NCBI GenBank assembly: GCA_025054715.1
Contig: JANWYH010000002.1
Span: 372,001 to 436,000, forward strand
Direction: 5' to 3'
Source of the DNA: Pyrinomonadaceae bacterium
GTDB taxonomy: Bacteria > Acidobacteriota > Blastocatellia > Pyrinomonadales > Pyrinomonadaceae
DNA: 64,000 nt
Shown here: one piece after another, positions 1 through 64,000 of the stretch
Layout: every line of letters begins with the position of its first letter
Position numbering within the stretch: the first letter of the stretch is position 1
The notes under the pieces: model-generated
What the model was told of the DNA's origin: nothing
Database searches by the model: none
Seen by the model: the letters and a program-made list of their open reading frames with translations, nothing else
Program-made: the position numbers and the translations under genes

Positions 1-2
1 TG

Positions 3-776
3 CCGTTTTATCTGCTAGCTAATTCAAGGGATGATATTTTAAGAATTATTGCAAGCGAAAAACTCGCCGCGCCCTTTGGAACAAAAGTTATCTACAGTGA
101 TCTTAATTTTATAGTCTTAGCAAATCTTCTTGAGTTGATTTATGAAAAGCCTTTAGAGGAGATTGTTAAAAGTGAAATAATTTCACCGCTTGAGCTAGAG
201 AGAACCTTTTTTAATCCGCCCAAACAGTTTATTAGGCGGATAGCAGCGAGTGAAAAAGGAAATCAGTATGAAAGGCAGGTCTGTCTTGAACAAGGATATT
301 TGATTAGCCAGCAGCAAGAAGCGTTTTTTCGGAATTATGTGATTTGGGGCGAAGTTCATGACGGTAATTGTTGGTTTATGGGTGGAGTTTCGGGACATGC
401 GGGACTTTTTTCCTGTATATTTGAAACGATGAAAATAGCACAGCAATTCTTACCAGAAGAAACCTTGATATTAAAACCTGAAACTTGTCGTCTTTTTAGA
501 TTGGATCTTACTGAAGAGCTTAATGAGAGTCGTTCTATAAGCTTCCAGCTCGCAAAAACTAAGAATTCAGTTGCCTATGGAGTTCTTTCTTCAGGGAGTT
601 TTGGGCACTTGGGATTTACTGGAACGAGTCTTTGGATCGATCCAAGAAGATGCGCAGTCTTTATTCTATTTACAAACAGAACGCACACGAAATGTCTGCC
701 TTTTGCAAACATAAATCCTGTAAGGAGAAAATTTTTGGGGATGTCAGCCAAATTACTGGCATCTAGCAGCGGGTAA
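3..776 (+). CDS. Beta-lactamase-family serine hydrolase, 5' truncated
   Basis: The reading frame is open from base 3 and its start lies before the window, so only the C-terminal part is present. A YSDLN segment near base 100 matches the YxN/YSD motif of class C beta-lactamase-like hydrolases. Further on, a GGVSGHAGLFS stretch and a GHLGFTGTSLW segment (taking the place of the KTG box) are typical of the serine hydrolases related to penicillin-binding proteins and esterase EstB. The SxxK nucleophile would lie upstream and cannot be seen. Substrate unknown; such proteins are often periplasmic or lipoproteins. The family call is fairly sure, the function is not. Confidence 0.8.
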   Translation, partial: PFYLLANSRDDILRIIASEKLAAPFGTKVIYSDLNFIVLANLLELIYEKPLEEIVKSEIISPLELERTFFNPPKQFIRRIAASEKGNQYERQVCLEQGYLISQQQEAFFRNYVIWGEVHDGNCWFMGGVSGHAGLFSCIFETMKIAQQFLPEETLILKPETCRLFRLDLTEELNESRSISFQLAKTKNSVAYGVLSSGSFGHLGFTGTSLWIDPRRCAVFILFTNRTHTKCLPFANINPVRRKFLGMSAKLLASSSG

Positions 777-837
777 TCTACATCTACGATTAAACTATGG
801 AAATCTTTTCGTTGGAGGGAAAAATGGGGTAAGTAAA

Positions 838-2097
838 GTGTGGAAAACCTTAGTTTTGTTGATAGTTTTTTTCTCACAGCCAGCACTTAGCCAGATTGCA
901 GAGGAGCCGACGCAAAGCAACAGACGCCCACCAGTTCTGACAGGACAAAGAGAGGATAAGCAGCCTTCTGAAGTAAAGCAAGAGGAAGCCGAAAGTGGAG
1001 ACGAAGTTATAAGAATTGAAACAAACTTAGTAGTAATTCCGGTTACGGTTGTTGATCGTTATGGCAGGTTTATAAGTAATCTTCGTAAAGAGGACTTTGA
1101 AATTTTTGAAGATGATAAACCTCAAAAGATAGAGTATTTTGCGAATGTAGAGCAGCCTTTTTCGGTAATTCTTTTGCTAGATGTAAGCCCTTCAACTAGC
1201 AACAAAATCGAGGAAATAAAACAAGCCGCCGTTAACTTTATAAATTACTTGCGTTCCGAAGATCGTGTGATGATTGTTGCTTTTGACAAAGAAATAAGAG
1301 TTCTTAGTCAATTAACAAGCGATCGTTCAAAGCTTTATAGAGCTATAATGAAGGCTGATCTAGAGGAAAGCGGCACAAGTCTTTATGAAGCTGTATCTTT
1401 TGCAATAAGCAAAATTAGCGAGTTTGAAGGAAGAAAAGCTATTGTTTTATTTACGGACGGGGTTGACACGACCTCTAAACGTGCAGGGTATTATGATACA
1501 TTGCGGGAAGCAGAAGAATCTGAGGCTCTAATCTATACCATAAGATACGATACCTATCAAGATATGGCGGGAACGTATCCAGCCCCTACAGGGAGGTCTC
1601 CAACAGGGGGAAGAATTGGAATAGTAGATATTATCGGAGTAATTTTAGGAGGTATTCTGGGCGGTTCTACAAATCCGGCAGGCTCATCAGCTGAGGATTA
1701 CGAAAAAGGAAAGCGTTATTTGGGAGAATTAGCAAATGTTTCAAGTGGTAGATATTTTGAAGCTACTACGAACCTTAATTCTGCTTTTGCAAATGTAGCA
1801 GAAGAGTTAAGACGTCAATACACTCTTGGTTACTATCCTGAAAATCCTGGTCAGCCCGGTCAGAGAAAACGCATCAGAGTTCGTGTTCAACGTTCTGGTG
1901 TAGTCGTAAGAGCAAAAAATAGTTACATAGTTGGTCAAAATGCTGGTTTTGCTAAAGCCAGTGAACGGCAAAACAGGGTTCCAGATGCTCAACAAAGTCC
2001 TAAGACAAACAGCCAAGCTGAGAGCAAAAAACTTCCATCGGAAAAGGCACAGCAAAACGAAGTCCGAAGAACACCCGTAAGAAGACCACCTTTTTAG
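838..2097 (+). CDS. Secreted VWFA-related domain protein (acidobacterial type)
   Basis: A 419-residue protein with an N-terminal signal peptide (hydrophobic residues 3-18, cleavage likely after LSQ). Residues 55-105 carry the conserved lead-in ETNLVVIPVTVVD and the KEDFEIFEDDKPQKI segment seen before VWFA domains in Acidobacteriota. The VWFA domain follows with MIDAS residues DVSPS at 115-119, a Thr in the SGTSLYEA loop and an FTDG Asp near 207. The C-terminus is a Pro/Gln/Lys-rich tail. The start is GTG; a GGAGG about 20 nt upstream precedes a two-codon ATG-GGG-stop, so the exact start is slightly uncertain. The family is very abundant in Acidobacteriota and its ligand is unknown. Confidence 0.88.
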   Translation: MWKTLVLLIVFFSQPALSQIAEEPTQSNRRPPVLTGQREDKQPSEVKQEEAESGDEVIRIETNLVVIPVTVVDRYGRFISNLRKEDFEIFEDDKPQKIEYFANVEQPFSVILLLDVSPSTSNKIEEIKQAAVNFINYLRSEDRVMIVAFDKEIRVLSQLTSDRSKLYRAIMKADLEESGTSLYEAVSFAISKISEFEGRKAIVLFTDGVDTTSKRAGYYDTLREAEESEALIYTIRYDTYQDMAGTYPAPTGRSPTGGRIGIVDIIGVILGGILGGSTNPAGSSAEDYEKGKRYLGELANVSSGRYFEATTNLNSAFANVAEELRRQYTLGYYPENPGQPGQRKRIRVRVQRSGVVVRAKNSYIVGQNAGFAKASERQNRVPDAQQSPKTNSQAESKKLPSEKAQQNEVRRTPVRRPPF

Positions 2098-2636
2098 TTG
2101 CTTTAACATACTTAAGAGCAAGAAAGCTCTATCCTTTTGTGGAATAGAAGCAAATTACTCTTTGAATGCTGATTTAGAAGATGATATCCCGGACGATCAA
2201 TGAAAGTGAGACTTTTGTAAAACAAAAAATAAAAAACATAGAATGAAAGGGATAAGTCAAGCCTAAGTTGCTAGCTTTTCTGAATCTATACTCTAGGGTT
2301 ACATTTTAGAATGATAACACAGAGACAATCATGGGGGATAAAGGTTTGATGCAGTATCCAATGCAGTGTTCGAGGATAGGGAATTTGAAAGAAATAGCAT
2401 TTGAGTTTTTTCATTATTCTCACCAGCTTTTTTGAACTAACACTAGCTTTAATTGTGGGGTTAGAACCATACTCCTTTCAGACAGAATCAAGATATAGAT
2501 TGAGATGAATACTTGTTTGAAAATTCTTAACAGAATTTCATCCACTTTTGGTAGGTTGAGGAAACTCAAGTCTGGCTAAACCTGCCCTAGAAACTAGCCA
2601 TTCTAGCCACTAAAGGGGATATTCTAGGAAGGCAGC
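2098..2636. other. Intergenic region, 539 bp, no gene recognised
   Basis: No open frame with a plausible start and SD site, no tRNA-like T-loop motif and no obvious repeat. It separates the plus-strand VWFA gene from the 3' end of the minus-strand sigma operon. The only structure I see is the inverted repeat at its right edge (2582-2635), listed separately. Confidence 0.6.
2582..2635 (-). terminator. Bulged hairpin just after the Spy-like gene
   Basis: CTGCC+CTAGAA (2582-2592) pairs with TTCTAG and GGCAG (2622-2635) with a 3-nt bulge, giving 11 pairs. It begins immediately past the stop codon of the minus-strand Spy-like gene. No T-tract follows on the minus strand, so it is not a classical intrinsic terminator; it may mark the mRNA 3' end. 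Confidence 0.3.
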
Positions 2637-3086
2637 TCATAATCCTTGTTCTAATGATCTAGGCGGTCTTTTGCGATTCTCTTTTCTTATTTGGCGAAAT
2701 TTCTCTAATTGTTCTGGAGTTAGAATCTTGCGAAATTCGAATTCTGTTCTAATTCTAAGCTTTATAAGTTCTGCTTGAGCTTCCTGCACCCTTTTGATTC
2801 TCTCTTCGATTAAATTTTCATTCGGCGTATCGGAGTAGATTGCTTCGTCCAGATCAAGGTTCGCTTTTTGTAATTTTTCCTGTGCTTTACGGATCTGCGG
2901 TCGTATTCTCTGGTTGATTTCTCTGATTTTGCGGATCTGATCAGGACTTAAGTCTAGTTCTTTTAGGAGCTTAAAAGTTGGAGCAGGCGGTCTGACGGGT
3001 GGATTTGCTGGAGGGATCCTTTGTGAAAAGCTGTAAGTCAAGCTACAAAACGCTAAAAAAGAAATTAGCACTAATTTCTTCATCAT
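2637..3086 (-). CDS. Spy/CpxP-like periplasmic helical protein
   Basis: About 149 residues: signal peptide (KKLVLISFLAF, ending near SFSQR), a Pro-rich stretch, then a long charged helical region with two LTxxQ-like repeats (LDLSPDQI and LTPEQLEKF), the hallmark of the Spy/CpxP fold. Known members are periplasmic chaperones or stress sensors. The mature part has no His, Met or Cys, so it is unlikely to bind metal as CnrX does. The start was moved to the ATG ATG pair with a GGTGAGG site 7 nt upstream, one base after the anti-sigma stop codon, so the two are translationally coupled. It is the third gene of a sigma / anti-sigma / Spy-like operon. Confidence 0.75.
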   Translation of the reverse strand: MMKKLVLISFLAFCSLTYSFSQRIPPANPPVRPPAPTFKLLKELDLSPDQIRKIREINQRIRPQIRKAQEKLQKANLDLDEAIYSDTPNENLIEERIKRVQEAQAELIKLRIRTEFEFRKILTPEQLEKFRQIRKENRKRPPRSLEQGL

Positions 3087-3087
3087 T

Positions 3088-3705
3088 TCAAACCTCACCA
3101 ACCTTTTCAAATAAATCTACAAGTCTTATTCCTTCTTCTACTTCTTCAGATTCAGCGAAATCAAGATTTAACTGTTGTCGCTGACGAGCGGACGGTTTTA
3201 ACTTTTTGCGAGTTTGACGTTCTGTTTTAATGGGTTTAACTTCTGCAGTTTTGTTTTCCTTTGTGAAGACTTCATGCTCTTTGCTTTCTGCAAATGGAAA
3301 ACTTCTTTGTGGCTCTATTTTCTCATCAACTTTAACGTTACTAGCAAGACCTAAGTCCGAAGTTCTCTGTAACGTCAAAAGATAGAAGGTTAATGAAAAA
3401 ATTATGATAAGCGCAGAAGCGAAAGCTATTTTGACAAGTGGGTTAGAGAGCGTAATTGCTTCAAGTAGTTTTTTCCAGAAAGCAGGTTTTTCGATTACAG
3501 GAATTGAGATTGGCTCGAATTCACTATCAACCTGCTCGCGTAAGGCTGAAAGACTCACACGAAGAGTTTTGAACATCTCTAGCTCTTCTGAACAAATCTG
3601 ACACTCTGTCAGATGAGCTTCAAAAGCATCTTTGTTTTCCATTTCATCGTATATATAAGAAACCAAATTATCTGAGAAAACGCATTTTTGTTCTTTCATA
3701 ACCAA
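3088..3705 (-). CDS. Membrane anti-sigma factor with zinc-binding motif
   Basis: A 205-residue protein with an N-terminal HxxxCxxC zinc anti-sigma motif (His31, Cys35, Cys38), one membrane helix at about 92-112 and a Lys-rich periplasmic tail. This is the layout of ECF anti-sigma factors: the cytoplasmic N-terminus holds the sigma factor and the outer part senses a signal. It starts 3 nt after the sigma gene and ends one base before the Spy-like gene, so the three are almost certainly co-transcribed. Its cognate sigma is inferred from position. Confidence 0.85.
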   Translation of the reverse strand: MVMKEQKCVFSDNLVSYIYDEMENKDAFEAHLTECQICSEELEMFKTLRVSLSALREQVDSEFEPISIPVIEKPAFWKKLLEAITLSNPLVKIAFASALIIIFSLTFYLLTLQRTSDLGLASNVKVDEKIEPQRSFPFAESKEHEVFTKENKTAEVKPIKTERQTRKKLKPSARQRQQLNLDFAESEEVEEGIRLVDLFEKVGEV

Positions 3706-3708
3706 ACC

Positions 3709-4281
3709 TCAGACAGCTGAAATTTTCTCTTCCAGCTTCATTTTTAATTGTTTAAGAGCCAGATAAAGACGGCTTTTTACAGTGCTTACTGGTAGGTTGA
3801 GCGTTTCGGCTATCTGTTGGAAAGTCATATCTTCAAATTCTTTCATAATCACAACCTGCCTTAGCTCAAGCGGTAACGATCTAACGGCTTTTCTTACCAA
3901 CTCAGCTCTTTCTTTTGTTTCGACCAATTCGGGTGGCGAAACTGCTTTTTTCGAAGCTGCCGTAGATAGACTCGGTTCACTTTCGATATTGATTTCTTCG
4001 GCAGAGTTTTTCTTTGACCGCATTTTGGTCAGGCATTGGTTTAGAGCTATTCGGTGAAGCCATGAGGAAATTTTCGCTTCGCCTCGAAAACTTTGTAAGC
4101 TTCTGTAAGCTAGCATAAAAGTCTCCTGAGTTACATCTAGTGCTTCTTCCTTACAGCCGAGCATGCCATAGCAAAGAGCAAAAATTTTTCGCTCCCATCG
4201 CTTAACTATCTCGCCGAAAGCTTCATTATCTCCATCGAGAGATTTTCTAATGAGTTGCTCATCGGTTAAATTCGCCGTCAT
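3709..4281 (-). CDS. ECF-family RNA polymerase sigma factor
   Basis: A 190-residue ECF sigma factor. Region 2 is clear (DVTQETF at 49-55, then the FRGEAKISSWLHRIA stretch), and region 4 near the C-terminus has the EFEDMTFQQIAETLN helix-turn-helix followed by VSTVKSRLYLALKQL. Length is normal for the family. It heads an operon with an anti-sigma factor and a Spy-like periplasmic protein, which points to envelope stress control and probably autoregulation. I did not find a convincing ECF-type GGAAC/GTC promoter upstream. The start is ATG after a weak AAAGG. Confidence 0.93.
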   Translation of the reverse strand: MTANLTDEQLIRKSLDGDNEAFGEIVKRWERKIFALCYGMLGCKEEALDVTQETFMLAYRSLQSFRGEAKISSWLHRIALNQCLTKMRSKKNSAEEINIESEPSLSTAASKKAVSPPELVETKERAELVRKAVRSLPLELRQVVIMKEFEDMTFQQIAETLNLPVSTVKSRLYLALKQLKMKLEEKISAV

Positions 4282-4409
4282 TACCTTTTAAATTAACTTT
4301 TCAAGCTTTCACAAACTGTTTAGACTGAATTTAGCGGAGGAAAGTTTAAAAATTTCCACTTTTAGAAAAGTTGCTCTCGTGTGCTTAAAGGGGCTAATCT
4401 AAATTGCTT

Positions 4410-5891
4410 ATGCATTTGAAAAAGAGGGGTAGTGGTGTTTTGCTCCATGTGACTAGTTTGCCTTCTAGATACGGAATTGGCGATCTAGGAAAATCAGCTT
4501 ATGAGTTTATTGACTTTTTAGTCGAAGCGAAACAAAGTTACTGGCAGGTGTTGCCGATAAATCAGACCGGCTACGGAGATTCGCCTTATCAATGCCTTTC
4601 TGCTTTCGCTGGTAACGTAAATTTGATTTCGCTCGATAAACTTGTTGAGATTGGCTTGTTGGAGCAGATCGGAGATATTCCTGATTTTCCCGACAAGGTA
4701 GATTTTGTGCTTGTGACAGACTTCAAGAAGAAGTTCTTAAGAAGTGCCTTTGAAAATTTCAAGCGGCAATCGAATTTTACTCAATCTTTTGAGGCTTTTT
4801 GTTATGAGAACGGCTACTGGCTAGAAGATTATGCTCTTTATCGTGCTATAAAATCTTCACAAGGTGAGCGCTCGTGGCAGGATTGGTCTGATGATTTAAG
4901 GCTTCGAGAAGATAGAGCGATTGAAAAGGCACGTAAAGAGCTTTCTGAAAGTATTCTTGAACAAAAGTTTTACCAGTTTATATTTTTCAAACAATGGAAG
5001 CAATTAAAAGCCTATGCTAACCAAAAGGGGGTGAAGATAATAGGTGATGTTCCCATATTTGTTGCTTTAGATTCTGCAGATGTTTGGTGTAATCAGAGGC
5101 AGTTTAAGCTTAATGAAGACGGTTCTCCGAAAGTTTTAGCTGGTGTTCCACCGGATTACTTTTCTAAAACAGGGCAACTTTGGGGGAATCCTATTTACAA
5201 TTGGGACAGGATGCTTTCGGATAGTTTCTCTTGGTGGCGAAGTCGTATCGGATTTAATCTTCAAATCTTTGATGTATTACGAATTGACCATTTTCGAGGA
5301 TTCGTCGCTATCTGGGAAGTGCCGGCAGCTGAAACAACAGCTGAAAACGGCAGATGGGTCGAATCTAAAGGGTTTGAGTTGTTTTCTGTTCTAAAGCAAA
5401 GTTTTGGTGAATTGCCAATAATTGTTGAAGATTTAGGGTTTATAACACCTGAAGTTGAAAAGTTAAGAGATGCTTTCGGATTTCCCGGTATGAAGATTCT
5501 CCAATATGCTTGGAGTTCGGATGCAAAAAATTCGTATTTGCCGCATAACTATTCAAAAAACTGTGTCGTTTATCCCGGCACACATGATAACGATACCGTT
5601 GTTGGTTGGTTTTCTTCTCTGGCAAGTGATAAGGAAAGGGAGTTTTGCTTAAAATATCTTAATTCTGATGGCAGTCAGATTCACTGGGATTTAATTAGAG
5701 CTTCGCTTTCTAGTGTTGCTTTTCTTTCGATTTTTCAGATGCAGGATTTATTGGGCTTGGGTTCTGAGGCTAGAATGAACATTCCGGCCACTAAAACAGG
5801 AAACTGGCAATGGAGATGCGAGAACTTTCCAAAAACGGTCGCTCAAAAACTAGGTGAAATGACAGAAATTTACGGAAGATGTCAATCTTAA
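4410..5891 (+). CDS. malQ: 4-alpha-glucanotransferase (amylomaltase)
   Basis: GH77 enzyme that transfers alpha-1,4-glucan chains, used in maltodextrin and glycogen metabolism; cytoplasmic. The N-terminus KRGSGVLLHVTSLPSRYGIG is diagnostic. The catalytic residues sit in VLRIDHF (nucleophile Asp), IIVEDLG (acid Glu) and GTHDNDT (transition-state Asp). About 493 residues is the usual bacterial length. The ATG at 4410 lies 16 nt after an AAAGGGG site; an in-frame TTG at 4404 has better SD spacing and is a real alternative. The 3' end overlaps the convergent SurA-like gene by 4 bases. No glycogen genes are adjacent. Confidence 0.95.
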   Translation: MHLKKRGSGVLLHVTSLPSRYGIGDLGKSAYEFIDFLVEAKQSYWQVLPINQTGYGDSPYQCLSAFAGNVNLISLDKLVEIGLLEQIGDIPDFPDKVDFVLVTDFKKKFLRSAFENFKRQSNFTQSFEAFCYENGYWLEDYALYRAIKSSQGERSWQDWSDDLRLREDRAIEKARKELSESILEQKFYQFIFFKQWKQLKAYANQKGVKIIGDVPIFVALDSADVWCNQRQFKLNEDGSPKVLAGVPPDYFSKTGQLWGNPIYNWDRMLSDSFSWWRSRIGFNLQIFDVLRIDHFRGFVAIWEVPAAETTAENGRWVESKGFELFSVLKQSFGELPIIVEDLGFITPEVEKLRDAFGFPGMKILQYAWSSDAKNSYLPHNYSKNCVVYPGTHDNDTVVGWFSSLASDKEREFCLKYLNSDGSQIHWDLIRASLSSVAFLSIFQMQDLLGLGSEARMNIPATKTGNWQWRCENFPKTVAQKLGEMTEIYGRCQS

Positions 5892-6559
5892 GGCTCTACG
5901 AAAATTTCTATTTCAGCTCTTTGCTTTGCTTCTTGGAGAAACCTATCAATGCTTTGTTCAACCTTCATTTCTGTTAAGGAGAGGTTTATATCTTGTTTGA
6001 CTTTCTCAAATGCAGGGACAAGAAGGTTTGGGTTTCTACGACGGAAATTTGGAACAAAGGTTTCTTGATAGTATTTTTTCTCTTCTTCTTCTGTTACTAT
6101 AACGAATGATCGAAAGCGAAAATCAATGTATTTTTCGATTTGGATGCGCTCTTCTAAGATTTTTCGAAAGTAGTCGTCGTTTATTGAAGAAAATCCTACC
6201 GATCGGATTCGTTTTTCAAATTCAAAAACTGACTGAAAACGGCTTATTATTCGTCCAATTTCTGCCCTTACTTCTTCATCGGAAGGGGTGTTTTGTGGGA
6301 TGCGCTTTGCTTCTAGAAGAAAGAGTTTTTGTTCTATCAAAAGCGAAAGAGCTTCTCGCAAGTCTTCCTGTTTAGGTGGATTGAGCGGTCGGTCAGGCGA
6401 AAGCGCTATTTGCCAAAGAAGATCTGAATAAGTAATTATTTCCGCTGGTTCTACGGGACTGTATCTTACAGTAGCCACTATCCAATCAACTGCTTTTTGT
6501 CCTTCCGTTCTAAGGAGAGCGCTTGTAAGAATTAGGGTTAGAAGAAAAACTCTACGCAC
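5888..6559 (-). CDS. SurA-N-like exported protein without PPIase domain
   Basis: A 223-residue protein with a signal peptide (residues 1-20) and a region resembling the SurA/PrsA N-terminal chaperone domain: a DWIVATV start, a helix with LIEQKLFLLEAKRI near 95, then paired long helices. Full SurA proteins carry one or two parvulin domains; none is present here. It probably acts as a periplasmic chaperone-like factor, perhaps for outer-membrane proteins, but this is inference. It is transcribed divergently from the reductase at 6634. Confidence 0.6.
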   Translation of the reverse strand: MRRVFLLTLILTSALLRTEGQKAVDWIVATVRYSPVEPAEIITYSDLLWQIALSPDRPLNPPKQEDLREALSLLIEQKLFLLEAKRIPQNTPSDEEVRAEIGRIISRFQSVFEFEKRIRSVGFSSINDDYFRKILEERIQIEKYIDFRFRSFVIVTEEEEKKYYQETFVPNFRRRNPNLLVPAFEKVKQDINLSLTEMKVEQSIDRFLQEAKQRAEIEIFVEP

Positions 6560-6620
6560 AATTTGAGAATAACTTTGGTTTTGAAAAAAGCAAAGAGCTG
6601 ATTGAGGTAGATAGCTTTGT

Positions 6621-6626
6621 TATAAT
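6621..6626 (+). promoter_or_regulatory. TATAAT -10 box 7 nt before the reductase start
   Basis: A perfect TATAAT in the context TTTGTTATAATTTT. With initiation about 7 nt downstream, transcription would begin at or next to the ATG at 6634, giving a leaderless mRNA. The -35 position (CTGATT, 17-bp spacer) is weak. Confidence 0.55.
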
Positions 6627-6633
6627 TTTGCTC

Positions 6634-7569
6634 ATGGAGCTTATAAGAACAAAGATTGAGTCAATAGAACGCATTGCAAAAGACATAAATCTTTATGAAT
6701 TTCGTCTGGTTGAAGACGGAGTTCTGCCTGATGTAGAACCTGGGGCGCATATCGGTGTGCATCTTCCTAATGGGATTGTAAGACATTATTCTTTGTTGGA
6801 ATCTGGGAAGAATCTCCAAAGTTACAAAGTGGCTGTAAAACGCGATAAGAATAGCACAGGCGGTTCCGTTTATATGCACGATAAACTGAAGACGGGAGAT
6901 ATCTTGCTGATTGAGCCACCGAAAAACACATTTCCGTTGAGTCTGGAAGCTCGGTTGAGCGTCTTTTTTGCTGGAGGCATAGGAATTACGCCTATCTATT
7001 CGATGGTTAAACATCTTGAAAAAGTCGATAAACAGTGGCGCTTGTTTTACGCTTGCAAGAACAAGGAAGAAATGGCGTTTTATGATGAGTTGAAAAATTT
7101 TAAGCAAGTTTGTTTTCATTTTGATGATGAGGCGGGAGCGGTCTTTGACATAGCTTCGGCTATAGAGCAGATTCCTTTAGATGCACATCTTTATTGTTGT
7201 GGACCTACGCCAATGATTGAAGCGTTTGAGCGGTTGGCCTATCGTTTTTCGCCTGAGCAGATACATGTTGAGTATTTTAAGCCGAAAACTGACTCTACTG
7301 GAAAGCCTTTTGTAGTTGAGCTTGCAAAAACGGGTAAAAGCTTTACGATAGAACCGGGTCAGACTATTCTTCGGGTTCTACTAGAAAACGGCATTGATGT
7401 TTCTTTTTCCTGCGAAGTTGGTATTTGCGGCACTTGTGAAACGGAAGTTTTGGAGGGCATTCCTGATCATAAAGATGAGGTTTTGTCGGATGAGCAGAAA
7501 GCTTCAAATAAAACGATGACGATATGTTGTTCGGGTTCCAAAACGTCGAGAATTGTCCTAAATTTGTAG
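6634..7569 (+). CDS. PDR/VanB-type flavin oxidoreductase with 2Fe-2S domain
   Basis: About 311 residues with the class IA dioxygenase-reductase order: FMN-binding barrel (GAHIGVHLPNG, RHYSL), NAD-binding domain (FAGGIGITPI, YCCGPTPM) and a C-terminal plant-type ferredoxin with cysteines near 260, 265, 268 and 298. Relatives pass electrons from NADH to Rieske oxygenases such as vanillate or phthalate dioxygenase. No oxygenase partner is nearby, so the substrate system is unknown. There is no SD site; the ATG sits 7 nt after a perfect TATAAT. An upstream in-frame TTG at 6628 would overlap that box and is less likely. Confidence 0.88.
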   Translation: MELIRTKIESIERIAKDINLYEFRLVEDGVLPDVEPGAHIGVHLPNGIVRHYSLLESGKNLQSYKVAVKRDKNSTGGSVYMHDKLKTGDILLIEPPKNTFPLSLEARLSVFFAGGIGITPIYSMVKHLEKVDKQWRLFYACKNKEEMAFYDELKNFKQVCFHFDDEAGAVFDIASAIEQIPLDAHLYCCGPTPMIEAFERLAYRFSPEQIHVEYFKPKTDSTGKPFVVELAKTGKSFTIEPGQTILRVLLENGIDVSFSCEVGICGTCETEVLEGIPDHKDEVLSDEQKASNKTMTICCSGSKTSRIVLNL

Positions 7570-7623
7570 AGTTTTTTGTTTTGAAATTTCTTGGAAGTGA
7601 AACAAAAATGTTACATTGAAAAG

Positions 7624-8517
7624 ATGCAGGCAGCCGTGACGGAAAAATCTCGTAAAGGGTTAAGAAAGGGTTTATATCTCATTCCATCGGCTTTTACTGC
7701 TGCAAATGCGGCGTTGGGTTTTCTTTCAGTTATATATTCGCTTCGTGGTTTTCAAGCTAATTTTGTGGATTCTGGGCTTGCGGCTGTTTATTTCGATTAT
7801 GCGGCTAAAGCCATAGGTCTTGCCATACTTTGTGATATTCTCGATGGACGCGTTGCAAGGATGACAAAAACTACGACTGAAATAGGCGTGCAGCTTGATT
7901 CTCTGGCTGATGTTTTGACTTTTGGAATTGCACCTACCATTCTACTTTACAGCTGGGCAATTGGGGTAAGCTTTTCGGAAGGTAGTCAATTTTATAATTT
8001 AGGGCTTTTCGTTTTGTTTATGTACTTAATTTGCGGGACTTTTCGTCTAGCGAGGTTTAATATTCAAGCAACGCGTCCTAGAGTTTTAATGGAAGGAGCA
8101 GTAAAGACTGACAAGAAGAACTTTGTAGGTTTGCCGATTCCCCCAGCGGCTGGATTAATTGCGGCAATAGTTCATTATTCTCCTTTACCTTTAAGCTCTT
8201 ATCCTCAAGCTCATACATATTCGCTTCTGATAATGATACTAGTTGCTATTTTGGGTATTTTGATGGTTAGCACACTTCGTTATTCAAGTTTGAAAACGGT
8301 GGGAACAGGTAAAAATAGCCTCTATCTGATTTTAGTGGTTGCGGGGATTGGCATGCTTATCTGGCTTTACTCGAGATATGTTCTTTTAGGGCTTTCGGTT
8401 ATTTACGTCTCTCACGGGTTGATTTGGTATCTTGGTAACGTTCTTTTCTCAAGAAGAGCAAACGAATCAGCTATAGTGTCAGTCATAGAAGTTACCGAAA
8501 AGTCTATTCAGAAATAG
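7624..8517 (+). CDS. pssA: CDP-diacylglycerol-serine O-phosphatidyltransferase
   Basis: Integral membrane enzyme that makes phosphatidylserine from CDP-diacylglycerol and serine. The CDP-alcohol phosphotransferase signature DGxxARx8GxxxDxxxD is complete (Asp74, Gly75, Ala78, Arg79, Gly88, Asp92, Asp96), followed by several hydrophobic helices and a GLPIPPAAG loop typical of PssA. The ATG at 7624 was chosen; upstream in-frame TTG (7591) and GTG (7597) lack SD sites, while TTGGAA-16-TACATT lies just before 7624 as a possible promoter. The 3' end overlaps the convergent O-antigen ligase gene by 14 bases. Confidence 0.87.
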   Translation: MQAAVTEKSRKGLRKGLYLIPSAFTAANAALGFLSVIYSLRGFQANFVDSGLAAVYFDYAAKAIGLAILCDILDGRVARMTKTTTEIGVQLDSLADVLTFGIAPTILLYSWAIGVSFSEGSQFYNLGLFVLFMYLICGTFRLARFNIQATRPRVLMEGAVKTDKKNFVGLPIPPAAGLIAAIVHYSPLPLSSYPQAHTYSLLIMILVAILGILMVSTLRYSSLKTVGTGKNSLYLILVVAGIGMLIWLYSRYVLLGLSVIYVSHGLIWYLGNVLFSRRANESAIVSVIEVTEKSIQK

Positions 8518-9880
8518 TTTCTCCGTGGGACTGTATTTTTGGATTTATAGGTATCTTTTCAGCCACTTGTCTTTTTCGTCTTCTTTTGCGAGGTGTTTCT
8601 GGTTCGTCATCGGGAAATTTTTGACCGCTGAGTACGACGATGGCTGTAAGAGTAAGAAACAGCAATGATATGGCCGTTACATGAAGAACAAAGTCGAAAA
8701 TACTATGGACAAAAATTGCAAAACAACCCGACAAAGCTCCTACAGCAACAGCGCGTCGAAATTTGTTTTCTGTTTTAATGTTTTGAAAACCTGCTCGAAA
8801 AAGCCAAAGTGCAAATAAGCCAGCAAAGATCAGTCCGAAGATGCCAGCGTCGGCTAAAATTTGTAAATAGTCGTTATGTGCTTGCTCGACTCTTTCTAAG
8901 CCGCTTAAAGAGTCAAATTTTGTGTAAGCTTGTGGGAAGGCGCCAAGCCCAACTCCAAATATAGGACTGCTTGATATTACTTTGAGCGTGACACTCCAAA
9001 TATGAATTCGGTTTGTAGTTATGTCCTGAGATTGGGTTGTTTCAACTATTCTAGTTAAAGTTGATTCACCTCCGACCAAGATAGTTCCTGCTATTACAGC
9101 AATCAAGAAAGTTAAGACCAAAGCGAATTTTAAGGCTAATTTAGCTTTGCTATTTGTATCAGTAGTTATGAAGATGAGAAACATAACCGAAGATAGAAAA
9201 GCGATTAGTCCGCCGCGCGAGCCACTCAAAAGGAGTGAAACCGCCATCAGTCCTGTTGCGGTAAGATAAAGAAGTCGTTTGTCTTTTGAAACGGCTCCTG
9301 CAAAGAGTATTCCTAGAGTCATTGCGATTGACATTTCGATAAATGCAGCGTATGAGTGGCGATTTACAAAGGAGCCAAAAGGTTGTGCGAACTTCGATTC
9401 GTAAATTCCATAAATTTTGCCAGGGCTTATGACTGACTGAATGATTGCATAAAAAGCATATATTGAACCGAAGATGATTACGAGAAGAACTAGCTTGCGG
9501 AGTCGTTTTACCGAGTCAGTATAAGTAAGAAGCGCAGCAAAATATACGAGTAACGCAAAAAAGTGAATTACTGCGAGTTTGGTTGCGAAGGGGTCTGCTG
9601 AAATAGTCTTCGGAATATTCTCGACGTCTGCAATTGTCGTGTAGCCGAAGGGAATAATTTGAAAGATGCCGTAAATAATCGTTGCTAATAAAGGAATTTG
9701 AAGAGGACTTTTGCTAAAACGTAGCTCGCCCGTTGAAAAGATATGAATAGCCCATAGAATCAAAACAAGGGACATGCTTAGGTAAAAAAGAGCTAAAATA
9801 GGCTGATGAACTGCACCGTATAAAAGGGTTGATAAAACGAGACTTGCGCAGAGAATGAAAAATATGAGTTTACTTGTCAT
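8504..9880 (-). CDS. O-antigen ligase / polymerase family membrane protein
   Basis: A 458-residue protein with about 10-12 hydrophobic segments and the Wzy_C/WaaL region: GSRGG near residue 220, then the periplasmic loop with GVGLGAF and QAHNDYLQILADAG. Known members ligate O-antigen or polymerise repeat units at the periplasmic face of the inner membrane. The basic C-terminal tail (RKRRRKRQ) is cytoplasmic. It follows the TPR protein gene by 2 bases, the usual operon for this kind of ligase in Acidobacteriota and Deltaproteobacteria-like genomes. Confidence 0.87.
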   Translation of the reverse strand: MTSKLIFFILCASLVLSTLLYGAVHQPILALFYLSMSLVLILWAIHIFSTGELRFSKSPLQIPLLATIIYGIFQIIPFGYTTIADVENIPKTISADPFATKLAVIHFFALLVYFAALLTYTDSVKRLRKLVLLVIIFGSIYAFYAIIQSVISPGKIYGIYESKFAQPFGSFVNRHSYAAFIEMSIAMTLGILFAGAVSKDKRLLYLTATGLMAVSLLLSGSRGGLIAFLSSVMFLIFITTDTNSKAKLALKFALVLTFLIAVIAGTILVGGESTLTRIVETTQSQDITTNRIHIWSVTLKVISSSPIFGVGLGAFPQAYTKFDSLSGLERVEQAHNDYLQILADAGIFGLIFAGLFALWLFRAGFQNIKTENKFRRAVAVGALSGCFAIFVHSIFDFVLHVTAISLLFLTLTAIVVLSGQKFPDDEPETPRKRRRKRQVAEKIPINPKIQSHGETISE

Positions 9881-9882
9881 AT

Positions 9883-11136
9883 TTACAACTTTCTGAGCTC
9901 GAAATCGTCAAGCCAGATGGTCCCAAAAAGCGGGCATTGGCTGCCACAAGGAATCCTTCCTATGCGAACACTTATTCCTTCGGCATTTTCAGGTGTTATA
10001 AAAATCAACTCTACTTTTTTCCATTCTTCCGTGTCTGTAAGCGGCTCGCTTGCCTTAACAAGTTTATCGTCGTTAGCATTTACAATCTCAATAGTTGGCG
10101 GACCGGCGCTTTTGACTTTTTCTGCTTTATACCAAAAGCTAAGAGAGTATTTTGTAGAAGGTTGCACCGCTACTATCTGATAGAAATGATAGAAATGAAT
10201 ACCGAAAAAGCCATTGAATCGAACCCTGACGCTTCTTCTGCCTTCTTTTTTCTGAGACACATCTGGGACAATGTCAGTTTTTTCTGCTGGTATAATTTTC
10301 CAGTCGAAATATCTTTGGCTTTCAAGGTATAAGGGAAGCTCGAAGCTCGGGTTAGTTATCTTTTCTGGCTCTGCATTTTCATCAATTCCGATTTCTTTTG
10401 AAAACTGAACTGCTGAAAGAAAGAATCTCTTGTCGAAAAGTCCTTGAATGATGACTCTCGCGGTTTGCTCTCGTTCGGCTTTGTATTCTTTACTGAGGCT
10501 TTGCCATATCGAAAGGCTTTCATTAGGGCGATCTTTAGCGGCTAAAAATAGAGCCAAGTCAACTTTAGAAGAAGGAACTGAGGAAGTGATTTGGTCAAGC
10601 ATTTTCAAGTCTTTATTGAAGTAATCCCAAAGAACTGAAAAAACCTGTTGACGATAGATGGTATTGTGCTCAATCGCCTTTTGAAATTCTTGCAGTGCTT
10701 GATCGACTTTGCCTTGTCTTAAGTAGAAATTGCCAGCCTGCCAACGCGGATAGACATAAGACGGTGCAAGATTTATCGCTTGCAAGATTGCTTTTTCAGC
10801 TGATTCTACGTCTTCGGATTGCTCTCTAGCTCTTGAAAGCTCGACCCACCAGCGGAAGTCGTTAGGTGCGAGACGCACGGTCTGTTCGTATCGTTTGGTA
10901 ATCTCCTTTGCAGGTAGCATTCTATTAGAAGTTGCTAAAAACCAGTTAACCATAGGATCGGATGGAGAAAGCCAAAGAGCGTATTCAGCAGTTACTCGGG
11001 CTTCAGGATTAAATGGTGAGATATTTTCGGCAAGCATGTTAGCAAGCTGAAATCTTATTGCAGTCCAGCCGAAAATTATTGCGGCGATTACCATCAAAAT
11101 TGAGATAAGTTTGGGCTGAGTCAATCTCATCTTCAT
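9883..11136 (-). CDS. TPR protein with C-terminal jelly-roll domain
   Basis: A 417-residue protein: one N-terminal membrane anchor (residues 8-30), TPR-like helices over about 55-190 (AILQAINLAPSYVYPRWQAGNFYLRQG and neighbours) and a C-terminal beta-rich domain (about 270-415) resembling CBM-like domains (NPSFE, YSLSFWYKAE, IWLDDFEL). It is probably periplasmic and membrane-tethered. Paired with the O-antigen ligase in a two-gene operon, it may hold or present polysaccharide, which is inference. A possible -10 TATTAT lies 14 nt upstream of the ATG, leaving little room for an SD site. Confidence 0.75.
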   Translation of the reverse strand: MKMRLTQPKLISILMVIAAIIFGWTAIRFQLANMLAENISPFNPEARVTAEYALWLSPSDPMVNWFLATSNRMLPAKEITKRYEQTVRLAPNDFRWWVELSRAREQSEDVESAEKAILQAINLAPSYVYPRWQAGNFYLRQGKVDQALQEFQKAIEHNTIYRQQVFSVLWDYFNKDLKMLDQITSSVPSSKVDLALFLAAKDRPNESLSIWQSLSKEYKAEREQTARVIIQGLFDKRFFLSAVQFSKEIGIDENAEPEKITNPSFELPLYLESQRYFDWKIIPAEKTDIVPDVSQKKEGRRSVRVRFNGFFGIHFYHFYQIVAVQPSTKYSLSFWYKAEKVKSAGPPTIEIVNANDDKLVKASEPLTDTEEWKKVELIFITPENAEGISVRIGRIPCGSQCPLFGTIWLDDFELRKL

Positions 11137-11204
11137 GACCTGATTTCAAAATAATACAAGAAAAATTAGTCAATTGCACATTTACTTTTTTCTTAAACGA
11201 TTTT

Positions 11205-12878
11205 ATGAAAAAGCACCTTTTGACAATCTTAGTAGAAGATTACTTTCAAGTCGGCGCTTTCGGACATTTAATCGAAGAAGGCAACTGGACGAGATTTGAA
11301 ACACGATACGAAGATAACACACGCAGAGTTTTGGATTTGCTTGATGAACTAAACACAAAAGCCACCTTTTTTGTGCTCGGGTGGATAGCCGAGCGAAGTC
11401 CAGAACTTGTGCGCCAAATAGTTTCTCGTGGTCACGAAGTTGCCTCTAGAGGCTTTTATCATCGTCCACTTAACTATCTTTCACTGCAAGAGTTTCGGCA
11501 AGATTTAAAAAGGACGACAAAGGTGCTCGAAGATGCTTGTGGTCAGAAAGTTTTAGGTTATAGAGCAGCACGGAAATTGGATTTTGCGAAAGATAGCTGG
11601 ATTTTTGAAGTTCTAGCCGAGGAAGGATTCCTATATGACGCTTCATTTTTACCAAAAAGAGCTTCGGAAAATCGTTTCGTTCATCAGGTTTCAGTGAACG
11701 GACAGAAAATATGGGAGTTTCCTTATTCGACCGAAAGAGTGGGATTTTTTCTGCTTCCCATTTCCGGCGGCAATTACTTTCGGCAGATTCCTTATACACT
11801 TATGCGTCCCTTTGTTCGCAAGTGGATTGAAACGGAGCAAGCACCTTTTGTTTTTTATTTCCATGTTTGGGAGCTAGATAAAACGCAGCCCCGTATAAGC
11901 GCTGCCCCGTTTTATAATCGAATACGTCACTATCGAAAGCTTGATAAAATAGAATGGATAATTCGTGAAAATCTGACTAAATACGAATTTTCCAGCATTG
12001 CTGAGTATTTGAAACTGCCGAGGGAAATTAAAGCATCACTTTGTAGCGAAAATGTTCGAAAAGAGCATGAGATTTTAAGGGTAACTGATCTGACAGATGT
12101 TACGATTGTAGTTCCTTGCTACAACGAAGCTGAAACGCTTATTTTTCTAAAGAAAACACTTTTAGAGCTTGAAAAAGAGCTTGTAAAGAGTGGTTACAGA
12201 GCTAATTTTATTTTTGTTGATGATGGTAGCAAAGATAAAACTTTTGAAAAACTTGAGGAACTGTTCTCGGGGCATGAGAACACTCAAATTATAAAACACC
12301 AAAAGAATCTCGGTGTTGCAGCGAGTATCATGACGGGTTTAAGAGAAGCAAAGACAGAGATAGTTTGTTCGATTGATTGCGATTGTAGCTACGATCCTTA
12401 TTATCTTCTGAAGATGATACCGATGCTTGATGAGAAAACGGATATAGTAACGGCTTCACCTTATCATCCAGAGGGAAAAGTTAAAAATGTGCCGGCGTGG
12501 CGGCTTCTTTTATCAAAAGGTGCCTCTTTTCTCTATAAAGTTGTTTTAGGTGTGGAAATTTCTACCTACACGAGCTGTTTTCGTGTTTACAGGCGAAGTC
12601 GACTTTTGAATATGTCTATTAGAGAAAAGAATTTTTTAGGTGTGAGCGAAATACTAGGTAAAGTTTTGCTTGCAGGAGGTAAAGTGGTTGAATATCCTGC
12701 AGTGCTACAGGTTCGTTTATTTGGGTTTTCAAAAATGAAAACTTTGAAGGTGATTTTAGGGCATTTGAGCCTTTTGTTAAGGCTAGCTTTTTTGAGGTTT
12801 TTCGGGAAAAGAAACCGTATTCAGAGTTTTCCAACGAATGAAAACTCGGGAGTGGTAAGGAATGAAGCTAAAAACTGA
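11205..12878 (+). CDS. Divergent polysaccharide deacetylase fused to GT2 glycosyltransferase
   Basis: A 557-residue fusion. Residues 1-270 are a NodB/DUF3473-type deacetylase domain (VEDYFQVGAFG, ATFFVLGWIAERSPELVR, VLAEEGFLYD, HVWELDKTQPRI). Residues about 295-530 are a GT-A fold family 2 transferase (VVPCYNEAETL, FVDDGSKD, DCDCSYDP) similar to dolichol-phosphate mannosyltransferases. The deacetylase half lacks canonical residues: LVED in place of DVED, and SRGFYH in place of SHGYxH. It starts the plus-strand polysaccharide operon and overlaps the next gene by 17 bases. It likely works on surface glycan at the cytoplasmic membrane. Confidence 0.83.
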   Translation: MKKHLLTILVEDYFQVGAFGHLIEEGNWTRFETRYEDNTRRVLDLLDELNTKATFFVLGWIAERSPELVRQIVSRGHEVASRGFYHRPLNYLSLQEFRQDLKRTTKVLEDACGQKVLGYRAARKLDFAKDSWIFEVLAEEGFLYDASFLPKRASENRFVHQVSVNGQKIWEFPYSTERVGFFLLPISGGNYFRQIPYTLMRPFVRKWIETEQAPFVFYFHVWELDKTQPRISAAPFYNRIRHYRKLDKIEWIIRENLTKYEFSSIAEYLKLPREIKASLCSENVRKEHEILRVTDLTDVTIVVPCYNEAETLIFLKKTLLELEKELVKSGYRANFIFVDDGSKDKTFEKLEELFSGHENTQIIKHQKNLGVAASIMTGLREAKTEIVCSIDCDCSYDPYYLLKMIPMLDEKTDIVTASPYHPEGKVKNVPAWRLLLSKGASFLYKVVLGVEISTYTSCFRVYRRSRLLNMSIREKNFLGVSEILGKVLLAGGKVVEYPAVLQVRLFGFSKMKTLKVILGHLSLLLRLAFLRFFGKRNRIQSFPTNENSGVVRNEAKN

Positions 12879-14085
12879 GAAAAAACTTAAGCTACCATCC
12901 GACCAAGATATTTCGGGTAGGACTTTTGGTGAAGAAGAGTTAAAAGCTATCGAAGAAGTCATTCGTTCAGGAGTCCTGATAACAACAAAGGGTAGATACG
13001 GCAAAATGCTGGAAGAAGCATTTGCTAAAAAGTTAGGCGTAAAATACGCGTATGCTTGCAGTTCTGGTTCAGCTGCAGTTCATGCAGCGTTAGCGGCTAT
13101 CAACCCCGAGCCAGGGGATGAGATTGTAACAACGCCCATAACTGATATGGGGGCAATAACGCCGATAATCTATCAAGGAGCAATTCCCGTATTTGCAGAT
13201 GTTTGTCCGAAAACTTTGAATGTAACAGCGGAAACTATAGAAAAAGCTTTATCCGAGCGGACGCGAGCGATTATAGTCACTCATCTTTTCGGAAATCCTT
13301 GCGAAATGGAGGATATACTAAAACTTGCCGAAAGCAGAAAAATACCGATTATTGAAGATTGTGCTCAAGCTTTTTTAGCCCAATTTAACGGAAGATATGT
13401 CGGAACCATAGGTGCTGTTGGAACTTTTTCGTTTCAACAAGGCAAACACATGAGTTGTGGTGAGGGCGGCATTGTAGTAACTAATGATGACAGTCTTGCT
13501 CGTCGAATTTATCTTTTCATAAACAAAGCTTGGGGATACGGTGATCCGAATCCGGATCACTATTTTCTAGCCTTAAATTACAGAATGAGTGAGCTTCAAG
13601 CAGCTGTTGCGTTTGCTCAATTAGGCAAACTAGACGAATGCGTCAAAAAAAGAATCGAGATGGCGCAACTACTTGACAGTATGATAGCTGATATTGATGG
13701 AGTCTCTAGCTACAAGCCTAAACCAAATGCGGTTATGACTTATTGGAAGTATTGTTTAAGGGTTGATGATAAAAAAATTCGCGGTGGTGCAACGGGACTT
13801 GCAAAAGCTCTAAAAGATTATGACATTTTCAGCATTCCACGGTACATTCAAAAGCCCGCCTATAAGTGTCGCATCTTTCAGGAAAAAATAACCTTTGGCA
13901 ATTCTTCATATCCGTTTAATCTTGCTCGCTCAGAAGTCATTGATTACAATGATGAAAAATTCAAGGGTGCAATAGAAGGCTTAAGTCAGGTTTTGGTTCT
14001 GCCCTTTAATGAAAGATATGAAAAGCCACACATTCAATATCTGGCGATTTCCATTAGGGAAGCAGTTGAGAGTTTAAGATTATGA
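12862..14085 (+). CDS. DegT/DnrJ/EryC1/StrS-family sugar aminotransferase
   Basis: PLP-dependent enzyme of 407 residues that aminates a keto sugar nucleotide. Key features are the cofactor region CSSGSAAVHAA, the Asp-containing IIEDCAQAFLAQ and the PLP lysine in FSFQQGKHMSCGEGG. The QGKHM form resembles the scyllo-inosamine aminotransferase branch more than WbpE-like 3-aminotransferases, so the exact substrate is open. The start has TAAGGA directly upstream. It overlaps the dehydrogenase gene by ATGA, which suggests translational coupling and a shared pathway. Confidence 0.9.
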   Translation: MKLKTEKKLKLPSDQDISGRTFGEEELKAIEEVIRSGVLITTKGRYGKMLEEAFAKKLGVKYAYACSSGSAAVHAALAAINPEPGDEIVTTPITDMGAITPIIYQGAIPVFADVCPKTLNVTAETIEKALSERTRAIIVTHLFGNPCEMEDILKLAESRKIPIIEDCAQAFLAQFNGRYVGTIGAVGTFSFQQGKHMSCGEGGIVVTNDDSLARRIYLFINKAWGYGDPNPDHYFLALNYRMSELQAAVAFAQLGKLDECVKKRIEMAQLLDSMIADIDGVSSYKPKPNAVMTYWKYCLRVDDKKIRGGATGLAKALKDYDIFSIPRYIQKPAYKCRIFQEKITFGNSSYPFNLARSEVIDYNDEKFKGAIEGLSQVLVLPFNERYEKPHIQYLAISIREAVESLRL

Positions 14086-15080
14086 AAAAAATAAAAATCG
14101 GATTGGTTGGAACAGGTACTGTTGCTCAAACCTATGCACAAGTTTTTCAGTCTAGCCATTTATGTTCTTTAGTTGCAGTTGCTGACATAAGAGAAGATGT
14201 AGCAAAAAGCTTCGCCGAGCCTTTTTCTGCCAAAGTTTTTACAAGTTATGAAAAGCTTGCAGAAAGCGGACTTGTTGATGCGGTAATCGTTGCTACGCCG
14301 CCGAGCACTCATTTTCCTGTAGCAAAAGCTTTTATGGAAAGGCAAATTCATGTTCTTTGCGAAAAGCCTCTTTGTTTGTCAAGAGCAGAAGCGCTGCAAA
14401 TGATAAGCCTAGCAAGCGAAAAGAAAATTGTTTTTACAATGGCTTCTAAATTTCGCTACGCCTCCGATGTTATTAAAGCAAAATCAATAATTTCTTCAGG
14501 CGCATTAGGCGAGATTATTCAGTTTGAAAATTATTTCACCTGTAGTGTTGATATGTCGAAGCGCTGGAACTCAGACAAAAAAATTTCAGGTGGTGGAGTT
14601 TTAATTGACAATGGAACTCACTCGGTTGATATCATTCGATACATTCTAGGCGAAATCGAGGAAGTAATAGCGGTTGAGACAGGAAAAGTCCATGATCTGG
14701 AAGTTGAAGAGAACGTTAGGCTTCTGGCGAAAACTAGATGCGGAGTTGTTGCAGTTGTAGATTTGGCTTGGGGAGTTGATAAGAAGATACCTGATTTTAT
14801 AAGGATTTATGGAACTAATGGTGTGCTCTGTGTAGGCTGGCGCGAGTCGAAGTATAGAACTTATTCGTCTTCAAACTGGGTGATTTTCGGGAAAGGATAC
14901 GATAAGCTAAAAGCGTTTCGTGCGAAAGTTGAAAACTTTTGCAAGGCGATTCTAGGAAAGGAGAAGTTGTTGATTGACGTTGAAGATGCCTTAGCTTCGG
15001 TTGAGGTGATAGAAGCAGCTTATAATTCTTTGAGGCAAAATCTTTGGCAGAAAGTTAGACCTTTTAGTGTGGCTAGATGA
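14082..15080 (+). CDS. Gfo/Idh/MocA-family sugar dehydrogenase
   Basis: A 332-residue NAD(P)-dependent oxidoreductase: N-terminal Rossmann fold GLVGTGTVAQ, the ATPPSTHF strand, the conserved CEKPLCLS lysine motif near 95-101, and a C-terminal domain with GGGVLIDNGTHSVDI carrying the catalytic-region His. Sitting between a sugar aminotransferase and a hexapeptide acetyltransferase, it probably oxidises C3 of a sugar nucleotide before amination, as WbpB does. That substrate is inferred from context. ATGA overlaps bind it to both neighbours. Confidence 0.9.
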   Translation: MKKIKIGLVGTGTVAQTYAQVFQSSHLCSLVAVADIREDVAKSFAEPFSAKVFTSYEKLAESGLVDAVIVATPPSTHFPVAKAFMERQIHVLCEKPLCLSRAEALQMISLASEKKIVFTMASKFRYASDVIKAKSIISSGALGEIIQFENYFTCSVDMSKRWNSDKKISGGGVLIDNGTHSVDIIRYILGEIEEVIAVETGKVHDLEVEENVRLLAKTRCGVVAVVDLAWGVDKKIPDFIRIYGTNGVLCVGWRESKYRTYSSSNWVIFGKGYDKLKAFRAKVENFCKAILGKEKLLIDVEDALASVEVIEAAYNSLRQNLWQKVRPFSVAR

Positions 15081-15676
15081 TTCATCCGACGGCAATAATT
15101 GAAGAGGGTGTTTTAATCGGTGAAGGAACAACCATTTGGGATAATGTTCACATAAGACGCGGCGCCTGCATAGGCAGAGATTGCATCATAGGTGAGAAGA
15201 CATATATTGCTTATGACGTAAAAGTAGGAAACAAGGTAAAGATAAATGCTTTTGTTTACATTTGTGCAGCCGTTACGATTGAAGATGGAGTGATGATTTC
15301 TGCGGGGACAATCTTCACGAATGACAGATTTCCGAGAGCAGTTACGCCTGATTTGAGGTTTTTAAGACCGTCTGCGCCTGATGAGAATACGCTTCCGACG
15401 CTCGTTCGATGTGGAGCTACTATAGGAGCTGGATGTGTTATAGGTTGTGGATTGACGATAGGAAAATGGGCAATGGTAGGAATGGGTTCAGTAGTAACGC
15501 GCTCTGTTCCAGACTTTCATCTTGTGGTAGGCTCACCGGCGAAAAGCATTGGAGCTGTCTGTAAGTGTGGAAAAGTAATTTATAGATTTTCTGATGATAA
15601 CCTGATTCTGGAAAAAAGTTGCGATTGTGGCTTGAGATATAGAATTTCGGGCAAAGAAGTTACAGAGATAGAATGA
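15077..15676 (+). CDS. Left-handed beta-helix N-acetyltransferase (WbpD/WlbB-like)
   Basis: A 199-residue hexapeptide-repeat enzyme. It begins MIHPTAIIEEGVLIGEGT and shows repeated I-G-x4 turns over residues 5-160, an FTNDRFPRA loop and a GSPAK segment, all typical of WlbB/WbpD, which acetylates the 3-amino group of UDP-2-acetamido-3-amino-glucuronate. A C-terminal CKCG...CDCG cysteine cluster looks like a small zinc ribbon. It is coupled by ATGA to the genes on either side. This is the strongest clue that the operon makes a 2,3-diacetamido uronic sugar. Confidence 0.87.
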   Translation: MIHPTAIIEEGVLIGEGTTIWDNVHIRRGACIGRDCIIGEKTYIAYDVKVGNKVKINAFVYICAAVTIEDGVMISAGTIFTNDRFPRAVTPDLRFLRPSAPDENTLPTLVRCGATIGAGCVIGCGLTIGKWAMVGMGSVVTRSVPDFHLVVGSPAKSIGAVCKCGKVIYRFSDDNLILEKSCDCGLRYRISGKEVTEIE

Positions 15677-16980
15677 GTCAAAAAGTGGGAATCGTCGGTG
15701 CTGGTATTCTTGGGCTTACGCTTGCTTTAAGGCTAGTAAACCGTGGATTTAGTGTTACGATTTTCGACTCTGCAAATGAAATTGGCGGGCTTGCCAGTGC
15801 TTGGCAGATTGGAGATTTTATTTGGGATAAACACTATCATGTTACACTTTTTTCTGACACCTACACGAGAAAGATAATTTCGGAGATAGGTTTAGATGAT
15901 GAGTTTGATTGGGTAGAAACAAAAACAGGTTTTTACGCAGAAGGGCGGCTTTTTTCTGTTTCAAATGTTGTTGAGTTTTTGCAATTTCCGGTAATTGGTT
16001 TTTTGGATAAGATTCGTTTGGCTGCGACGATTCTTTATGCTTCACACATCGCAGAAGGTAATAAACTTGAAGAAGTAAGCGTCGAGGAATGGCTTCGCAA
16101 GCTTTCCGGGCAACGAAACTTCGAAAGACTCTGGAAACCGCTACTTAGAGCAAAGCTAGGGGATGCCTATCAGCAAACAAATGCCGCATTTATTTGGGCA
16201 ACAATCCGAAGAATGTATGCAGCGCGTCGTTCGGGTCTAAAGAAGGAGATGTTTGGTTATGTAAAGGGCGGATATGCCACTATTCTACAAAAGTTTTCAG
16301 AGGTGCTTGAAAGTAAGGGAGTTTGCTTTAGATTAGGAAATGAAGTGAAAAAAATAGAGAAAAGTGGCGAAAAGGTCGTTTTAGATGAAACTGACACCTT
16401 TGATTATGCTATTTTGACGTGCCCCTCGGACATTGCGGCAAAGATGCTTCCGCAAGCCTCTGAACAAGAGAAAAGAAGACTCGAAGCGATAAAATATCAA
16501 GGAATAATTTGTGCCTCTCTTTTAGTGCGCAAGAGTCTATCGCCTTATTACATTACAAACATAACTGACGAAGTGCCGTTTACAGGAATTATAGAAATGA
16601 CGGCTTTAGTTGACAAGTCGCATTTCGGTGGGAATGCTCTCGTTTATTTACCGAAATATGTGCCTTCAGACGATGAACTCTTTGAAGCGCCAGATGATGA
16701 AATTAAACGCAACTTTCTAAGTGCATTGAAGAAAATGTATTCGCATTTTTCGGAGCAAGAAGTTTTGGCTTTTCGCGTTTCAAGAGTCCGCCGGGTCTTT
16801 CCTATAACAACGCTTAATTATTCAAAAAATTTGCCCCCGATGCAGACCTCTCTCAAACGGGTTTTTGTAGTTAACTCTTCACATATTCGTTACGCAACAC
16901 TTAATGTAAACGAAACTATTCAACTGGCTGAAAGCTTCTGTAGGAGGTATTTTCAAAATGAAACCGGAAGTAACGCTTAG
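15673..16980 (+). CDS. FAD-dependent oxidoreductase (protoporphyrinogen oxidase-like fold)
   Basis: A 435-residue flavoprotein with an N-terminal dinucleotide site GIVGAGILGLTLALRL and the Glu-ending second strand (TIFDSANEIGG), plus a LNVNETIQLAE C-terminal FAD contact. It resembles NAD(P)/FAD amine-oxidase or protoporphyrinogen-oxidase-like proteins often found in polysaccharide clusters. The substrate cannot be told; desaturation or oxidation of a sugar or lipid carrier intermediate is possible. It overlaps the acetyltransferase by ATGA and the next deacetylase by 23 bases. Confidence 0.8.
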   Translation: MSQKVGIVGAGILGLTLALRLVNRGFSVTIFDSANEIGGLASAWQIGDFIWDKHYHVTLFSDTYTRKIISEIGLDDEFDWVETKTGFYAEGRLFSVSNVVEFLQFPVIGFLDKIRLAATILYASHIAEGNKLEEVSVEEWLRKLSGQRNFERLWKPLLRAKLGDAYQQTNAAFIWATIRRMYAARRSGLKKEMFGYVKGGYATILQKFSEVLESKGVCFRLGNEVKKIEKSGEKVVLDETDTFDYAILTCPSDIAAKMLPQASEQEKRRLEAIKYQGIICASLLVRKSLSPYYITNITDEVPFTGIIEMTALVDKSHFGGNALVYLPKYVPSDDELFEAPDDEIKRNFLSALKKMYSHFSEQEVLAFRVSRVRRVFPITTLNYSKNLPPMQTSLKRVFVVNSSHIRYATLNVNETIQLAESFCRRYFQNETGSNA

Positions 16981-17917
16981 CTTGGACTTAGACAACAAAT
17001 GGTCATACATGAAAATTCATGGAGATAAAGGTTGGGAAGATTTTCCAAGCTACCTTGATCGTTGCGTTCCTAGAATTTTAGAAGTTCTGAGGGAAAGAAA
17101 TTGGAGAATTACTTTTTTTATCGTCGGAAAGGATGCTGAAATCTCTCAAAATCACGAAGCTATTTACCAAATCGTTTCTGCTGGTCATGAAATAGCAAAT
17201 CACAGTTTTAATCATGAGCCTTGGCTTCATCTATATTCAGAAAAAGAGTTAATGGACGAAATAAGCAGGGCAGAGGAGGCAATTGAAAAGCTGTCTGGAA
17301 TAAAACCGGTAGGTTTCAGGGGGCCGGGCTATTCGATTTCGCCTTCGGTGCTTAAAATTTTGTTACAAAAAGGTTACAAATACGACTGCTCGACCTTTCC
17401 TACATTTATTGGACCAGTGGTTCGGTTGTTTTACTTTTTGAAGTCTTCAAAAATGCCAGATGAAGAAAAGCATAAAAGGGAAAGACTCTTCGGTGTGTTT
17501 TCAGATGGTTTCCAGCCATTAAAGCCTTATTTTTGGCAACTAGGGGATAGAAAAATTCTAGAAATTCCTGTTACGACCTTTCCGATTTTGAAAACTCCTA
17601 TTCACGTAAGTTATCTACTCTATCTTGCTGAATTTTCGGAAAGCTTAGCAATCGCTTATTTCAAATCGGCAATTAACTTGTTGAAAAAATTGGGGATACA
17701 TTTTAGCCTGTTACTACATCCATTGGATTTTCTATCAGGAGAAGAGGTTCATGAACTTAAGTTTTTTCCAGCAATGAGCATGCCTACAGCAAAAAAACTC
17801 GAAGTTTTAAATAGGATATTTGATTTGCTTGATAATTCCTTTACGGTCGTAAATATTGCTGCATATGCAGATAAAATAAAAACAGAAAAGCTAGCGGTAA
17901 GAGCTATTGACGAATAA
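16958..17917 (+). CDS. Polysaccharide deacetylase (NodB domain)
   Basis: A 319-residue NodB-family hydrolase with the active-site motifs preserved: LSLDLDNKW (catalytic and metal Asp), HEIANHSFNHE (metal His pair), GFRGPGYS, and a C-terminal SLLLHPLDF His. It deacetylates N-acetyl sugars in glycans. Unlike the fusion protein at 11205 it looks catalytically competent. It has no signal peptide. It is the last gene of the plus-strand polysaccharide operon and overlaps the convergent menC-like gene by 14 bases. Confidence 0.85.
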   Translation: MKPEVTLSLDLDNKWSYMKIHGDKGWEDFPSYLDRCVPRILEVLRERNWRITFFIVGKDAEISQNHEAIYQIVSAGHEIANHSFNHEPWLHLYSEKELMDEISRAEEAIEKLSGIKPVGFRGPGYSISPSVLKILLQKGYKYDCSTFPTFIGPVVRLFYFLKSSKMPDEEKHKRERLFGVFSDGFQPLKPYFWQLGDRKILEIPVTTFPILKTPIHVSYLLYLAEFSESLAIAYFKSAINLLKKLGIHFSLLLHPLDFLSGEEVHELKFFPAMSMPTAKKLEVLNRIFDLLDNSFTVVNIAAYADKIKTEKLAVRAIDE

Positions 17918-19016
17918 GAGTCTTTCTTACGGCAAGCTTTTCGATTCTGTCTTTTCTAACGCTAAAGCCTATACCAGGTGTTTCGGGTGCTATGATTGTG
18001 CCTTTTGCAGTTACCTCTACTTCAGGCTCGATGATATCTTCGTGCCAATATCTTTTGCTAGCAGAAACATCACCCGGTAAGGTAAATCCTTCTAGAGTTG
18101 ACATTGCGATATTGTGAGCGCGTCCAATGCCTGACTCCAGCATACCTCCACACCAAACAGGTATTTGCTCGTTTCTACAGATACTTTCGATAAGCTTTGA
18201 TTGTTTGTGACCTCCAACTCGGCCGTTTTTGATATTGATTATGCGACATGAGCCTATTTCTATTGCTTTTCTCGCATCTTCTGGCGAACGTATTGATTCG
18301 TCAAGACAAATAGGAGTTTCTAGCTGTTTCTGTAATTTTGAGTGGTCAATAATGTCGTCGTAAGCCAAGGGTTGCTCGAACATCATTAATTCAAATTCAT
18401 CCATCTTTTTGAACAAATCCGAATCGTTTAACGAATAAGCCGAGTTTGCATCTCCCATCAATGGTATCATTCCAAAAACGTCTCTTATTTTTTTGATTAC
18501 GTCAAAGTCCCATCCGGGAGCGATTTTGACTTTGATGCGTTGATAACCTGCCTCTAATTCTTTTTGAATCTTTTGCAGAAGCTCATCCAGCGAGTTTTGA
18601 ATACCTATAGAAACTCCGCATGGAATTTCTTGTCTTGCTCCACCTAAATGTCGCCATAGTGGTGTTTGGAGAATTTTAGCTTCCAAATCCCAAATTGCAG
18701 TCTCTATGGCAGCTTTTGCCATTCGATTGCCACGCACTCGTTGCATTAGGTCCCAAGTATGTTCTGCCGAAGGAATTTCCTTTCCGAGAATCATCGGAGC
18801 GAGAATTTTCTCTATTGTTATCCAGCAAGATTCCGTCCACTCTTCGCAATATGAAGGGGTTTCGCCGGCGGTGCATTCGCCCCAACCTTCGGCACCGTTT
18901 TGATCTACGACACGAACTAGAATGATTCTTCTTTGTGAGGTTTTTCCGAAGCTAGTTTGAAAAAAGTGAACAAGCGGCATGTTAATTTCAATTAGTTCTA
19001 AAGCTTCTATCCGCAT
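17904..19016 (-). CDS. menC: o-Succinylbenzoate synthase / N-acylamino acid racemase-like enolase
   Basis: A 370-residue muconate-lactonising-like member of the enolase superfamily. It has the KxK base (RIKVKIAPGWD), metal ligands in GDANSAY, FEQPL and CLDESI, and the second lysine in INIKNGRVGG. The pattern fits MenC type 2, which makes o-succinylbenzoate for menaquinone and often also racemises N-acylamino acids. No other men gene is in the window, so the menaquinone role is likely rather than proven. Monocistronic, convergent with the polysaccharide operon. Confidence 0.83.
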   Translation of the reverse strand: MRIEALELIEINMPLVHFFQTSFGKTSQRRIILVRVVDQNGAEGWGECTAGETPSYCEEWTESCWITIEKILAPMILGKEIPSAEHTWDLMQRVRGNRMAKAAIETAIWDLEAKILQTPLWRHLGGARQEIPCGVSIGIQNSLDELLQKIQKELEAGYQRIKVKIAPGWDFDVIKKIRDVFGMIPLMGDANSAYSLNDSDLFKKMDEFELMMFEQPLAYDDIIDHSKLQKQLETPICLDESIRSPEDARKAIEIGSCRIINIKNGRVGGHKQSKLIESICRNEQIPVWCGGMLESGIGRAHNIAMSTLEGFTLPGDVSASKRYWHEDIIEPEVEVTAKGTIIAPETPGIGFSVRKDRIEKLAVRKTLIRQ

Positions 19017-19089
19017 AAAAGTTAAGATTATGTTAACACTTACAAGTTTTCAAACAACGCACTCAAGTTTTTCTCAAGTCTTTTCTTTA

Positions 19090-19186
19090 AACTAAAAATC
19101 GAAAAAAGATGTTCTCGCCGATTCTTTTGAATCGAGCGACTCGAAGGTGCGGATTTTGGGAAGGGCGGTTTATCCGCACCTTTTTT
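19090..19186 (+). ncRNA. Candidate structured RNA ending at an orphan terminator
   Basis: Between the divergent menC-like and small membrane protein genes lie three plus-strand hairpins: CGATTC/GAATCG (19119-19134), TCGAG/CTCGA (19132-19144), which overlaps and so competes with the first, and a strong terminator (19144-19186). No plus-strand gene precedes them, so the terminator should end a short RNA. I see no clear promoter. It does not match the TPP riboswitch core. Confidence 0.35.
19144..19186 (+). terminator. Rho-independent terminator without an upstream gene
   Basis: AAGGTGCGGAT (19144-19154) pairs perfectly with ATCCGCACCTT (19172-19182) around a 17-nt loop and runs into TTTTTT (19181-19186). 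It functions on the plus strand only, since the minus strand lacks a T-tract. Confidence 0.8.
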
Positions 19187-19234
19187 GTTTGCCTCATTAT
19201 TAGGTAACATGGATAAAGCACCAGCCAAATTTGT

Positions 19235-19240
19235 TATAAT
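19235..19240 (+). promoter_or_regulatory. TATAAT -10 box 6 nt before the small membrane protein start
   Basis: A perfect TATAAT in TTTGTTATAATTTT, nearly the same 14 bases as at 6617-6630. It would place transcription start at or beside the ATG at 19247. No good -35 is visible. Confidence 0.55.
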
Positions 19241-19246
19241 TTTTTT

Positions 19247-19543
19247 ATGCTCGCTAGGTTGACGGTGATTTTTTTGATTTTTTTAAGTCTTGAAATAGGC
19301 CTCATACTCATAATTTTTCCTTGGATAAGTGTTGGAATAATCAGTGATTGGAGTAACAATTATCTTTTAGCCCTCGTTTCTGACAGATTAAAAATGCCGT
19401 TTTTGAAAGATTTGGTAAGCTCTGGTTGGGTTAGAGGTGCTGTTACTGGTCTAGGGATTTTGAATGTTTTGATTGCTCTTTGGGAGATAGTTAATTTCCG
19501 AAGAAGCGTTGAATTTTTGGAAGGCAAAAAACATGCTCGATAA
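19247..19543 (+). CDS. Small two-helix membrane protein, unknown function
   Basis: A 98-residue protein with hydrophobic segments at about 5-30 and 62-83, a short soluble loop between them and a basic C-terminus. I do not recognise the family. It lacks an SD site and sits 6 nt after a perfect -10 box. Its 3' end overlaps thiE by 11 bases and contains the thiE SD site, so it heads a thiamine operon. A role in thiamine-precursor transport or membrane association is possible only by position. Confidence 0.65.
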   Translation: MLARLTVIFLIFLSLEIGLILIIFPWISVGIISDWSNNYLLALVSDRLKMPFLKDLVSSGWVRGAVTGLGILNVLIALWEIVNFRRSVEFLEGKKHAR

Positions 19544-20180
19544 GACTAAACCCTTAATTTACTTAATTACAGAGGGGAAGCTGACTGACGCGAACTTTGT
19601 AGATGAGTCAGAAAGGTTATTGAATGTAATTCGAGTTGCAGTTTCAGTTGGAATTCCTCTTATTCAGATTAGAGAAAAGTGCCTTTCGGCTAGACTCATT
19701 TTTCGCCTTGTAAATAAGGCGGTGGCACTTAAAACAAAGCAAACAAAGATTCTAGTTAATGAGAGAACAGATATTGCTTTTATTGCGGGAGCTGATGGGG
19801 TACATCTTCCTTCTGAGAGTATTCCCGTCGAAGATATAAGAAGGAAATTCCCCAGAGATTTCCTTATCGGCGTTTCCTGTCACAACAAGGATGAGTGCAT
19901 TAAGGCGATGATTTCAGGAGCAGATTTCGTGACTGTTAGCCCTATTTTTGAGGTGCCGGGAAAAGGTAAACCGAAGGGAATAGAATTTCTAAAACAGATA
20001 GCTGAAGAGATGGCACCTTTTCCAGTAATAGGGCTTGGCGGTGTAAATCAAGAAAACTACAAGCAGGTTTTACAGGTTGCAAGTGGATTTGCAGCCATTA
20101 GGTTTTTGAATGATGAGACAAATTTAAGAAGCTTTGAGAAGCTTTATGCAGAACGTTTGTTTGACGATAGCAGGAGTTGA
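19533..20180 (+). CDS. thiE: Thiamine-phosphate synthase
   Basis: A TIM-barrel enzyme of about 215 residues that joins HMP-pyrophosphate and thiazole phosphate. Diagnostic segments are IQIREK, ILVNERTDIAFIAGADGVHLP, GVSCHNKDE, DFVTVSPIF and IGLGGVN. The ATG at 19533 has a TTGGAAGG site 8 nt upstream; an in-frame TTG at 19509 is less likely. It overlaps the upstream membrane protein gene (11 bases) and thiD (35 bases). Confidence 0.93.
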   Translation: MLDKTKPLIYLITEGKLTDANFVDESERLLNVIRVAVSVGIPLIQIREKCLSARLIFRLVNKAVALKTKQTKILVNERTDIAFIAGADGVHLPSESIPVEDIRRKFPRDFLIGVSCHNKDECIKAMISGADFVTVSPIFEVPGKGKPKGIEFLKQIAEEMAPFPVIGLGGVNQENYKQVLQVASGFAAIRFLNDETNLRSFEKLYAERLFDDSRS

Positions 20181-20967
20181 TCCGTCTGGCGGAGCGGGCA
20201 TTATTGCAGACGTGAAAACTTTTAAGGCTTTTGGATGTTTCCCTACCGCTGTTATTACTTCCATAACTTTTCAGAATACGTTAGGTGTTTTTGGTGCAGT
20301 TCATCAGTCTTCGGAAACTGTTAAAAACCAAATAATTCCAATTCTTGATGACTACGAAGTAGCAGCTTTCAAAACAGGCATGTTACCTTCTGAGGAAATT
20401 ATCGAAGAGGTTGCTTCAATTATCTCAACCAGACGCCTAAAGAATTTGATTCTTGATCCAGTAGTGCGTTCGACTTCTGGGTATGATCTCATTGACGATA
20501 TAGCTCTAAAAAGCTTGATAGAAAAACTATTTCCGCTTGCTCTTGTTGTAACTCCTAACATTCCGGAAGCGGAAAGAATTTGTAAAATGAGGATCGAAAA
20601 CTTGGAAGATGTAAAAAATGCGGCTAAACAAATTTTAAATTTCGGTGCGAAGGCAGTCTTAATAAAGGGCGGACATTTGCCTTTTGAGGAAATTTTGGAA
20701 GGTGTGATTTACACGGAAGTACCAACATCAAGCAAAAAGGCTTATGATTTTTTATTCTTAGAAGGTAAGCTTATAATTTTTGCTTCATCTTATATTGAGA
20801 CAAGAGCTACGCATGGAACGGGTTGTGTTCTTTCGGCTGCAATTACAGCAAGCATTGCAAAGGGAAAGTCCTTGCCGCAGGCGGTCTATGATGCTAAAAG
20901 ATTTGTTACCGAGGCAATACGCAGCTCGCCACTGATAGGAAAAGGTTTTCCACCTGTTAATGCCTGA
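20146..20967 (+). CDS. thiD: Hydroxymethylpyrimidine/phosphomethylpyrimidine kinase
   Basis: Ribokinase-fold enzyme of about 273 residues that phosphorylates HMP twice to supply ThiE. It starts with LTIAGVDPSGGAGI and has TAVITSITFQNT, DPVVRSTSG, VLIKGGH and the THGTGCVLSAAI catalytic and anion-hole motif. The ATG at 20146 follows a GAGAAG site inside the end of thiE, so the pair is tightly coupled. Followed by a hairpin with a T-run at 21062-21115. Confidence 0.94.
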   Translation: MQNVCLTIAGVDPSGGAGIIADVKTFKAFGCFPTAVITSITFQNTLGVFGAVHQSSETVKNQIIPILDDYEVAAFKTGMLPSEEIIEEVASIISTRRLKNLILDPVVRSTSGYDLIDDIALKSLIEKLFPLALVVTPNIPEAERICKMRIENLEDVKNAAKQILNFGAKAVLIKGGHLPFEEILEGVIYTEVPTSSKKAYDFLFLEGKLIIFASSYIETRATHGTGCVLSAAITASIAKGKSLPQAVYDAKRFVTEAIRSSPLIGKGFPPVNA

Positions 20968-21061
20968 AGATATAGTTTGCAAGATCAAAGGGCTTTATCC
21001 CTAACCATCCTTTTACGGAAGTAGTTTGCTTTTCGGCTTTTATTAGCTATTCTTCAATTGG

Positions 21062-21115
21062 AAAGACCACTTTTTAAAACATTTCAACGCTATACGTTGT
21101 AGTTGGCCTTTTTTT
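21062..21115 (+). terminator. Imperfect terminator downstream of thiD
   Basis: AAAGACCA (21062-21069) pairs with TTGGCCTTT (from 21103) with one mismatch. It encloses a CAACG/CGTTG hairpin (21085-21099), and a run of seven T ends at 21115. It lies about 100 nt past the thiD stop, on the operon strand. Confidence 0.5.
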
Positions 21116-21213
21116 CATAACTTTTGCTACCAAGATCACTTTACACCAATGCATTCTGGAAAAATCAAATCTTTGAGTTTCAAAGCCAACAAGTTTCTTT
21201 TGCGCCTTTTAAA

Positions 21214-23697
21214 TCAGCGGATTCCTTGACCGAAGGACTCTGTTCCGAAAGAGCCTATTCCGTAGAGACGGAAGCTGAAGACAAAACGATTTTCTCGCCT
21301 TACACCTACGTTGTAGGTAAAGGCTTGGGCTGCTACTGCACAGCACTTTGAAGCATAGCCTAAAGTGTAGAGAGAAGAGACTAGAGGTTCGACACGCTTT
21401 AGGCGAGTATTCTGGAAGTCAAGAAATAACGATGCTCCGCCGAACCAACCTTTGTTTCTATCACCTATAAAAATGGAAGGATTCCATTGCGAACCTCGCA
21501 AGGTTCCTGGTTCTTTATCTGTTCCGTAAAGTAGCTGCAGTGAAGGTGGCAGTTTCACCGATTGCGTGTAGTAAAAGGTTTGAAATATCTTCAAAAGCTT
21601 TGTGTCATATCCAAAAGTTGCAGTTAAAGCCCTTACTGCTTCGCCTTCAACTCCTATGTCCATTCTCGTATTCAAGAAAAACACTCGTTTGGGGCGGTAA
21701 GTGGCATCAAGGCTTATGGGCGAAAACCTTCTGGGTTTTCCGCCGAAAGTGTAGAAGGTAAGTCCTGTTATTGGAGCTATCTGATTTCTTCTTCCTGGAA
21801 TCAAAGCTTCGCCGAAGGTTTCATCAAAGAAATACTTTTGCCTTAAGGTCAAAGTGAAGATTTCGTAGGGTTGAACCGACGTGGATTCATTTTCAGCAAG
21901 TTTCATTTCTTGGAGTTTTTTCTGTGCTTCTTCCGTTATGGCTTCTGTGTATCGTCTGACGAAAATTCTATTAGTAATGCCATATTCAATTTCATTTGTA
22001 TCGGTTATAGTGTCCTGATAATCGAAACGAATTAGACGATTAAAGTTGTTGACTCCCTTTATTAGGCGATAGGTTAAATAAGGCTCTATTGTATGTCGAA
22101 ACTTAAAAACATCTTGTTTTCCGTAATAGTTTTTCGCAAGTGCGACAGGGCGGAAGTCAAGCTCAAATTCTCCGTATTTGCGGATGATGTCTCCGCTTAT
22201 AACGCTTCGCAATCTATCGAGCGAATTTGAATAGTAAGTTATTCTACCTGCTCCTTTTAAGGTTAAATCGAAATATTTGGTTGTTATAGGAAGCAAAAGT
22301 TCGGGATAAAGATCAAATCTTTGGGCGATAGCAGGTGTAACTACAGGGTCTGCACCTACTGTTTGTCTGTATAAGACCAGATTATCTACTTCTTCACGGC
22401 GGCTTATTCCTTCAAGTGAAGTCTTGAAAGAAAAGTAAAGGTTTCTAAGAAACTTTAATCTGCTCGGTCGCTTTTCAAAATTTATGCTTGGAAGATTACG
22501 GGTTTTAACACGCACATTTGGGATTGAAATTGTTTCAGCTTTAGCGAGGATATTCATAGTGTAGCTATCCCAGCTTTTGTTTATAGAGACTTTTGAAACT
22601 TCAATAGGTGAGATTACTTGTTGAATAGTATCGGAGAAAACCTGACGGAAGGCTAAATTAGAAGTCAAGCGAACGTCAACCCCGACGGTAAAACCATTCG
22701 GGAAATAATTAACGCCTTCGGCATAAACAAGCGTTCCACCTTGATCTGGATTTTGAGGACTTTCTTTTGTAAAAATTCGATCTTTGACGTAGTAAAAGCC
22801 GAAATTCAAATAGGAACGCTCGTTTGCTCTTGTTCTTACATCTGCTCCGATACCAATACCTCTTGAAGCAAAAATATCAAATCTAAAGGTAGCATCGGCT
22901 GATTGACCGAGAGTTTGATAATAAGCATTTGAAAGTCGAAAGCCTTTATTTGCTGAAAAACCAAAAGTTGGTGTTAGAAAGCCGGATTGACGATCTCGTT
23001 CTTTTATTGGAATTGTTGCGGTAGGAAGTGCTATTACGGGAACATCTCGGACTCGAAATTTTGGATTTTTCAGCTTTACTCGATCTTTTAATCTTATGCT
23101 GGCTTTTTCTGCCGTAAAACTCCATTGAGGAATTGCCTCGTCACAAGCTGTAAACTTTCCATTTATTACGACAATTTCCTCAAGTGAAACTCTTTCAACT
23201 CTATCGGCAGTGAAGTAAATTACGGTTCCATCGTTCGTTTGATTTGTAAATCCGGTTGAGTTCTCGAAATAGCCTAGTTTAGTTTTATAGTTCCATTCAG
23301 CCTTCGTTCCTGTTATTCTTTGATCTTCGCCTTGATCAAAAACCACATTTCCTTCTGCTATGATCAAATTTTTCTCTTCATAAAGCGTTACTTTATCGGC
23401 TTGAAGTCGGTATATCCCTAGCCTTATATCAACGCTTCCTTCGTGGATAACGATTCTTTTACCAGCTTCTCCTTCAGCCGTAACTTTGTCTGAATAGACT
23501 ACAAGTTCTCCGTCGCCGCCCTCAGGTTGAAACTCTGCTTTTCTTTTTGGTGTGATACGAACCTGACTTTCTATCGGATTTATATTTGGTGTGTCGGTTA
23601 TAGGGTTGGCAACTTGCCGATCGACGGGATTGGGATCCTGTCCGAAAACGTAGAAACAGGATAGAATTGCGATCTTCAGCAGTATTAAATAACGCAT
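21214..23697 (-). CDS. lptD: LPS assembly outer-membrane protein LptD
   Basis: About 827 residues: signal peptide (ILLKIAILSCFYVFGQ), an N-terminal OstA/LptA-like beta-jelly-roll (YSDKVTAEG, ADKVTLYEE, NLIIAEGNV, YFTADRVER), then the LptD barrel domain beginning with FTACDEAIPQWSF and ERDRQSGFLTPTFGFS. It inserts LPS into the outer leaflet together with LptE. The ATG at 23697 was chosen because it directly follows the stop of the epimerase gene (TGAAATG) and gives a proper signal peptide. It is the last gene of the BMC-rml-lptD run of minus-strand genes. Confidence 0.92.
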   Translation of the reverse strand: MRYLILLKIAILSCFYVFGQDPNPVDRQVANPITDTPNINPIESQVRITPKRKAEFQPEGGDGELVVYSDKVTAEGEAGKRIVIHEGSVDIRLGIYRLQADKVTLYEEKNLIIAEGNVVFDQGEDQRITGTKAEWNYKTKLGYFENSTGFTNQTNDGTVIYFTADRVERVSLEEIVVINGKFTACDEAIPQWSFTAEKASIRLKDRVKLKNPKFRVRDVPVIALPTATIPIKERDRQSGFLTPTFGFSANKGFRLSNAYYQTLGQSADATFRFDIFASRGIGIGADVRTRANERSYLNFGFYYVKDRIFTKESPQNPDQGGTLVYAEGVNYFPNGFTVGVDVRLTSNLAFRQVFSDTIQQVISPIEVSKVSINKSWDSYTMNILAKAETISIPNVRVKTRNLPSINFEKRPSRLKFLRNLYFSFKTSLEGISRREEVDNLVLYRQTVGADPVVTPAIAQRFDLYPELLLPITTKYFDLTLKGAGRITYYSNSLDRLRSVISGDIIRKYGEFELDFRPVALAKNYYGKQDVFKFRHTIEPYLTYRLIKGVNNFNRLIRFDYQDTITDTNEIEYGITNRIFVRRYTEAITEEAQKKLQEMKLAENESTSVQPYEIFTLTLRQKYFFDETFGEALIPGRRNQIAPITGLTFYTFGGKPRRFSPISLDATYRPKRVFFLNTRMDIGVEGEAVRALTATFGYDTKLLKIFQTFYYTQSVKLPPSLQLLYGTDKEPGTLRGSQWNPSIFIGDRNKGWFGGASLFLDFQNTRLKRVEPLVSSLYTLGYASKCCAVAAQAFTYNVGVRRENRFVFSFRLYGIGSFGTESFGQGIR

Positions 23698-23698
23698 T

Positions 23699-24202
23699 TC
23701 AATCCATTTTGAATATGGTGTTTGGATCGTTTTCGTGACGAATTTCATCTACTGGTTCTTTTCTACCTTCGCCCATGTAGAGACGGTTTGGAAAATTCAA
23801 AACAACTCCTTTTTCCGTTTTGCTAATATTTTTGTAAGCGTGAACTACACCTTTAGGCACTATGACAGCTTGCGGGTTGTCAGCACCGACGTAAAGCGTC
23901 ATGACACAACGGTAAGTGGGTGACTGAGGACGGTTGTCCCAAAGTCTCAGCTTAAAATTTCCTGAACCAATAAAACAAAATAAGTCTGCTTGTTCTCGAT
24001 GCTCATGGGGTCCGCGTTGAACTAGCGGTTCGGTTACCGAAATATATCCCATAGTAGGGTGGAATTCTTCGGCTATTTCGTCCTTTCTAAAAAGTTCTGC
24101 AAGCCAGCCTCTTTCGTCAACATACTTTTTTAATGGGTAAACTACAACGTCATGAATTTTTCCGGGTTTGAAAATTTCTTCTTTCATTTCCACCTTAGAC
24201 AT
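23699..24202 (-). CDS. RmlC-like dTDP-sugar 3,5-epimerase family cupin
   Basis: A 167-residue cupin with the RmlC start (VVYPLKKYVDERGWLAELFRKDE) and the RGPHEHREQADLF motif carrying the conserved His. In true RmlC the equivalent stretch is RGLHYQ, so this belongs to the broader dTDP-4-dehydrorhamnose 3,5-epimerase-like group. It follows rmlA by 5 bases but rmlB and rmlD are absent from the window, so it may make a sugar other than rhamnose. One base separates it from lptD. Confidence 0.82.
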   Translation of the reverse strand: MSKVEMKEEIFKPGKIHDVVVYPLKKYVDERGWLAELFRKDEIAEEFHPTMGYISVTEPLVQRGPHEHREQADLFCFIGSGNFKLRLWDNRPQSPTYRCVMTLYVGADNPQAVIVPKGVVHAYKNISKTEKGVVLNFPNRLYMGEGRKEPVDEIRHENDPNTIFKMD

Positions 24203-24207
24203 ATTTC

Positions 24208-24951
24208 CTAACCTGCCTTCATGTCGAGATTGTTTGCTCCTGTTTTTGCAACAAGATTAGATGCTCTTAGGAGACTATCAAAAGTGCCTGCATCTGTCCA
24301 CCAACCTTCTAGTTCCGACCAAGTCATCTCGCCCCATTCAATATACCTGTTGTTAACGTCGGTTATCTCTAGCTCTCCTCTATCTGAAGGTTTTAATGTC
24401 TTTATTATGTCAAAGACTCGACTATCGTAAAAATAAATTCCTGTGACAGCATAGTCAGATTTAGGCTTTTTTGGCTTTTCTTCTATTCTGACTATTCTTT
24501 CTCCGTCAAGCTCGGGAACACCAAAGCGCTCGGGATCAGGCACCTTCTTGAGTAAAATTTTTGCGCCTTTTCCTTGCTGCTCATAGTCTTGTTTTGCTTT
24601 GATTATGTTTCCTTCAATTATGTTATCTCCTAAAATTACACAGATTAAATCGTCATCGGCAAAATGTTCGACAAGTCTTAAGGCATCTGCAATTCCGCCT
24701 TCACCTTCTTGGTAAGTGTAATTCAGATGTTTTAATCCAAAATCTTTGCCGTTACCTAAAAGCCTTAAGAAATCGCCAGCTGAATTCCCACCAGTGACTA
24801 TCATTATCTCTTCTATTCCAGCATTTACTAGTGTTTGAATCGGATAGTAAATCATTGGTTTGTTGTAAACTGGCAACAAGTGCTTATTGGTTATTTTCGT
24901 CAAAGGATAAAGCCTCGTTCCTAGTCCTCCAGCTAAAACTACGCCTTTCAT
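24208..24951 (-). CDS. rmlA: Glucose-1-phosphate thymidylyltransferase (short form)
   Basis: A 247-residue nucleotidyltransferase: MKGVVLAGGLGTRLYPLTKITNK signature, then ILGDNI, ERFGVPEL, IEEKPKKPKSDYAVTGIYFYD and a GWWTDAGTFDSL segment. It makes dTDP-glucose from dTTP and Glc-1-P. It lacks the roughly 40-residue C-terminal extension of classical RmlA. The ATG has no SD site, and TAAAAT lies 9 nt upstream, so it may have its own near-leaderless start within the minus-strand cluster. Confidence 0.92.
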   Translation of the reverse strand: MKGVVLAGGLGTRLYPLTKITNKHLLPVYNKPMIYYPIQTLVNAGIEEIMIVTGGNSAGDFLRLLGNGKDFGLKHLNYTYQEGEGGIADALRLVEHFADDDLICVILGDNIIEGNIIKAKQDYEQQGKGAKILLKKVPDPERFGVPELDGERIVRIEEKPKKPKSDYAVTGIYFYDSRVFDIIKTLKPSDRGELEITDVNNRYIEWGEMTWSELEGWWTDAGTFDSLLRASNLVAKTGANNLDMKAG

Positions 24952-24986
24952 AATCGAAAAATTTTAACTAAACTTGCACCTAAAAA

Positions 24987-25307
24987 CTATCTTTCAGGGA
25001 TAGAACCGGAAATTTTTTTGCGAGTCGTCTCTCCAGTTTCAATAACTGGAATACCTTTTGATACTTCACTCGCTGGGCGCGGAATGACGTGAACGCTTAC
25101 CACTTCACCGATTCGTCTTGCTGCTTCAGCGCCTGCTTCAACAGCCGCTTTAACCGCTCCAACTTCACCGCGAACTATGGCAATAACGAGTCCGGCATCT
25201 ATCTTTTCGTAGCCGACAAATCTGACACTTGCTGTTTTTACCATAACATCTGCAGCTTCTATCATCGCCACTAGACCACGGGTTTCTACCATTCCTAATG
25301 CTTCCAT
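24987..25307 (-). CDS. BMC-H microcompartment shell protein (KIDAG pore)
   Basis: A 106-residue single BMC domain (Pfam 00936 type): [10 protein letters not shown] start, [34 protein letters not shown] and HVIPRP. Such proteins form hexamers that tile the shell; the loop at IDAG lines the central pore. It differs from the paralogue at 27343, which has IGAG. It is the last gene of the four-gene BMC operon, 6 bases after the zinc-ribbon gene, and has only a weak SD (GTGAAG), so translational coupling is likely. A 20-residue tail follows the domain. Confidence 0.92.
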
Positions 25308-25313
25308 AGAACT

Positions 25314-25670
25314 TCACTTAATTAAAATCATCAAAAAAAGAGCTAGCAAAGAAATCAAGAGGGAAGCTATTGTGAAAATTAAATATATCCTCTCGCTTGC
25401 GTAAGTCTTAGTAACTTTCTGTAATTTTCGTTCGGGTCCCGAGATTACGAGTCTTGTTGAAGGTTTTGGTATTGGTTTATCTTCTTGCTTTTTATTTTCG
25501 TTACTGTCTTTTTCAAAAGACGGCAAGAACGGAAATTCCTGGAGTTTTGTGGTCTTATTAGGGTTTTCAGAGAAATCATTTCTTGTGCCGCAGTTATGAC
25601 AAAAAAGAGCATTAGGTCTTAACCTCGTGCCGCATTCTTTGCAAATTTCTAGAGCAGTTTTTTGAGACAT
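25314..25670 (-). CDS. Zinc-ribbon protein with C-terminal membrane helix
   Basis: About 118 residues: an N-terminal double CxxC zinc ribbon (CKECGTRLRPNALFCHNCGT, residues 10-29), a charged linker, and a C-terminal hydrophobic helix (about 93-117) that looks like a tail anchor. I do not recognise a characterised homologue. The ATG directly follows the aldehyde dehydrogenase stop (TAAAATG), so it is coupled to it, and BMC-H follows after 6 bases. Its place inside the BMC operon suggests a shell-associated or membrane-tethering role; this is inference. Confidence 0.75.
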   Translation of the reverse strand: MSQKTALEICKECGTRLRPNALFCHNCGTRNDFSENPNKTTKLQEFPFLPSFEKDSNENKKQEDKPIPKPSTRLVISGPERKLQKVTKTYASERIYLIFTIASLLISLLALFLMILIK

Positions 25671-25671
25671 T

Positions 25672-27339
25672 TTAGATTCGAGCAAAAACTTCCTTTTCTT
25701 CGCCTAAGTCTCTCGCAGCAGGCGTTATAATCGTTTTCGAGTGTATGTAGATTTTCTCACCTTTTTCAATTGCGAGCTTGACGTCGCTTTCGCTTACAAA
25801 ATCAACTGCCTTTTGCTTTGCTCCATTCTGCTCTGAGGGCGGTTTTATTTCGTGAATAATTGTCTTAACAGGGCTTTCTGCTGCGACATTAGTAGGTTCT
25901 TCAGCTCTAATTTCAAGCTTTTCAGCAAGGAATTTATCTACTATTTCAGCTATTTTTTCACGGGTTGCCGATTTCGGTTTGATTTGAACTACTTTTGTTA
26001 CGGCTCTCGTTTCAAATGCTATCCGTTTTATGTCAAGCAGGTGAATTGGTGAAATGTTATCGCTTGTTACGTTTCCACCCCAAGAGCCGCAACCTAAAGT
26101 CATCGAAGGTGGAAGATCAGTAGAAAATCCTATTGCGCCGTGAGTTGTTGGTGTGTTGATACAGATTCTTGCTGCTGGCATCTGCTCACCGAATCTGATT
26201 GCTGCTAGTCTATCTCTGGTGTGCATCCCTGCGGTATGCCCCATTCCACCGAATTGCAAAACTTGAAGACATCTTTCGGAGGCTTGCTCTAAGTTATCAA
26301 CAACAAAAAAAGCAAGTGTCGGCGAAAGCTTCTCGATCGACCACGGATAATCTCTTCCGACTCCTCCACAATCAGCTATCAAACATCTCGTTCCGTTAGG
26401 TATTGAGATGCCTGCTAGATTCGCAATGTATTCTGCTGACTTTCCGACAATTTTAGGATTTAGTGTTCTCTGTTCGGTAACTAAAACTTTTGCAACTTGA
26501 TCAGCTTCCAATTCAGTTAGAAAATGTCCTCCTTGGCGCCTGAACTCTTCGCGTACTTCTTTTGCTATAGAAGATTCGACTATGACGGACTGCTCGGAAG
26601 CACAAATCGTTCCATTGTCAAAGCAAGTTCCAGTCAAAATGTCGGCAACTGCTTTTTGAATATCGGCAGTTTTTTCGATATAAACTGGCACGTTACCGGG
26701 ACCGACGCCAAATGCAGGTTTGCCAGATGAATAAGCTGCTCTAACGAGTCCTATACCTCCGGTTGCAAGTATCACGGCTGTCTTTTCATGTTTCATCAAA
26801 GCTTCCGTAGCTTCGATGTTTGGATTTTCAAGGCATTGTATGGCGTCAGGCGGTAAGCCCTCTTTAATCGCAGCTTCTTTCATTACGCGTGCCGTTTCAG
26901 CAATAGAACGAGCAGCCGAAGGATGAGGCGAAAGGACAATTGTGTTTCTGGATTTTATGGCTATTATTATTTTGAATATCGTCGTCGAGGTAGGATTCGT
27001 GGAAGGAATAATTGCCGCAATTACGCCTCTGGGCGATGCAATTTCAATTACGCTTCCTTTGTCTGAAATAACGCCTACAGTTTTTAAATTTTTAAAGTGA
27101 TTCCAAACATCTTCTGCTGCAAAGCGGTTTTTTTCTTTTTTATCTTCTGGTTTGCCAAAGCCAGTTTCTTCATGAGCCATTCGGCCAAGTCTTGTTGATT
27201 CCGCTAGCGCAATTTTAGCCATTGAGTCACAGATGCGGTCAATTTTAGCTTGATCAAACTTGGCTACAATGCTTGAAGCTAGATGAGCAGCTTCGACCGC
27301 GTCATTAACCTCTTTATTGAATGCTTTGGCTTCCGTCAT
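25672..27339 (-). CDS. CoA-acylating aldehyde dehydrogenase with EutQ-like C-terminal module
   Basis: A 555-residue enzyme converting an aldehyde, CoA and NAD+ to acyl-CoA. The dehydrogenase part (1 to about 450) has [30 protein letters not shown], and the catalytic Cys246 in [11 protein letters not shown], as in AdhE-N, EutE and PduP. A variable linker follows, then residues about 506-555 with [13 protein letters not shown] and [12 protein letters not shown], which resemble the N-terminal segment of EutQ. PduP-like enzymes usually carry a short N-terminal encapsulation helix instead. It is flanked by shell genes with gaps of 1 and 3 bases, so it is clearly the cargo enzyme. Confidence 0.92.
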
Positions 27340-27342
27340 TCC

Positions 27343-27744
27343 TTATTCTTTCTTTCTGGACTTGCTTTTATCATTGGTCATTATACTCTCATTTTCAGCT
27401 TCACCTGAACTTAGCTGGCGCATTTCACCTGCCTGAAGAGCTTGTTCATCAGGGCTATATCTGACTGCACCACCCTTGGGTAGGCACTTCTCAACTTCAT
27501 GATGCGGTCGCGGTATGACGTGAACACTTATAAGCTCGCCGACACGCCGCGCCGCTGCTGCACCAGCATCAGTAGCAGCTTTTACAGCTCCTACATCTCC
27601 ACGGACAAAAACCGTCACATAACCTGCACCGATGTATTCTTTTCCGATGAGTTGCACATTCGCCGCTTTTACCATAGCATCTGCTGCTTCGACGGCTCCG
27701 ATAAAACCTTTTGTCTCAACCATTCCAAGTGCTTCAAAAGACAT
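27343..27744 (-). CDS. BMC-H microcompartment shell protein with long C-terminal tail
   Basis: About 133 residues. The first ~95 form a BMC-H domain very like PduA/EutM ([51 protein letters not shown]). A tail of about 38 residues, Gln/Ser/Lys-rich and ending in SKSRKKE, extends beyond it and would lie on one face of the hexamer. The ATG at 27744 was preferred over TTG at 27750 because GAGGGG lies 8 nt before it. First gene of the BMC operon, preceded by a clear promoter. Confidence 0.93.
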
Positions 27745-27785
27745 CTTCAAAGCCCCTCAATGAAAAATTTTCTCTACGTTCGACG

Positions 27786-27814
27786 ATTTTATTACAAAAC
27801 TAGTAAAGACTCAA
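27786..27814 (-). promoter_or_regulatory. Sigma-70-type promoter of the BMC operon
   Basis: On the minus strand TTGAGT (27809-27814), a 17-bp spacer and TAAAAT (27786-27791): 4/6 and 5/6 matches. The transcript would begin near 27779 and have a leader of about 35 nt with the GAGGGG SD site of the first shell gene. Confidence 0.6.
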
Positions 27815-28113
27815 ACTTTACGTTCTCTTACTTCTAGTTTTTTAATTTCAAAGTAACCGGCCAGTGAGGTGAGATTTTTCTTGAACCACTTAAGATTTCT
27901 TAAAGCAATTACGGAAATTGCCCTGTGTAACTTCCAGAGTTTGTTTTCGACTATCTTACTTGTCGCTACATAATCCAGGTAAGACCATTCGGCAGAGTTT
28001 TTAACCAACAAAGTAAAAGTCTGAGCAGTTTTTCTTGGTAGCTGAAGGGAGATAAAAGGTCTTAATAGGCTAGGCTTTTGCCGCACATAATTTTTGATAA
28101 AAAGAAACATCAA
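27811..28113 (-). CDS. Doubtful 100-residue hypothetical protein
   Basis: An open frame of 100 codons, Lys/Arg-rich with some hydrophobic stretches, matching nothing I recognise. Its 3' end overlaps the -35 box of the BMC promoter and its start has no good SD site. It lies in the gap between the BMC operon and the divergent methyltransferase. It may be spurious, or a regulator of the BMC operon; nothing in the sequence supports the latter beyond position. Confidence 0.3.
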   Translation of the reverse strand: MMFLFIKNYVRQKPSLLRPFISLQLPRKTAQTFTLLVKNSAEWSYLDYVATSKIVENKLWKLHRAISVIALRNLKWFKKNLTSLAGYFEIKKLEVRERKV

Positions 28114-28154
28114 TGTTTCTAATGAAATTCTACCTGTTTTGCGGAGGTTTCATG

Positions 28155-28160
28155 TATAAT
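28155..28160 (+). promoter_or_regulatory. TATAAT -10 box 7 nt before the methyltransferase start
   Basis: A perfect TATAAT with the ATG at 28168 seven bases downstream, fitting a leaderless transcript. The same bases are also codons 2-3 of a 20-codon frame starting at 28152 behind a GGAGG, so the assignment is not certain. Confidence 0.45.
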
Positions 28161-28167
28161 CCAACGT

Positions 28168-29049
28168 ATGGAAAACTTTCGTCCCTGTCCTTCTTGTGGA
28201 GCGAAGAATGGTAAGATAAGAGGAGCAAAGAACAATTTTCAAATACGCGAATGTTCAAAGTGTTTAACAATATTTACTGGCCATTTGCCAAGACTTGATG
28301 AGTCTGAAAATTACGATAGCTATTATACGGAAGCGAATTTGAAAGTTCCGGAATTCATCTACAAAAGATTGAGCGATTTGGTTGAAAGTTTTTCTTCATA
28401 TCGGCAAACAAATCGTTGGCTTGATATCGGTTTCGGTGCCGGAGCTTTAATGCAAGTTGCGGCCGAGTTGGGCTGGGATGTTTATGGCATAGAGGTTTCG
28501 AAACCAGCAGTTGAGCAGGCCAAAAATTTAGGTTTCAAAGTTTTTCACGGGGAGTTACATGAGGCAAATTACGAGGACGGCTTTTTTGATGTTGTTACTG
28601 CAAGCGAGATTTTAGAGCACCTTTACGAGCCGCAGAAGTTATTAAATGAAGTCCATCGAGTTTTACGGCCGGGTGGTTTATTTTGGGCGACTACACCGTC
28701 ATCAAGAGGGATTACACCGCGTTTTCTTGGGATTGATTGGACGGTTGTTTCACCTCCTGAACATCTTCAGATTTTTTCCAAAAGGGGAGTGCTTATAATG
28801 TTGAAAAACGCAGGGTTTACGAAAATACGATTGCAAACGCATGGGGTAAATCCATTCGAGATTATCAACTATTTTCAACACTACTTTCTTCTGAAGAAAG
28901 AAAATAACTTTGATCGAGTGATAACTAGCTATCAGATAAATGAGAGGTTAGAAAGTAGCTCAATGAAGAAAGCGGTGAAAAGAGCTTTGAATTATGTTCT
29001 AGACCTTGCGCAAATCGGTGATTCAATTAAAATTTATGCGTGTAAGTAA
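28168..29049 (+). CDS. SAM-dependent methyltransferase with N-terminal zinc finger
   Basis: A 293-residue class I methyltransferase. Residues 6-34 hold a CPSC...CSKC zinc finger. The Rossmann part shows motif I LDIGFGAGALM, an acidic VYGIEVS strand end, DVVTASEILEHL and LRPGGLFWATTP. The layout matches methyltransferases common in glycan and secondary-metabolite clusters (zinc finger plus Methyltransf_11/23). The substrate is unknown. It stands alone between the BMC operon and the HD hydrolase. Confidence 0.85.
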   Translation: MENFRPCPSCGAKNGKIRGAKNNFQIRECSKCLTIFTGHLPRLDESENYDSYYTEANLKVPEFIYKRLSDLVESFSSYRQTNRWLDIGFGAGALMQVAAELGWDVYGIEVSKPAVEQAKNLGFKVFHGELHEANYEDGFFDVVTASEILEHLYEPQKLLNEVHRVLRPGGLFWATTPSSRGITPRFLGIDWTVVSPPEHLQIFSKRGVLIMLKNAGFTKIRLQTHGVNPFEIINYFQHYFLLKKENNFDRVITSYQINERLESSSMKKAVKRALNYVLDLAQIGDSIKIYACK

Positions 29050-29338
29050 TGAGCTGATGTTTACAAAACGCAACATAAGACAATGCACTTTTAAAAGTTA
29101 GTGCTTTCAATTCTTTGGCTATTTCTAGACAGAAGTTGATTACTTCGTAAATTAGTAAGTCCATGCCTTTGACATCTGCTTTGTCTATCTTTCAATGAGT
29201 TTGAAAGCCTTTTTCAGTTTGTCGGTTTGTTACAATGGGTTAGCCGAAAGTGAAAGTATTTAAAAGCTATTTTTTGCCCATTCTTTGAAAAAACTTGTTT
29301 TCTGACGTTAGGAAATGGGAAAATCTACTTGAAATCGT
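29050..29338. other. Intergenic region, 289 bp
   Basis: Contains a weak hairpin GCACT/AGTGC (29085-29104) followed by a T-rich stretch that could end the methyltransferase mRNA, and an isolated TACAAT (29231-29236) without a matching -35. No gene is supported. Confidence 0.5.
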
Positions 29339-30640
29339 ATGAGTAACAACTTTTCAGAAAGGATATATCGTGATCCGATTCACAACATGATTCGGTTGAG
29401 AACAGATACTGAAGAAGGACGATTACTTTCAAGTTTAATTGATACTCCAGAATTTCAGCGTCTTAGACGCATTAAGCAGCTCGGTCTCGCTCTTTTCACG
29501 TATCAAGGCGCCGAGCACTCGCGATTTACGCATAGTCTGGGCGTAATGCATCTAGCATGTAGAATTATCGAAAAGCTATCCTTAAAGTATGAAACCGCAA
29601 GAGAAAACTCCGTCGTTGCTAAGTGCGCAGCTTTGCTTCATGATGTAGGGCACGGTGCATTTTCTCATGTTTTTGAGAAGATACTAGGATTTAAACATGA
29701 AGATTACACCATACAAGCCATAAAAAGTAATGATACGGCTATAGGAAAGGCTTTGAGGAGCTTTTCCAGCGAGCTTCCAGAGAAGGTGTGTGCAGTTATA
29801 AGAGGAGACTTTGAACGAAAATGGGTTTCACAATTGATTTCGTCTCATCTCGACGTTGACCGTATGGATTATCTTTTGAGAGATGCCTACATGACGGGCG
29901 TAAAATACGGCATTTACGACCTCGATTGGCTCATAGAATCTATCGAAATAGACCTAGAAAACGATCGAATTTATGTTTCATCGAAAGGCTTTCACGCAGT
30001 TGAGGACTATCTTCAGGCTAGACATTATATGTTCAAGCAGGTTTATTTCCATAGAAACTTGCGTGCAGCTGAGGTCGTGCTAAGTTCGCTCATTGAAAGA
30101 GCTGTGGATTTAGTAGGAGAAGGTAAGGATGTTTGGTTTGCTGAAGACACGCCTTTCGAGAAGATTTTGAAAAGAAAAGAATTAACTCTAGATGAGCATT
30201 TTCAAATGGATGATTCTGATGTAATTTTTCATATCAAAAAATGGCAATTTGCTGAAGATCCTATTCTTGCTGATCTTTCAAGAAGATTTGTCAATCGACA
30301 GTTTTTTAAAGCCTTCGATCTCGACATGGATGAAAAGAAAAAAACTGATTTTCTTGAAAGATCACGCGAAGAAGTTGAAAGAGCTGGTTTTGATTCTAAG
30401 TATTACTTTATAAAAGACATCGCGAAAGATGAGCCTTATATTAAGAATCAAAGCAAGAAAGAGAAAGCGATTTTTGTCGAAGTTGGTTACTCAAATCCAG
30501 AAATCAAGGAAATATCACAGATAAGCTCGGCAATTCGGGGGCTTCAAGGATACCAAATTCATAGAATCTGCTTTCCTCAGGAAGTCAAAGATGCTATTTC
30601 GAAGATTTATAAGAATGGCGAAGGTGCTTTTTCAAATTAG
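29339..30640 (+). CDS. HD-domain phosphohydrolase (dNTPase-like)
   Basis: A 433-residue HD-superfamily protein with the sequence signature RDPIHNMIRL, H-x-R motif HSRFTHSLGVM, HD pair LLHDVGHGAFSH and the HLDVDRMDYLLRDAYMTGV segment that identifies the YwfO/SAMHD1-like group. Relatives hydrolyse dNTPs or related nucleotides in the cytosol. The length is normal. The ATG has no evident SD site. The 3' end overlaps the TonB-C protein gene by 26 bases. Confidence 0.9.
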   Translation: MSNNFSERIYRDPIHNMIRLRTDTEEGRLLSSLIDTPEFQRLRRIKQLGLALFTYQGAEHSRFTHSLGVMHLACRIIEKLSLKYETARENSVVAKCAALLHDVGHGAFSHVFEKILGFKHEDYTIQAIKSNDTAIGKALRSFSSELPEKVCAVIRGDFERKWVSQLISSHLDVDRMDYLLRDAYMTGVKYGIYDLDWLIESIEIDLENDRIYVSSKGFHAVEDYLQARHYMFKQVYFHRNLRAAEVVLSSLIERAVDLVGEGKDVWFAEDTPFEKILKRKELTLDEHFQMDDSDVIFHIKKWQFAEDPILADLSRRFVNRQFFKAFDLDMDEKKKTDFLERSREEVERAGFDSKYYFIKDIAKDEPYIKNQSKKEKAIFVEVGYSNPEIKEISQISSAIRGLQGYQIHRICFPQEVKDAISKIYKNGEGAFSN

Positions 30641-31475
30641 TCTCTTATTTCTTTTATTCTGGGTGTCAAATGCCCAACAGAAAATAGCAATTTTTAATCC
30701 TCGAAACGACCAAGTTGGAAAACTAATCGCTGATAGAATAGAGAAGAAGCTTTCTGAAAAGTTCTCCATAGTCGATCAGTCGCTTTCAAAAGCAGTGTTA
30801 AGTGCACAAGAGTTTGAAAATCCGTTCAACCTCTCGCTCACGGAAGCAAAAAATCTCGGAGAAGCTGCAGGTTGTAACTTCTTTCTCTTAATTAAAGCTG
30901 AAGTTTTAGAGCGTACGAGCCTTGAGAAAGGCACTTTTAAGGAAGCCTATACTGCCATTTTTTTTGTAAGTAGCAAAAGTGGAAGACTGATTTTGTGGAA
31001 GTTTCTGAATGCTGAAGACAAGGACGAGGCAGTAGCTCTTAAAAAACTTTTTTTGTCTATTGATGAATTTTTAACTCGATTTGTAACAGAAATTCAAAGT
31101 TTACTGGTTTATGATTTGGACTTGCAAGATGAAGCAAAATTTCCCGAGTTTGACGAAAAATCCGGGATTCGACCGCCGATTCCTTATAGGCGTATTAAAC
31201 CTGAATATCCGAAGGCGGCTAGCCTTTATCTCGTAAGGGCTACGATTGACGTTGCAGTTGATATTACTGAAAGAGGCGAAGTCGCACGTGTTGAGGTTTT
31301 ACGTTGGGCAGGTTTTGAATTGGAAGAAGCCGTGATAAAAGCTATAAGGCAAATGAATTGGAGACCGGCGGAAAAGAACGGGAAATTTTTAGCTTCGAGA
31401 GTCTTGCTAAGATACAATTTCAGAGATATAAGGGAAGAAAAACAAGATGTTATATCTAGGACAGACTATTTATAG
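30615..31475 (+). CDS. Exported protein with TonB C-terminal domain
   Basis: About 286 residues: signal peptide (VLFQISLLFLLFWVSNAQ), a middle region resembling periplasmic alpha/beta domains that bind or sense (IAIFNPRND, AAGCNFFLLIKAEVL), and a TonB-like C-terminal domain at about 200-275 (RIKPEYPKAAS, VDITERGEVARVEVLR, AIRQMNWRPAEKNGK). Most TonB proteins have an N-terminal membrane anchor and Pro-rich spacer; this one seems exported instead, as is frequent for TonB-C proteins in Acidobacteriota. The ATG at 30615 was preferred to a longer frame because it gives the signal peptide. Confidence 0.75.
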   Translation: MAKVLFQISLLFLLFWVSNAQQKIAIFNPRNDQVGKLIADRIEKKLSEKFSIVDQSLSKAVLSAQEFENPFNLSLTEAKNLGEAAGCNFFLLIKAEVLERTSLEKGTFKEAYTAIFFVSSKSGRLILWKFLNAEDKDEAVALKKLFLSIDEFLTRFVTEIQSLLVYDLDLQDEAKFPEFDEKSGIRPPIPYRRIKPEYPKAASLYLVRATIDVAVDITERGEVARVEVLRWAGFELEEAVIKAIRQMNWRPAEKNGKFLASRVLLRYNFRDIREEKQDVISRTDYL

Positions 31476-32370
31476 ATCGGTTGCAAGTAAACTGCAAAAA
31501 TCATTAGGGTATTTTCAAACTAAAGGCGTGCCGAAGCACGAGATAGTTGAAGGGCGATATATTGTAAAATTTGCTAGCACTGCTGATGAGATTGATGCAG
31601 CACTTCGATTACGCTTTGAAGTTTTCAATTTGGAGCTTAATGAAGGGCTCGAATCTTCCTTTCTGACGGGTCGTGATCAAGATGAATTCGATTCAAACTG
31701 TCATCATCTGATTGTGATAGAGAAAGAAAGTGGCAAGGTGGTTGGAACCTACCGACTGCAAACTCTCGAACTTGCAAAGAGTGTTTACAATTTTTATTCG
31801 GCTGGTGAGTTTGAGATTGAAAAGATTCCGATTGGGATTCTAAAGCAGTCGGTTGAAATAGGACGTGCTTGTATTGCACGTGAACATAGAAATAATCGAG
31901 TTCTTTTTCTTCTTTGGAAAGGATTAGCACTTTATTTGAGCCTGAAGAAAAAGAGATACTTTTTTGGTTGCTGTTCGATTCCTACATTAGATGTAATTGA
32001 AGGGCTAAAGGCTTTCGAGCGTCTTAAGAAAGAAAAACGTTTTCATCCGACGTTGAGAATCCAGCCAAGAAGTGAATATGTCTGCAAATCAGAGGTTGTA
32101 CCTGACGATTCACAAGTGCAGCTACCAAAGCTTTTCAATACTTATCTGCGAATAGGAGCAAAGGTTTGCAGCGAACCAGCGATTGACCGACAATTCAAAA
32201 CTATTGACTTTTTTGTAATTTTCGATGCAGAGACGATAGAAAAAAGGTACTACGACATGTTTTTTAAGGATTTTGAAAATTTAAGAAGAAAAAAGCTTTA
32301 CAAATTGCTTACTCCGACAAAATTCTTGAAAGGTTACCGTAGAAAATATTCTGAGCATCTTCTTTGCTGA
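31447..32370 (+). CDS. OlsB-like GNAT acyltransferase
   Basis: A 307-residue protein of the OlsB / N-acyl amino acid synthase group: VKFASTADEIDAALRLRFEVFN, a DEFDSNCHHLIV segment, GTYRLQTLE, and the EIGRACIAREHRN acyl-donor motif. OlsB transfers a 3-hydroxyacyl chain from ACP to ornithine in ornithine-lipid synthesis; its partner OlsA is not in the window. It overlaps the TonB-C gene by 29 bases at its start. Its last 62 bases overlap the end of the convergent amidohydrolase gene. Confidence 0.78.
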   Translation: MLYLGQTIYRSVASKLQKSLGYFQTKGVPKHEIVEGRYIVKFASTADEIDAALRLRFEVFNLELNEGLESSFLTGRDQDEFDSNCHHLIVIEKESGKVVGTYRLQTLELAKSVYNFYSAGEFEIEKIPIGILKQSVEIGRACIAREHRNNRVLFLLWKGLALYLSLKKKRYFFGCCSIPTLDVIEGLKAFERLKKEKRFHPTLRIQPRSEYVCKSEVVPDDSQVQLPKLFNTYLRIGAKVCSEPAIDRQFKTIDFFVIFDAETIEKRYYDMFFKDFENLRRKKLYKLLTPTKFLKGYRRKYSEHLLC

Positions 32371-33253
32371 TGCCTATTTCTGCTAATGTTTTGACCTGAG
32401 TGTCGAAAACTTCCTGATTCCAGCCGCGAGGGAAAAATGAAGAGTCTGTCCCGAAAAGAAGTCTTTTCGGTCCCAAAATCTCAAGTGCTTTTTCGAAAAC
32501 CTCCTTTATGCTGATATTTGAGGGTTCATACTGAACCCAACGGTTACTGCTGGAAGTGTCGAAATAAATGTTTGGACAAAGCTCCGCTGCCATCAAAGCT
32601 TCACGGAAAAGACCAGCTCCAAAGTGTGGAATTATGAAGTTTACATCAGGATATTCGGAGGCTAGCTTATGGACCTCAAGTGGATTTGACAGTCTTAAAT
32701 CAAAAACGCTTTTCAGTCCAAGCTTCTTACGAATTCCGATGCTTAAAGCTCCGCAATGAATAAATACAGCCCTTCCATTCCGTTTTTGAACTAACTCTCG
32801 AATAATTTGATGAACCGTTTCATTATCTGCCACAGAGTAACCATGCATCGCTGGAAAGAAACAGATTACCTTCAAGTTGAACTCATCGAAAGCTCGTTTT
32901 GCCCGTTCAAAAGCGTCAGTCAGAAGCGGGTTAAAGAAAAATCCTCCATAAATTCTGTCCGGAAAGGCTCTGACGGCTTCTGACACTGAATCTTCATCGC
33001 CTGGCAGGCTAGCCATCATCATAGCCTTTTCAATCCCCTTTTGGTCGAGTTCTTGTATCCACCTATAAGCAAAATCAACGGGGTTTTCGGGTGGCATTTC
33101 CAAGCCAGTTATTTCTCCTATTCTCTCAACTGCGTTACCGTCTTTTCTCAGATTTTGTGACTGCTCGGCAAGCATTCTGAAATACTTATGTGAGAAAAAG
33201 TGAACGTGAGCATCGAAAATTTGAATGTCTCCCCAGATGGTTTCTCTTTTCAT
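32309..33253 (-). CDS. Amidohydrolase-family (amidohydrolase 2) metal-dependent hydrolase
   Basis: About 314 residues with the TIM-barrel amidohydrolase layout: metal HxH in FDAHVHFF, FIHCG, IIPHFGAG and a catalytic Asp in LFGTDSSFF, ending ISKEDAQNIFYGNLSRIL as expected. Relatives act on aromatic acids (decarboxylases) or lactones; the substrate is unknown. The ATG at 33253 was chosen, with TATAAC 9 nt upstream and TTGAAA further up, rather than the longer frame from 33316. The C-terminal coding end overlaps the OlsB-like gene by 62 bases. Confidence 0.83.
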   Translation of the reverse strand: MKRETIWGDIQIFDAHVHFFSHKYFRMLAEQSQNLRKDGNAVERIGEITGLEMPPENPVDFAYRWIQELDQKGIEKAMMMASLPGDEDSVSEAVRAFPDRIYGGFFFNPLLTDAFERAKRAFDEFNLKVICFFPAMHGYSVADNETVHQIIRELVQKRNGRAVFIHCGALSIGIRKKLGLKSVFDLRLSNPLEVHKLASEYPDVNFIIPHFGAGLFREALMAAELCPNIYFDTSSSNRWVQYEPSNISIKEVFEKALEILGPKRLLFGTDSSFFPRGWNQEVFDTQVKTLAEIGISKEDAQNIFYGNLSRILSE

Positions 33254-33432
33254 AACTATAAGGTTATATGTAAATGAAACTTTTTTCAATCTCGTTTCAG
33301 AATAAAATTTATACAAATTGCCTTTGACATGTTTCTATGACAGATAGGAATTGCAAGGTGATAGTTCACTTTTGATGTTATTTTTCTCAAAAGCGTGGCT
33401 AAAGTTAAGACTCGTGTAAAAGGCAGTCTCTA

Positions 33433-33954
33433 CTATTCATTTAACAAGGTACTTATATCGGCATGTAAGGTTGATTCTCTCACGACGCCGACGTAACGTT
33501 TTGCTAGCCGACCTTGTTTATCGTAGAGAAAAGTAGTAGGCAACGACAAGAATGCTCCTACGTTTGGATCAAGGTCTTTAATCAAAATGGGATATGGAAT
33601 CGAATATCTTTCGACAAATGATGGAATCTGACTTAAGTCTTCATCAACCGTAACTCCTACGATTTCAAAAGGTTTATCCTTATATGTTTGGGATATTCTG
33701 ACAAGAGTAGGCATTTCATAACGGCATGGTGGACACCATGTTGCCCAGTAATTTATTAAAACGACTTTTCCTCGATGATCTGCAAGCGACCACTCGCCTT
33801 TTCCGTCAAAATACCTGAGCCTTACTTCGCTTACATCCTTTCTTTCGCTTTTCGGAGGAATGCCAGGTTGTTCGGAAAAATTTGTAAAAAGAAGGTAGAG
33901 TATAAAAAGGCCAACAGCTAGCCCTGCAATCCATCTAAACAAAATCTTTTGCAT
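33433..33954 (-). CDS. TlpA/ResA-like membrane-anchored thioredoxin
   Basis: About 173 residues: one N-terminal membrane anchor (IAGLAVGLFILYLLF), then a thioredoxin domain with WATWCPPCRYEMP active-site cysteines, the EIVGVTVDED strand and a cis-Pro LPTTFLYD. Such proteins keep periplasmic cysteines reduced, for example in cytochrome c maturation. The ATG at 33954 has TATGAT 7 nt upstream on the minus strand and no SD site, another leaderless-type start. Monocistronic. Confidence 0.88.
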   Translation of the reverse strand: MQKILFRWIAGLAVGLFILYLLFTNFSEQPGIPPKSERKDVSEVRLRYFDGKGEWSLADHRGKVVLINYWATWCPPCRYEMPTLVRISQTYKDKPFEIVGVTVDEDLSQIPSFVERYSIPYPILIKDLDPNVGAFLSLPTTFLYDKQGRLAKRYVGVVRESTLHADISTLLNE

Positions 33955-34052
33955 AAAGTAAATCATATCAAATTAATCAACCCTGCTGCACATGCATATT
34001 GCGTTGTGTAGGAAATCGTGTTGACTTCGATTTATGTAATAATTTTATATTT

Positions 34053-34484
34053 ATGAGATTACTTATTTGCCTTTTGCTAGGTTTGTTTATCGTGGTTTTG
34101 AGCAGTTGTAAAAAGAGCGGGGAAGAGCGGCAGGAAATAAAAAATCTAAGGCAAAAAATCGAAGAAGCTGTAAAAGCACGTGATGAGAGAGTTTTGGAAG
34201 AACTCTTTGATGACCGATTCACTCATACACACGCATCTGGTAAGGTTGATAGCAAGAGAGAACGCATAAGAACTCTTCTTTCAGGTGAAAAAACGCTGGA
34301 AACTGCAAAGCCCGAAGAAATGCAAATAAACGTGTTTGATGGCGATGTAGCTGTTGTTACGGGTAGGAGCTACTTAGAGAGTGATGATGCAAGACGAACA
34401 GCGTATCGATGGATAAACGTTTATGCAAAGGTAGAAGGCAAGTGGCGGTTCGTAGCAAGCCAAGCGACTAAAATTCAAGAATGA
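34053..34484 (+). CDS. Lipoprotein with SnoaL/DUF4440-like domain
   Basis: About 143 residues: lipoprotein signal (LLICLLLGLFIVVLSSC, lipobox LSSC) and a small NTF2-like domain (AVKARDERVLEELFDDRFTHTHASGK, VAVVTGRSYLE, YRWINVYAKVEGKWRFVASQ). Function is unknown; DUF4440 proteins often bind small molecules. The in-frame ATG at 34053 gives a clean lipoprotein signal, so the longer frame from 33999 was rejected. TTGACT lies upstream at 34021-34026. The 3' end overlaps the convergent MFS gene by 10 bases. Confidence 0.75.
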   Translation: MRLLICLLLGLFIVVLSSCKKSGEERQEIKNLRQKIEEAVKARDERVLEELFDDRFTHTHASGKVDSKRERIRTLLSGEKTLETAKPEEMQINVFDGDVAVVTGRSYLESDDARRTAYRWINVYAKVEGKWRFVASQATKIQE

Positions 34485-35674
34485 CTCATTCTTTGCCATA
34501 TCACGAAAGCTGAAAGGGCAGTCAAAGCACCTACGAGTAAAATTGCTGCTTTGATGCCGAGAATGTCTGCCGTAACACCTGAAATCAATGCTCCGATTGC
34601 ATAACCAAAATCGCGCCAAAACCGAAATACACCTAAGCTTTCTGCTCTTTGCTCCGGGTGTGTAAATTCAGCAATAGCCGCTAGAAACGTAGGATAAACC
34701 ATTGCCGTTCCTATACCTAAGACTGTAGTTAGTCCGATGAGTAGAAAGAAGTCTTCTACTGATGGAAGTAGTAGAATTACCATTGCTTGAAGAAGCATTC
34801 CCAAAAAGAGCATGGTTTTCTTAGGGTAAATATCAGCTGCTTTTCCTGTAAAAAGTTGTCCAAATCCCCAAACCATCGGATATATGCCGGCTATGATGCC
34901 AATGCTATCAGCTTTGTATTCAAGCAAGCTGAGATAAATCGGTAACAAACCCCAGATCATTCCATCGTTAAGGTTATTCACTAAACCGGCCTGGGTTATC
35001 GCACTCAAATTTTTGTTTTTCAGGCTAGTTTCTACAAAAACACTTCTTAAGATCGGTTTTTCGCTGTTTTTACTTTCCTTCTTAACAAACTGAATGGTGT
35101 CTTTCGTTAATAGCGTTAATAGGAAACCTCCGAAAACTAAGACAAACCCGATGTAGAAAGGATACGGGAAGATGCCGTAAGTGTAAACCACGTATCCGGT
35201 AAAATAAGAAATTAAGCCAACTGACAGATAGCCGGCGAATTCATTTAGCCCCATCGCTAACCCTCTTTGCTTTTCGCCGACTAAATCTATCTTCATTATT
35301 ACGGTGCTGCTCCATGAAAGTCCTTGGCTTATTCCTAGCAAGCAGTTTGCAAAAACAATCCAATTCCAGCTAGGTGCGTGAATTAAAATGAAAGGTATTG
35401 GCATAGCCAAAAGCCAGCCGACAATCAACAATCTTTTCCGACCGAAACTGTTGGATAATCGTCCTGTGAAGTAGTTTGTTATAGCTTTTGTCAAGCCGAA
35501 AGCCAGGATAAAGGAGAGAATAGCTGTGTTGGATGTGACTCCAAATTGAGTAGTAGCAAACTCTGGAAAAATGGAGCGTTCCATCCCAACCATTCCGCCA
35601 ACAAAAGCATTTATTACAACAAGAAGAGCAAACTGTCTCCAGTTCTCTTTTAGTCCTAGTTTTATGCTATCCAT
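34475..35674 (-). CDS. MFS transporter
   Basis: A 399-residue protein with about 12 hydrophobic segments in two halves. The first half has the GRLSNSFGRKRLLIVGW signature loop between helices 2 and 3, and the second has GKAADIYPKKTML. Length and loops fit the major facilitator superfamily (drug- or sugar-efflux-like). No substrate can be assigned. It starts 70 bases from the divergent purF gene. Confidence 0.87.
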   Translation of the reverse strand: MDSIKLGLKENWRQFALLVVINAFVGGMVGMERSIFPEFATTQFGVTSNTAILSFILAFGLTKAITNYFTGRLSNSFGRKRLLIVGWLLAMPIPFILIHAPSWNWIVFANCLLGISQGLSWSSTVIMKIDLVGEKQRGLAMGLNEFAGYLSVGLISYFTGYVVYTYGIFPYPFYIGFVLVFGGFLLTLLTKDTIQFVKKESKNSEKPILRSVFVETSLKNKNLSAITQAGLVNNLNDGMIWGLLPIYLSLLEYKADSIGIIAGIYPMVWGFGQLFTGKAADIYPKKTMLFLGMLLQAMVILLLPSVEDFFLLIGLTTVLGIGTAMVYPTFLAAIAEFTHPEQRAESLGVFRFWRDFGYAIGALISGVTADILGIKAAILLVGALTALSAFVIWQRMSHS

Positions 35675-35744
35675 GGTTATTAAGTTATTTTCGCTGAGGC
35701 AAAGCTTTTTTCAAAACAAGTAGATTTTGGTAATCTGAAATGTA

Positions 35745-37118
35745 ATGTTCGATAAATTTCTAGAAGAATGCGGAATTTTTGGCATATATGGACACAATGA
35801 AGCCTCTACAATTGTACAATTAGGTCTGTTTGCGCTTCAACATCGCGGGCAGGAAGCTTGCGGAATAGTTTCTTCGGACGGGACGGAGCTTCATCAGTTT
35901 CGTTCCATAGGGTTAGTTGCTGATGTTTTAAGTGAAGAAGTGCTCAAGAAACTAAAGGGACATATCGCCATCGGGCACACTCGATATTCGACTGCTGGGA
36001 AAAATACGATAAAAGAAGTTCAACCTTTTGCGGTAACCTGTCAACACGGGCAAATTGCCATTTGTCATAACGGTAATCTTCCATTCGCTGCGCAAAGGCG
36101 AAAGGAGTTAGAGAAACTAGGTGCAATTTTTTCTTCTACATCTGATACGGAAACGATTTTGCATTCGATAGCTAGAATTAAAGCTAATAGCGTTACGGAA
36201 GCGATTTCGGAGGTTTTGAGAGATTTAGAAGGAGCTTTTTCGCTTCTTTTCTTGACATTAGATTCACTTATTGCTGTTAGAGATCCTAGGGGTTTCCGCC
36301 CGCTTGTGCTTGGGAAGTTAAAAGATGCTTGGTGTCTTGCAAGCGAGACTTGTGCTTTTGACCTTATTGATGCTGAATACGTTAGGGAAATAAAGCCCGG
36401 CGAAATGCTCATAATAAATCAGGATGGACTTCAGTCATTATTTCCCTTTGAAAAAAAACGTCTGGCCTTTTGCGCCTTTGAACATGTATATTTTTCACGC
36501 CCAGATTCGATTATTTTTGGTCGTTCAGTCAATGAATCAAGGCACAAGATGGGTCGAAGACTTGCCATCGAGCAACCGTGTGATGCAGACATAGTTGTTC
36601 CAGTGCCGGATTCTGGCGTAGCTGCTGCAATCGGATATGCTGCTCAATCTGGCATACCATTTAGACAAGCGATTATCAGGAATCATTACATAGGTCGAAC
36701 CTTCATAGAACCGTCTCAAAGTATTCGCTCCTTCGGTGTTCGCTTAAAGCTTAATCCGATAAAGGATTTGATTAGGGGTAAGCGCATTGTTTTAGTTGAT
36801 GATTCAATTGTTCGCGGGACGACTTCTCGCAAAATTGTTCAGATGGTAAGAGAGGCAGGCGCGACGCAAGTGCATCTTAGGATAAGCTGCCCGCCTACGA
36901 TTTCGCCTTGTTATTATGGAGTTGATACGCCAACGAAGGCAGAACTTATTGCCGCACAACTTTCGGTTGAAGAAGTTTGTCGGTATATCGAAGCTGATTC
37001 GCTAGGGTATCTTTCACTTGAGGGAATGATAGAAGCTATCGGAATAGAAGCTGAACGTCTTTGCACAGCCTGTTGGAATGAGAAATATCCGACAAGTTTA
37101 CCCGTAACCTCTTCTTAG
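35745..37118 (+). CDS. purF: Amidophosphoribosyltransferase
   Basis: A 457-residue enzyme making phosphoribosylamine, the first step of purine synthesis. An eight-residue propeptide precedes the catalytic Cys9 (EECGIFGIYG). The glutaminase half has HTRYSTAGK and CHNGNLP; the PRT half has the PRPP loop IVLVDDSIVRGTT. Cysteines in ISCPPTISPC and LCTACW fit the Fe-S-containing Bacillus-type enzyme. The ATG lacks an SD site. It overlaps the convergent epimerase gene by 21 bases; no other pur gene is adjacent. Confidence 0.95.
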   Translation: MFDKFLEECGIFGIYGHNEASTIVQLGLFALQHRGQEACGIVSSDGTELHQFRSIGLVADVLSEEVLKKLKGHIAIGHTRYSTAGKNTIKEVQPFAVTCQHGQIAICHNGNLPFAAQRRKELEKLGAIFSSTSDTETILHSIARIKANSVTEAISEVLRDLEGAFSLLFLTLDSLIAVRDPRGFRPLVLGKLKDAWCLASETCAFDLIDAEYVREIKPGEMLIINQDGLQSLFPFEKKRLAFCAFEHVYFSRPDSIIFGRSVNESRHKMGRRLAIEQPCDADIVVPVPDSGVAAAIGYAAQSGIPFRQAIIRNHYIGRTFIEPSQSIRSFGVRLKLNPIKDLIRGKRIVLVDDSIVRGTTSRKIVQMVREAGATQVHLRISCPPTISPCYYGVDTPTKAELIAAQLSVEEVCRYIEADSLGYLSLEGMIEAIGIEAERLCTACWNEKYPTSLPVTSS

Positions 37119-38201
37119 TAAAGCATTGCAAATTCTTTCTGCTGTCTTTCCATCCCATAGTGGCGGCGTTTTCCCGACTTTTTCAAATTTTCCATCTAGT
37201 ATTTCGAAAGCTTTTGCTACTATCCTTTCGGGATTTGTGCCGACTAGTTCGTTGGTCCCCATTTCAACTGTAATCATTCTTTCCGTGTTTTCCCGCAAAG
37301 TTAAACATGGTATTGCAAGCGCTGTAGTTTCTTCTTGTAGCCCACCTGAATCGGTCATTACAAACTTTGCCCCTGAAAAAAGATTTAGAAAGTCGAAGTA
37401 GCTTAAGGGTTCAATAAGCCGAATTTGAGAAGAATTTAGAGCTTTCTCGAGTCCGAATTTCTCCATATTGGTTTTAGTCCGTGGATGTGCAGGGAAAATT
37501 ATCGGTATTTTTCGTGAAATCTCAATTAAAGCTTCTAGGAGCTGCTTGAAGTTTTCTTCGTTATCTACGTTTGATGGGCGATGCAGGGTTAAAACTGCAT
37601 AATCAATTCCTTCGATACCAAGATTTTCTCTGATTTTACTTTTTTTTGCCTTCTCAAGGCCGAAAAAAAGGGAATCAATCATTACATTGCCGACAAATTC
37701 TATCTTTTCGGCTGATATGCCTTCAGCTTTGAGGTTTTCGTTTGCTTCCTCACAGGTTGTAAAGAGCAAATCAGAGATGGCATCCGTGAGAATTCGGTTT
37801 ATCTCTTCCGGCATCGTTCGATCGCGAGAGCGAAGCCCTGCCTCAACGTGTGCGACCTTGATTCCTAGTTTTGCACAAACAAGTGCGCAGGCAATAGTTG
37901 AATTTACATCGCCCACCACTACGACCCAATTGGGTTTTTCTTTTGTCACTACTTCCTCGAAAGCTATCATTATTTTTGCGGTTTGAACTGCGTGAGAAGC
38001 TGAACCTACTCCAAGGTAAAAGTCAGGCTCTGGAATTTCGAGCTCCTTAAAGAAAGCTTCTGACATTGAAAAGTCGTAATGTTGACCGGTATGGACAAGC
38101 AAAGGCAAAAAATCGCTTTCCTGCTTTTTCATGATCTTCATAATCGGTGCTATCTTCATGAAGTTAGGTCTAGCACCGACTACATTTAATACTTTCAGCA
38201 T
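37098..38201 (-). CDS. wecB: Non-hydrolysing UDP-N-acetylglucosamine 2-epimerase
   Basis: A 367-residue GT-B-fold epimerase: VVGARPNFMKIAPI, VHTGQHYDFSMSEAFF, VVGDVNSTIACAL, HVEAGLRSRDRTMPEEINR and TDSGGLQEE. It interconverts UDP-GlcNAc and UDP-ManNAc; the related WbpI acts on the diacetamido-glucuronate. It follows the nucleotide-sugar dehydrogenase gene by one base, forming a two-gene operon that feeds surface polysaccharide. WecB-like sequence is favoured over WbpI, but the substrate is not certain. Confidence 0.92.
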   Translation of the reverse strand: MLKVLNVVGARPNFMKIAPIMKIMKKQESDFLPLLVHTGQHYDFSMSEAFFKELEIPEPDFYLGVGSASHAVQTAKIMIAFEEVVTKEKPNWVVVVGDVNSTIACALVCAKLGIKVAHVEAGLRSRDRTMPEEINRILTDAISDLLFTTCEEANENLKAEGISAEKIEFVGNVMIDSLFFGLEKAKKSKIRENLGIEGIDYAVLTLHRPSNVDNEENFKQLLEALIEISRKIPIIFPAHPRTKTNMEKFGLEKALNSSQIRLIEPLSYFDFLNLFSGAKFVMTDSGGLQEETTALAIPCLTLRENTERMITVEMGTNELVGTNPERIVAKAFEILDGKFEKVGKTPPLWDGKTAERICNALLRRGYG

Positions 38202-38202
38202 A

Positions 38203-39543
38203 CTAAAGTCTAACGATCTTTGCTTTGCTACCGTTTCTTACTTCTTCAGAAAGGGCATTTCGGGTATCGACTATTAAACAGGCATTCTCACAAATGCGTT
38301 TATAATCAATGTTTGAGTGATCGGTGCAGATCACAACACAATCTGCTGACTGTATTAACTCATCGGTTAGTTCTTGATTGTAAAGAGGCTCACCATCTCC
38401 GATTGTATACGAGTGATCAAATGTTACTTCTGGAACGAACGGGTCGTGATAGCATACTTCCGCTCCATTAGCTCGTAATAAATCAATAACTGATAAAGCT
38501 GGTGACTCTCTGACATCGTCTATATTGCGCTTATAAGCAACACCTATGATTAAAACTCTAGAACCTTTAATTGGTTTTCTTGCATCGTTCAAAGCATCAC
38601 GGACGAGTTCGACTACGTATTTTGGCATTGAGGAATTTATTTCTTCTGCTAAAGTTATGAATTTTGAATCAAATCCGTGTTGACGGGCTTTCCACGAAAG
38701 ATAATGCGGGTCTAAGGGGATACAGTGACCTCCGATTCCAGGACCTGGATAGAAGGGCATGAATCCGAAGGGTTTTGTTGCGGCTGCTTTGACGACTTCC
38801 CAAGTGTCAATGCCAAGCGTTCTACAAAGTTTTGCCATTTCATTTGCCATGCCGATATTTATTGCACGAAAAGTATTTTCCCAAAGCTTTGCCGCTTCAG
38901 CTACACGTGCTGAGCTTACAGGATATACCTTTTCGACTATTTGAGAATAAAGAAGAGAAGCTACTTCGGTAGAATCTTTTGAAACTCCGCCTACAACCTT
39001 GGGGATGTTGTGAGTTTGAAATTGTGGGTTTCCCGGGTCAACCCTTTCAGGAGAAAATGCCAGCAGAAAGTCTTCATCCAGCTTCAAACCAGCTTCTTCA
39101 ATCATTGGCTTTAGAACCTCGTCGGTTGTCCCTGGGTAAGTCGTTGATTCTAGAATTATTAGCTGACCGCCACGAGCATATTCTTTGATTTTTTCACCTG
39201 CAGCAAGAATGTAGCTCATGTCCGGATCTTTTGTTTTTCTGAGAGGCGTTGGAACGCAAATAATTATTACGTCGCACTCTTTCAATTTTGAAAAGTCCGT
39301 TGTTACTGAAAGCCGTCCCTCTTGAACACATTTTGAGACTCTTTCAGACGGAACATCAACAATATAAGATTCTCCTGAAAGTAGCGTATTTACCTTTTTT
39401 TGATCGACCTCGAATCCTAAACCCTTAAATTCTTTAGAGCAAAACTCTACTATTAAAGGTAGCCCAACGTAGCCTAATCCTATAACGCCTATTACTGCTG
39501 TTTTCTCTTTGATCTTAGTTTCAATTAACTGCTTAGCTGTCAT
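38203..39543 (-). CDS. wbpA: UDP-GlcNAc 6-dehydrogenase-like nucleotide-sugar dehydrogenase (WbpA-like)
   Basis: A 446-residue UDP-sugar dehydrogenase. Key motifs are GVIGLGYVGLPL, CVPTPL...DPDMS, LESTTYPGTT, SPERVDPGNP, the central Lys in EAAKLWENTFRAINIG and the catalytic Cys in YPGPGIGGHCIPLDP. These stretches match WbpA (UDP-GlcNAc to UDP-GlcNAcA) more closely than WecC, from memory of the family. It forms an operon with the 2-epimerase. It could supply the aminotransferase-dehydrogenase-acetyltransferase genes at 13-15 kb. Confidence 0.9.
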   Translation of the reverse strand: MTAKQLIETKIKEKTAVIGVIGLGYVGLPLIVEFCSKEFKGLGFEVDQKKVNTLLSGESYIVDVPSERVSKCVQEGRLSVTTDFSKLKECDVIIICVPTPLRKTKDPDMSYILAAGEKIKEYARGGQLIILESTTYPGTTDEVLKPMIEEAGLKLDEDFLLAFSPERVDPGNPQFQTHNIPKVVGGVSKDSTEVASLLYSQIVEKVYPVSSARVAEAAKLWENTFRAINIGMANEMAKLCRTLGIDTWEVVKAAATKPFGFMPFYPGPGIGGHCIPLDPHYLSWKARQHGFDSKFITLAEEINSSMPKYVVELVRDALNDARKPIKGSRVLIIGVAYKRNIDDVRESPALSVIDLLRANGAEVCYHDPFVPEVTFDHSYTIGDGEPLYNQELTDELIQSADCVVICTDHSNIDYKRICENACLIVDTRNALSEEVRNGSKAKIVRL

Positions 39544-39642
39544 ATATGATTGAAAATGTTAGTGTAGCACATTGCCGCTGTCAAGCTAAAAAGGTTTTTC
39601 TTCTAGAGCGCTGTTTGTTAGAATTTAGTCGAAAAAAGTTTT

Positions 39643-40854
39643 ATGTCAAGCTTTTCAAATCCTGTGGTTAAAGCGATCATTGAAGGCACGGCGCCAAAAG
39701 CTGTGCGCCTTACCGCAGCACGCGGTATTTTACCTCTTTCTCAAGCAGAGCTTATAGAGATTTTAACTGCACTTGCTAAAGAACAAGATGAGGAGATTTC
39801 TTCAACTGCTCAGAGTTCCTTAAAAGAGCATGTAAGGGATTTAAGCTTGATCGACGTAATCAAAAATTCTGAAATATCAGAGCAAGCTCTGTCTTACCTT
39901 GTCAAGTTAGAAGATTGTCCTTCGGAGATTCAGGAAGCTGTCATAACTAACACTAAAACTCCTGATAGTGCGATTTTAGAATTTGCTCGGAAATCGAAAA
40001 ATGCTAGTTTGCTTGAGCTCGTAGCGATAAATCAGCAACGGCTTATCAGATACCCCGAGATAATCGAGGCGATACTTGAAAATCCAAATAGTTCAGCTGA
40101 AGCTAAACGCCGCGCTCTTGAAACCAAAAGAGAGTTCTTTGAAAAGGAGCGAGGAGCACAGCAAATTGCTCAGGAACTGCGAGCACAAGGCAATCTTGCC
40201 GCAGCCGAATTTATAGAACAAGCTGACTTTGTCAGAAACCTTGATGAAAATAAATTAACCGTAGAAGATGCCTTGCTTATTGCTAAGCACATCGAAATTC
40301 CGAATGCGGAAGTTGATGACTCATGGATTGCGTTTGAACTAATTGAAGAAGTTTACGAAGAAACAGAGGAGCAAAAGATTGCAGCTATAAATAAAATTTT
40401 GGGTGACTTCAAATCTGACACTGAAATAGCGTCGCCTGAAAGAGTTGCCCTGGTTAATCGTATCATGAAAATGAACGTAAAAGACCGGATAAAGTTGGCG
40501 TTAAGAGGTGACCGAGAAGCTCGTGGAATATTGATTCGAGACCCAAATCAGATAGTTGCTCAAGCCGTTATTCAAAATCCAAGAATTACAGAACAAGAAG
40601 TTGAAAAAATCTCTGCCATGAGAAACATTCCCGAACAAGTTCTAAGACAAATAGCCTTAAATCGTCACTGGGCAAGAAGTTACCCAATAATTCACAACCT
40701 CGCAAGAAATCCTAGAACTCCTGTTCCAGTAGCGATGAACCTTATTTCAAGGCTACATTTGAAGGACCTAGAAGCTTTAAGCAGAAACCGCAACGTTTCG
40801 GAAGCTGTTAGAATTCAAGCACTTAGGCTTTCAAAGGCTCGAAAAAGTTCGTAA
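39643..40854 (+). CDS. Helical-repeat protein (DUF2336/HEAT-like), unknown function
   Basis: A 403-residue soluble protein built from short helical repeats, for example NPNSSAEAKRRAL, DPNQIVAQAVIQNPRITEQEV, NIPEQVLRQIALNRHWARS and NPRTPVPVAMNLI. The repeated pattern of a polar turn, a helix and xxVAxAVLxNP-like cores resembles HEAT/DUF2336-type scaffolds found in Acidobacteriota and Myxococcota. Probably a protein-binding scaffold. No signal peptide or catalytic motif is visible. TAGAAT at 39619-39624 gives a short possible leader. Confidence 0.65.
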   Translation: MSSFSNPVVKAIIEGTAPKAVRLTAARGILPLSQAELIEILTALAKEQDEEISSTAQSSLKEHVRDLSLIDVIKNSEISEQALSYLVKLEDCPSEIQEAVITNTKTPDSAILEFARKSKNASLLELVAINQQRLIRYPEIIEAILENPNSSAEAKRRALETKREFFEKERGAQQIAQELRAQGNLAAAEFIEQADFVRNLDENKLTVEDALLIAKHIEIPNAEVDDSWIAFELIEEVYEETEEQKIAAINKILGDFKSDTEIASPERVALVNRIMKMNVKDRIKLALRGDREARGILIRDPNQIVAQAVIQNPRITEQEVEKISAMRNIPEQVLRQIALNRHWARSYPIIHNLARNPRTPVPVAMNLISRLHLKDLEALSRNRNVSEAVRIQALRLSKARKSS

Positions 40855-40857
40855 TTC

Positions 40858-41391
40858 TTATAAGAAGTTCTTCACTTTGCCAGTTTTTATAAATGTGATC
40901 GCTACGTCGGTTAAGGTATGGGATGCTGAGCCAAGCCAGATGCCACCGAAGAAATAAAAGGGCGCACCTTCGCCAAAATGCTTCTCAATCTGTGAAATTA
41001 GGCCTTTCCATGACTCAAGAATTTCTATAAATCCTGGTGGTTGCATGTTAGCTTTCAAAGCCAATACATAGGCAACAGCAAATAGAAATAGAGTTGTCAC
41101 CCCAGCGAAATAAATAACTCTGAAAGCTGCACCAAAAATTAGCCCATGTGACAATCTCGATCGGTGTTCTATGATTACACGATATGGTAGCCATAGAAAC
41201 CTAAAAATTCCCCATCTACGGTATTGCCTGCTTACGGTATCCAGATCGGGACCGAAAATAAATCCACCAAAAAGAAATCCAGCCGTTAAAATCATGGGTG
41301 CGTTAAGCTCATCTGTTATTCGGTAAGCAAAGGCAAAAGTTGGAACAGAAAGAAGAATTGTTATTGCATCATGGGTTTTTCCTGAAGGCAT
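40858..41391 (-). CDS. DUF2227-type putative metal-binding membrane protein
   Basis: A 177-residue protein beginning MPSGKTHDAIT, with hydrophobic stretches and conserved His/Asp positions (GKTHD, FGPDLDT, HRSRLSHG, ASHTLTD). This is the pattern of the DUF2227 / YdjM-like metal-dependent membrane family, related to LexA-induced hydrolases in some bacteria. The reaction is unknown. It follows the HExxH protein by one base and probably belongs to the same operon. Confidence 0.78.
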   Translation of the reverse strand: MPSGKTHDAITILLSVPTFAFAYRITDELNAPMILTAGFLFGGFIFGPDLDTVSRQYRRWGIFRFLWLPYRVIIEHRSRLSHGLIFGAAFRVIYFAGVTTLFLFAVAYVLALKANMQPPGFIEILESWKGLISQIEKHFGEGAPFYFFGGIWLGSASHTLTDVAITFIKTGKVKNFL

Positions 41392-41392
41392 T

Positions 41393-41950
41393 TCAAGATT
41401 TCCTTAGATTTTCGTCTATGTATTTTCGACGAACGTCGTCTTCCATCTTGCCATTTCTGAACCAATCTTCAATGATTTGGGCTTGCTGTTCGGCAGTGTA
41501 GTCTTTCCATTTTTTACCTAATACATAACAGTAAGCTTTTCGTCCTTGTAAAATCTGATAAAAGCAAGAATTTACAACGTAGCTAATCGAAAAAAAGCTT
41601 TCCTCACCTTGTAAAACGTGTACCATTTCGTGGATAAGAATAGCTTGATTTGTTGAATCAAGATTTGAGTAAGCTTTACCTACATTTACAAAATATCCAA
41701 AATTCAAAGAAGTAGAAAGCACGGTCGTGATAAAAACAGTAATGGTGGTTATAAATCCCATCGGGATAGCCGCTAACGTCATGAACAAAACTAAAATCAG
41801 AGAAAACGGGATTGTAAAAGCTCTATCGCCAAGGCCAGCGCCGTTTGTTATTATGATTTTTCTTCTACTAGGAACTTTTTTGCCAAAAACTTCTGAAGCT
41901 ATGATGTGCTCTTGTTTACTTAGGAACCTGAATCTGGTCGGAAATCTCAT
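41393..41950 (-). CDS. Membrane DUF4157-like protein with HExxH motif
   Basis: A 185-residue protein with a zinc-protease-like motif: AILIHEMVHVLQG (HEMVH at 107-111, Gln at 114). The opening VFGKKVPSRRKIIITNGAGLGDRAFTIP and the end YTAEQQAQIIEDWF resemble a DUF4157-like bacterial family. Unusually, residues 50-82 form one or two membrane helices between these parts. It may be an inactive or substrate-unknown metallopeptidase. It overlaps the upstream SH3 protein by ATGA, so the two are coupled. Confidence 0.7.
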   Translation of the reverse strand: MRFPTRFRFLSKQEHIIASEVFGKKVPSRRKIIITNGAGLGDRAFTIPFSLILVLFMTLAAIPMGFITTITVFITTVLSTSLNFGYFVNVGKAYSNLDSTNQAILIHEMVHVLQGEESFFSISYVVNSCFYQILQGRKAYCYVLGKKWKDYTAEQQAQIIEDWFRNGKMEDDVRRKYIDENLRKS

Positions 41951-43002
41951 AGACTGTCAGCTAATAGTTTAAGCTGTCTTAAAACTCTTTCCTTCTCGAT
42001 GAAGACTAACCTGGAAACGATAGTTCTCAGTTCAGCTATCAGCTTGAAAAAATCTGCTTTGTCAGTTACATCAGAAGGTTTTTGAAATATGTATTTGTCT
42101 GAGATCATCAGTCCCAACGAATTTTCAATGTCTTGTAAGGCCTGTTTTGCTTTTTCACCATTCGGGTATAATCTGAGATATTCGGCTTTTGTAACGCGTA
42201 GTCTATAAAGATAACAAACGATGAATCCTTCGCATTCACCTGGAAGAGGGTTTTGAGCTGCTTCCCAAGCAATCCTTTCAGCTATTGGTAGCTCTTTGTA
42301 TTTCTCGCTCAAGTTCCAAAATGATTCTGAAGAAACTAACCATCTATTTGAAATTTCGTCGTAAACCAAAAAAGGAGTGTATTTTTTCGGGAATTCATCT
42401 GGTGAAGAACTTTGTTTATAATTAGCAGCAGCTTTCCTTAAGGAAAGCAAAAACAGAAATTCCATCTCTGCCTTTGTCTCAGGTGTTTTTACATTTGTCA
42501 TCGACTCTGTTATAAAGTTGGCTAGTTCCAGGGCTTTTGCAAAGCTCATCTCTTGCCCGTAATTTCGGCTAGCTATCTGTAAATAAATTTTCTCCGAAGA
42601 ATCTCTTTTTAGTTCTATTAAGTCTTCCGTAGGAAGCCAACCTACCTTTTCGCTAGAGCTGCTTTTAACTTTAGACCAGTTAGGTTTTTTTTCTAAAAGA
42701 CTAACCTTTTCACCAAGCTTGAACCTTCCGAAAATTGGTGAGCTGGTTTTGGCTTGTTTCCTTATTGGAGCTGACAAGGTAGAAACTAGAAAAGTCTTCT
42801 CAGAAGGAAAGTTACCAGAGATACTGGTGGCAGATTTGTCTATCTTATTTCTGATCTTACGCTGATTAGTGTCTAAAGGCTTTTTACTTTTTACCTCTCC
42901 GGTTTTGGTTCTTTCAATAAGTACTTCTTTTTTGTTTGTAGTATCGCTTACTTGTGTAAAGATCAAAACTTCAAAAAAAATAATAGCTAAAATGATTTTC
43001 AC
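41947..43002 (-). CDS. Exported SH3-domain protein, unknown function
   Basis: A 351-residue protein with a signal peptide (ILAIIFFEVLIFT), a Lys/Thr-rich stretch and a bacterial SH3-like domain at about 78-130 (SAPIRKQAKTSSPIFGRFKLGEKVSLLEKK, GWLPTEDLI). The following 220 residues are helical with no family I recognise. SH3b domains often bind peptidoglycan stems. GTG start with a strong GGAGG 7 nt before it. First gene of a three-gene operon with the HExxH and DUF2227 proteins. Confidence 0.65.
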   Translation of the reverse strand: MKIILAIIFFEVLIFTQVSDTTNKKEVLIERTKTGEVKSKKPLDTNQRKIRNKIDKSATSISGNFPSEKTFLVSTLSAPIRKQAKTSSPIFGRFKLGEKVSLLEKKPNWSKVKSSSSEKVGWLPTEDLIELKRDSSEKIYLQIASRNYGQEMSFAKALELANFITESMTNVKTPETKAEMEFLFLLSLRKAAANYKQSSSPDEFPKKYTPFLVYDEISNRWLVSSESFWNLSEKYKELPIAERIAWEAAQNPLPGECEGFIVCYLYRLRVTKAEYLRLYPNGEKAKQALQDIENSLGLMISDKYIFQKPSDVTDKADFFKLIAELRTIVSRLVFIEKERVLRQLKLLADSL

Positions 43003-43116
43003 CTTATCTCCTCCTTCTTACTTCTAGACCGAAAATTCCCCGAGATTCGGTTTGCTTAGCTTGTCTAAAGAGATGTAGAATATCAAGCACAAAGGTAAAT
43101 TTTCAACTGTGAAGAC

Positions 43117-44040
43117 TTAGCTTACATTGCTTTTTAAGGCTTTTGCATTTCTTTTTAATCCATGAAGTTTTGCTCTTTTCATAGCACTTCTTCTGAATCT
43201 TTCAGCATATTTCTTCTCATCCATTGAAAGAATTTCTTCCAAATCAACTATCGTATTGGCGCGCGGCTTGAAGGCTTCTTGTTCTGTTGGTTTTTGGAAC
43301 CTATTCCATGGGCAGACCTCTTGACAGATGTCGCAACCGTAAAACCATCCTTCTAATTTTTTTGAAATTGTTTCCGGTATTTCTGCTTTTCTAAGTTCAA
43401 TTGTCGCATACGAGATGCAAAGGGACGCATTGAGCTGATAAGGCTCTGAAATAGCATTTGTTGGACAAGCATCTATGCAGGCACGGCAATTGCCGCAGTG
43501 ATCTGTTTCTATTGTTGCAGAATCGCTAATTTCGAGGTTTATCAAAATTTCGCCAAGGAAAACCCATGAGCCATACTCCTTAGTGATAAGATTGGTGTGT
43601 TTTCCGATCCAGCCAAGACCGGCTTTTACTGCCCATGCCTTTTCCAGTATCGGCGAAGTATCAACACAAACTTTACCTTCTGCTCGCTCATCAAGCGTTT
43701 TAATGTAGGCAAGAAGCTCATGAAGTTTTTTCTTCAATACTTCGTGATAGTCTTCACCCCAAGCATAACGCGAAATCTTGCCAACCTGCTTCGGATATTC
43801 ATAAGGCGTGTAATAATTCATCGCAGCACAAATAACAGTTTTTACTTCTGGAAAAAGCTGTTTCGGATCGGCTCTTTTTTCGGGTTCCTTTTCAAGCCAT
43901 TTCATCTCGCCGTGAAAACCTTTGCTAAGCCAAGCCTTTAAGAACTCTAGTTCTTCAGTTAAAATTTCAGCCCGAGCGAATCCGATTTTGTGGAAGCCCA
44001 ATTCAAAAGCTTTCTGTTTGATTTTTTCCGCTAAATCCAC
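43117..44040 (-). CDS. queG: Epoxyqueuosine reductase
   Basis: A 307-residue cobalamin-dependent enzyme that reduces epoxyqueuosine to queuosine at tRNA wobble position 34. The N-terminal region has FHKIGFARAEIL and YAWGEDYH; the two 4Fe-4S clusters are in CGNCRACIDACPTNAI and CDICQEVCPWNRF. The C-terminal HEAT-like extension of some QueG is short here. GTG start, with TAAAAT 6 nt upstream and no SD site. Other queuosine genes are not in the window. Confidence 0.93.
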   Translation of the reverse strand: MDLAEKIKQKAFELGFHKIGFARAEILTEELEFLKAWLSKGFHGEMKWLEKEPEKRADPKQLFPEVKTVICAAMNYYTPYEYPKQVGKISRYAWGEDYHEVLKKKLHELLAYIKTLDERAEGKVCVDTSPILEKAWAVKAGLGWIGKHTNLITKEYGSWVFLGEILINLEISDSATIETDHCGNCRACIDACPTNAISEPYQLNASLCISYATIELRKAEIPETISKKLEGWFYGCDICQEVCPWNRFQKPTEQEAFKPRANTIVDLEEILSMDEKKYAERFRRSAMKRAKLHGLKRNAKALKSNVS

Positions 44041-44075
44041 ATATAAATTTTAGCCTAAAACCTGCTTCCAAAAAG

Positions 44076-44106
44076 AAAGGTCGGTCCCTTTTCGGAACCG
44101 ACCTTT
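44076..44106 (-). terminator. Intrinsic terminator of the TonB receptor gene
   Basis: AAAGGTCGGT (44076-44085) pairs with ACCGACCTTT (44097-44106), a perfect 10-bp stem with an 11-nt loop. On the minus strand it is followed by CTTTTTGG, a T-rich tail, 20 nt after the receptor stop codon. The plus strand has a weaker T-run, so some bidirectional action is possible. Confidence 0.8.
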
Positions 44107-44125
44107 TCCTGATGAAAAGTTTGGG

Positions 44126-47100
44126 CTAGAAGTTCAGCTTAACTCCAAATTGGAATTGTCGTTGATCGTAAGCTGCGGTTGGTCTGCTGAAGTATTTGCC
44201 ACCCTTTGAGCGCCGACCGAAGGCATTTACGTCTTCAAAGAAAGGCGATGCAGCAGCTTGATTGAAGCGGTTGAAGAGATTAAAGCCCTCCGCAATAATG
44301 TCCATCCTTATCTTCTCGCTAAACCTAATGGCTTTGGTAATTCTTAAGTCCAACGAGGCAAAACCTTTGGTTATACCCATATTTCTGCCGAGATTCCCTA
44401 TTGAAAATCTTCCGTCGGTAATCAACGGAGTGCATCCAGCAGTTCCTGGCAGACAAAGCGTTCCATCAGGACGGACGCTCGGACGGTCTGTCTGAGTAGA
44501 AAGGTCATTATTAGTGTCAACGTTAGTGATGATGTTAAATGGGCGACCTGACGAAAGCTCTATAATGGTTGAAATGGTAAAATCAGCAAAAAAGCGCTTC
44601 GTAAGGCTATCTGATTTTGCCCATCCTTGAGGTGAAGTTAAGACTCCGCTGAATACAAATCGGTGTCTTTGGTCGAAAAGCGAATTTGCTTTCTCAAGTT
44701 TTTCTCTAGTTGTATCTTGCGCGATTAAGAGAGTTTGTAAGTCAGAAGAGTCGTCAATAGCGTGAGACCAGGTATAGGTAGCAAAAAATAAGAAGTTATT
44801 TGCAAATCGGCGTCTTAGCTCGACGTTCATAGCGTCATAATTTGAGAAACCATTAGATATTTGGGCATTAACCGCACCAAATGGTGACAGCACTCCGGGG
44901 GTGCGCAAAGTTCCTGCAAGTTGCGCATCCAGAACTGCCTTTGTGACCGTTCCACCAGAAAGAGCTTGAGCCAAGAAGTAGTTAGGAGCATTTGGACGGA
45001 AGAAGTTTGCAACAACGGTATTTATGACTCTACCTAATGGACATTGGGCAATCATTCCAGGAATTACTACTACGCAGGTAACGCCATAAGCATTTACAAA
45101 GCTACTTCCGGGGGCTGACGTAGGAATTGCAATTCCAGTTATCACTTCTGTTCTGCTTGTTGGCAGAAGTCCTCCTGAAAAGCGTTGAAAATTTTGAATC
45201 TGCAACGCAGTATTTGGAGTATTTAAATCCGTTGGACGAGGTAAATTCCTGGCAGCAACTCTTAGATAGCCAACCGATAAGGACATATCTTTTGTAAGCT
45301 GCTGCTCCAAAGTGAGGTTTGCTTGGAAAGCGGAAGCGTATTTAAAGTCTTTTTCAACTGGCAATGTGAAAGGCAAAACGGGACCAAATCCTGGAAAAGT
45401 TTGATCATTAAAGCGCTGACGTCCGAATAGATATTGAGCTGTAGAAGCTGCTCCAGGTGTAAAAACACCGGTAGGGCAAATGGGATTGATCGTTGCTGCG
45501 GTGCATACAGTGCCGTGGAAGATCTGCGTTGCATTCAAAGAGGCATTAGGAGCAGGACTGCCCGGCAGGAAAACCCCTTGCTGTTGTTGTGCTGCATCTG
45601 CGATGTCCGAGTTAAAGGCTATTGCCAAGAGTGGGTGATCATAGAAGAGTCCCGCTGCGGCGCGAATCACGGTTTTTCCAGTTCCGAACACATCCCAGGC
45701 TGCTGCCAGTCGTGGCGCAAAATTGTTAGTATCGCGTGGAAATCCTTGTTGAACCCTAACAGCATCTTGCGCTGCAAGCAAATCCGCTGCCGACAGCGTA
45801 ATACCCGTTAAGGGATCGCGGAAAGGCGTTGGCGCAATTGTGTCTGTCAGCTCAACATCATATCGGATTCCGTAATTGAGAGTAAGCCTAGGATGAATTT
45901 TCCATGAGTCTTGAGCATAGAAGGCAAGAGGTCTATTTTTTATCTTGCTAACAGGATTTCCAAAGCCTTGTATGTAATTTGACGGAAATCCAAGACCGTA
46001 AGCCTGAACTGGTGTAAAATCTGGCGCTCCCAAGGTTGCGAAGGCAGGGTTGAGAGTTCCAGCCGTAAGTGGACCAAAATTGAAGAGCCCAGCGAAGTTA
46101 AGCTCAAATCTAGCTGATGGGATTTGAACATAGTTTATGTCAGCCCCAAATTTGAAAGTGTGCTTTCCAACGACCCAGTTGAAATTATCGGCAAACTGGA
46201 ATCTCCTTTCGGTGCGGACAACTGGGGAGAAAAGTTCGCGACCTATAAATGCGGTTCCGGATATGTTAAAAGCAACTGCGTCGCCTATTTGGGAGCGAAA
46301 CGTAGTATTTCTTTGACCAAAGCTGAAACGGAATTCATTTAAGGTATTGGTCGTTAGATTCGAGTTTAAGCCAACCGTGAAGGCATAGTCTTTCGTATCG
46401 GCAATTCCCGTTCGTGAGAAGTCATTTTGACCAAGCGCTTGGTTTTGAGATTCTACCTGAATACCAGTAACTAAACTTGGATTGTAACTGAATCTAACGG
46501 TTAACTGATTATTCGCATTGAAGGTATGATCGCCGCGAATTGAGAAGAAGTGAGTTTTATCGCGAACTGGGAATACTCTTTGAAGCTGATTTAGCGGACG
46601 AAAAGCTATGGGTTCGCCTGCAGAATTGACTGTGTTAAATGGAACCGGCGCTCCTGACAAGAAAAATCTAGCTCCTATGACTTGACCTGCTGGAATTGCT
46701 CCACCAGCGCTAATCAAAGGATTTGTGCCGTTCAGAGCAGTGTGTGAGCCGCTGGAAGCAAGATAAAGATATTGAACAGCAGCGCTTATTAAAGTTGCGT
46801 TTCCTGTTGCAATCAGACTTTGTGCAAATTGAGCTTGCTGAGGTGTCAAAAAGGCAAACGTCTGAGTGAAAGGCAAAATCGGTGGGCCCAACGTAACCGA
46901 TGCCGTCAAACCTCGCGCAACGTCGCTTGTAAAAAATCCAGATTCACGGCGTTGCCTTCCCTCAAAGGCAGTAAAGAAGAACGTTTTATCCTTAACAATC
47001 GGTCCTCCTAAAGTTATTCCGTATTGGACCCGGGTAAAGTCAGGTTTATCTGACGTAGGTGCGAATGGTGGACGAGCTTGAATAACTTTGTCTCTAACGA

Positions 47101-47869
47101 AAAAGAAAAGATTTCCTTTGTATTCGTTCGTTCCACGCTTTGTAACTACGTTAACTACTCCACCAATGGCACGTCCGAATTCGGGCATGTAAGAGTTAGT
47201 CGAGATTTGATACTCTTGGACAGCTTCCTGCCCAACTGTTGAACGAGCTGTATTTACGGAATTATCTGTAAAGTCAACTCCGTCGACTTGAACGAGAGTT
47301 GAACGCCCTCGTTGTCCGCCAATGTTTAAGCCTGAAGTAGGTGCTGGCCCAATTGGACGTCCATTGTCGCGATTAACTGTAGAGAGTGTTAGAGCAAATC
47401 CTATAGCGCTTCTTTCATTTATTGGCAAGTTTTCTATTCTGGTTTGTTCTATTGTTGCCGCGACGGCGGTTCTGGTGGTTTCTACGAGTTCGACTGTATC
47501 ACCTGAAACAACTACCTCACCACCGACTTCACCCACTTCTAGCTTAATTTGAAGTTCAGCTCTTTGACCTACAGTTAGTTTTATGGGAGATATTATTATC
47601 TTTTTGAAGTTTGGCGCTTCGGCAATTATCTCGTAATCGCCTGGCTGCAAACCAATAATCACATATTCTCCTAGTTGGTTGGTCTGAACAGTCCTTGCAA
47701 CTCCAGTTGCGATATTCTTAGCGGTTATCGTTGCCCCCTGAATAACGGCTCCATTAGGGTCAACGACGGTTCCTGTTAGATCAGCTGTGCTAGCTTGTGC
47801 TTGAGCAAAAACCGCAGCACAAGCCGAGACACATAAAACAATTGTCGCGAAAAACTTGATCACTTTCAT
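44126..47869 (-). CDS. Oar-like TonB-dependent outer-membrane receptor
   Basis: A 1247-residue outer-membrane protein: signal peptide, a carboxypeptidase-regulatory-like beta-sandwich (about 28-115: ADLTGTVVDPNGAVIQGA, GEYVIIGLQPGDYEI), a plug domain (about 130-250, VDGVDFTDNSVNTARSTVGQ, EFGRAIGGVVNVVTKRG) and a large barrel ending FQFGVKLNF with a terminal Phe. This is the very common Acidobacteriota family related to Oar of Myxococcus, thought to import or bind large substrates via TonB. No partner lipoprotein is adjacent, unlike SusCD systems. The start has AGAGGTGAAAGG before ATG. It ends at a strong terminator. Confidence 0.93.
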   Translation of the reverse strand: MKVIKFFATIVLCVSACAAVFAQAQASTADLTGTVVDPNGAVIQGATITAKNIATGVARTVQTNQLGEYVIIGLQPGDYEIIAEAPNFKKIIISPIKLTVGQRAELQIKLEVGEVGGEVVVSGDTVELVETTRTAVAATIEQTRIENLPINERSAIGFALTLSTVNRDNGRPIGPAPTSGLNIGGQRGRSTLVQVDGVDFTDNSVNTARSTVGQEAVQEYQISTNSYMPEFGRAIGGVVNVVTKRGTNEYKGNLFFFVRDKVIQARPPFAPTSDKPDFTRVQYGITLGGPIVKDKTFFFTAFEGRQRRESGFFTSDVARGLTASVTLGPPILPFTQTFAFLTPQQAQFAQSLIATGNATLISAAVQYLYLASSGSHTALNGTNPLISAGGAIPAGQVIGARFFLSGAPVPFNTVNSAGEPIAFRPLNQLQRVFPVRDKTHFFSIRGDHTFNANNQLTVRFSYNPSLVTGIQVESQNQALGQNDFSRTGIADTKDYAFTVGLNSNLTTNTLNEFRFSFGQRNTTFRSQIGDAVAFNISGTAFIGRELFSPVVRTERRFQFADNFNWVVGKHTFKFGADINYVQIPSARFELNFAGLFNFGPLTAGTLNPAFATLGAPDFTPVQAYGLGFPSNYIQGFGNPVSKIKNRPLAFYAQDSWKIHPRLTLNYGIRYDVELTDTIAPTPFRDPLTGITLSAADLLAAQDAVRVQQGFPRDTNNFAPRLAAAWDVFGTGKTVIRAAAGLFYDHPLLAIAFNSDIADAAQQQQGVFLPGSPAPNASLNATQIFHGTVCTAATINPICPTGVFTPGAASTAQYLFGRQRFNDQTFPGFGPVLPFTLPVEKDFKYASAFQANLTLEQQLTKDMSLSVGYLRVAARNLPRPTDLNTPNTALQIQNFQRFSGGLLPTSRTEVITGIAIPTSAPGSSFVNAYGVTCVVVIPGMIAQCPLGRVINTVVANFFRPNAPNYFLAQALSGGTVTKAVLDAQLAGTLRTPGVLSPFGAVNAQISNGFSNYDAMNVELRRRFANNFLFFATYTWSHAIDDSSDLQTLLIAQDTTREKLEKANSLFDQRHRFVFSGVLTSPQGWAKSDSLTKRFFADFTISTIIELSSGRPFNIITNVDTNNDLSTQTDRPSVRPDGTLCLPGTAGCTPLITDGRFSIGNLGRNMGITKGFASLDLRITKAIRFSEKIRMDIIAEGFNLFNRFNQAAASPFFEDVNAFGRRSKGGKYFSRPTAAYDQRQFQFGVKLNF

Positions 47870-47893
47870 CGCCTTTCACCTCTTTTAGTGTTC

Positions 47894-47917
47894 GTTATAA
47901 GAGAGTTCTTTAACTCT
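47894..47917 (-). promoter_or_regulatory. Promoter and inverted repeat of the TonB receptor gene
   Basis: On the minus strand TATAAC (47894-47899) is a 5/6 match to a -10 box, about 25 bases before the start codon. Directly upstream, AGAGTT-CTTT-AACTCT (47902-47917) forms a perfect 6-bp inverted repeat that would lie in the -10/-35 spacer, like an operator. The -35 box is weak. Confidence 0.45.
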
Positions 47918-48035
47918 AATAGCTTTGAAGTTTTTAACCCAAAAAAAGAAGAAAATCAAGTCGAAAATATGAAATGATGAAAAATTGTTGGGGTTGTATG
48001 TTATTTCGCAAAGCTTGTGATAGCCTTTTTAGTTT

Positions 48036-48998
48036 ATGAAGCTAGTGCAGATAACGCTTCCAACACCTTTGCCTGTTGGCAACGTTAATGTTTATTTGAT
48101 TAAGGAAAATCCTATAACACTTATAGACGTAGGACCTAAAACGGAAGAGGCTATTCAGGTTTTAGAAAAAGGACTTGCAAAGGAGGGTATTAGATTTTCT
48201 GATATTCGCAGACTTGTTCTCACACATTCTCACGAAGATCACTGCGGACTTGCAAAATTCCTCCTGCGCAAAGCGAAAGATTTAGAGATATTTATTCATG
48301 AATGGGAGACTGGTCACTTGTTTGGGAGATTCGACAAGACGGAAAATGAGCAAATGCTACGAAGGCTTGGTATTCCTGCTTCAATGGTTGAAAAAATGAA
48401 AAGCTTTTATTCTAAGATAAGAACACTTACTGAAACGCTGGAAGCAGATAGTGTTAAAGCGCTAAGAGACGAGGACGAGATAGAATTTGATAATGGTATT
48501 ATGAAAATTCTACATACACCAGGACATACGCCCGGCTCTTGCTCTTTTTTTCGTGAAGCTGATAGAACCTTAATTTGCGGAGACTGCGTTCTTAAGAGAA
48601 TAACTCCGAATCCTATTCTTTCTCTTGATCCGTTTGATAGTGAAAAAAGGTTTCCTTCACTTGCAGAGCAACTGGTTTCTGTTTCTCGACTTCGTTCTTT
48701 ATCGCCGACGCTTACTTATTGTGGGCATGGAGATCCTATTTACGATTTTGAAGAAGTTTTTAATCGTTATCTGAGGTTAACGAATGAAAGACAGCAAAAA
48801 GTTGTTCAACTTGTTCCTGAAATAGGGGCAACTGCGTTTGAAATAGCCTGTAAGCTTTTCCCTGAAGCAATTAGTCAAGAAGCGCAAAAGTTTCTTGCCA
48901 TTTCAGAGACGGTAGCTCATCTTGACTACGCTGTTATGAACGGTAAACTGGCTGTCGAATTTAGAAACGATGGAGTAGAATTTTACAGGAAAGTTTAG
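48036..48998 (+). CDS. Metallo-beta-lactamase-fold hydrolase
   Basis: A 320-residue MBL-fold enzyme with two-zinc ligands: LTHSHEDHCG near 62-71, HTPGHTPGS, ICGDCVL and YCGHGDPI. The N-terminal NVNVYLIKENPITLIDVGP is typical of glyoxalase II / RNase Z-like hydrolases that lack the RNA-binding arm. A C-terminal winged-helix-like region (about 230-320) fits the LACTB2-type group. Substrate unknown. The last 4 bases overlap the convergent tryptophan dioxygenase gene. Confidence 0.85.
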   Translation: MKLVQITLPTPLPVGNVNVYLIKENPITLIDVGPKTEEAIQVLEKGLAKEGIRFSDIRRLVLTHSHEDHCGLAKFLLRKAKDLEIFIHEWETGHLFGRFDKTENEQMLRRLGIPASMVEKMKSFYSKIRTLTETLEADSVKALRDEDEIEFDNGIMKILHTPGHTPGSCSFFREADRTLICGDCVLKRITPNPILSLDPFDSEKRFPSLAEQLVSVSRLRSLSPTLTYCGHGDPIYDFEEVFNRYLRLTNERQQKVVQLVPEIGATAFEIACKLFPEAISQEAQKFLAISETVAHLDYAVMNGKLAVEFRNDGVEFYRKV

Positions 48999-49777
48999 GA
49001 GATTTTCAGGTAAGTGCGAGCTTCCCACAATTCTGGCATGAACTTTTTATTTAAGGTAGTTCTTAAATATGCTGCTCCTTCTGACCCGCCTGTTCCTCTT
49101 TTCATTCCTAGCATCCTTTCAACCATTAAGACATGATGGTAACGCCAAAGGGAAATGTTTTCATCATGGTCAATCAACAAATCTTGCATGACATAGATTT
49201 GTGGCTCTCTTTCTGGCTTTTCCAAAATCTTCACGATTGCATCAACTTTGCTTTTTGAATCTGATACGTTAAAGCCTCTCTTTTCTAAAGCTTGCCAGAA
49301 AACATCAGCTAGCGATGGACTATCATATCTTCTTTTGAGCCTTTTATAAGAGTTTTCGTCGTTTTTGAAAGACTCTAAAATTTTTTCATCTTTTAGACCC
49401 GAAACGAATTCTATCTCGCGGAACTGAAAAGATTGGAAACCGCTTGCCGGATTTAGGCGATCTCTAAACTCCAAAAAGCCTATCGGTGCCATCGTTTCGA
49501 GTATATGTATCTGGGAGACCAAAATCCTGCCAATCGCTACTACCGTTTTCAAAGAATGATTCGCTCTGAAAAGCCGATCATTGCTTATCCAATCAATAAT
49601 TGCATCAATTTCGTGAAGCATCTGTTTGAACCATAGCTCGTAAGTTTGATGAATGATGATGAAAAGCATTTCGTCATGGCTTTCAGGCTCGGATAAAGTT
49701 TCCTGAAGACTAATTAACTCATGCACCTTTAAATACTTGCCATAAGAAAGCGGAGCGTTTTTTCCGTATTCTGACAT
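48995..49777 (-). CDS. kynA: Tryptophan 2,3-dioxygenase
   Basis: A 260-residue haem enzyme that opens the indole ring of tryptophan to N-formylkynurenine. Recognisable segments are LSYGKYLKVHELISLQ, DEMLFIIIHQTYELWFKQMLHE (with substrate-contact residues) and the haem ligand His in SLWRYHHVLMVERMLG, followed by GTGGSEGAAYLR. The length suits the bacterial form. Kynurenine-formamidase and kynureninase genes are not adjacent. Confidence 0.94.
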   Translation of the reverse strand: MSEYGKNAPLSYGKYLKVHELISLQETLSEPESHDEMLFIIIHQTYELWFKQMLHEIDAIIDWISNDRLFRANHSLKTVVAIGRILVSQIHILETMAPIGFLEFRDRLNPASGFQSFQFREIEFVSGLKDEKILESFKNDENSYKRLKRRYDSPSLADVFWQALEKRGFNVSDSKSKVDAIVKILEKPEREPQIYVMQDLLIDHDENISLWRYHHVLMVERMLGMKRGTGGSEGAAYLRTTLNKKFMPELWEARTYLKIS

Positions 49778-49862
49778 CTTGAGAAGACTATTCTAGCTTT
49801 TTAATCTCTTTTAAGTCTAGCAGAAAGGCTTAAAAAATTTGTTTTCAGATGTTCTTTGTGAC

Positions 49863-49891
49863 TTGACAAGGTGCATAAAATTAGATAAATT
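49863..49891 (+). promoter_or_regulatory. Promoter of the cold-shock gene
   Basis: TTGACA (49863-49868), 17-bp spacer, TAAATT (49886-49891): a perfect -35 and 4/6 -10. It predicts a start near 49898 and a leader of about 110 nt, as in known csp mRNAs. Confidence 0.55.
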
Positions 49892-49907
49892 TCTTGCCGT
49901 TTCGAGA

Positions 49908-50008
49908 GTTTTTCCTCCTTAAAAACTAACGAATTTTCAAAAAGACTATTTTTAGCTTTTTATTTTTGAGCATAACTTTTCAAATTTTTATTTTTTCGGA
50001 GGGAAAAC
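49908..50008 (+). promoter_or_regulatory. SD-sequestering helix in the cold-shock leader
   Basis: GTTTTTCCTCC (49908-49918) can pair with GGAGGGAAAAC (49998-50008): 11 consecutive pairs with one G-U. The second strand contains the whole SD site, next to the GTG start. The intervening 79 nt is AT-rich. It could be a temperature-sensitive translational switch. Confidence 0.45.
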
Positions 50009-50230
50009 GTGGAAAAAGTTAAATTTACTGGCAGGGTTAAGTGGTTTAATAACTCCAAAGGATATGGATTCATAGAGCGCCCAGGAGATCGTGACATTTT
50101 TGTTCACTATAGCGCAATAAATTGCAAGGGCTTCCGAACACTGAGCCAAGGACAAGAAGTAGAGTTTGAAATATCTTACGGTCCGAAAGGCCCTCAAGCG
50201 GAAAACGTTACTAGTATTCAGCAAAGTTAA
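50009..50230 (+). CDS. cspA: Cold-shock-domain RNA-binding protein
   Basis: A 73-residue OB-fold protein with RNP1 (KGYGFIE, 17-23) and RNP2 (DIFVHY, 29-34), binding single-stranded RNA or DNA as an RNA chaperone. GTG start with GGAGGG 7 nt upstream. Preceded by a TTGACA promoter and a long AT-rich leader with a helix that hides the SD site. Monocistronic; its end lies 31 bases from the convergent coiled-coil gene. Confidence 0.95.
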
Positions 50231-50252
50231 TTCCAGGTTTTTTCTGATTCTT

Positions 50253-50278
50253 ACGAATCCTTTAGAAAAAGGGTTCGT
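50253..50278. terminator. Shared hairpin between convergent csp and coiled-coil genes
   Basis: ACGAATCCTT (50253-50262) pairs with AAGGGTTCGT (50269-50278): 10 pairs with one G-U and a 6-nt loop. Neither strand has a T-tract directly after it, so it is a weak terminator candidate only. It overlaps the last codons of the minus-strand gene. Confidence 0.3.
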
Positions 50279-50579
50279 TACGGGCTTTCATTATTCGCCG
50301 CCAAAGGTCCTTATAGGAGTTGTATCTAGAGATTATGCTGTTAAGAAGATAGCGTTGAGAATAAGTTAAATTTCGTTTGTCTGATAGCTTTTTTATTTGA
50401 GCCTCAACTCTTCCGCGGGCTTCGTACGGCGGTCTTTTACTGCCGCCGTTAAAATAAATGTCAAAATCTATCTTAAGCCTGCGGACGTCTTCTTCTAAAC
50501 GTGCTATCTGTTGATCAATTGAAACAGATTCTTCGTGTCGAAGTTGCTGTTGTTTTGTAAAGTCTTTTCGGTCCGACAT
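50262..50579 (-). CDS. Small coiled-coil protein, unknown function
   Basis: A 105-residue charged protein. Residues about 15-42 form a heptad-like helix (SIDQQIARLEEDVRRLKIDFDIYF), followed by a GGSKRPPYEARGRVEAQIKKL helix and an aromatic C-terminus. No family recognised. The ATG has AAAGGAG 7 nt upstream, so translation is well supported. It follows the M50 protease gene by 11 bases and may be co-transcribed with it. Confidence 0.7.
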   Translation of the reverse strand: MSDRKDFTKQQQLRHEESVSIDQQIARLEEDVRRLKIDFDIYFNGGSKRPPYEARGRVEAQIKKLSDKRNLTYSQRYLLNSIISRYNSYKDLWRRIMKARNEPFF

Positions 50580-50590
50580 GATAAACTCCT

Positions 50591-51607
50591 TTATGAAATT
50601 TTAATCGGAAATGGTGTGAAACTTACAGAAAAAATGAGCAAAACGGCTAATGCAATAAGCTTTCTTTTCCCGTCCAAAGGAGTTTTTTCGGCTGTTTCAG
50701 GATGAGGCACTGCGAGCATGACCGCGAGAAGAAATGCAAATACGAGCCCGCTTGGGCTATTGTGAAATACCAATCCTATCAAGGCTAAAAAAGTCATAAA
50801 GATTACACAAAAAATCCCTATTCTAAAATGCGCTTTTTTGCCAAACAAAGCATACACAGCATGTCCTCCGTCGAGTTGTCCTACCGGCATGAGGTTTAGA
50901 GCCGTAACCAAAAGCCCTAACCACGCCGCTGAATAAAAGGAGTTCATCTTTGCAAATCCCAACTGGGTTAGATCTATGCTAAAAAGCGCTGCCATTAACT
51001 TCATTAGTGGTGGGTCAGCAAAAACTATGTCGGAGGGCACATTTTCTGATGGTGAAAGCTTCATCTGAATGAATCCAAGCACAGCAATCGGAATTATAGC
51101 GACAAATCCTGCAATAGGCCCTGAAACACCTATGTCAAAAGTTGCACGTCTTGATGGTATGGAAGATTTTATCTTTATAAAAGCCCCTAGCGTTCCAGCA
51201 GGACCTATCAAAGGTGGGACAGGTATGAAATACGGTAATGTAGCTCTAACTCCGTAAAGCTTGCAGGCAAAATAGTGTCCTGCCTCGTGTGAAAGCAAAA
51301 TAAAAAGTAAGGACGAAGAAAAGCTTAGTCCTGCTATGAGAATACTTACATCTGTTAAAAGTAGCCTTACAACGTCAGCAATAAAAAGAGCATAGTAAAG
51401 CGGGAAGTATAGATAGTCTAAAAAATTGTAAGAAACGTTTTCAGCCGAATCAGAGAAAATTTGGATAGGTCCAAAGGGATAAATTGCGCCTGAAATAGTT
51501 GCAGTTACAAATGTGAGAAGAAACAAAACAGAATGCTTTACGAAAGTGCTTTTTTCATCAGCATAGTGATTAACAGAGAAAACCCCGACAAAGTTCCTGT
51601 CATTCAT
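50591..51607 (-). CDS. EGY-like site-2 (M50) membrane metalloprotease
   Basis: About 338 residues with several membrane helices, the zinc motif LSHEAGHYFA (107-111) and the second ligand motif LMPVGQLDGGHA. The GPAGTLGAFIKIKSSIPSRRATFDIGVSGPIAG stretch matches the EGY/FtsH-like-adjacent S2P proteases of plants, cyanobacteria and Acidobacteriota. It may cleave membrane anti-sigma factors or signal proteins within the membrane. The ATG at 51607 was chosen; a GTG at 51643 lies inside an inverted repeat and lacks an SD site, so the true start is uncertain. Confidence 0.85.
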   Translation of the reverse strand: MNDRNFVGVFSVNHYADEKSTFVKHSVLFLLTFVTATISGAIYPFGPIQIFSDSAENVSYNFLDYLYFPLYYALFIADVVRLLLTDVSILIAGLSFSSSLLFILLSHEAGHYFACKLYGVRATLPYFIPVPPLIGPAGTLGAFIKIKSSIPSRRATFDIGVSGPIAGFVAIIPIAVLGFIQMKLSPSENVPSDIVFADPPLMKLMAALFSIDLTQLGFAKMNSFYSAAWLGLLVTALNLMPVGQLDGGHAVYALFGKKAHFRIGIFCVIFMTFLALIGLVFHNSPSGLVFAFLLAVMLAVPHPETAEKTPLDGKRKLIALAVLLIFSVSFTPFPIKIS

Positions 51608-51612
51608 AAATA

Positions 51613-51649
51613 CAAACCGTGAATAGTTTAACCTTTTTTTCACGGTTTG
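51613..51649 (-). repeat. 11-bp perfect inverted repeat between hup and the M50 protease gene
   Basis: CAAACCGTGAA (51613-51623) and TTCACGGTTTG (51639-51649), with a 15-nt loop. On the minus strand it follows the HU stop by 6 bases and precedes the protease ATG by 5. The tail TATTT is a poor T-tract, so it may act as a weak terminator or block the protease start region. Confidence 0.6.
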
Positions 51650-51655
51650 AAAACT

Positions 51656-51931
51656 TTATTCATCTATTCTTGGCGAGATTTCCTTTCCGGGCTTAAAACG
51701 AACTGTTTTGCCTTCAGGTATGGGCACCTTTTGTCCGGTTCTAGGGTTTCTACCTATTCCTCTTTTACGTGGTTTGACTGTGAAAACTCCGAAGCCACGT
51801 AGCTCTATTCTCTCACCTCTTGCTAGAGCTTCTTTCATCGATTCAAAGATTAAGTCAACTACTTCTTCAGCTTTGCTCTTCGATACTCCCGTTTGCTTAG
51901 CAACGCGATCTACTATATCTGCTTTTATCAT
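51656..51931 (-). CDS. hup: HU-family DNA-binding protein
   Basis: A 91-residue histone-like protein that bends and compacts DNA as a dimer. It starts MIKADIVDRVAKQTGVSKSKAEEVVD and has the DNA-contacting arm GFGVFTVKPRKRGIGRNPRTGQKVPIPE. The ATG has GAGGAG 6 nt upstream. A perfect-hexamer promoter lies 80 bases upstream, fitting high expression. Confidence 0.96.
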   Translation of the reverse strand: MIKADIVDRVAKQTGVSKSKAEEVVDLIFESMKEALARGERIELRGFGVFTVKPRKRGIGRNPRTGQKVPIPEGKTVRFKPGKEISPRIDE

Positions 51932-52011
51932 TTCTCCTCACTGAAAATTATGAAATCTAGAAAATCTAGAAGATTTCCAACTCAAATAAATTCGATGTGA
52001 TCTAACTTGCT

Positions 52012-52039
52012 ATTATACAAGCTCTTGAACGTATGTCAA
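52012..52039 (-). promoter_or_regulatory. Consensus promoter of hup
   Basis: On the minus strand TTGACA (52034-52039), 16-bp spacer, TATAAT (52012-52017): both hexamers perfect. Start predicted near 52005, giving a leader of about 74 nt. The leader contains a GAAATCT/AGATTTC inverted repeat and two TCTAGA sites (51951-51976). Confidence 0.8.
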
Positions 52040-52076
52040 TCTAAGCTCGTTTATAGAGCTGGCTCTTCATTGGCTG

Positions 52077-52526
52077 CTATATTCGACGAACACTTTCAAA
52101 TTCTATCGTGCGTCTTTTTACGGGTGAAGATAAAACTATGGAAGTAGTAGTGATTCCATAAGGCGTGAATCTATCTATCAATTCTTGAAGATGTTCGACA
52201 CTTGAAACGGCTACTTTCATGATGAAAGAATCATTTCCTGTTCCGCGATGACACTCTAAAACTTCGCTGGAATCTTGGGCTACCTTTATAATCTGTGAAT
52301 AGTCTATACCGGTTATGCTCATTCTTATAAAAGCGGTTATTGGTAAGCCTATTTTTGATGTATCAATGCAAGCACGATAACCAGTAATTACGCCTGTATC
52401 TTCGAGTTTGCGGACTCTTTCTATTACAGCTGATGTGGTAAGCCCAACCCGCCGCCCTAGCTCAGCAAAACTGATTCTAGCATTTTCTTGCAGCTCTCGT
52501 AGAATCTTCCAATCAATGTTGTCCAT
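52077..52526 (-). CDS. Lrp/AsnC-family transcriptional regulator
   Basis: About 149 residues. N-terminal winged helix (IDWKILRELQENARISFAELGRRVGLTTSAVIERVRKLEDTGVITGY) and C-terminal RAM domain (IRMSITGI, VLECHRGTGNDSFIMKVAV). Family members bind amino acids and form octamers. The ATG at 52526 follows the DHH gene stop by 2 bases, and the two are co-transcribed. The regulon is unknown. Confidence 0.93.
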   Translation of the reverse strand: MDNIDWKILRELQENARISFAELGRRVGLTTSAVIERVRKLEDTGVITGYRACIDTSKIGLPITAFIRMSITGIDYSQIIKVAQDSSEVLECHRGTGNDSFIMKVAVSSVEHLQELIDRFTPYGITTTSIVLSSPVKRRTIEFESVRRI

Positions 52527-52528
52527 AA

Positions 52529-53497
52529 TCAATCAGTGTCAAATTGAAGTTCTTTTATAATCTCTTGCATATATTTTCTGCCTAATTCTACATCTTCTGC
52601 TGGTAGCGAGACTGCTCCAACAACGGCATGACCGCCACCGCCGTAGCGCTCGCAGATTTGGGCTATGTTGTGTCTTCTCGGGCGTGGTGCCCAAGGGTTT
52701 GACCCAACCGATATCTTTGTTCGCGATGCGCTTCTTGTAATCCCAACATTGTAAGTTGTCTGTGGGTAAAGATAATAGGGGATAAATTTATTATAGACTT
52801 CAACTCCCTCGTCCACGAGATCAAAACTTACAACGCCACGTGAATAAATTGCCTTGTTTTTAATTAGCTCAATCGTTTTGAAATGCTCGCTCAGTATAGG
52901 CTTTAGCCTTTTTTGGACTTCTTCGTCGGCAACTACCTCTTCGATTCTTTTATTCATTAAGTTTTGAATGATTTTTTCGATAAAATCTGGATCGCGCTCG
53001 AACTCTATCACTTGCATCAGCTTTAGAGCAGGTTCCTTCAGTTCAACGCATTGAGCAGCAGATTCGTAAAGCGCACCGTCAATAATATGTGCCCATTTTA
53101 CTAGTTCTTCAAGAAACTCATCAACGAAACCAAACTTTTCCCTAGCAATTCTTGCAATCAATTCGCAACAGGATTTGCTTTCCGTATCTAAAAATTTTTG
53201 TCCGCTTGTGTCTCGAAGAAAATGCTCTCTATCGGCATTTGATAAAAAGGCAGATTCATGATGATCAAACCACCATTTTACTCTTTCATCGGCACAATAC
53301 TTGAAGTCAACAATGGCATTTTCTGCTTCATCTGAGAGTGCTTCGTAATCGAAAGCATTATTCGGGCGATGCACCATTGGACGATATTCGACTCCGTCCG
53401 AGCTTGGATTTATAACTGTTTTGTAAAATTTTGTGAAAACAACAGCTGATGCAACTCCATCGAAACAATTACCGTGATAAAGAATTCTTATTTTCAT
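52529..53497 (-). CDS. DHH-family phosphoesterase
   Basis: About 322 residues: N-terminal DHH domain (YHGNCFDGVASA, FKYCADERVKWWFDHHES) and C-terminal DHHA1-like region ending in RYGGGGHAVVGAVSL. Relatives include nanoRNases, RecJ and cyclic-dinucleotide phosphodiesterases; the shape here (short, GGGGH) fits a nanoRNase/pAp- or c-di-NMP-type enzyme rather than RecJ. The ATG at 53497 has TAAAAT 9 nt upstream and no SD site. Operon with the Lrp regulator. Confidence 0.87.
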   Translation of the reverse strand: MKIRILYHGNCFDGVASAVVFTKFYKTVINPSSDGVEYRPMVHRPNNAFDYEALSDEAENAIVDFKYCADERVKWWFDHHESAFLSNADREHFLRDTSGQKFLDTESKSCCELIARIAREKFGFVDEFLEELVKWAHIIDGALYESAAQCVELKEPALKLMQVIEFERDPDFIEKIIQNLMNKRIEEVVADEEVQKRLKPILSEHFKTIELIKNKAIYSRGVVSFDLVDEGVEVYNKFIPYYLYPQTTYNVGITRSASRTKISVGSNPWAPRPRRHNIAQICERYGGGGHAVVGAVSLPAEDVELGRKYMQEIIKELQFDTD

Positions 53498-53602
53498 AAG
53501 CAAAACATTTTAGGTTAATTCCCTGATGAGGCTTCGGTCAAGAAGACTAGTGCAAGCCGTTTACAGGTTCTTAAACTAATCAGGCATGTTAAAGGGAAGT
53601 AG

Positions 53603-54235
53603 TTATTTCAGAGATAATCTTGTTTTAGCAAGCTTCAGGGCTTCTTCATACTCTTCTGTTGTGTTTACATTTAACAACTGCTTTGTTTTTGAAGTGACTT
53701 TGACCATTGATAGTTCCGCCAGAAAGTCTTTTACCGAAGCATTTTCTCGTTCTAAAATAAGTTTCTCTGCTTTTGGCAAGCATTTGTCTGTTCGATAGAT
53801 AGCGCAAAGAGGTTGTATAAAACCTTTTTCATCAATAGAAACAGTAGCATCTGTATCCATTTCTATAGCCGCCCGAATAAGTCTGCAAATAAAGGAAGGT
53901 TCAACCAAAGGTAAGTCAACAGCCAAGACTAAGGTAAGTGGCGAAGAGGAAAATTTTAGGCTTGTATAGATTCCACCTAAAGCTCCGCGATCCTTTATTG
54001 CATCAAAAACGAAATTTGCATTTACAAGCCTAAAGCTTTCTTCTTGAGATCGATTGATTATTACGAAAACTTCTTTACAGAAAGGTCTAATCTTTTCGGT
54101 TGCAATTTCGAGGAAAGTTTTACCTTCAATTTGTAGAAGAGCCTTGTTTTTGCCCATTCTTGAAGATTTACCGCCTGCTAGGATAAATCCTGACAAGTTG
54201 TGACTTTTACTTTCACTAACTTTGACGTGGGACAT
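53603..54235 (-). CDS. mobA: Molybdenum cofactor guanylyltransferase
   Basis: A 210-residue nucleotidyltransferase with FILAGGKSSRMGKNKALL, a DRGALGGIYTSLK segment, a metal-site Asp in LVLAVDLPLV and the QPLCAIYR region, converting MPT-Mo to bis-MGD. It serves the YdeP-like molybdoenzyme encoded just upstream. The chosen ATG overlaps that gene by 58 bases; an in-frame TTG at 54196 (LSGFILAGG) would overlap by only 19 and is a real alternative. Confidence 0.92.
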   Translation of the reverse strand: MSHVKVSESKSHNLSGFILAGGKSSRMGKNKALLQIEGKTFLEIATEKIRPFCKEVFVIINRSQEESFRLVNANFVFDAIKDRGALGGIYTSLKFSSSPLTLVLAVDLPLVEPSFICRLIRAAIEMDTDATVSIDEKGFIQPLCAIYRTDKCLPKAEKLILERENASVKDFLAELSMVKVTSKTKQLLNVNTTEEYEEALKLAKTRLSLK

Positions 54236-56457
54236 AAACTCTTTTCAGCAACGCTTTCGATAGAAATTAAAGGGTTTGCTTCTGGGAAATACATTGCAGC
54301 ACATCTTTCGGCTATAGGATACTTAACAACCCTAAAACCTTCAACGCTTCTTTCTTCACCGTTGAAAGTGCTCGTGATTTTTACCTTACTGCCTTCTTTA
54401 AGACCTAACCTTTCAATATCTTTCGGATTCATGAAAATAACGCGACGTGAACCACTTATACCTCTGTATCTATCGCTTTCTGAGTAAATGGTCGTATTGA
54501 ACTGATCATGTGCACGAATTGTTGTTAGCAAAAGCTCATCTTTTTCGCACTTAATCGGCTCGATGTAGTTGACTATAAACTTTGCTCGTCCAGAGTCGGT
54601 TAGAAAAATTCTTTCGCGTGGCGGATTTGGAAGATAAAAACCACCTTTTTGCCTGACTCTATGATTGTAGTTTTCGCATCCGGGCACAACTTTTGAGATG
54701 GCTTCACGAATTAAATCGTAATCATTTATCATTCTTTCCCAATCAACGGTGACTTTATTTTTCAGAACAGCTTGAGCCATCTTGCCGATGATCCATACTT
54801 CGCTTCTTAAATCTTCAGAGATTGGTTCGAGAATGCCTTTTGACATTTGAACATTAAGCATTGTGCTTTCGGTAGAAACAAACTGTTCTTTACCACCTGT
54901 TAAGTCTTTTTCAGTCCTGCCTAAACAAGGTAAAATCAAAGCTTTCTTACCCGTAACAACAGCAGTCCTATTTAGTTTCGTTATGACTTGAACAGTGAGA
55001 TTACAGTTTCTCAAAGCCTTTTCGGTATACTTTGTATCTGGCGCAGCGCTTAAGAAGTTACCGCCTAGAGCAAAGAAGACTTTTACTCGTCCTTCATACA
55101 TTGCCCTAATTGCTTCAACTGTCGTATAACCTGGGCGATCGGGAACTTTGAAGTGAAATTCTCTTTCGAGTCTTTGTCGAAAAATAGGATTTATTTTTGT
55201 CCAGATGCCCATGGTTCTATCACCTTGAACATTCGAGTGCCCGCGAACAGGACAAAGCCCTGCGCCTGGTTTGCCTATGTTTCCCCTCAAAAGGTGAAGA
55301 TTTACAATGTCTTGGATTGTGCCTACAGCTTGTTTATGTTGAGTAATTCCCATTGCCCAGCAGGTTACTACGCTTCGAGCCTCGGCGTACATTCTAGCTG
55401 CCTGCTGAATTTGCTCAAGGCTTAATCCGCTTGAAGACAAAATATCTTCCCAGCTTACACTTTCTAAGTGTGCTACAAAATCTTGAAAACCTTCTGTCTT
55501 TTCGTTGATAAAATCGTGGTCTAAAATTGGAGTAGGGCTTTTCTTTTCCATTTCAAGCAGTGCTTTCATCAAGCCTTTCAAAAATGCCATGTCGCCACCT
55601 ATTCGCACGGGCAGATATAGATCAGCAAACTTTGTCACTTTCGATCGAAGAAGTGTAAGAGCGTAAGTTTTGAAACTTGCGTAATGCTGAGGGTTTGGAT
55701 CAATAAATCCCATCAAGCCTGCTTCAGGTAAAGGATTTACTGCTATTATCTTACCGCCGCTTTCTTTTGCACGTTTTAAGTGAGTCATCATTCTTGGAGC
55801 GTTTGTTCCCGGGTTTTGTCCCATTATGATTATAAGCTCCGCATTTTCGATGTCTTCTAATCTGATTGTAGCCTTGCCAAAGCCGATTGATTCGGTTAAA
55901 GCTACGGAACTTGATTCGTGACACATGTTCGAGCAATCAGGCAAATTATTTGTGCCAAACTGGCGAACAAAAAGTTGATAAAGAAAGGCGGCTTCGTTTG
56001 ATGTTCGGCCAGAAGTGTAAAACACCGCTTCATCAGGCGTTGCGAGCTGGTTTAGCTCGTCTGCAATAATCCGAAAGACTGTCTCCCAAGAGATAGGCTT
56101 ATAGTGTGACTCACCTTCAGCTAAAAACATGGGCTTTGTAAGTCTGCCTTGTGAATTTAGCCATTTATCGTCTTTTTCTGCAAGTTCTTCGACGCTATAT
56201 CTAGAAAAGAAGCTCTCATCTACTTTGCGTCTTACAGCTTCATCAGCTATTGCCTTTGCTCCGTTTTCACAGAATTCCGCAAATGTTCTATCTCCTTCTG
56301 GGTCGGTCCACGCACAGGCGTTGCAATCAATCCCGTCTTTTTGGTTGAGATTAAGAAGAAGACGAGTTCCTCTTAATAATCCTGTTTTTAGTGTAGTTTC
56401 CTTGAACGTGCTGAAAATAGCTTGAAGACCAGCCGCGTATTGCTTCCTTTTGCTCAT
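54178..56457 (-). CDS. FdhF/YdeP-family molybdopterin oxidoreductase
   Basis: A 759-residue molybdenum-bis-MGD enzyme. An N-terminal CNACAW segment (45-50) stands where formate dehydrogenases have an Fe-S site, but the full four-cysteine set is absent, as in YdeP. The Mo-ligand region reads CSNMCHESSSVALTE with Cys179. Pterin-binding segments include IIIMGQNPGTNAPRM, RGHSNVQGDRTMG and the C-terminal molybdopterin domain (about 630-750). YdeP relatives are linked to acid resistance or formate handling; the substrate here is unproven. Between fdhD and mobA in one operon. Confidence 0.88.
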   Translation of the reverse strand: MSKRKQYAAGLQAIFSTFKETTLKTGLLRGTRLLLNLNQKDGIDCNACAWTDPEGDRTFAEFCENGAKAIADEAVRRKVDESFFSRYSVEELAEKDDKWLNSQGRLTKPMFLAEGESHYKPISWETVFRIIADELNQLATPDEAVFYTSGRTSNEAAFLYQLFVRQFGTNNLPDCSNMCHESSSVALTESIGFGKATIRLEDIENAELIIIMGQNPGTNAPRMMTHLKRAKESGGKIIAVNPLPEAGLMGFIDPNPQHYASFKTYALTLLRSKVTKFADLYLPVRIGGDMAFLKGLMKALLEMEKKSPTPILDHDFINEKTEGFQDFVAHLESVSWEDILSSSGLSLEQIQQAARMYAEARSVVTCWAMGITQHKQAVGTIQDIVNLHLLRGNIGKPGAGLCPVRGHSNVQGDRTMGIWTKINPIFRQRLEREFHFKVPDRPGYTTVEAIRAMYEGRVKVFFALGGNFLSAAPDTKYTEKALRNCNLTVQVITKLNRTAVVTGKKALILPCLGRTEKDLTGGKEQFVSTESTMLNVQMSKGILEPISEDLRSEVWIIGKMAQAVLKNKVTVDWERMINDYDLIREAISKVVPGCENYNHRVRQKGGFYLPNPPRERIFLTDSGRAKFIVNYIEPIKCEKDELLLTTIRAHDQFNTTIYSESDRYRGISGSRRVIFMNPKDIERLGLKEGSKVKITSTFNGEERSVEGFRVVKYPIAERCAAMYFPEANPLISIESVAEKSLCPTSKLVKVKVTTCQDLS

Positions 56458-56458
56458 A

Positions 56459-57295
56459 TTATTTCCTCAAACGATCGCTATCTGTGTAAAGATTGAAACG
56501 ATTTTCTCGAACAAATCCGAAAAGAGTAAGACCAAACTTTTCGGCTGTTTTAACTGCAAGGCTTGACGGAGCTCCAACTGCACAAACAATGGGAATTCTT
56601 GCCCGCAACGCCTTCTGTATAAGTTCAAAAGAAGCTCGACCGCTTAGAAAAAGGATCTTGTCGTCAAGCGGTAGAATACCTTCCAGAAAATAAGAGCCGA
56701 TCAGCTTGTCAACTGCATTGTGTCTTCCGACGTCTTCTTTTAACCTTAGCAAATTTCCGTTGGTGTCAAAAAGTGCTGCCGCATGTAGTCCGCCAGTTCG
56801 GTTAAATCCAGCTTGTGCTCGGGTCAGCCTTTCAGAAAGGCTGTAGATAATCTCTAAATTAAGTTTAGGGTAGCCGTTCTTTAGTTTTTCAATCCCTGTT
56901 AAGTCTAAAGCCTCAAGAGACGGCTTACCGCAAAGCCCGCAGCTGGAATTTGTATAAAATCTCCTCAAATTTTTGAGGAGAATTTTTACATTATCGTTTA
57001 GATCAACTTTTACAGTGTTTGCTGAACAGTTCCTTACCGAAGCTATTTCATATCTGCTTTCAAGTATCCCTTCGGAAAAAAGGAATCCCAAAGCAAGTTC
57101 TACGTCTTCACCGGGTGTGCGCATCGTTATGGAAATTGTTTGATTGACTGGTTTGTTGCCTTCCCAAAAACTCAATCTGATTTCCAAGGGTTCTTCGACA
57201 GCTAAAACATCCTTAAAAGGTTTCTCTTCGCCGTTAGCAAAGATTGAATAAATGTTTGCCTCGAAGAACCTTTCTGACGTTTTAGCTTTAGGCAT
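56459..57295 (-). CDS. fdhD: Sulfurtransferase FdhD
   Basis: A 278-residue protein that moves sulfur from IscS to the molybdenum cofactor of formate-dehydrogenase-like enzymes. The functional CGLC loop is at 119-122 (SSCGLCGKPS), with EEPLEIRLSF, LALGFLFSEGI and LKEDVGRHNAVDKLIG as other family marks. It stands one base upstream of the ydeP-like gene, and that enzyme is its likely client. lpxC lies 14 bases upstream. Confidence 0.95.
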   Translation of the reverse strand: MPKAKTSERFFEANIYSIFANGEEKPFKDVLAVEEPLEIRLSFWEGNKPVNQTISITMRTPGEDVELALGFLFSEGILESRYEIASVRNCSANTVKVDLNDNVKILLKNLRRFYTNSSCGLCGKPSLEALDLTGIEKLKNGYPKLNLEIIYSLSERLTRAQAGFNRTGGLHAAALFDTNGNLLRLKEDVGRHNAVDKLIGSYFLEGILPLDDKILFLSGRASFELIQKALRARIPIVCAVGAPSSLAVKTAEKFGLTLFGFVRENRFNLYTDSDRLRK

Positions 57296-57309
57296 GGTTT
57301 TTTGGGTAA

Positions 57310-58182
57310 TTAAATTTTAGCAGAATTCATCCGAAAGCTTTCAATAATTTTCCATGCCGAGCTATTTTTTATTAGCTTTATCATTAAAGAGGCGTGAAGA
57401 GCATGTCCACTTTTTTCAGCATAGATTTTTCCTTGAATCGGCAGACCAAGAAGGGCAAAATCTCCGATTATGTCAAGAATTTTGTGCCTTACGAATTCAT
57501 TTTCAAATCGTAAAGGTTCTGAATTCAGAATTTGGTCTCGGGTTAGAACAATGGCGTTTTCAAGCGAACCGCCTTTTGCAAGGTTTGCACGACGAAGACG
57601 CTCGACTTCTTCGAAAAAACCAAAAGTTCTAGCCGGTGCTATTTCTTTTTTGAAATTACTACTTTTCATCTCAAACTCGTATTCTTGGCGGCGAATGAGA
57701 GGATGTGGGAAGTCTATGATGCAGTTTATTTTGAATCCTTCGTAAGGTTCGATGCTGATCTTTCTGCTATCTTCTACAACTTCTATTTTTTCGGTTACTT
57801 TTAGAATTCGGCGAGGCAATTGTTGTTGACGAATACCGGCTTCTTCAATCATTCTAACGAAGTTTTTTGAAGACCCGTCCAATATTGGCACTTCCATTTC
57901 GTCAATCTCTATAAAGCAATTATCAACTTCCATTCCTCGCAAAGCCGATAAAAGATGTTCGCAAGTAGAAATGACGACGCCGTTACGAAGAAGCGTTGTT
58001 GCATAACTGCAATGCGAAATATACTCGATCGAAGCTGGTATCTCGAAATCATCTAAGTCTTTCCTAACGAATATGTAACCTGTGTTTTCAGGAGCTGGTT
58101 TTAGAGTTATGTTTGCCTTTATTCCGGTATGCAATCCAATACCAGAGGCGCTTATTGGCTTTGCAAGGGTTGTTTGTCTCAT
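57310..58182 (-). CDS. lpxC: UDP-3-O-acyl-N-acetylglucosamine deacetylase
   Basis: About 290-residue zinc enzyme committing to lipid A synthesis. It starts MRQTTLAKPISASGIGLHTG and has the zinc His in TCEHLLSALRGM (His76), EVPILDGSS, FVRHKILDIIGDFALLG and SGHALHASL. The ATG at 58182 gives the usual N-terminus, so the longer frame from 58200 was not used. It heads the lpxC-fdhD-ydeP-mobA minus-strand run and is divergent from the operon at 58340. Confidence 0.95.
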   Translation of the reverse strand: MRQTTLAKPISASGIGLHTGIKANITLKPAPENTGYIFVRKDLDDFEIPASIEYISHCSYATTLLRNGVVISTCEHLLSALRGMEVDNCFIEIDEMEVPILDGSSKNFVRMIEEAGIRQQQLPRRILKVTEKIEVVEDSRKISIEPYEGFKINCIIDFPHPLIRRQEYEFEMKSSNFKKEIAPARTFGFFEEVERLRRANLAKGGSLENAIVLTRDQILNSEPLRFENEFVRHKILDIIGDFALLGLPIQGKIYAEKSGHALHASLMIKLIKNSSAWKIIESFRMNSAKI

Positions 58183-58286
58183 AACTTTCAAGAGGATCAA
58201 TTTTCGTGCCAGTGTCTGTATCTGAATCTAAATGCCAGAAAATAGGTCACTTAGCTTCATGAACGAGCGTAGGGGTTAATTTCAAT

Positions 58287-58306
58287 CTGTTGCAAATTTG
58301 CAACAG
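58287..58306. promoter_or_regulatory. Perfect 20-bp palindrome, candidate operator
   Basis: CTGTTGCAAATTTGCAACAG is its own reverse complement with no spacer. It lies 104 bases from the lpxC start and 33 bases before the 58340 gene and covers the -35 element of the latter. This is the shape of a dimeric repressor site; the regulator is unknown. Confidence 0.65.
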
Positions 58307-58327
58307 GTAGCTACAACAAATTAAAAT
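58298..58327 (+). promoter_or_regulatory. Promoter of the 58340-62507 operon
   Basis: TTGCAA (58298-58303, inside the palindrome), 18-bp spacer, TAAAAT (58322-58327). The -35 matches 4/6 and the -10 5/6. Start near 58334 leaves about 5 nt before ATG, with no SD site. Confidence 0.45.
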
Positions 58328-58339
58328 TACCTAAGACCT

Positions 58340-58930
58340 ATGGCTTTGAAACTCGCAGGTTTGAAAAACAAAGAAAAGCGATCGGAAATCAAGATTGAGA
58401 ATCAGTCAACAATTGATTTGCCAAAGGATACGGAAAAAATAATCAAGAGTGTTTTAGATTTTTTACCGGGTGAACATTTGGTTGGGGTTGAGAAAATACG
58501 GCTTGTTGATTTCGTGAAGCCACCACAGGTAAAGCTTGACTTGCCGATTACAGGAGACCTTCCTGGGCTTTATCATCCAAAAGTAGGTAACAAGGCTGCG
58601 TGGTTTGAGGTTTCGATGGGGGCGCTTCTTCAACCTACTGAAGGATTTACGAAAAGACTAATGGCAAGAAGTGCTTTCAGAGGAAATTTAGCTGCAATTA
58701 TCATTTCGCTTTCGGGTCAGCACTATTATTTAACCTTGAGGCATTCTGTAAAAAAGCAAAGTCTTGAATCTCAAGTTCGGCAATACACGGAGAAATACCT
58801 GAAGGAGTGGGGAGAGATACAGCAATCAAAAAGCATTCGCGGTAAAATCTTCAAACCCTTTAGACCTTATCTTGAACGTTTGGCAAAGTGGCTTAGCAAG
58901 AAGGCAATTGATTTACAGAAGAAGAAGTAG
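58340..58930 (+). CDS. Conserved-looking hypothetical protein with basic C-terminus
   Basis: A 196-residue soluble protein with no signal peptide. It has two stretches that look structured: IIKSVLDFLPGEHLVGVEKIRLVDFVKPPQ and LPGLYHPKVGNKAAWFEVSMGALLQP, then a helix ending in LYLTLRHSV-like and Lys-rich segments. I do not recognise the family. First gene of a five-gene operon; the EVE gene follows after 3 bases. Confidence 0.6.
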   Translation: MALKLAGLKNKEKRSEIKIENQSTIDLPKDTEKIIKSVLDFLPGEHLVGVEKIRLVDFVKPPQVKLDLPITGDLPGLYHPKVGNKAAWFEVSMGALLQPTEGFTKRLMARSAFRGNLAAIIISLSGQHYYLTLRHSVKKQSLESQVRQYTEKYLKEWGEIQQSKSIRGKIFKPFRPYLERLAKWLSKKAIDLQKKK

Positions 58931-58933
58931 ATT

Positions 58934-59332
58934 ATGAGATATTGGCTAGTCAAACAAGAACCAACTGAATATTCTTTCGATCAACTTCTTGAAGAAGGCG
59001 AAACTGATTGGACCGGCGTAAGAAACTATCAAGCTAGAAACAATTTGCGGCAGATGAAAAAGGGTGATAAGGTTTTGTTCTATCATTCAGGAGCAGAAAA
59101 AGCAGTTGTTGGGCTTGCAGAAGTTTCAAAGGAACATTTTCCCGATCCGACGGATTCTGAATGGACAGCGGTTAAAATAAAGCCGATAAGAAAACTTAAA
59201 AAGCCGGTGACTTTGCAGCAAATAAAGGGGGAAAGCACTCTCGAAAACATTGCTTTGGTGCGACAGCCACGTCTTAGCGTTATGCCGCTTGCCGAAGCGG
59301 AATTTGAAAAAATTATACAGATGTCAAGTTGA
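58934..59332 (+). CDS. EVE-domain protein
   Basis: A 132-residue EVE (PUA-like) fold. It begins YWLVKQEPTEYSFDQLLEEG and has GVRNYQARNNLRQMKKGDKVLFYHSG, the usual THYN1-type signature for modified-base (for example methyl- or hydroxymethylcytosine or tRNA) recognition. Length matches the single-domain family. The 3' end meets the ATP-grasp-like gene, which has an optional TTG start overlapping the stop (TTGA). Confidence 0.92.
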   Translation: MRYWLVKQEPTEYSFDQLLEEGETDWTGVRNYQARNNLRQMKKGDKVLFYHSGAEKAVVGLAEVSKEHFPDPTDSEWTAVKIKPIRKLKKPVTLQQIKGESTLENIALVRQPRLSVMPLAEAEFEKIIQMSS

Positions 59333-59337
59333 AAATT

Positions 59338-60696
59338 ATGTTAAAAGAAGCTGTTAGTTATTATCACGATCTATTAGAAAACGAATCTCTCAAGCGAGAA
59401 TCTGTGTCAAAGCTTGATGAAGGCCTGGAGAAAGCGCGTTTGATTTTCGGTGGTAGACGTCTTTCGCCGTATCTACGACCGCATTTTATAACTCGAAAAG
59501 ATTGGGAAAAGGTTTGTGAAGTTTGCAGTATTGTTTGGTCGGCATTGCAAAAGGTAAAAGATGCGGCTTTAGAAAGTGAGCAAGTTCTTGATGATCTCGG
59601 CTTGACACCTGTTGAGCGAGAGTTAATTTCCATAAATCCGGGCTATAGTCGAATTTCGCCGACGGCTCGACTTGATTCATTTCTTACGGATGAATCTTTT
59701 TCTTTTGTTGAGCTTAATGGAGAAAGTCCTGCCGGAATTGCATATGCTGATTCCGCTACGGAAATTTTTAGCGAGCTTCCGGTGATGAAAAAATTTAAGG
59801 AGAAATACGAAGTTAGCACTTTTGAGGGTCGCTCTAAACTTTTACAAGTTCTCCTCGACGCTTACGAGGAATTCTTAGGTAAAAAATCTGAAAACAAGCC
59901 TGTTATAGCAATAGTTGATCTAAAGGACTTACCAACTCAGAAGGAATTTGAGCTTTTCCGCGATTATTTTGATGAACAAGGATTTGATTCGGTAATTTGC
60001 GCTCCTGAAGAGCTTGAATTCGACGGAGATCGGCTCTACTGCAAGGGTATTAAAATTGACATAGTTTATAAGCGATTGCTCGTAAATGAATATCTGCCAA
60101 TAATGGAGCAATATCCAGCTTTACTCGAAGCTTATAGGTCGCGCTCTATTTGTATGGTTAACAGTTTTCAGTCAAAAATAATACACAAGAAAGCGGTTTT
60201 TGCTGTATTGACCGATGAAAAATACTCTCATCTTTTTACAAAGGAGCAGATCGAGACCATAAATCAACATGTTCCCTGGACTAGAAGGTTTCAAGAAGGT
60301 AAGACTACATACAAAAACGAGGAAATAGATTTAATAGAATGGACTCGCAAGAATCGTTCAAAGCTCGTTCTTAAACCGAACGATGAATATGGCGGGCATG
60401 GCATTTTCATTGGTTGGACTAGTTTTGATGCTGAGTGGGAAGAAGCCATAAATACGGCGCTTGCAAATGGAGACTATCTGGTTCAAGAGCGTGTTCGAAC
60501 GTCAAAAGAGCCTTTTCCGATGGTTTTTGGAGAAGTCGGCGAGGTTAAAATGCTCGATCAGCTTGTCGATCTTGATCCATTGCTTTTCTTTGGTCAAGCC
60601 AAGTCAGCTTTTACAAGGCTTTCTTCAAGCGAGCTTGCAAATGTATCTAGCGGTGGAGGTATGGTTCCGACCTTTATAATTGAAGGTGAAAAATGA
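59338..60696 (+). CDS. ATP-grasp-like (glutathionylspermidine-synthase-type) protein
   Basis: About 452 residues. The pattern fits circularly permuted ATP-grasp ligases: PTARLDSFLTDESFSFVELNGESPAG near 100-130, IAIVDLKDL, then the LVLKPNDEYGGHGIFIGW glycine-rich loop near 335 and LVQERVRT, with KEPFPMVFGEVG. Such enzymes make amide bonds using ATP. The substrate is unknown. The ATG at 59338 lacks an SD; a TTG at 59329 overlapping the EVE stop is an alternative. ATGA overlap with the next gene. Confidence 0.72.
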   Translation: MLKEAVSYYHDLLENESLKRESVSKLDEGLEKARLIFGGRRLSPYLRPHFITRKDWEKVCEVCSIVWSALQKVKDAALESEQVLDDLGLTPVERELISINPGYSRISPTARLDSFLTDESFSFVELNGESPAGIAYADSATEIFSELPVMKKFKEKYEVSTFEGRSKLLQVLLDAYEEFLGKKSENKPVIAIVDLKDLPTQKEFELFRDYFDEQGFDSVICAPEELEFDGDRLYCKGIKIDIVYKRLLVNEYLPIMEQYPALLEAYRSRSICMVNSFQSKIIHKKAVFAVLTDEKYSHLFTKEQIETINQHVPWTRRFQEGKTTYKNEEIDLIEWTRKNRSKLVLKPNDEYGGHGIFIGWTSFDAEWEEAINTALANGDYLVQERVRTSKEPFPMVFGEVGEVKMLDQLVDLDPLLFFGQAKSAFTRLSSSELANVSSGGGMVPTFIIEGEK

Positions 60697-61661
60697 GCAG
60701 ACTAAGAGTAGGAATCATTGGGACGGGTTATATTGGCAATGTTCACGCTAGAATTTATGCGCGGGATGAAAGAGTAGAAATTTCTGCTCTTTACGACATT
60801 ATTCACGAAAAGGCTGAGAAAACTGCAAGAAGCGTCGGTGGACGCGTTTGCCGTTCAAGAGAAGAGCTGTTTGAAAACTGCGATGCTGTTCTCGTTTGCA
60901 CGCCTAATAAAACTCATGTCGAAATAGCGATTGATGCACTGCGACATGAAAAGCATGTTTTTTGTGAAAAGCCTTTTGCCATCGGACTTGAAAGCGCAAG
61001 GCTTCTTCTTGAAGAGGCTCAAAAGTCAAAATGTAAGTTTCAAGTTGGTCATAATCGTCGCTTTGCTCCTGTATACGTGAAATTAAGAGAGTTACTGAGA
61101 AGCGATCAGCCTCACTCTGCTCATATCAAAATGAATCGAGGCGAGTTAAAAAATCCTGCTTGGACAGGTGATCCGAACATAACTGGTGGGTTTCTCTACG
61201 AAACGACGATTCATCTTTTTGACATGATTCGTTATCAATTCGGCGAAATATCGGAGCTTGTAGCTTACGGCTCTCAACATGAATATCCCGAATTGGACGA
61301 GTTTTCGATGATATTCAAGTTCAAGAACGGATTTCATTGCACTTTTGCTTCTTCTTCTGATGCAAGCTGGTTGTTTCCTTTCGAGAGAATCGAGGTTTTC
61401 TGTCATCACAGGACCATACTGACTCAGGAGATGGAGAGTCTCATAGATTCAAAAGAAATGGACGCAAACTTTGAATTTCTTTCTTTTTCAATGCTCGAAA
61501 AGGAAGAACGTTGGGGATATGTTCAGGAAGATAAAGCTTTTGTTGACTCGATATTAGAAGGGTTGACACCGCCGGTTACTGCGTTAGACGGCTATAAGTC
61601 GGTCGAGATAGTTGAGTCCGTTTACAGAGCCATAAAAAGCGGTGAGAAAATATCTTTCTAG
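60693..61661 (+). CDS. Gfo/Idh/MocA-family oxidoreductase
   Basis: A 322-residue NAD(P)-dependent dehydrogenase: Rossmann motif VGIIGTGYIGNVHARIY, CTPNKTHVEIA, the catalytic-lysine motif CEKPFAIG and GGFLYETTIHLFDMIRYQFG. It is a different branch from the gene at 14082. Preceded by an ATP-grasp-like gene (ATGA overlap) and followed 6 bases later by an ABC-2 permease; the shared product is unknown. Confidence 0.9.
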   Translation: MSRLRVGIIGTGYIGNVHARIYARDERVEISALYDIIHEKAEKTARSVGGRVCRSREELFENCDAVLVCTPNKTHVEIAIDALRHEKHVFCEKPFAIGLESARLLLEEAQKSKCKFQVGHNRRFAPVYVKLRELLRSDQPHSAHIKMNRGELKNPAWTGDPNITGGFLYETTIHLFDMIRYQFGEISELVAYGSQHEYPELDEFSMIFKFKNGFHCTFASSSDASWLFPFERIEVFCHHRTILTQEMESLIDSKEMDANFEFLSFSMLEKEERWGYVQEDKAFVDSILEGLTPPVTALDGYKSVEIVESVYRAIKSGEKISF

Positions 61662-61667
61662 AAAACC

Positions 61668-62507
61668 ATGAAGCTAGAACAAATAATTTATCTGATTCGC
61701 CGCGTTCGGGCTTTTGTGATAAGAGATTTTCAGCTTGCTCTTTCCTATCGGGTTGAGTTCTTCATTCGGGTTCTTTGGATTTTGGGTGTTACCACGACAT
61801 TTTATTTCATTTCAAGAATTTTTGCTGGTTTTCCGCTTGCTCAATATGAGCAATGGAAAAATCCACTTGCAGCATGGCTTACCGGCATGGCGATGCTTAA
61901 CTACTTTCTCGTTGGGTTTTCCAGTCTTGCGACAGCCATTCGTCAGGAACAAATGCAAGGGACGCTCGAAAGCATACTTGTTACTCCTATAAACGTTCCG
62001 ACCGTGATTCTTTCAAGCTCGGCGTGGGCTTATGTTGAAGCTACGTTTTATTCATTTCTTTATCTTTTCTTTGGTTGGTTTTTCTTTAATGTTGAGTACA
62101 GGGGTAGCTTTCTTCTGGCTTTAATGTTTATGATTTTAACAACTTCGGTTCTGGCTTGTCTCGGGATTCTGTCGGCCAGTTTTACGATGGTCTTCAAGCG
62201 TGGCGATCCTTTTGCGATTATTCTTGGTGCAGGGACAGCACTTTTTTCTGGCGTTTTCTACCCGAAAGAAATGCTACAGGAAACTTTGGGAAGCTTCGGT
62301 GGTAAAGCTCTTTCCTACGCAAATCCGTCAACTCATGGTTTAGATGCAATTCGTTCTGTTTTAATTCAAGGAAAAGGATTCGATCAGGTAAAAAATGAAT
62401 TTTTAGTCTTAATAAGTTTTCTTGCAGTGTTGTTGCCGTTTTCAATCTGGGTTTTCAGTCGAGCAATTCGTCGAGCAAAACGCGAAGGAAGTCTGATTCA
62501 ATATTAG
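61668..62507 (+). CDS. ABC-2-type transporter permease
   Basis: A 279-residue protein with six hydrophobic segments and the ABC-2 layout: VRDFQLALSYRVEFFIRVLW amphipathic start, QEQMQGTLESILVTPIN (the elbow helix between TM2 and TM3), and a re-entrant GTALFSGVFYPKEMLQ stretch. It resembles exporters of the NodJ/DrrB type. No ATP-binding gene is adjacent or in the window, so it must use a distant ATPase. Last gene of the operon. Confidence 0.88.
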   Translation: MKLEQIIYLIRRVRAFVIRDFQLALSYRVEFFIRVLWILGVTTTFYFISRIFAGFPLAQYEQWKNPLAAWLTGMAMLNYFLVGFSSLATAIRQEQMQGTLESILVTPINVPTVILSSSAWAYVEATFYSFLYLFFGWFFFNVEYRGSFLLALMFMILTTSVLACLGILSASFTMVFKRGDPFAIILGAGTALFSGVFYPKEMLQETLGSFGGKALSYANPSTHGLDAIRSVLIQGKGFDQVKNEFLVLISFLAVLLPFSIWVFSRAIRRAKREGSLIQY

Positions 62508-62834
62508 TCTCTATGTCATCTTTAAGCTAAAAGGCTTTCTCCTATCGCGAGAGAGGAATGAATGATTAACGATGGCGTGAGTTTTTGTAAACAAAGTGCA
62601 AACTATTGCTGGTGAGTGTGAGCTGCTTAAGGTGGTTTGTTCTTAATTTAGCGCTTCTACTAAATGGTTCCATATCTTCGCAGACTACGGTAATGCTGAT
62701 TGATTTATCTGATCTGTCAAACAAAAAGGCTAGCGATTCATATCTCCAACCGAGTTCTCCGTTTCATGTCTTTTGTTTGGATACTATTTCAGTATCTTCG
62801 GCGTTTTTTGCTTCCAATGGGTTTTAAATAACAG
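62508..62834. other. Intergenic region, 327 bp, no gene recognised
   Basis: Between the ABC-2 permease and the mutase regulatory sites. One 73-codon frame (62606-62827) starts with TTG without an SD site and has no family resemblance, so I do not call it. No terminator with a T-tract is visible. Confidence 0.55.
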
Positions 62835-62878
62835 CTATCAAGGATTGCCATTTTGGCTTTGATAGAATATTATCAAAG
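62835..62878 (+). promoter_or_regulatory. Promoter with three CTATCAAAG-type half-sites before the mutase
   Basis: TTGCCA (62845-62850), 17-bp spacer, TATTAT (62868-62873), each 5/6 to consensus. Half-sites CTATCAAGG (62835-62843), CTTTGATAG (62857-62865) and TATCAAAG (62871-62878) surround the boxes; the last two form a perfect 8-bp inverted repeat (62857-62878) over the -10. Confidence 0.6.
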
Positions 62879-62894
62879 ACGGAGTGTAACATTT

Positions 62895-64000
62895 ATGAAA
62901 ACTGAGAAGGCTTTGTCAAAGGCGAAAGAAGAGTTTGAGCGTTGGGAAAAAGAAACCCTAAAACCTGCGCTAGAGAAGATGCCCGAACGTAAAGAGAAGT
63001 TTGAAGGTGTAAGTCTTGAACCAGTGAAGAGACTTTACACGGAAGCAGATTTAGAAGAAGTAAGCGAAATAGGTTTTCCGGGCGAATATCCTTATCGTCG
63101 TGGCATTCATCCAACGGGCTATCGTGGAAAACTTTGGACAATGCGACAATTTGCTGGTTTCTCTACTCCTGAAGAGACTAATCAAAGATTTAAGTATCTT
63201 CTGTCACAAGGGCAGACTGGACTTTCCGTTGCCTATGACTTGCCAACGCTGATGGGAATTGATGCTGATTCACCTTTAGCAGAAGGAGAAGTTGGAAAGT
63301 GTGGCGTTTCTGTTTCATCATTTGCAGATTTTGAAGTTCTTTTTGATGGAATTCATCTTGAGGAAGTAACTGTTTCACAGACGATAAATGCACCGGCTTG
63401 GATTTTCCTTGCGTTTTATGTTGCGCTTGCCGAAAAGCAGGGTGCTGATTTTAAGAAAATCTCTGGAACATTGCAGAATGACATTCTCAAAGAATACATT
63501 GCGCAAAAGGAATGGATTTATCCGATACGTCCGGCGATGAAACTAGTTATAGATACCTTTGAATTTTGCTCGAAGTATCTGCCGAAGTATAATCCGATTT
63601 CAGTTTCAGGCTACCACATTAGAGAGGCTGGGGCTACAGCACTTCAGGAGCTAGCATTTACTCTTCGAGATGGCGTTGAATACGTCGAGTACGGGATTCG
63701 CAGAGGGCTGAAAGTAGATGATTTTGCACCCAGAATTTCCTTTTTCTTTAATGCTCACAATGACTTTTTTGAAGAAATAGCCAAATATCGAGCTGCACGT
63801 GTAATTTGGGCAAAGACGATGAAAGAAAGATTTGGTGCTCAAAATCCTCGTTCGATGCAGCTTAGATTTCACACACAAACAGCAGGGGTTTCACTAACAG
63901 TTCAGCAACCATTGAACAACATAGCCCGCGTTGCAATTCAGGCTTTAGCAGCAGTGCTTGGTGGAACTCAAAGTCTTCACACTGACGCTTATGACGAGGC
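62895..64000 (+). CDS. mutA: Methylmalonyl-CoA mutase catalytic subunit, 3' truncated
   Basis: The frame runs past the window end; 368 codons are visible. It begins [22 protein letters not shown] and continues with [53 protein letters not shown] and [16 protein letters not shown], which mark the substrate-binding TIM barrel of the alpha chain, interconverting methylmalonyl-CoA and succinyl-CoA. The cobalamin-binding domain is not yet reached, so the single-chain or split form cannot be told. GGAG lies 10 nt before ATG, behind a promoter with three candidate operator half-sites. Confidence 0.94.

Follow-up and report, generated by a model that had tools for sequence, protein, structure and literature searches.

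A shell-protein operon of a Pyrinomonadaceae bacterium is very probably the satellite locus of an ACI-like metabolosome

RESULTS

Four tightly spaced genes in the window

The window analyzed here is a stretch of 64,000 nucleotides on contig C16 of a Pyrinomonadaceae genome, and it carries on its minus strand an operon in the order BMC-H, aldehyde dehydrogenase, zinc-ribbon protein, and BMC-H, with intergenic gaps of 3, 1, and 6 bases. The first gene (27343 to 27744) encodes a BMC-H shell protein of 133 amino acids, with PF00936 at residues 5 to 80 and a C-terminal extension; it starts at an ATG, with an alternative TTG at 27750. It is followed by the gene of a 555-amino-acid CoA-acylating aldehyde dehydrogenase (AldDh; 25672 to 27339), identified by Pfam, NCBIfam, and alignment, by that of a zinc-ribbon protein with a C-terminal hydrophobic helix (25314 to 25670; 118 amino acids from the ATG start used here, with an alternative TTG at 25685), and by a second BMC-H gene (24987 to 25307; 106 amino acids). 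Each shell protein scores 100.5 bits against the Pfam BMC model, the AldDh 102.5 bits against Aldedh over residues 5 to 267, and the zinc-ribbon protein 30.9 bits against Zn_Ribbon_1 (cut-off, 25). The open reading frames (ORFs) and the Pfam and NCBIfam matches agree with the four genes, order, coordinates, and tight spacing given in the first-pass annotation of this DNA. This gene order does not reflect chance, because the same order recurs in relatives.

The AldDh reaches 566.7 bits against the NCBIfam model of acetylating acetaldehyde dehydrogenase (TIGR02518), below its cut-off of 620.1, and the top matches of its family profile among solved structures are acetylating acetaldehyde dehydrogenases (5j78, 666.7 bits). 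Cys246, which from family knowledge we take to be the catalytic residue, is invariant in all 17 aligned sequences. The zinc-ribbon protein has a single hydrophobic segment, at its extreme C terminus, where hydropathy alone predicts a tail-anchor helix (25320 to 25376, minus strand). The operon had also been ascribed to one promoter; a promoter-like site does lie upstream (27786 to 27814, minus strand), but it is weak and within the range of shuffled sequences, and positions 24800 to 28200 hold 8 such sites versus 5.3 (SD, 1.9) in shuffles.

Vertex proteins and an aldolase on a second contig

The first-pass annotation had found BMC-P, BMC-T, PduL, and alcohol dehydrogenase missing from the window, which holds, and had left two readings open: a satellite locus with its other parts elsewhere, or a minimal microcompartment with a reduced shell. 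Of the three PF00936 matches in the genome (2.45 Mb in 23 contigs, 99% complete), two are the window genes and the third lies at C20:77334-77561; the three PF03319 (BMC-P) matches are adjacent and all located at C20:76484-77298. The order of this main locus is Rex, class II aldolase (PF00596, 163 bits), BMC-H, BMC-P, BMC-P, BMC-P, and a protein of 99 residues. With three BMC-P genes, a third BMC-H gene, and the aldolase on contig C20, the satellite reading is borne out. The rival reading of a stand-alone shell without vertices, formed by two BMC-H proteins and one tethered enzyme, could draw on the lack of BMC-P and PduL matches in the window and on the lack of a tandem BMC-T in the genome, where PF00936 gives three separate single matches. 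It is contradicted by the three BMC-P genes and the third BMC-H gene of the same genome, as well as by the joint presence of AldDh and BMC-P in 51 of 60 genomes (see below), and on account of the BMC-P genes we ruled it out as extremely improbable.

The genome-wide search that had been proposed earlier thus located BMC-P, on C20 only, but neither PduL (PF06130) nor a tandem BMC-T in this genome. A single AldDh match was obtained at E ≤ 1e-100. The genome has a phosphotransacylase of family PF01515 (Pta/Ptb) at C11:339771, no Fe-ADH alcohol dehydrogenase over the cut-off and one match below it, and a single sugar kinase, of the FGGY type, on C1 and near neither the main nor the satellite locus.

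The 99-residue protein that adjoins the BMC-P triplet (L007:16159-16458, on C20) has no Pfam or NCBIfam match; it and its relatives share a conserved C-terminal cysteine motif, C..C..C, that ends in GF. The gene of the Rex redox-sensing repressor lies at L007:18422-19075 (C20), upstream of the microcompartment aldolase.

Co-occurrence of the components in 60 genomes

The comparison covered 60 genomes, namely that of the window, 36 further members of its genus and family, and 23 of its class. BMC-P is present in 56 of them, AldDh (E ≤ 1e-100) in 52, and the aldolase (E ≤ 1e-40) in 53; 51 genomes combine BMC-P with AldDh and 48 have all three markers, and PduL (PF06130) has no match in any of the 60, own genome included. 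At least one of the three markers is missing from 12 genomes, some of which are incomplete (71 to 90%). Five genomes have BMC-P without AldDh (G005, G028, G035, G047, and G059), and two of these, G047 (98% complete) and G059 (94%), keep the aldolase as well; G032 has AldDh without BMC-P. From G046, G050, and G054, three members of one genus of the same class, BMC-P, AldDh, and aldolase are missing together.

Main loci were compared in our own genome and in 21 stretches of relatives, a sample chosen by BMC-P or aldolase matches and not at random. In 16 stretches, our own included, aldolase, BMC-H, and BMC-P share a strand, in some cases with an intervening small ORF; 8 of these stretches (again counting our own) belong to the family of the window and 8 to other families. 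The aldolase (L146) and shell genes (L069) of G022 are on separate contigs, and four stretches (L074 to L077) have BMC-P genes without aldolase. The Rex gene precedes that of the aldolase on the same strand, with 0 to 2 ORFs between, in eight of nine genomes of the family, the exception being G001, of the same genus as the window, and in two of eight genomes of other families. The 99-residue protein adjoins the BMC-P genes in all nine genomes of the family and is unmatched in the eight others.

Two forms of the satellite locus

Among 20 AldDh loci from named genomes, 17 are acidobacterial (their titles give Acidobacteria, Pyrinomonadaceae, Chloracidobacterium, Aridibacter, and Blastocatellia, and one "gp4"), two are from Neobacillus, and one (L025) is from another bacterium. 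In the 18 non-Neobacillus loci, a BMC-H gene lies upstream of AldDh in 16 (L022 and L025 begin inside AldDh), a zinc-ribbon gene lies downstream in 16 (L013 ends too soon, and L020 has a BMC-P gene instead), and a second BMC-H gene follows in 13. No second BMC-H was found within 2.2 kb in L012 and L021; L013 and L017 are cut by the locus end, and L020 has BMC-P in its place. Exactly one hydrophobic segment, at the extreme C terminus, is present in 15 of the 16 zinc-ribbon proteins, the remaining one (L017) being cut by the locus end. A second set, comprising the best 30 of 53 AldDh matches in the 60 genomes, own included, and apparently drawn in part from the same genomes as the first, revealed two forms: the zinc-ribbon gene is present in 13 loci (truncated where the locus ends in L087 and L089), and in 13 there is BMC-P downstream of AldDh and no zinc ribbon within ∼1 kb. 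Four loci have neither (L092 to L094 and L100, the last cut at the AldDh end).

Six loci (L011, L012, L014, L022, L023, and L025) contain an extra gene of ∼213 to 229 codons between AldDh and the zinc-ribbon gene; that of L012, the only one scanned, encodes a VWA domain. In two others, the zinc-ribbon gene is separated from the second BMC-H by a gene for a protein with a hydrophobic N terminus (L028:7225-7722, Ser/Asp-rich, and L024:6671-7255).

One satellite form conserves the zinc-ribbon protein, whereas none is seen in the ∼1-kb stretches of the other, so that it looks accessory; with its C-terminal helix, it may link the microcompartment to the membrane. Its recurrence behind AldDh in 16 of 18 loci, with the C-terminal helix in 15, would also fit a satellite that forms a second assembly, separate from the main shell and docked at the inner membrane by this protein. 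Against such a separate assembly stand the 13 of the best 30 AldDh loci with BMC-P and no nearby zinc ribbon, locus L090, in which the zinc ribbon occurs together with a BMC-P gene directly behind AldDh, and the co-occurrence of AldDh and BMC-P, which points to one common shell; we therefore regard it as very improbable. It is tempting to speculate, although we think it rather unlikely, that in one acidobacterial branch the metabolosome is docked at the inner membrane through binding of the tail-anchored zinc-ribbon protein, encoded immediately after AldDh and ahead of a shell protein, to the shell or to the AldDh tail, and that in the sister satellite a fourth vertex protein has taken the place of both the anchor and the second BMC-H.

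A conserved C-terminal module of the AldDh

Past its catalytic domain, the AldDh has a linker that is variable but contains a conserved helix (residues 460 to 474; 25918 to 25962, minus strand), a candidate encapsulation peptide in a low-confidence model, and then a strongly conserved stretch formed by the last 45 residues (511 to 555; 25675 to 25809, minus strand). AlphaFold2, run with 17 sequences, folds the tail into a strand-helix-strand-helix-strand unit with a block pLDDT of 68 to 86, compared with ∼57 for the linker helix and a mean of 68.8 for the whole AldDh model, which is mediocre. The tail weakly matches the C terminus of NCBIfam TIGR02536 (E, 0.0005 to 0.0025) and, with one of three stretches, the N terminus of EutT (NCBIfam; E, 0.066). 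A tail profile built from 15 AldDh sequences scores 12.2 bits with Escherichia coli EutT and 10.3 bits with EutQ, weak values, aligned at the N termini of both, that nevertheless exceed those of all 1,000 shuffles of the two proteins (best, 6.5) and of nine other real proteins.

Against 7,513 ORFs from the fetched loci and the window, the tail profile found 49 at ≥45 bits, each of them in a locus of this AldDh; they represent 42 distinct sequences, with the window gene counted three times and 15 of the sequences having built the profile. The module is present in both satellite forms, and in the 50 loci L009 to L028 and L078 to L107 it is missing only from the two Neobacillus loci and from the cut locus L100. 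One PF02502 isomerase (RpiB-type, 166.4 bits; L148:3984-4796) carries the AldDh-tail module in front and ranks next (23.3 bits); its gene is on the opposite strand, ∼1.5 kb away from BMC-P in a main locus of the order aldolase-BMC-H-BMC-P. Then come a small protein encoded in a Neobacillus BMC locus (13.6 bits), EutT (12.3), and EutQ (10.1), and the first match outside such systems (7.4 bits) ranks above a second Neobacillus protein (6.7); both Neobacillus proteins match the C termini of TIGR02536 and PduM. Pfam and PDB sequence searches with the tail returned SH3 matches at chance level only.

The module thus bears a weak resemblance to the N-terminal ∼40 residues of the EUT metabolosome proteins EutT and EutQ. 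In the part of the EutQ study available to us (PMC12487888), EutQ is described as a shell-cargo linker that binds the shell through H1/H2, the stretch in question, and cargo through H3/H4. Here, by contrast, the module is fused to the C terminus of the AldDh. The scores, weak but consistent, suggest that the AldDh probably carries its own candidate shell-binding piece.

Scans for encapsulation peptides and Rex operators

Hydrophobic moments did not single out any of five candidate stretches, the AldDh linker helix among them, as an encapsulation peptide. The lowest count, 87 of 2,000 shuffles, belongs to the AldDh N-terminal helix; the C-terminal stretch of the aldolase is conserved in eight aligned aldolases, and its hydrophobic moment was reached by 504 of 2,000 shuffles. 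For Rex operators, we scanned with a consensus taken from general knowledge and allowed four mismatches. None was found upstream of the window operon, while sites occur in 5 of 16 satellite upstream regions of relatives (in L015 with a single mismatch) and in 3 of 10 main-locus upstream regions. With no consistent pattern of operator sites, we discarded regulation of the satellite by the main-locus Rex.

DISCUSSION

The catalogue of microcompartment loci by Sutter et al. (2021; PMC8217296), cited here and below from the part available to us, describes an ACI type that is exclusive to Acidobacteria, mainly subdivisions 4 and 6. Its main locus combines a PF00596 class II aldolase, a BMC-P triplet, and at least one BMC-H, with the AldDh on a satellite locus, an encapsulation peptide at the aldolase C terminus, and a hydroxyacid dehydrogenase (PF00389/PF02826) listed for the locus; the AldDh is phylogenetically close to MIC3, and the shell proteins fall into ACI clades. 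The present system shares the phylum, the aldolase, the BMC-P triplet, at least one BMC-H, and the satellite AldDh, which lies on C16 with the main locus on C20 in an assembly of 23 contigs. More generally, it has the BMC-H and BMC-P shell genes and the PF00171 AldDh of catabolic metabolosomes, and the PduL-type phosphotransacylase of a complete core is found in 0 of 60 genomes.

The catalogue comparison suggested by the first-pass annotation therefore returns most features of the ACI type, but not the hydroxyacid dehydrogenase, which was found near neither the main nor the satellite locus and was accordingly dropped as an NADH sink within the locus. Contig C20 has no PF02826 match; the single strong match in the genome, at C16:164196, reads as a SerA-like protein with an ACT-type tail. 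Among the ORFs of the satellite and main loci retrieved from relatives, none gave a SerA-type match, and among the matches listed for the 60 genomes, many of them fragmented assemblies, the PF02826 match nearest to an aldolase or AldDh is ∼27 kb away (G058). For this reason we call the system ACI-like and not a proven ACI member. A complete described locus elsewhere in the genome, the finding named in advance as speaking against a novel reduced system, exists in part: vertex genes and a core aldolase are there, but PduL and the listed hydroxyacid dehydrogenase are not.

It could be argued that the parts form one shell of another catalogued type, such as MIC or FRAG, given that neither a hydroxyacid dehydrogenase nor a PTAC was found and that shell genes lie at two sites; FRAG types, too, combine scattered shell genes with a BMC-P triplet (PMC8217296, in part). 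Yet the system agrees with ACI, which the same source gives as exclusive to Acidobacteria, in its phylum, aldolase, BMC-P triplet, and satellite AldDh, and we consider another type improbable. In the sections of that catalogue on other types, PVM and GRM5 microcompartments likewise have a PF00596 aldolase; the present system differs in lacking PduL in 60 of 60 genomes of its class. SPU loci share the PF02502 isomerase, which here lies near the main locus of one relative only, and the present aldolase is PF00596, not PF01791. The window operon is thus part of a largely known acidobacterial kind of microcompartment and not a minimal microcompartment. In the ACI description of PMC8217296, supplement aside, we found no mention of the zinc-ribbon gene or of the AldDh C-terminal module, and among the matches listed for the microcompartment literature on Acidobacteria, no paper title refers to this operon, to the zinc-ribbon protein, or to the AldDh tail.

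Taken together, the observed gene content, conservation, two-locus split, co-occurrence, and weak module resemblance are best explained if the window operon serves as the satellite locus of an ACI-like metabolosome, its products forming one closed shell with the parts encoded on C20, which we hold to be very probable. For assembly, substrate, direction of flux, and tethering, we infer the following scheme. The two satellite BMC-H proteins and the AldDh would join the C20 BMC-H, the three BMC-P proteins, and the class II aldolase in one closed shell, inside which the aldolase would cleave a sugar- or keto-acid-phosphate. The highest NCBIfam score of the aldolase is for 3-oxo-tetronate 4-phosphate decarboxylase (147 bits, below the cut-off of 250), and it scores lower against L-fuculose-phosphate aldolases. 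The AldDh, probably held at the inner shell face by its EutT/EutQ-like C-terminal module, would then convert the released aldehyde, which may be lactaldehyde- or glycolaldehyde-like, to acyl-CoA and NADH. Because no PduL is encoded, the acyl-CoA would leave the shell; with neither PduL nor a hydroxyacid dehydrogenase found in the loci and no Fe-ADH over the cut-off, acyl-CoA and reducing power would either exit or be recycled by further proteins.

The window operon, then, provides no evidence for a vertex-less shell. To an uncharacterized acidobacterial organelle, the operon adds two features: an EutT/EutQ-like AldDh tail, which is a candidate for shell binding, and a conserved zinc-ribbon protein whose C-terminal helix makes it a candidate membrane link.

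Follow-up and report, generated by a model that had tools for sequence, protein, structure and literature searches.

The C-terminal 43 residues of a CoA-acylating aldehyde dehydrogenase (ALDH), encoded in a 64,000-nucleotide stretch of a Pyrinomonadaceae genome (hereafter, the window), belong by sequence comparison to a small portable domain of BMC proteins, which also forms residues ~4 to 45 of EutQ. The enzyme quite probably unites a C-terminal encapsulation helix and a shell-docking domain on one chain, and the docking role is transferred from published experiments on EutQ. The literature searched (mostly open-access papers, with bioRxiv-held preprints outside the search) yielded no paper that treats the module as a domain common to several proteins or reports it on ALDHs of the ACI BMC type. 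Core-shell tethering is known for few BMCs, and a domain that recurs on linkers (EutQ and probably PduM) and on enzymes would give a common rule. Such a module would serve as a small tag by which engineered shells could be loaded, and its sequence as a probe for unlinked BMC cargo that gene neighbourhood missed. In addition, the function of the ACI BMC in soil Acidobacteriota would become directly testable.

Organization of the aldehyde dehydrogenase and its locus

The features of the locus are listed in Table 1. The genes are ordered on the minus strand as BMC-H, ALDH, zinc-ribbon protein, and BMC-H. The score of the ALDH against TIGR02518 (acetylating acetaldehyde dehydrogenase) was 567 bits, which is under the 620-bit equivalog cut-off, and the solved chains nearest to it were 5j78 and 3k9d. 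The acetylating core was closest to the TIGR02518/AdhE-type group, which places the enzyme among the type I BMC aldehyde dehydrogenases. This catalytic core comprises residues 1 to ~445 and contains Cys246, the presumed catalytic cysteine by analogy with ALDH and AdhE enzymes. The closest homologues came from Pyrinomonadaceae/Blastocatellia MAGs. The zinc-ribbon protein, which has a hydrophobic C-terminal stretch and whose gene separates the second BMC-H from the ALDH, is unusual for a BMC operon.

Table 1. Features of the ALDH locus and of the unlinked RpiB-DeoC pair (window positions unless a contig is named)
Feature	Position	Strand	Evidence or remark
CoA-acylating aldehyde dehydrogenase, type I, EutE/AdhE-like, 555 aa	25672..27339	(-)	Pfam Aldedh E=2.7e-29; TIGR02518 567 bits; closest solved chain 5j78
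Cys246 codon, presumed catalytic cysteine	26602..26604	(-)	C246 near-invariant in alignment A2
Putative C-terminal encapsulation helix, residues 459-476	25912..25965	(-)	Predicted helix 460-475 in model; conservation; position
Disordered variable linker, residues 477-512	25804..25911	(-)	pLDDT <50 for 475-508; length and sequence vary
SPVKTIIHE, short conserved linker motif, residues 489-497	25849..25875	(-)	Present in most Pyrinomonadaceae homologues
EutQ-N-like module, residues 513-555, beta-alpha-beta-alpha-beta	25675..25803	(-)	Profile comparisons, decoy test, predicted fold
BMC-H shell protein	27343..27750	(-)	PF00936 E=5.4e-29; 3 bp upstream of ALDH
Second BMC-H of the same satellite locus	24987..25307	(-)	PF00936 E=5e-29
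Zinc-ribbon protein, hydrophobic C-terminus	25314..25685	(-)	PF13240 E=2.3e-7; likely start ATG at 25670
RpiB (N-terminal module) and DeoC (EP-like N-terminus)	G000:C11:169761-172695 (L129 ~3262-3948 and ~5330-6196)		About 2 kb apart

A sequence-only reading of the window had placed a EutQ-like segment, separated by a flexible linker, at residues about 506 to 555 of the ALDH. Its coordinates were exact, with residue 506 starting at 25824 and the stop codon at 25672-25674, and the flexible linker was borne out by the low confidence of the model (Table 1) and by homologues that differ greatly in linker length and sequence. The motif SPVKTIIHE stands out in this otherwise variable linker and is possibly a further short binding motif. 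The module was kept in 19/19 sequences of alignment A1, with 15 invariant columns. In a first scan, all 18 acidobacterial ALDH homologues had the tail, and a BMC-H gene lay within the fetched stretch of each of these 18 tailed loci. Among the loci fetched for the Acidobacteriota search, 30 encoded ALDHs, which showed 49-100% identity to the query ALDH over the catalytic core.

Type I BMC ALDHs bear an encapsulation peptide (EP) at the C-terminus (PMC8217296). Every tailed homologue kept the putative helix 459-476, and tail-less Neobacillus ALDHs have their C-terminal helix region at the same place in the alignment. Its hydrophobic moment gave no significant amphipathicity. Because this predicted helix occupies the usual EP site of type I BMC ALDHs, the module itself is not considered to be the encapsulation peptide.

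Relationship of the module to EutQ and other BMC proteins

The likeness of the tail to the N-terminus of EutQ was confirmed by profile comparison. In hhalign, the profile from the ALDH tails alone (alignment A3) aligned with EutQ residues 4-41 (E=1.9e-5) and with EutT residues 1-41 (E=1.8e-5). The similarity to EutQ was significant over the core [IV]xxxD[IV]xxAxxxGxxI...ITPxARD. An HMM built from the ALDH tails alone was run on a set of 15 Eut proteins from E. coli plus 6000 shuffled decoys; EutQ ranked first (18.3 bits) and EutT second (16.7 bits), and the best decoy reached 13.6 bits. In single scans of 22 ALDH tails against 18,950 NCBIfam models, TIGR02536 was matched by 15 tails, EutQ by 7, EutT by 4, and PduM by 1, the last weakly (E=0.036). 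Three other NCBIfam families received one weak match each (E about 0.08). The PduM C-terminus (residues 112-153 of 153) was matched by related modules, taken from Bacillota and from RpiB proteins, with a best E of 2.1e-5.

Beyond the sequence-only reading, the module is not a EutQ-specific piece but a beta-alpha-beta-alpha-beta domain common to many BMC proteins. In EutQ of the Salmonella/E. coli eut operon, the homologous region (1-45 of ~230) is N-terminal on a cupin domain, and a flexible tether and a helical part that binds cargo come after it, whereas the ALDH has the reverse order, with EP helix, tether, and C-terminal module. The ALDH is not a EutQ, because it has an ALDH core and gave no match to the cupin (PF06249) acetate-kinase domain. 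In EutT, the homologous segment (E. coli 1-41) is N-terminal on a cobalamin adenosyltransferase, in contrast to its C-terminal place in the ALDH, and no role for it was found in the literature examined. The best NCBIfam match of the ALDH tails, the C-terminus of TIGR02536 (164-205 of 207), belongs to a separate protein that has a flavoprotein-like body and no ALDH, and the members found here also bear an N-terminal EP-like helix. PduM, which is module-like at its C-terminus to the related modules and only weakly so to the ALDH tails, has an N-terminal signal sequence and contributes to core-shell joining (PMC9132943, PMC12108088).

The carriers of the module were diverse. In Bacillota, most were EutQ N-termini; the others included PduL, at its C-terminus (L066, L083, and L086), and TIGR02536-like flavoproteins with an EP-like N-terminus and a C-terminal module (L077, L088-L090, L027, and L028). 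One type I ALDH from Bacillota (L080, G232:C56) begins with a EutQ N-terminus, consisting of the module and an H3/H4-like helix, and is by its domain order an independent fusion in the opposite orientation. In Acidobacteriota, the module was borne by a class II aldolase (L047), DeoC (L051 and L134-L136), and RpiB (L049, L129-L133, and L138-L142). Further carriers were RpiB-like proteins of ~250 aa whose N-terminus is EP-like (L048 and L137). L048 and L051 combined an EP-like helix with the module. In Neobacillus, the ALDH of the same type was tail-less and a separate protein with EP and module was encoded about 1 kb downstream; as the genes are laid out, the module is arranged in trans in Neobacillus and in cis in the Pyrinomonadaceae ALDH.

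An AlphaFold2 prediction from 55 sequences gave the module as a compact beta-alpha-beta-alpha-beta fold (mean pLDDT, 93.5; pTM, 0.73), in which helices alternate with strands, whereas H1/H2 of EutQ were described as helices by its authors. The sole residues invariant across the carriers lay in the TPxA turn, namely its T, P, and A. A Foldseek search of the PDB with the module model gave no match at E<=0.001, and none of the solved chains searched by sequence carries the module. The best structural likeness, to the IF2/eIF5B C1 subdomain (TM, 0.6-0.67; VIA Z<=4.8), was taken as a common beta-alpha-beta arrangement. Designed TIM barrels were the best sequence matches among solved chains; they shared only a short repeated helix and were attributed to chance. 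No separate model for the module was present in Pfam or NCBIfam. Pfam gave chance-level matches such as SH3_1 (E=0.056), and a weak match to E3_binding (PSBD) covered only the TPAARDRARELG helix (L051 residues 86-102) and was rejected as a local resemblance.

Next, the distribution of the module was compared with that of shell genes. The tail profile matched 70 of 199 Acidobacteriota genomes, comprising 70/92 with PF00936 shell genes and 0/107 without (Fisher test, 1.4e-34, with significance inflated by relatedness). Occurrence of the tail on non-BMC ALDHs, which had been named beforehand as evidence against a BMC role, was thus observed in none of the 107 shell-negative Acidobacteriota genomes. 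In Bacillota (n=299), a broader profile at E<=1e-3 matched 61/87 BMC-positive and 0/212 BMC-negative genomes, where relatedness likewise inflates significance. Fisher values overstate significance here because related genomes are not independent. The broader profile included E. coli EutQ and EutT, so that its EutQ matches are partly by construction; it was built without PduL, the flavoproteins, or the ALDH fused at its N-terminus. Overall, genomes bearing the module mostly had BMC shell genes as well, the exceptions being two genomes with module-bearing RpiB (G056 and G079).

Proposed shell docking and competing explanations

The module corresponds to H1/H2 of EutQ, for which experimental data are available. 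Residues 1-99 of Salmonella EutQ were enough to send GFP to Eut BMCs (PMC12487888). When residues 9-41 (H1/H2) were deleted, the shell parted from the cargo and the truncated EutQ remained with the cargo; when residues 62-99 (H3/H4) were deleted, EutQ left the cargo and remained with the shell (PMC12487888). In NMR, the EutC EP shifted EutQ residues 63-99 only, and residues 2-62, including the module, were unshifted (PMC12487888). EutQ without its first 100 residues lost EutM binding in vitro (PMC4827028). The EutM Q64K substitution also abolished EutQ binding in vitro.

By analogy, the enzyme would consist of three parts, namely, a catalytic core, the encapsulation helix 459-476, and the module on a disordered tether. 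The helix would probably condense the ALDH with other EP-bearing cargo, and the module would probably dock on the inner shell face or on an extension of a shell protein. The ALDH would thus anchor itself in cis, with the EP in the core and the module on the shell, whereas EutQ, with its shell-binding H1/H2, tether, and EP-binding H3/H4, performs the same task as a separate linker, as PduM probably does. The cargo-targeting role that the earlier reading had suggested for the tail may accordingly be kept in the sense of shell docking, as judged from the EutQ experiments, but was dropped in the sense of an encapsulation peptide, for which the separate helix 459-476 is the candidate. The residue equivalent to EutM Q64 is R in all three BMC-H proteins of this genome, and D57 is replaced by E in one of them. 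Because the Q64 position is R, the contact between module and shell cannot match that of EutQ and EutM exactly.

Other roles of the module were weighed against the same evidence. The module could be a cargo-cargo adaptor that binds core enzymes or their EPs and condenses the core with no shell contact. Its presence on many cargo enzymes (ALDH, PduL, DeoC, RpiB, and class II aldolase) is in line with such a role, as is the behaviour of PduM, whose C-terminus is module-like and which stays with the cargo, not the shell, when PduB1-37 is missing (PMC9132943). However, the NMR data map EP binding to residues 63-99 of EutQ, outside the module (PMC12487888), and EutQ without residues 62-99 departs from the cargo and goes with the shell, so that an adaptor role is considered unlikely. 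The use of the C-terminal segment itself as the encapsulation peptide, with helix 459-476 as part of the linker, would suit the expected position of the EP at the chain end in the ALDH family and the insignificant amphipathicity of that helix. We regard it as very improbable: the module is predicted as a folded domain, unlike a single EP helix, the tail-less Neobacillus homologues end in the helix region that aligns with 459-476, and an EP-like helix occurs together with the module in L048 and L051.

A regulatory or cofactor-handling domain, whose link to BMCs would reflect only the common metabolic setting of its enzymes, is also improbable. EutQ, EutT, PduL, ALDH, DeoC, and RpiB are all enzymes, and two genomes in which no shell genes were detected have a module-bearing RpiB. 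Nevertheless, these carriers have no substrate or cofactor in common, and the module is found at either end of the chain, behind linkers; the invariant T, P, and A of the turn form no binding-site pattern, and BMC assembly is disturbed when the matching segment of EutQ is deleted (PMC12487888). Finally, the identity between the module and EutQ is only about 25-30% in pairwise alignment, as might be seen if their similarity were due to chance or low complexity. At the level of homology, this is refuted by the decoy test, the profile comparisons, the NCBIfam ranking, and, in both phyla, the co-occurrence of the module with shell genes, and we give it almost no weight.

The ACI locus and the unlinked RpiB-DeoC pair

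The genome (G000; 2.45 Mb) has its main BMC locus on another contig (C20), where a third BMC-H, three BMC-P proteins, a class II aldolase with an EP-like C-terminus, and a 99-aa protein with an EP-like N-terminus are encoded. With an acidobacterial host, a BMC-P triplet, BMC-H, and a pfam00596-type aldolase in the main locus, and the ALDH on a satellite locus, it is of the ACI BMC type of Sutter et al. 2021, which is already known from the description in PMC8217296. The passages on this type in that source share the class II aldolase with an EP-like C-terminus, the BMC-P triplet, BMC-H, and the satellite ALDH; those passages make no mention of the tail module or of unlinked RpiB and DeoC. A PduL-type phosphotransacylase (PF06130) was not found in G000, and the acyl-CoA from the ALDH must therefore be recycled by another enzyme.

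The broad profile detected a second carrier in this genome, an RpiB with an N-terminal module, which is encoded near a DeoC on contig C11 (Table 1). The pair is unlinked to shell genes, none of which was found on C11, and RpiB and DeoC are candidates for cargo of the ACI BMC that has gone unnoticed. The second carrier and DeoC were <=5 kb apart in 20/24 BMC-positive genomes compared. DeoC with an alignable N-terminal extension was found in 40/53 tail-positive genomes having DeoC versus 2/44 BMC-negative genomes (Fisher test, 1.5e-13, with significance inflated by relatedness), where the cut-off for an extension, query residue 40, was set once the matches had been viewed, and the count excludes the weakest DeoC matches from BMC-negative genomes. 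In G056 (L131) and G079 (L130), the module-bearing RpiB adjoined a DeoC with an EP-like N-terminus and no PF00936 shell gene was found; either shell genes may be missing from these assemblies or the module may serve elsewhere too. Since the BMC catalogue covered genes lying no more than 12 ORFs from a shell gene, an unlinked RpiB-DeoC pair would escape it.

DeoC and RpiB (pfam01791 and pfam02502) are common to all SPU BMC subtypes. In this genome they are present on C11, not in the BMC locus; an SPU-like working of the ACI BMC is possible, and SPU membership is not claimed. The pair suggests that ACI BMCs would process deoxyribose phosphate, with DeoC supplying acetaldehyde to the ALDH; the aldehyde may alternatively come from the class II aldolase encoded in the main locus. 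We tentatively propose, while leaning slightly against it, a wider reading in which the module would be a general BMC docking domain (EutQ, EutT, PduM, PduL, TIGR02536 proteins, DeoC, RpiB, class II aldolase, and ALDH) and a probe for shell-distant cargo, and in which the ACI BMC, to which no signature enzyme has yet been assigned, takes in DeoC and RpiB as a deoxyribose-phosphate (DNA-salvage) metabolosome.

A Rex-type redox-sensing repressor gene (L007 16422-16997) was located directly upstream of the main ACI locus, which suggests NADH-responsive control.
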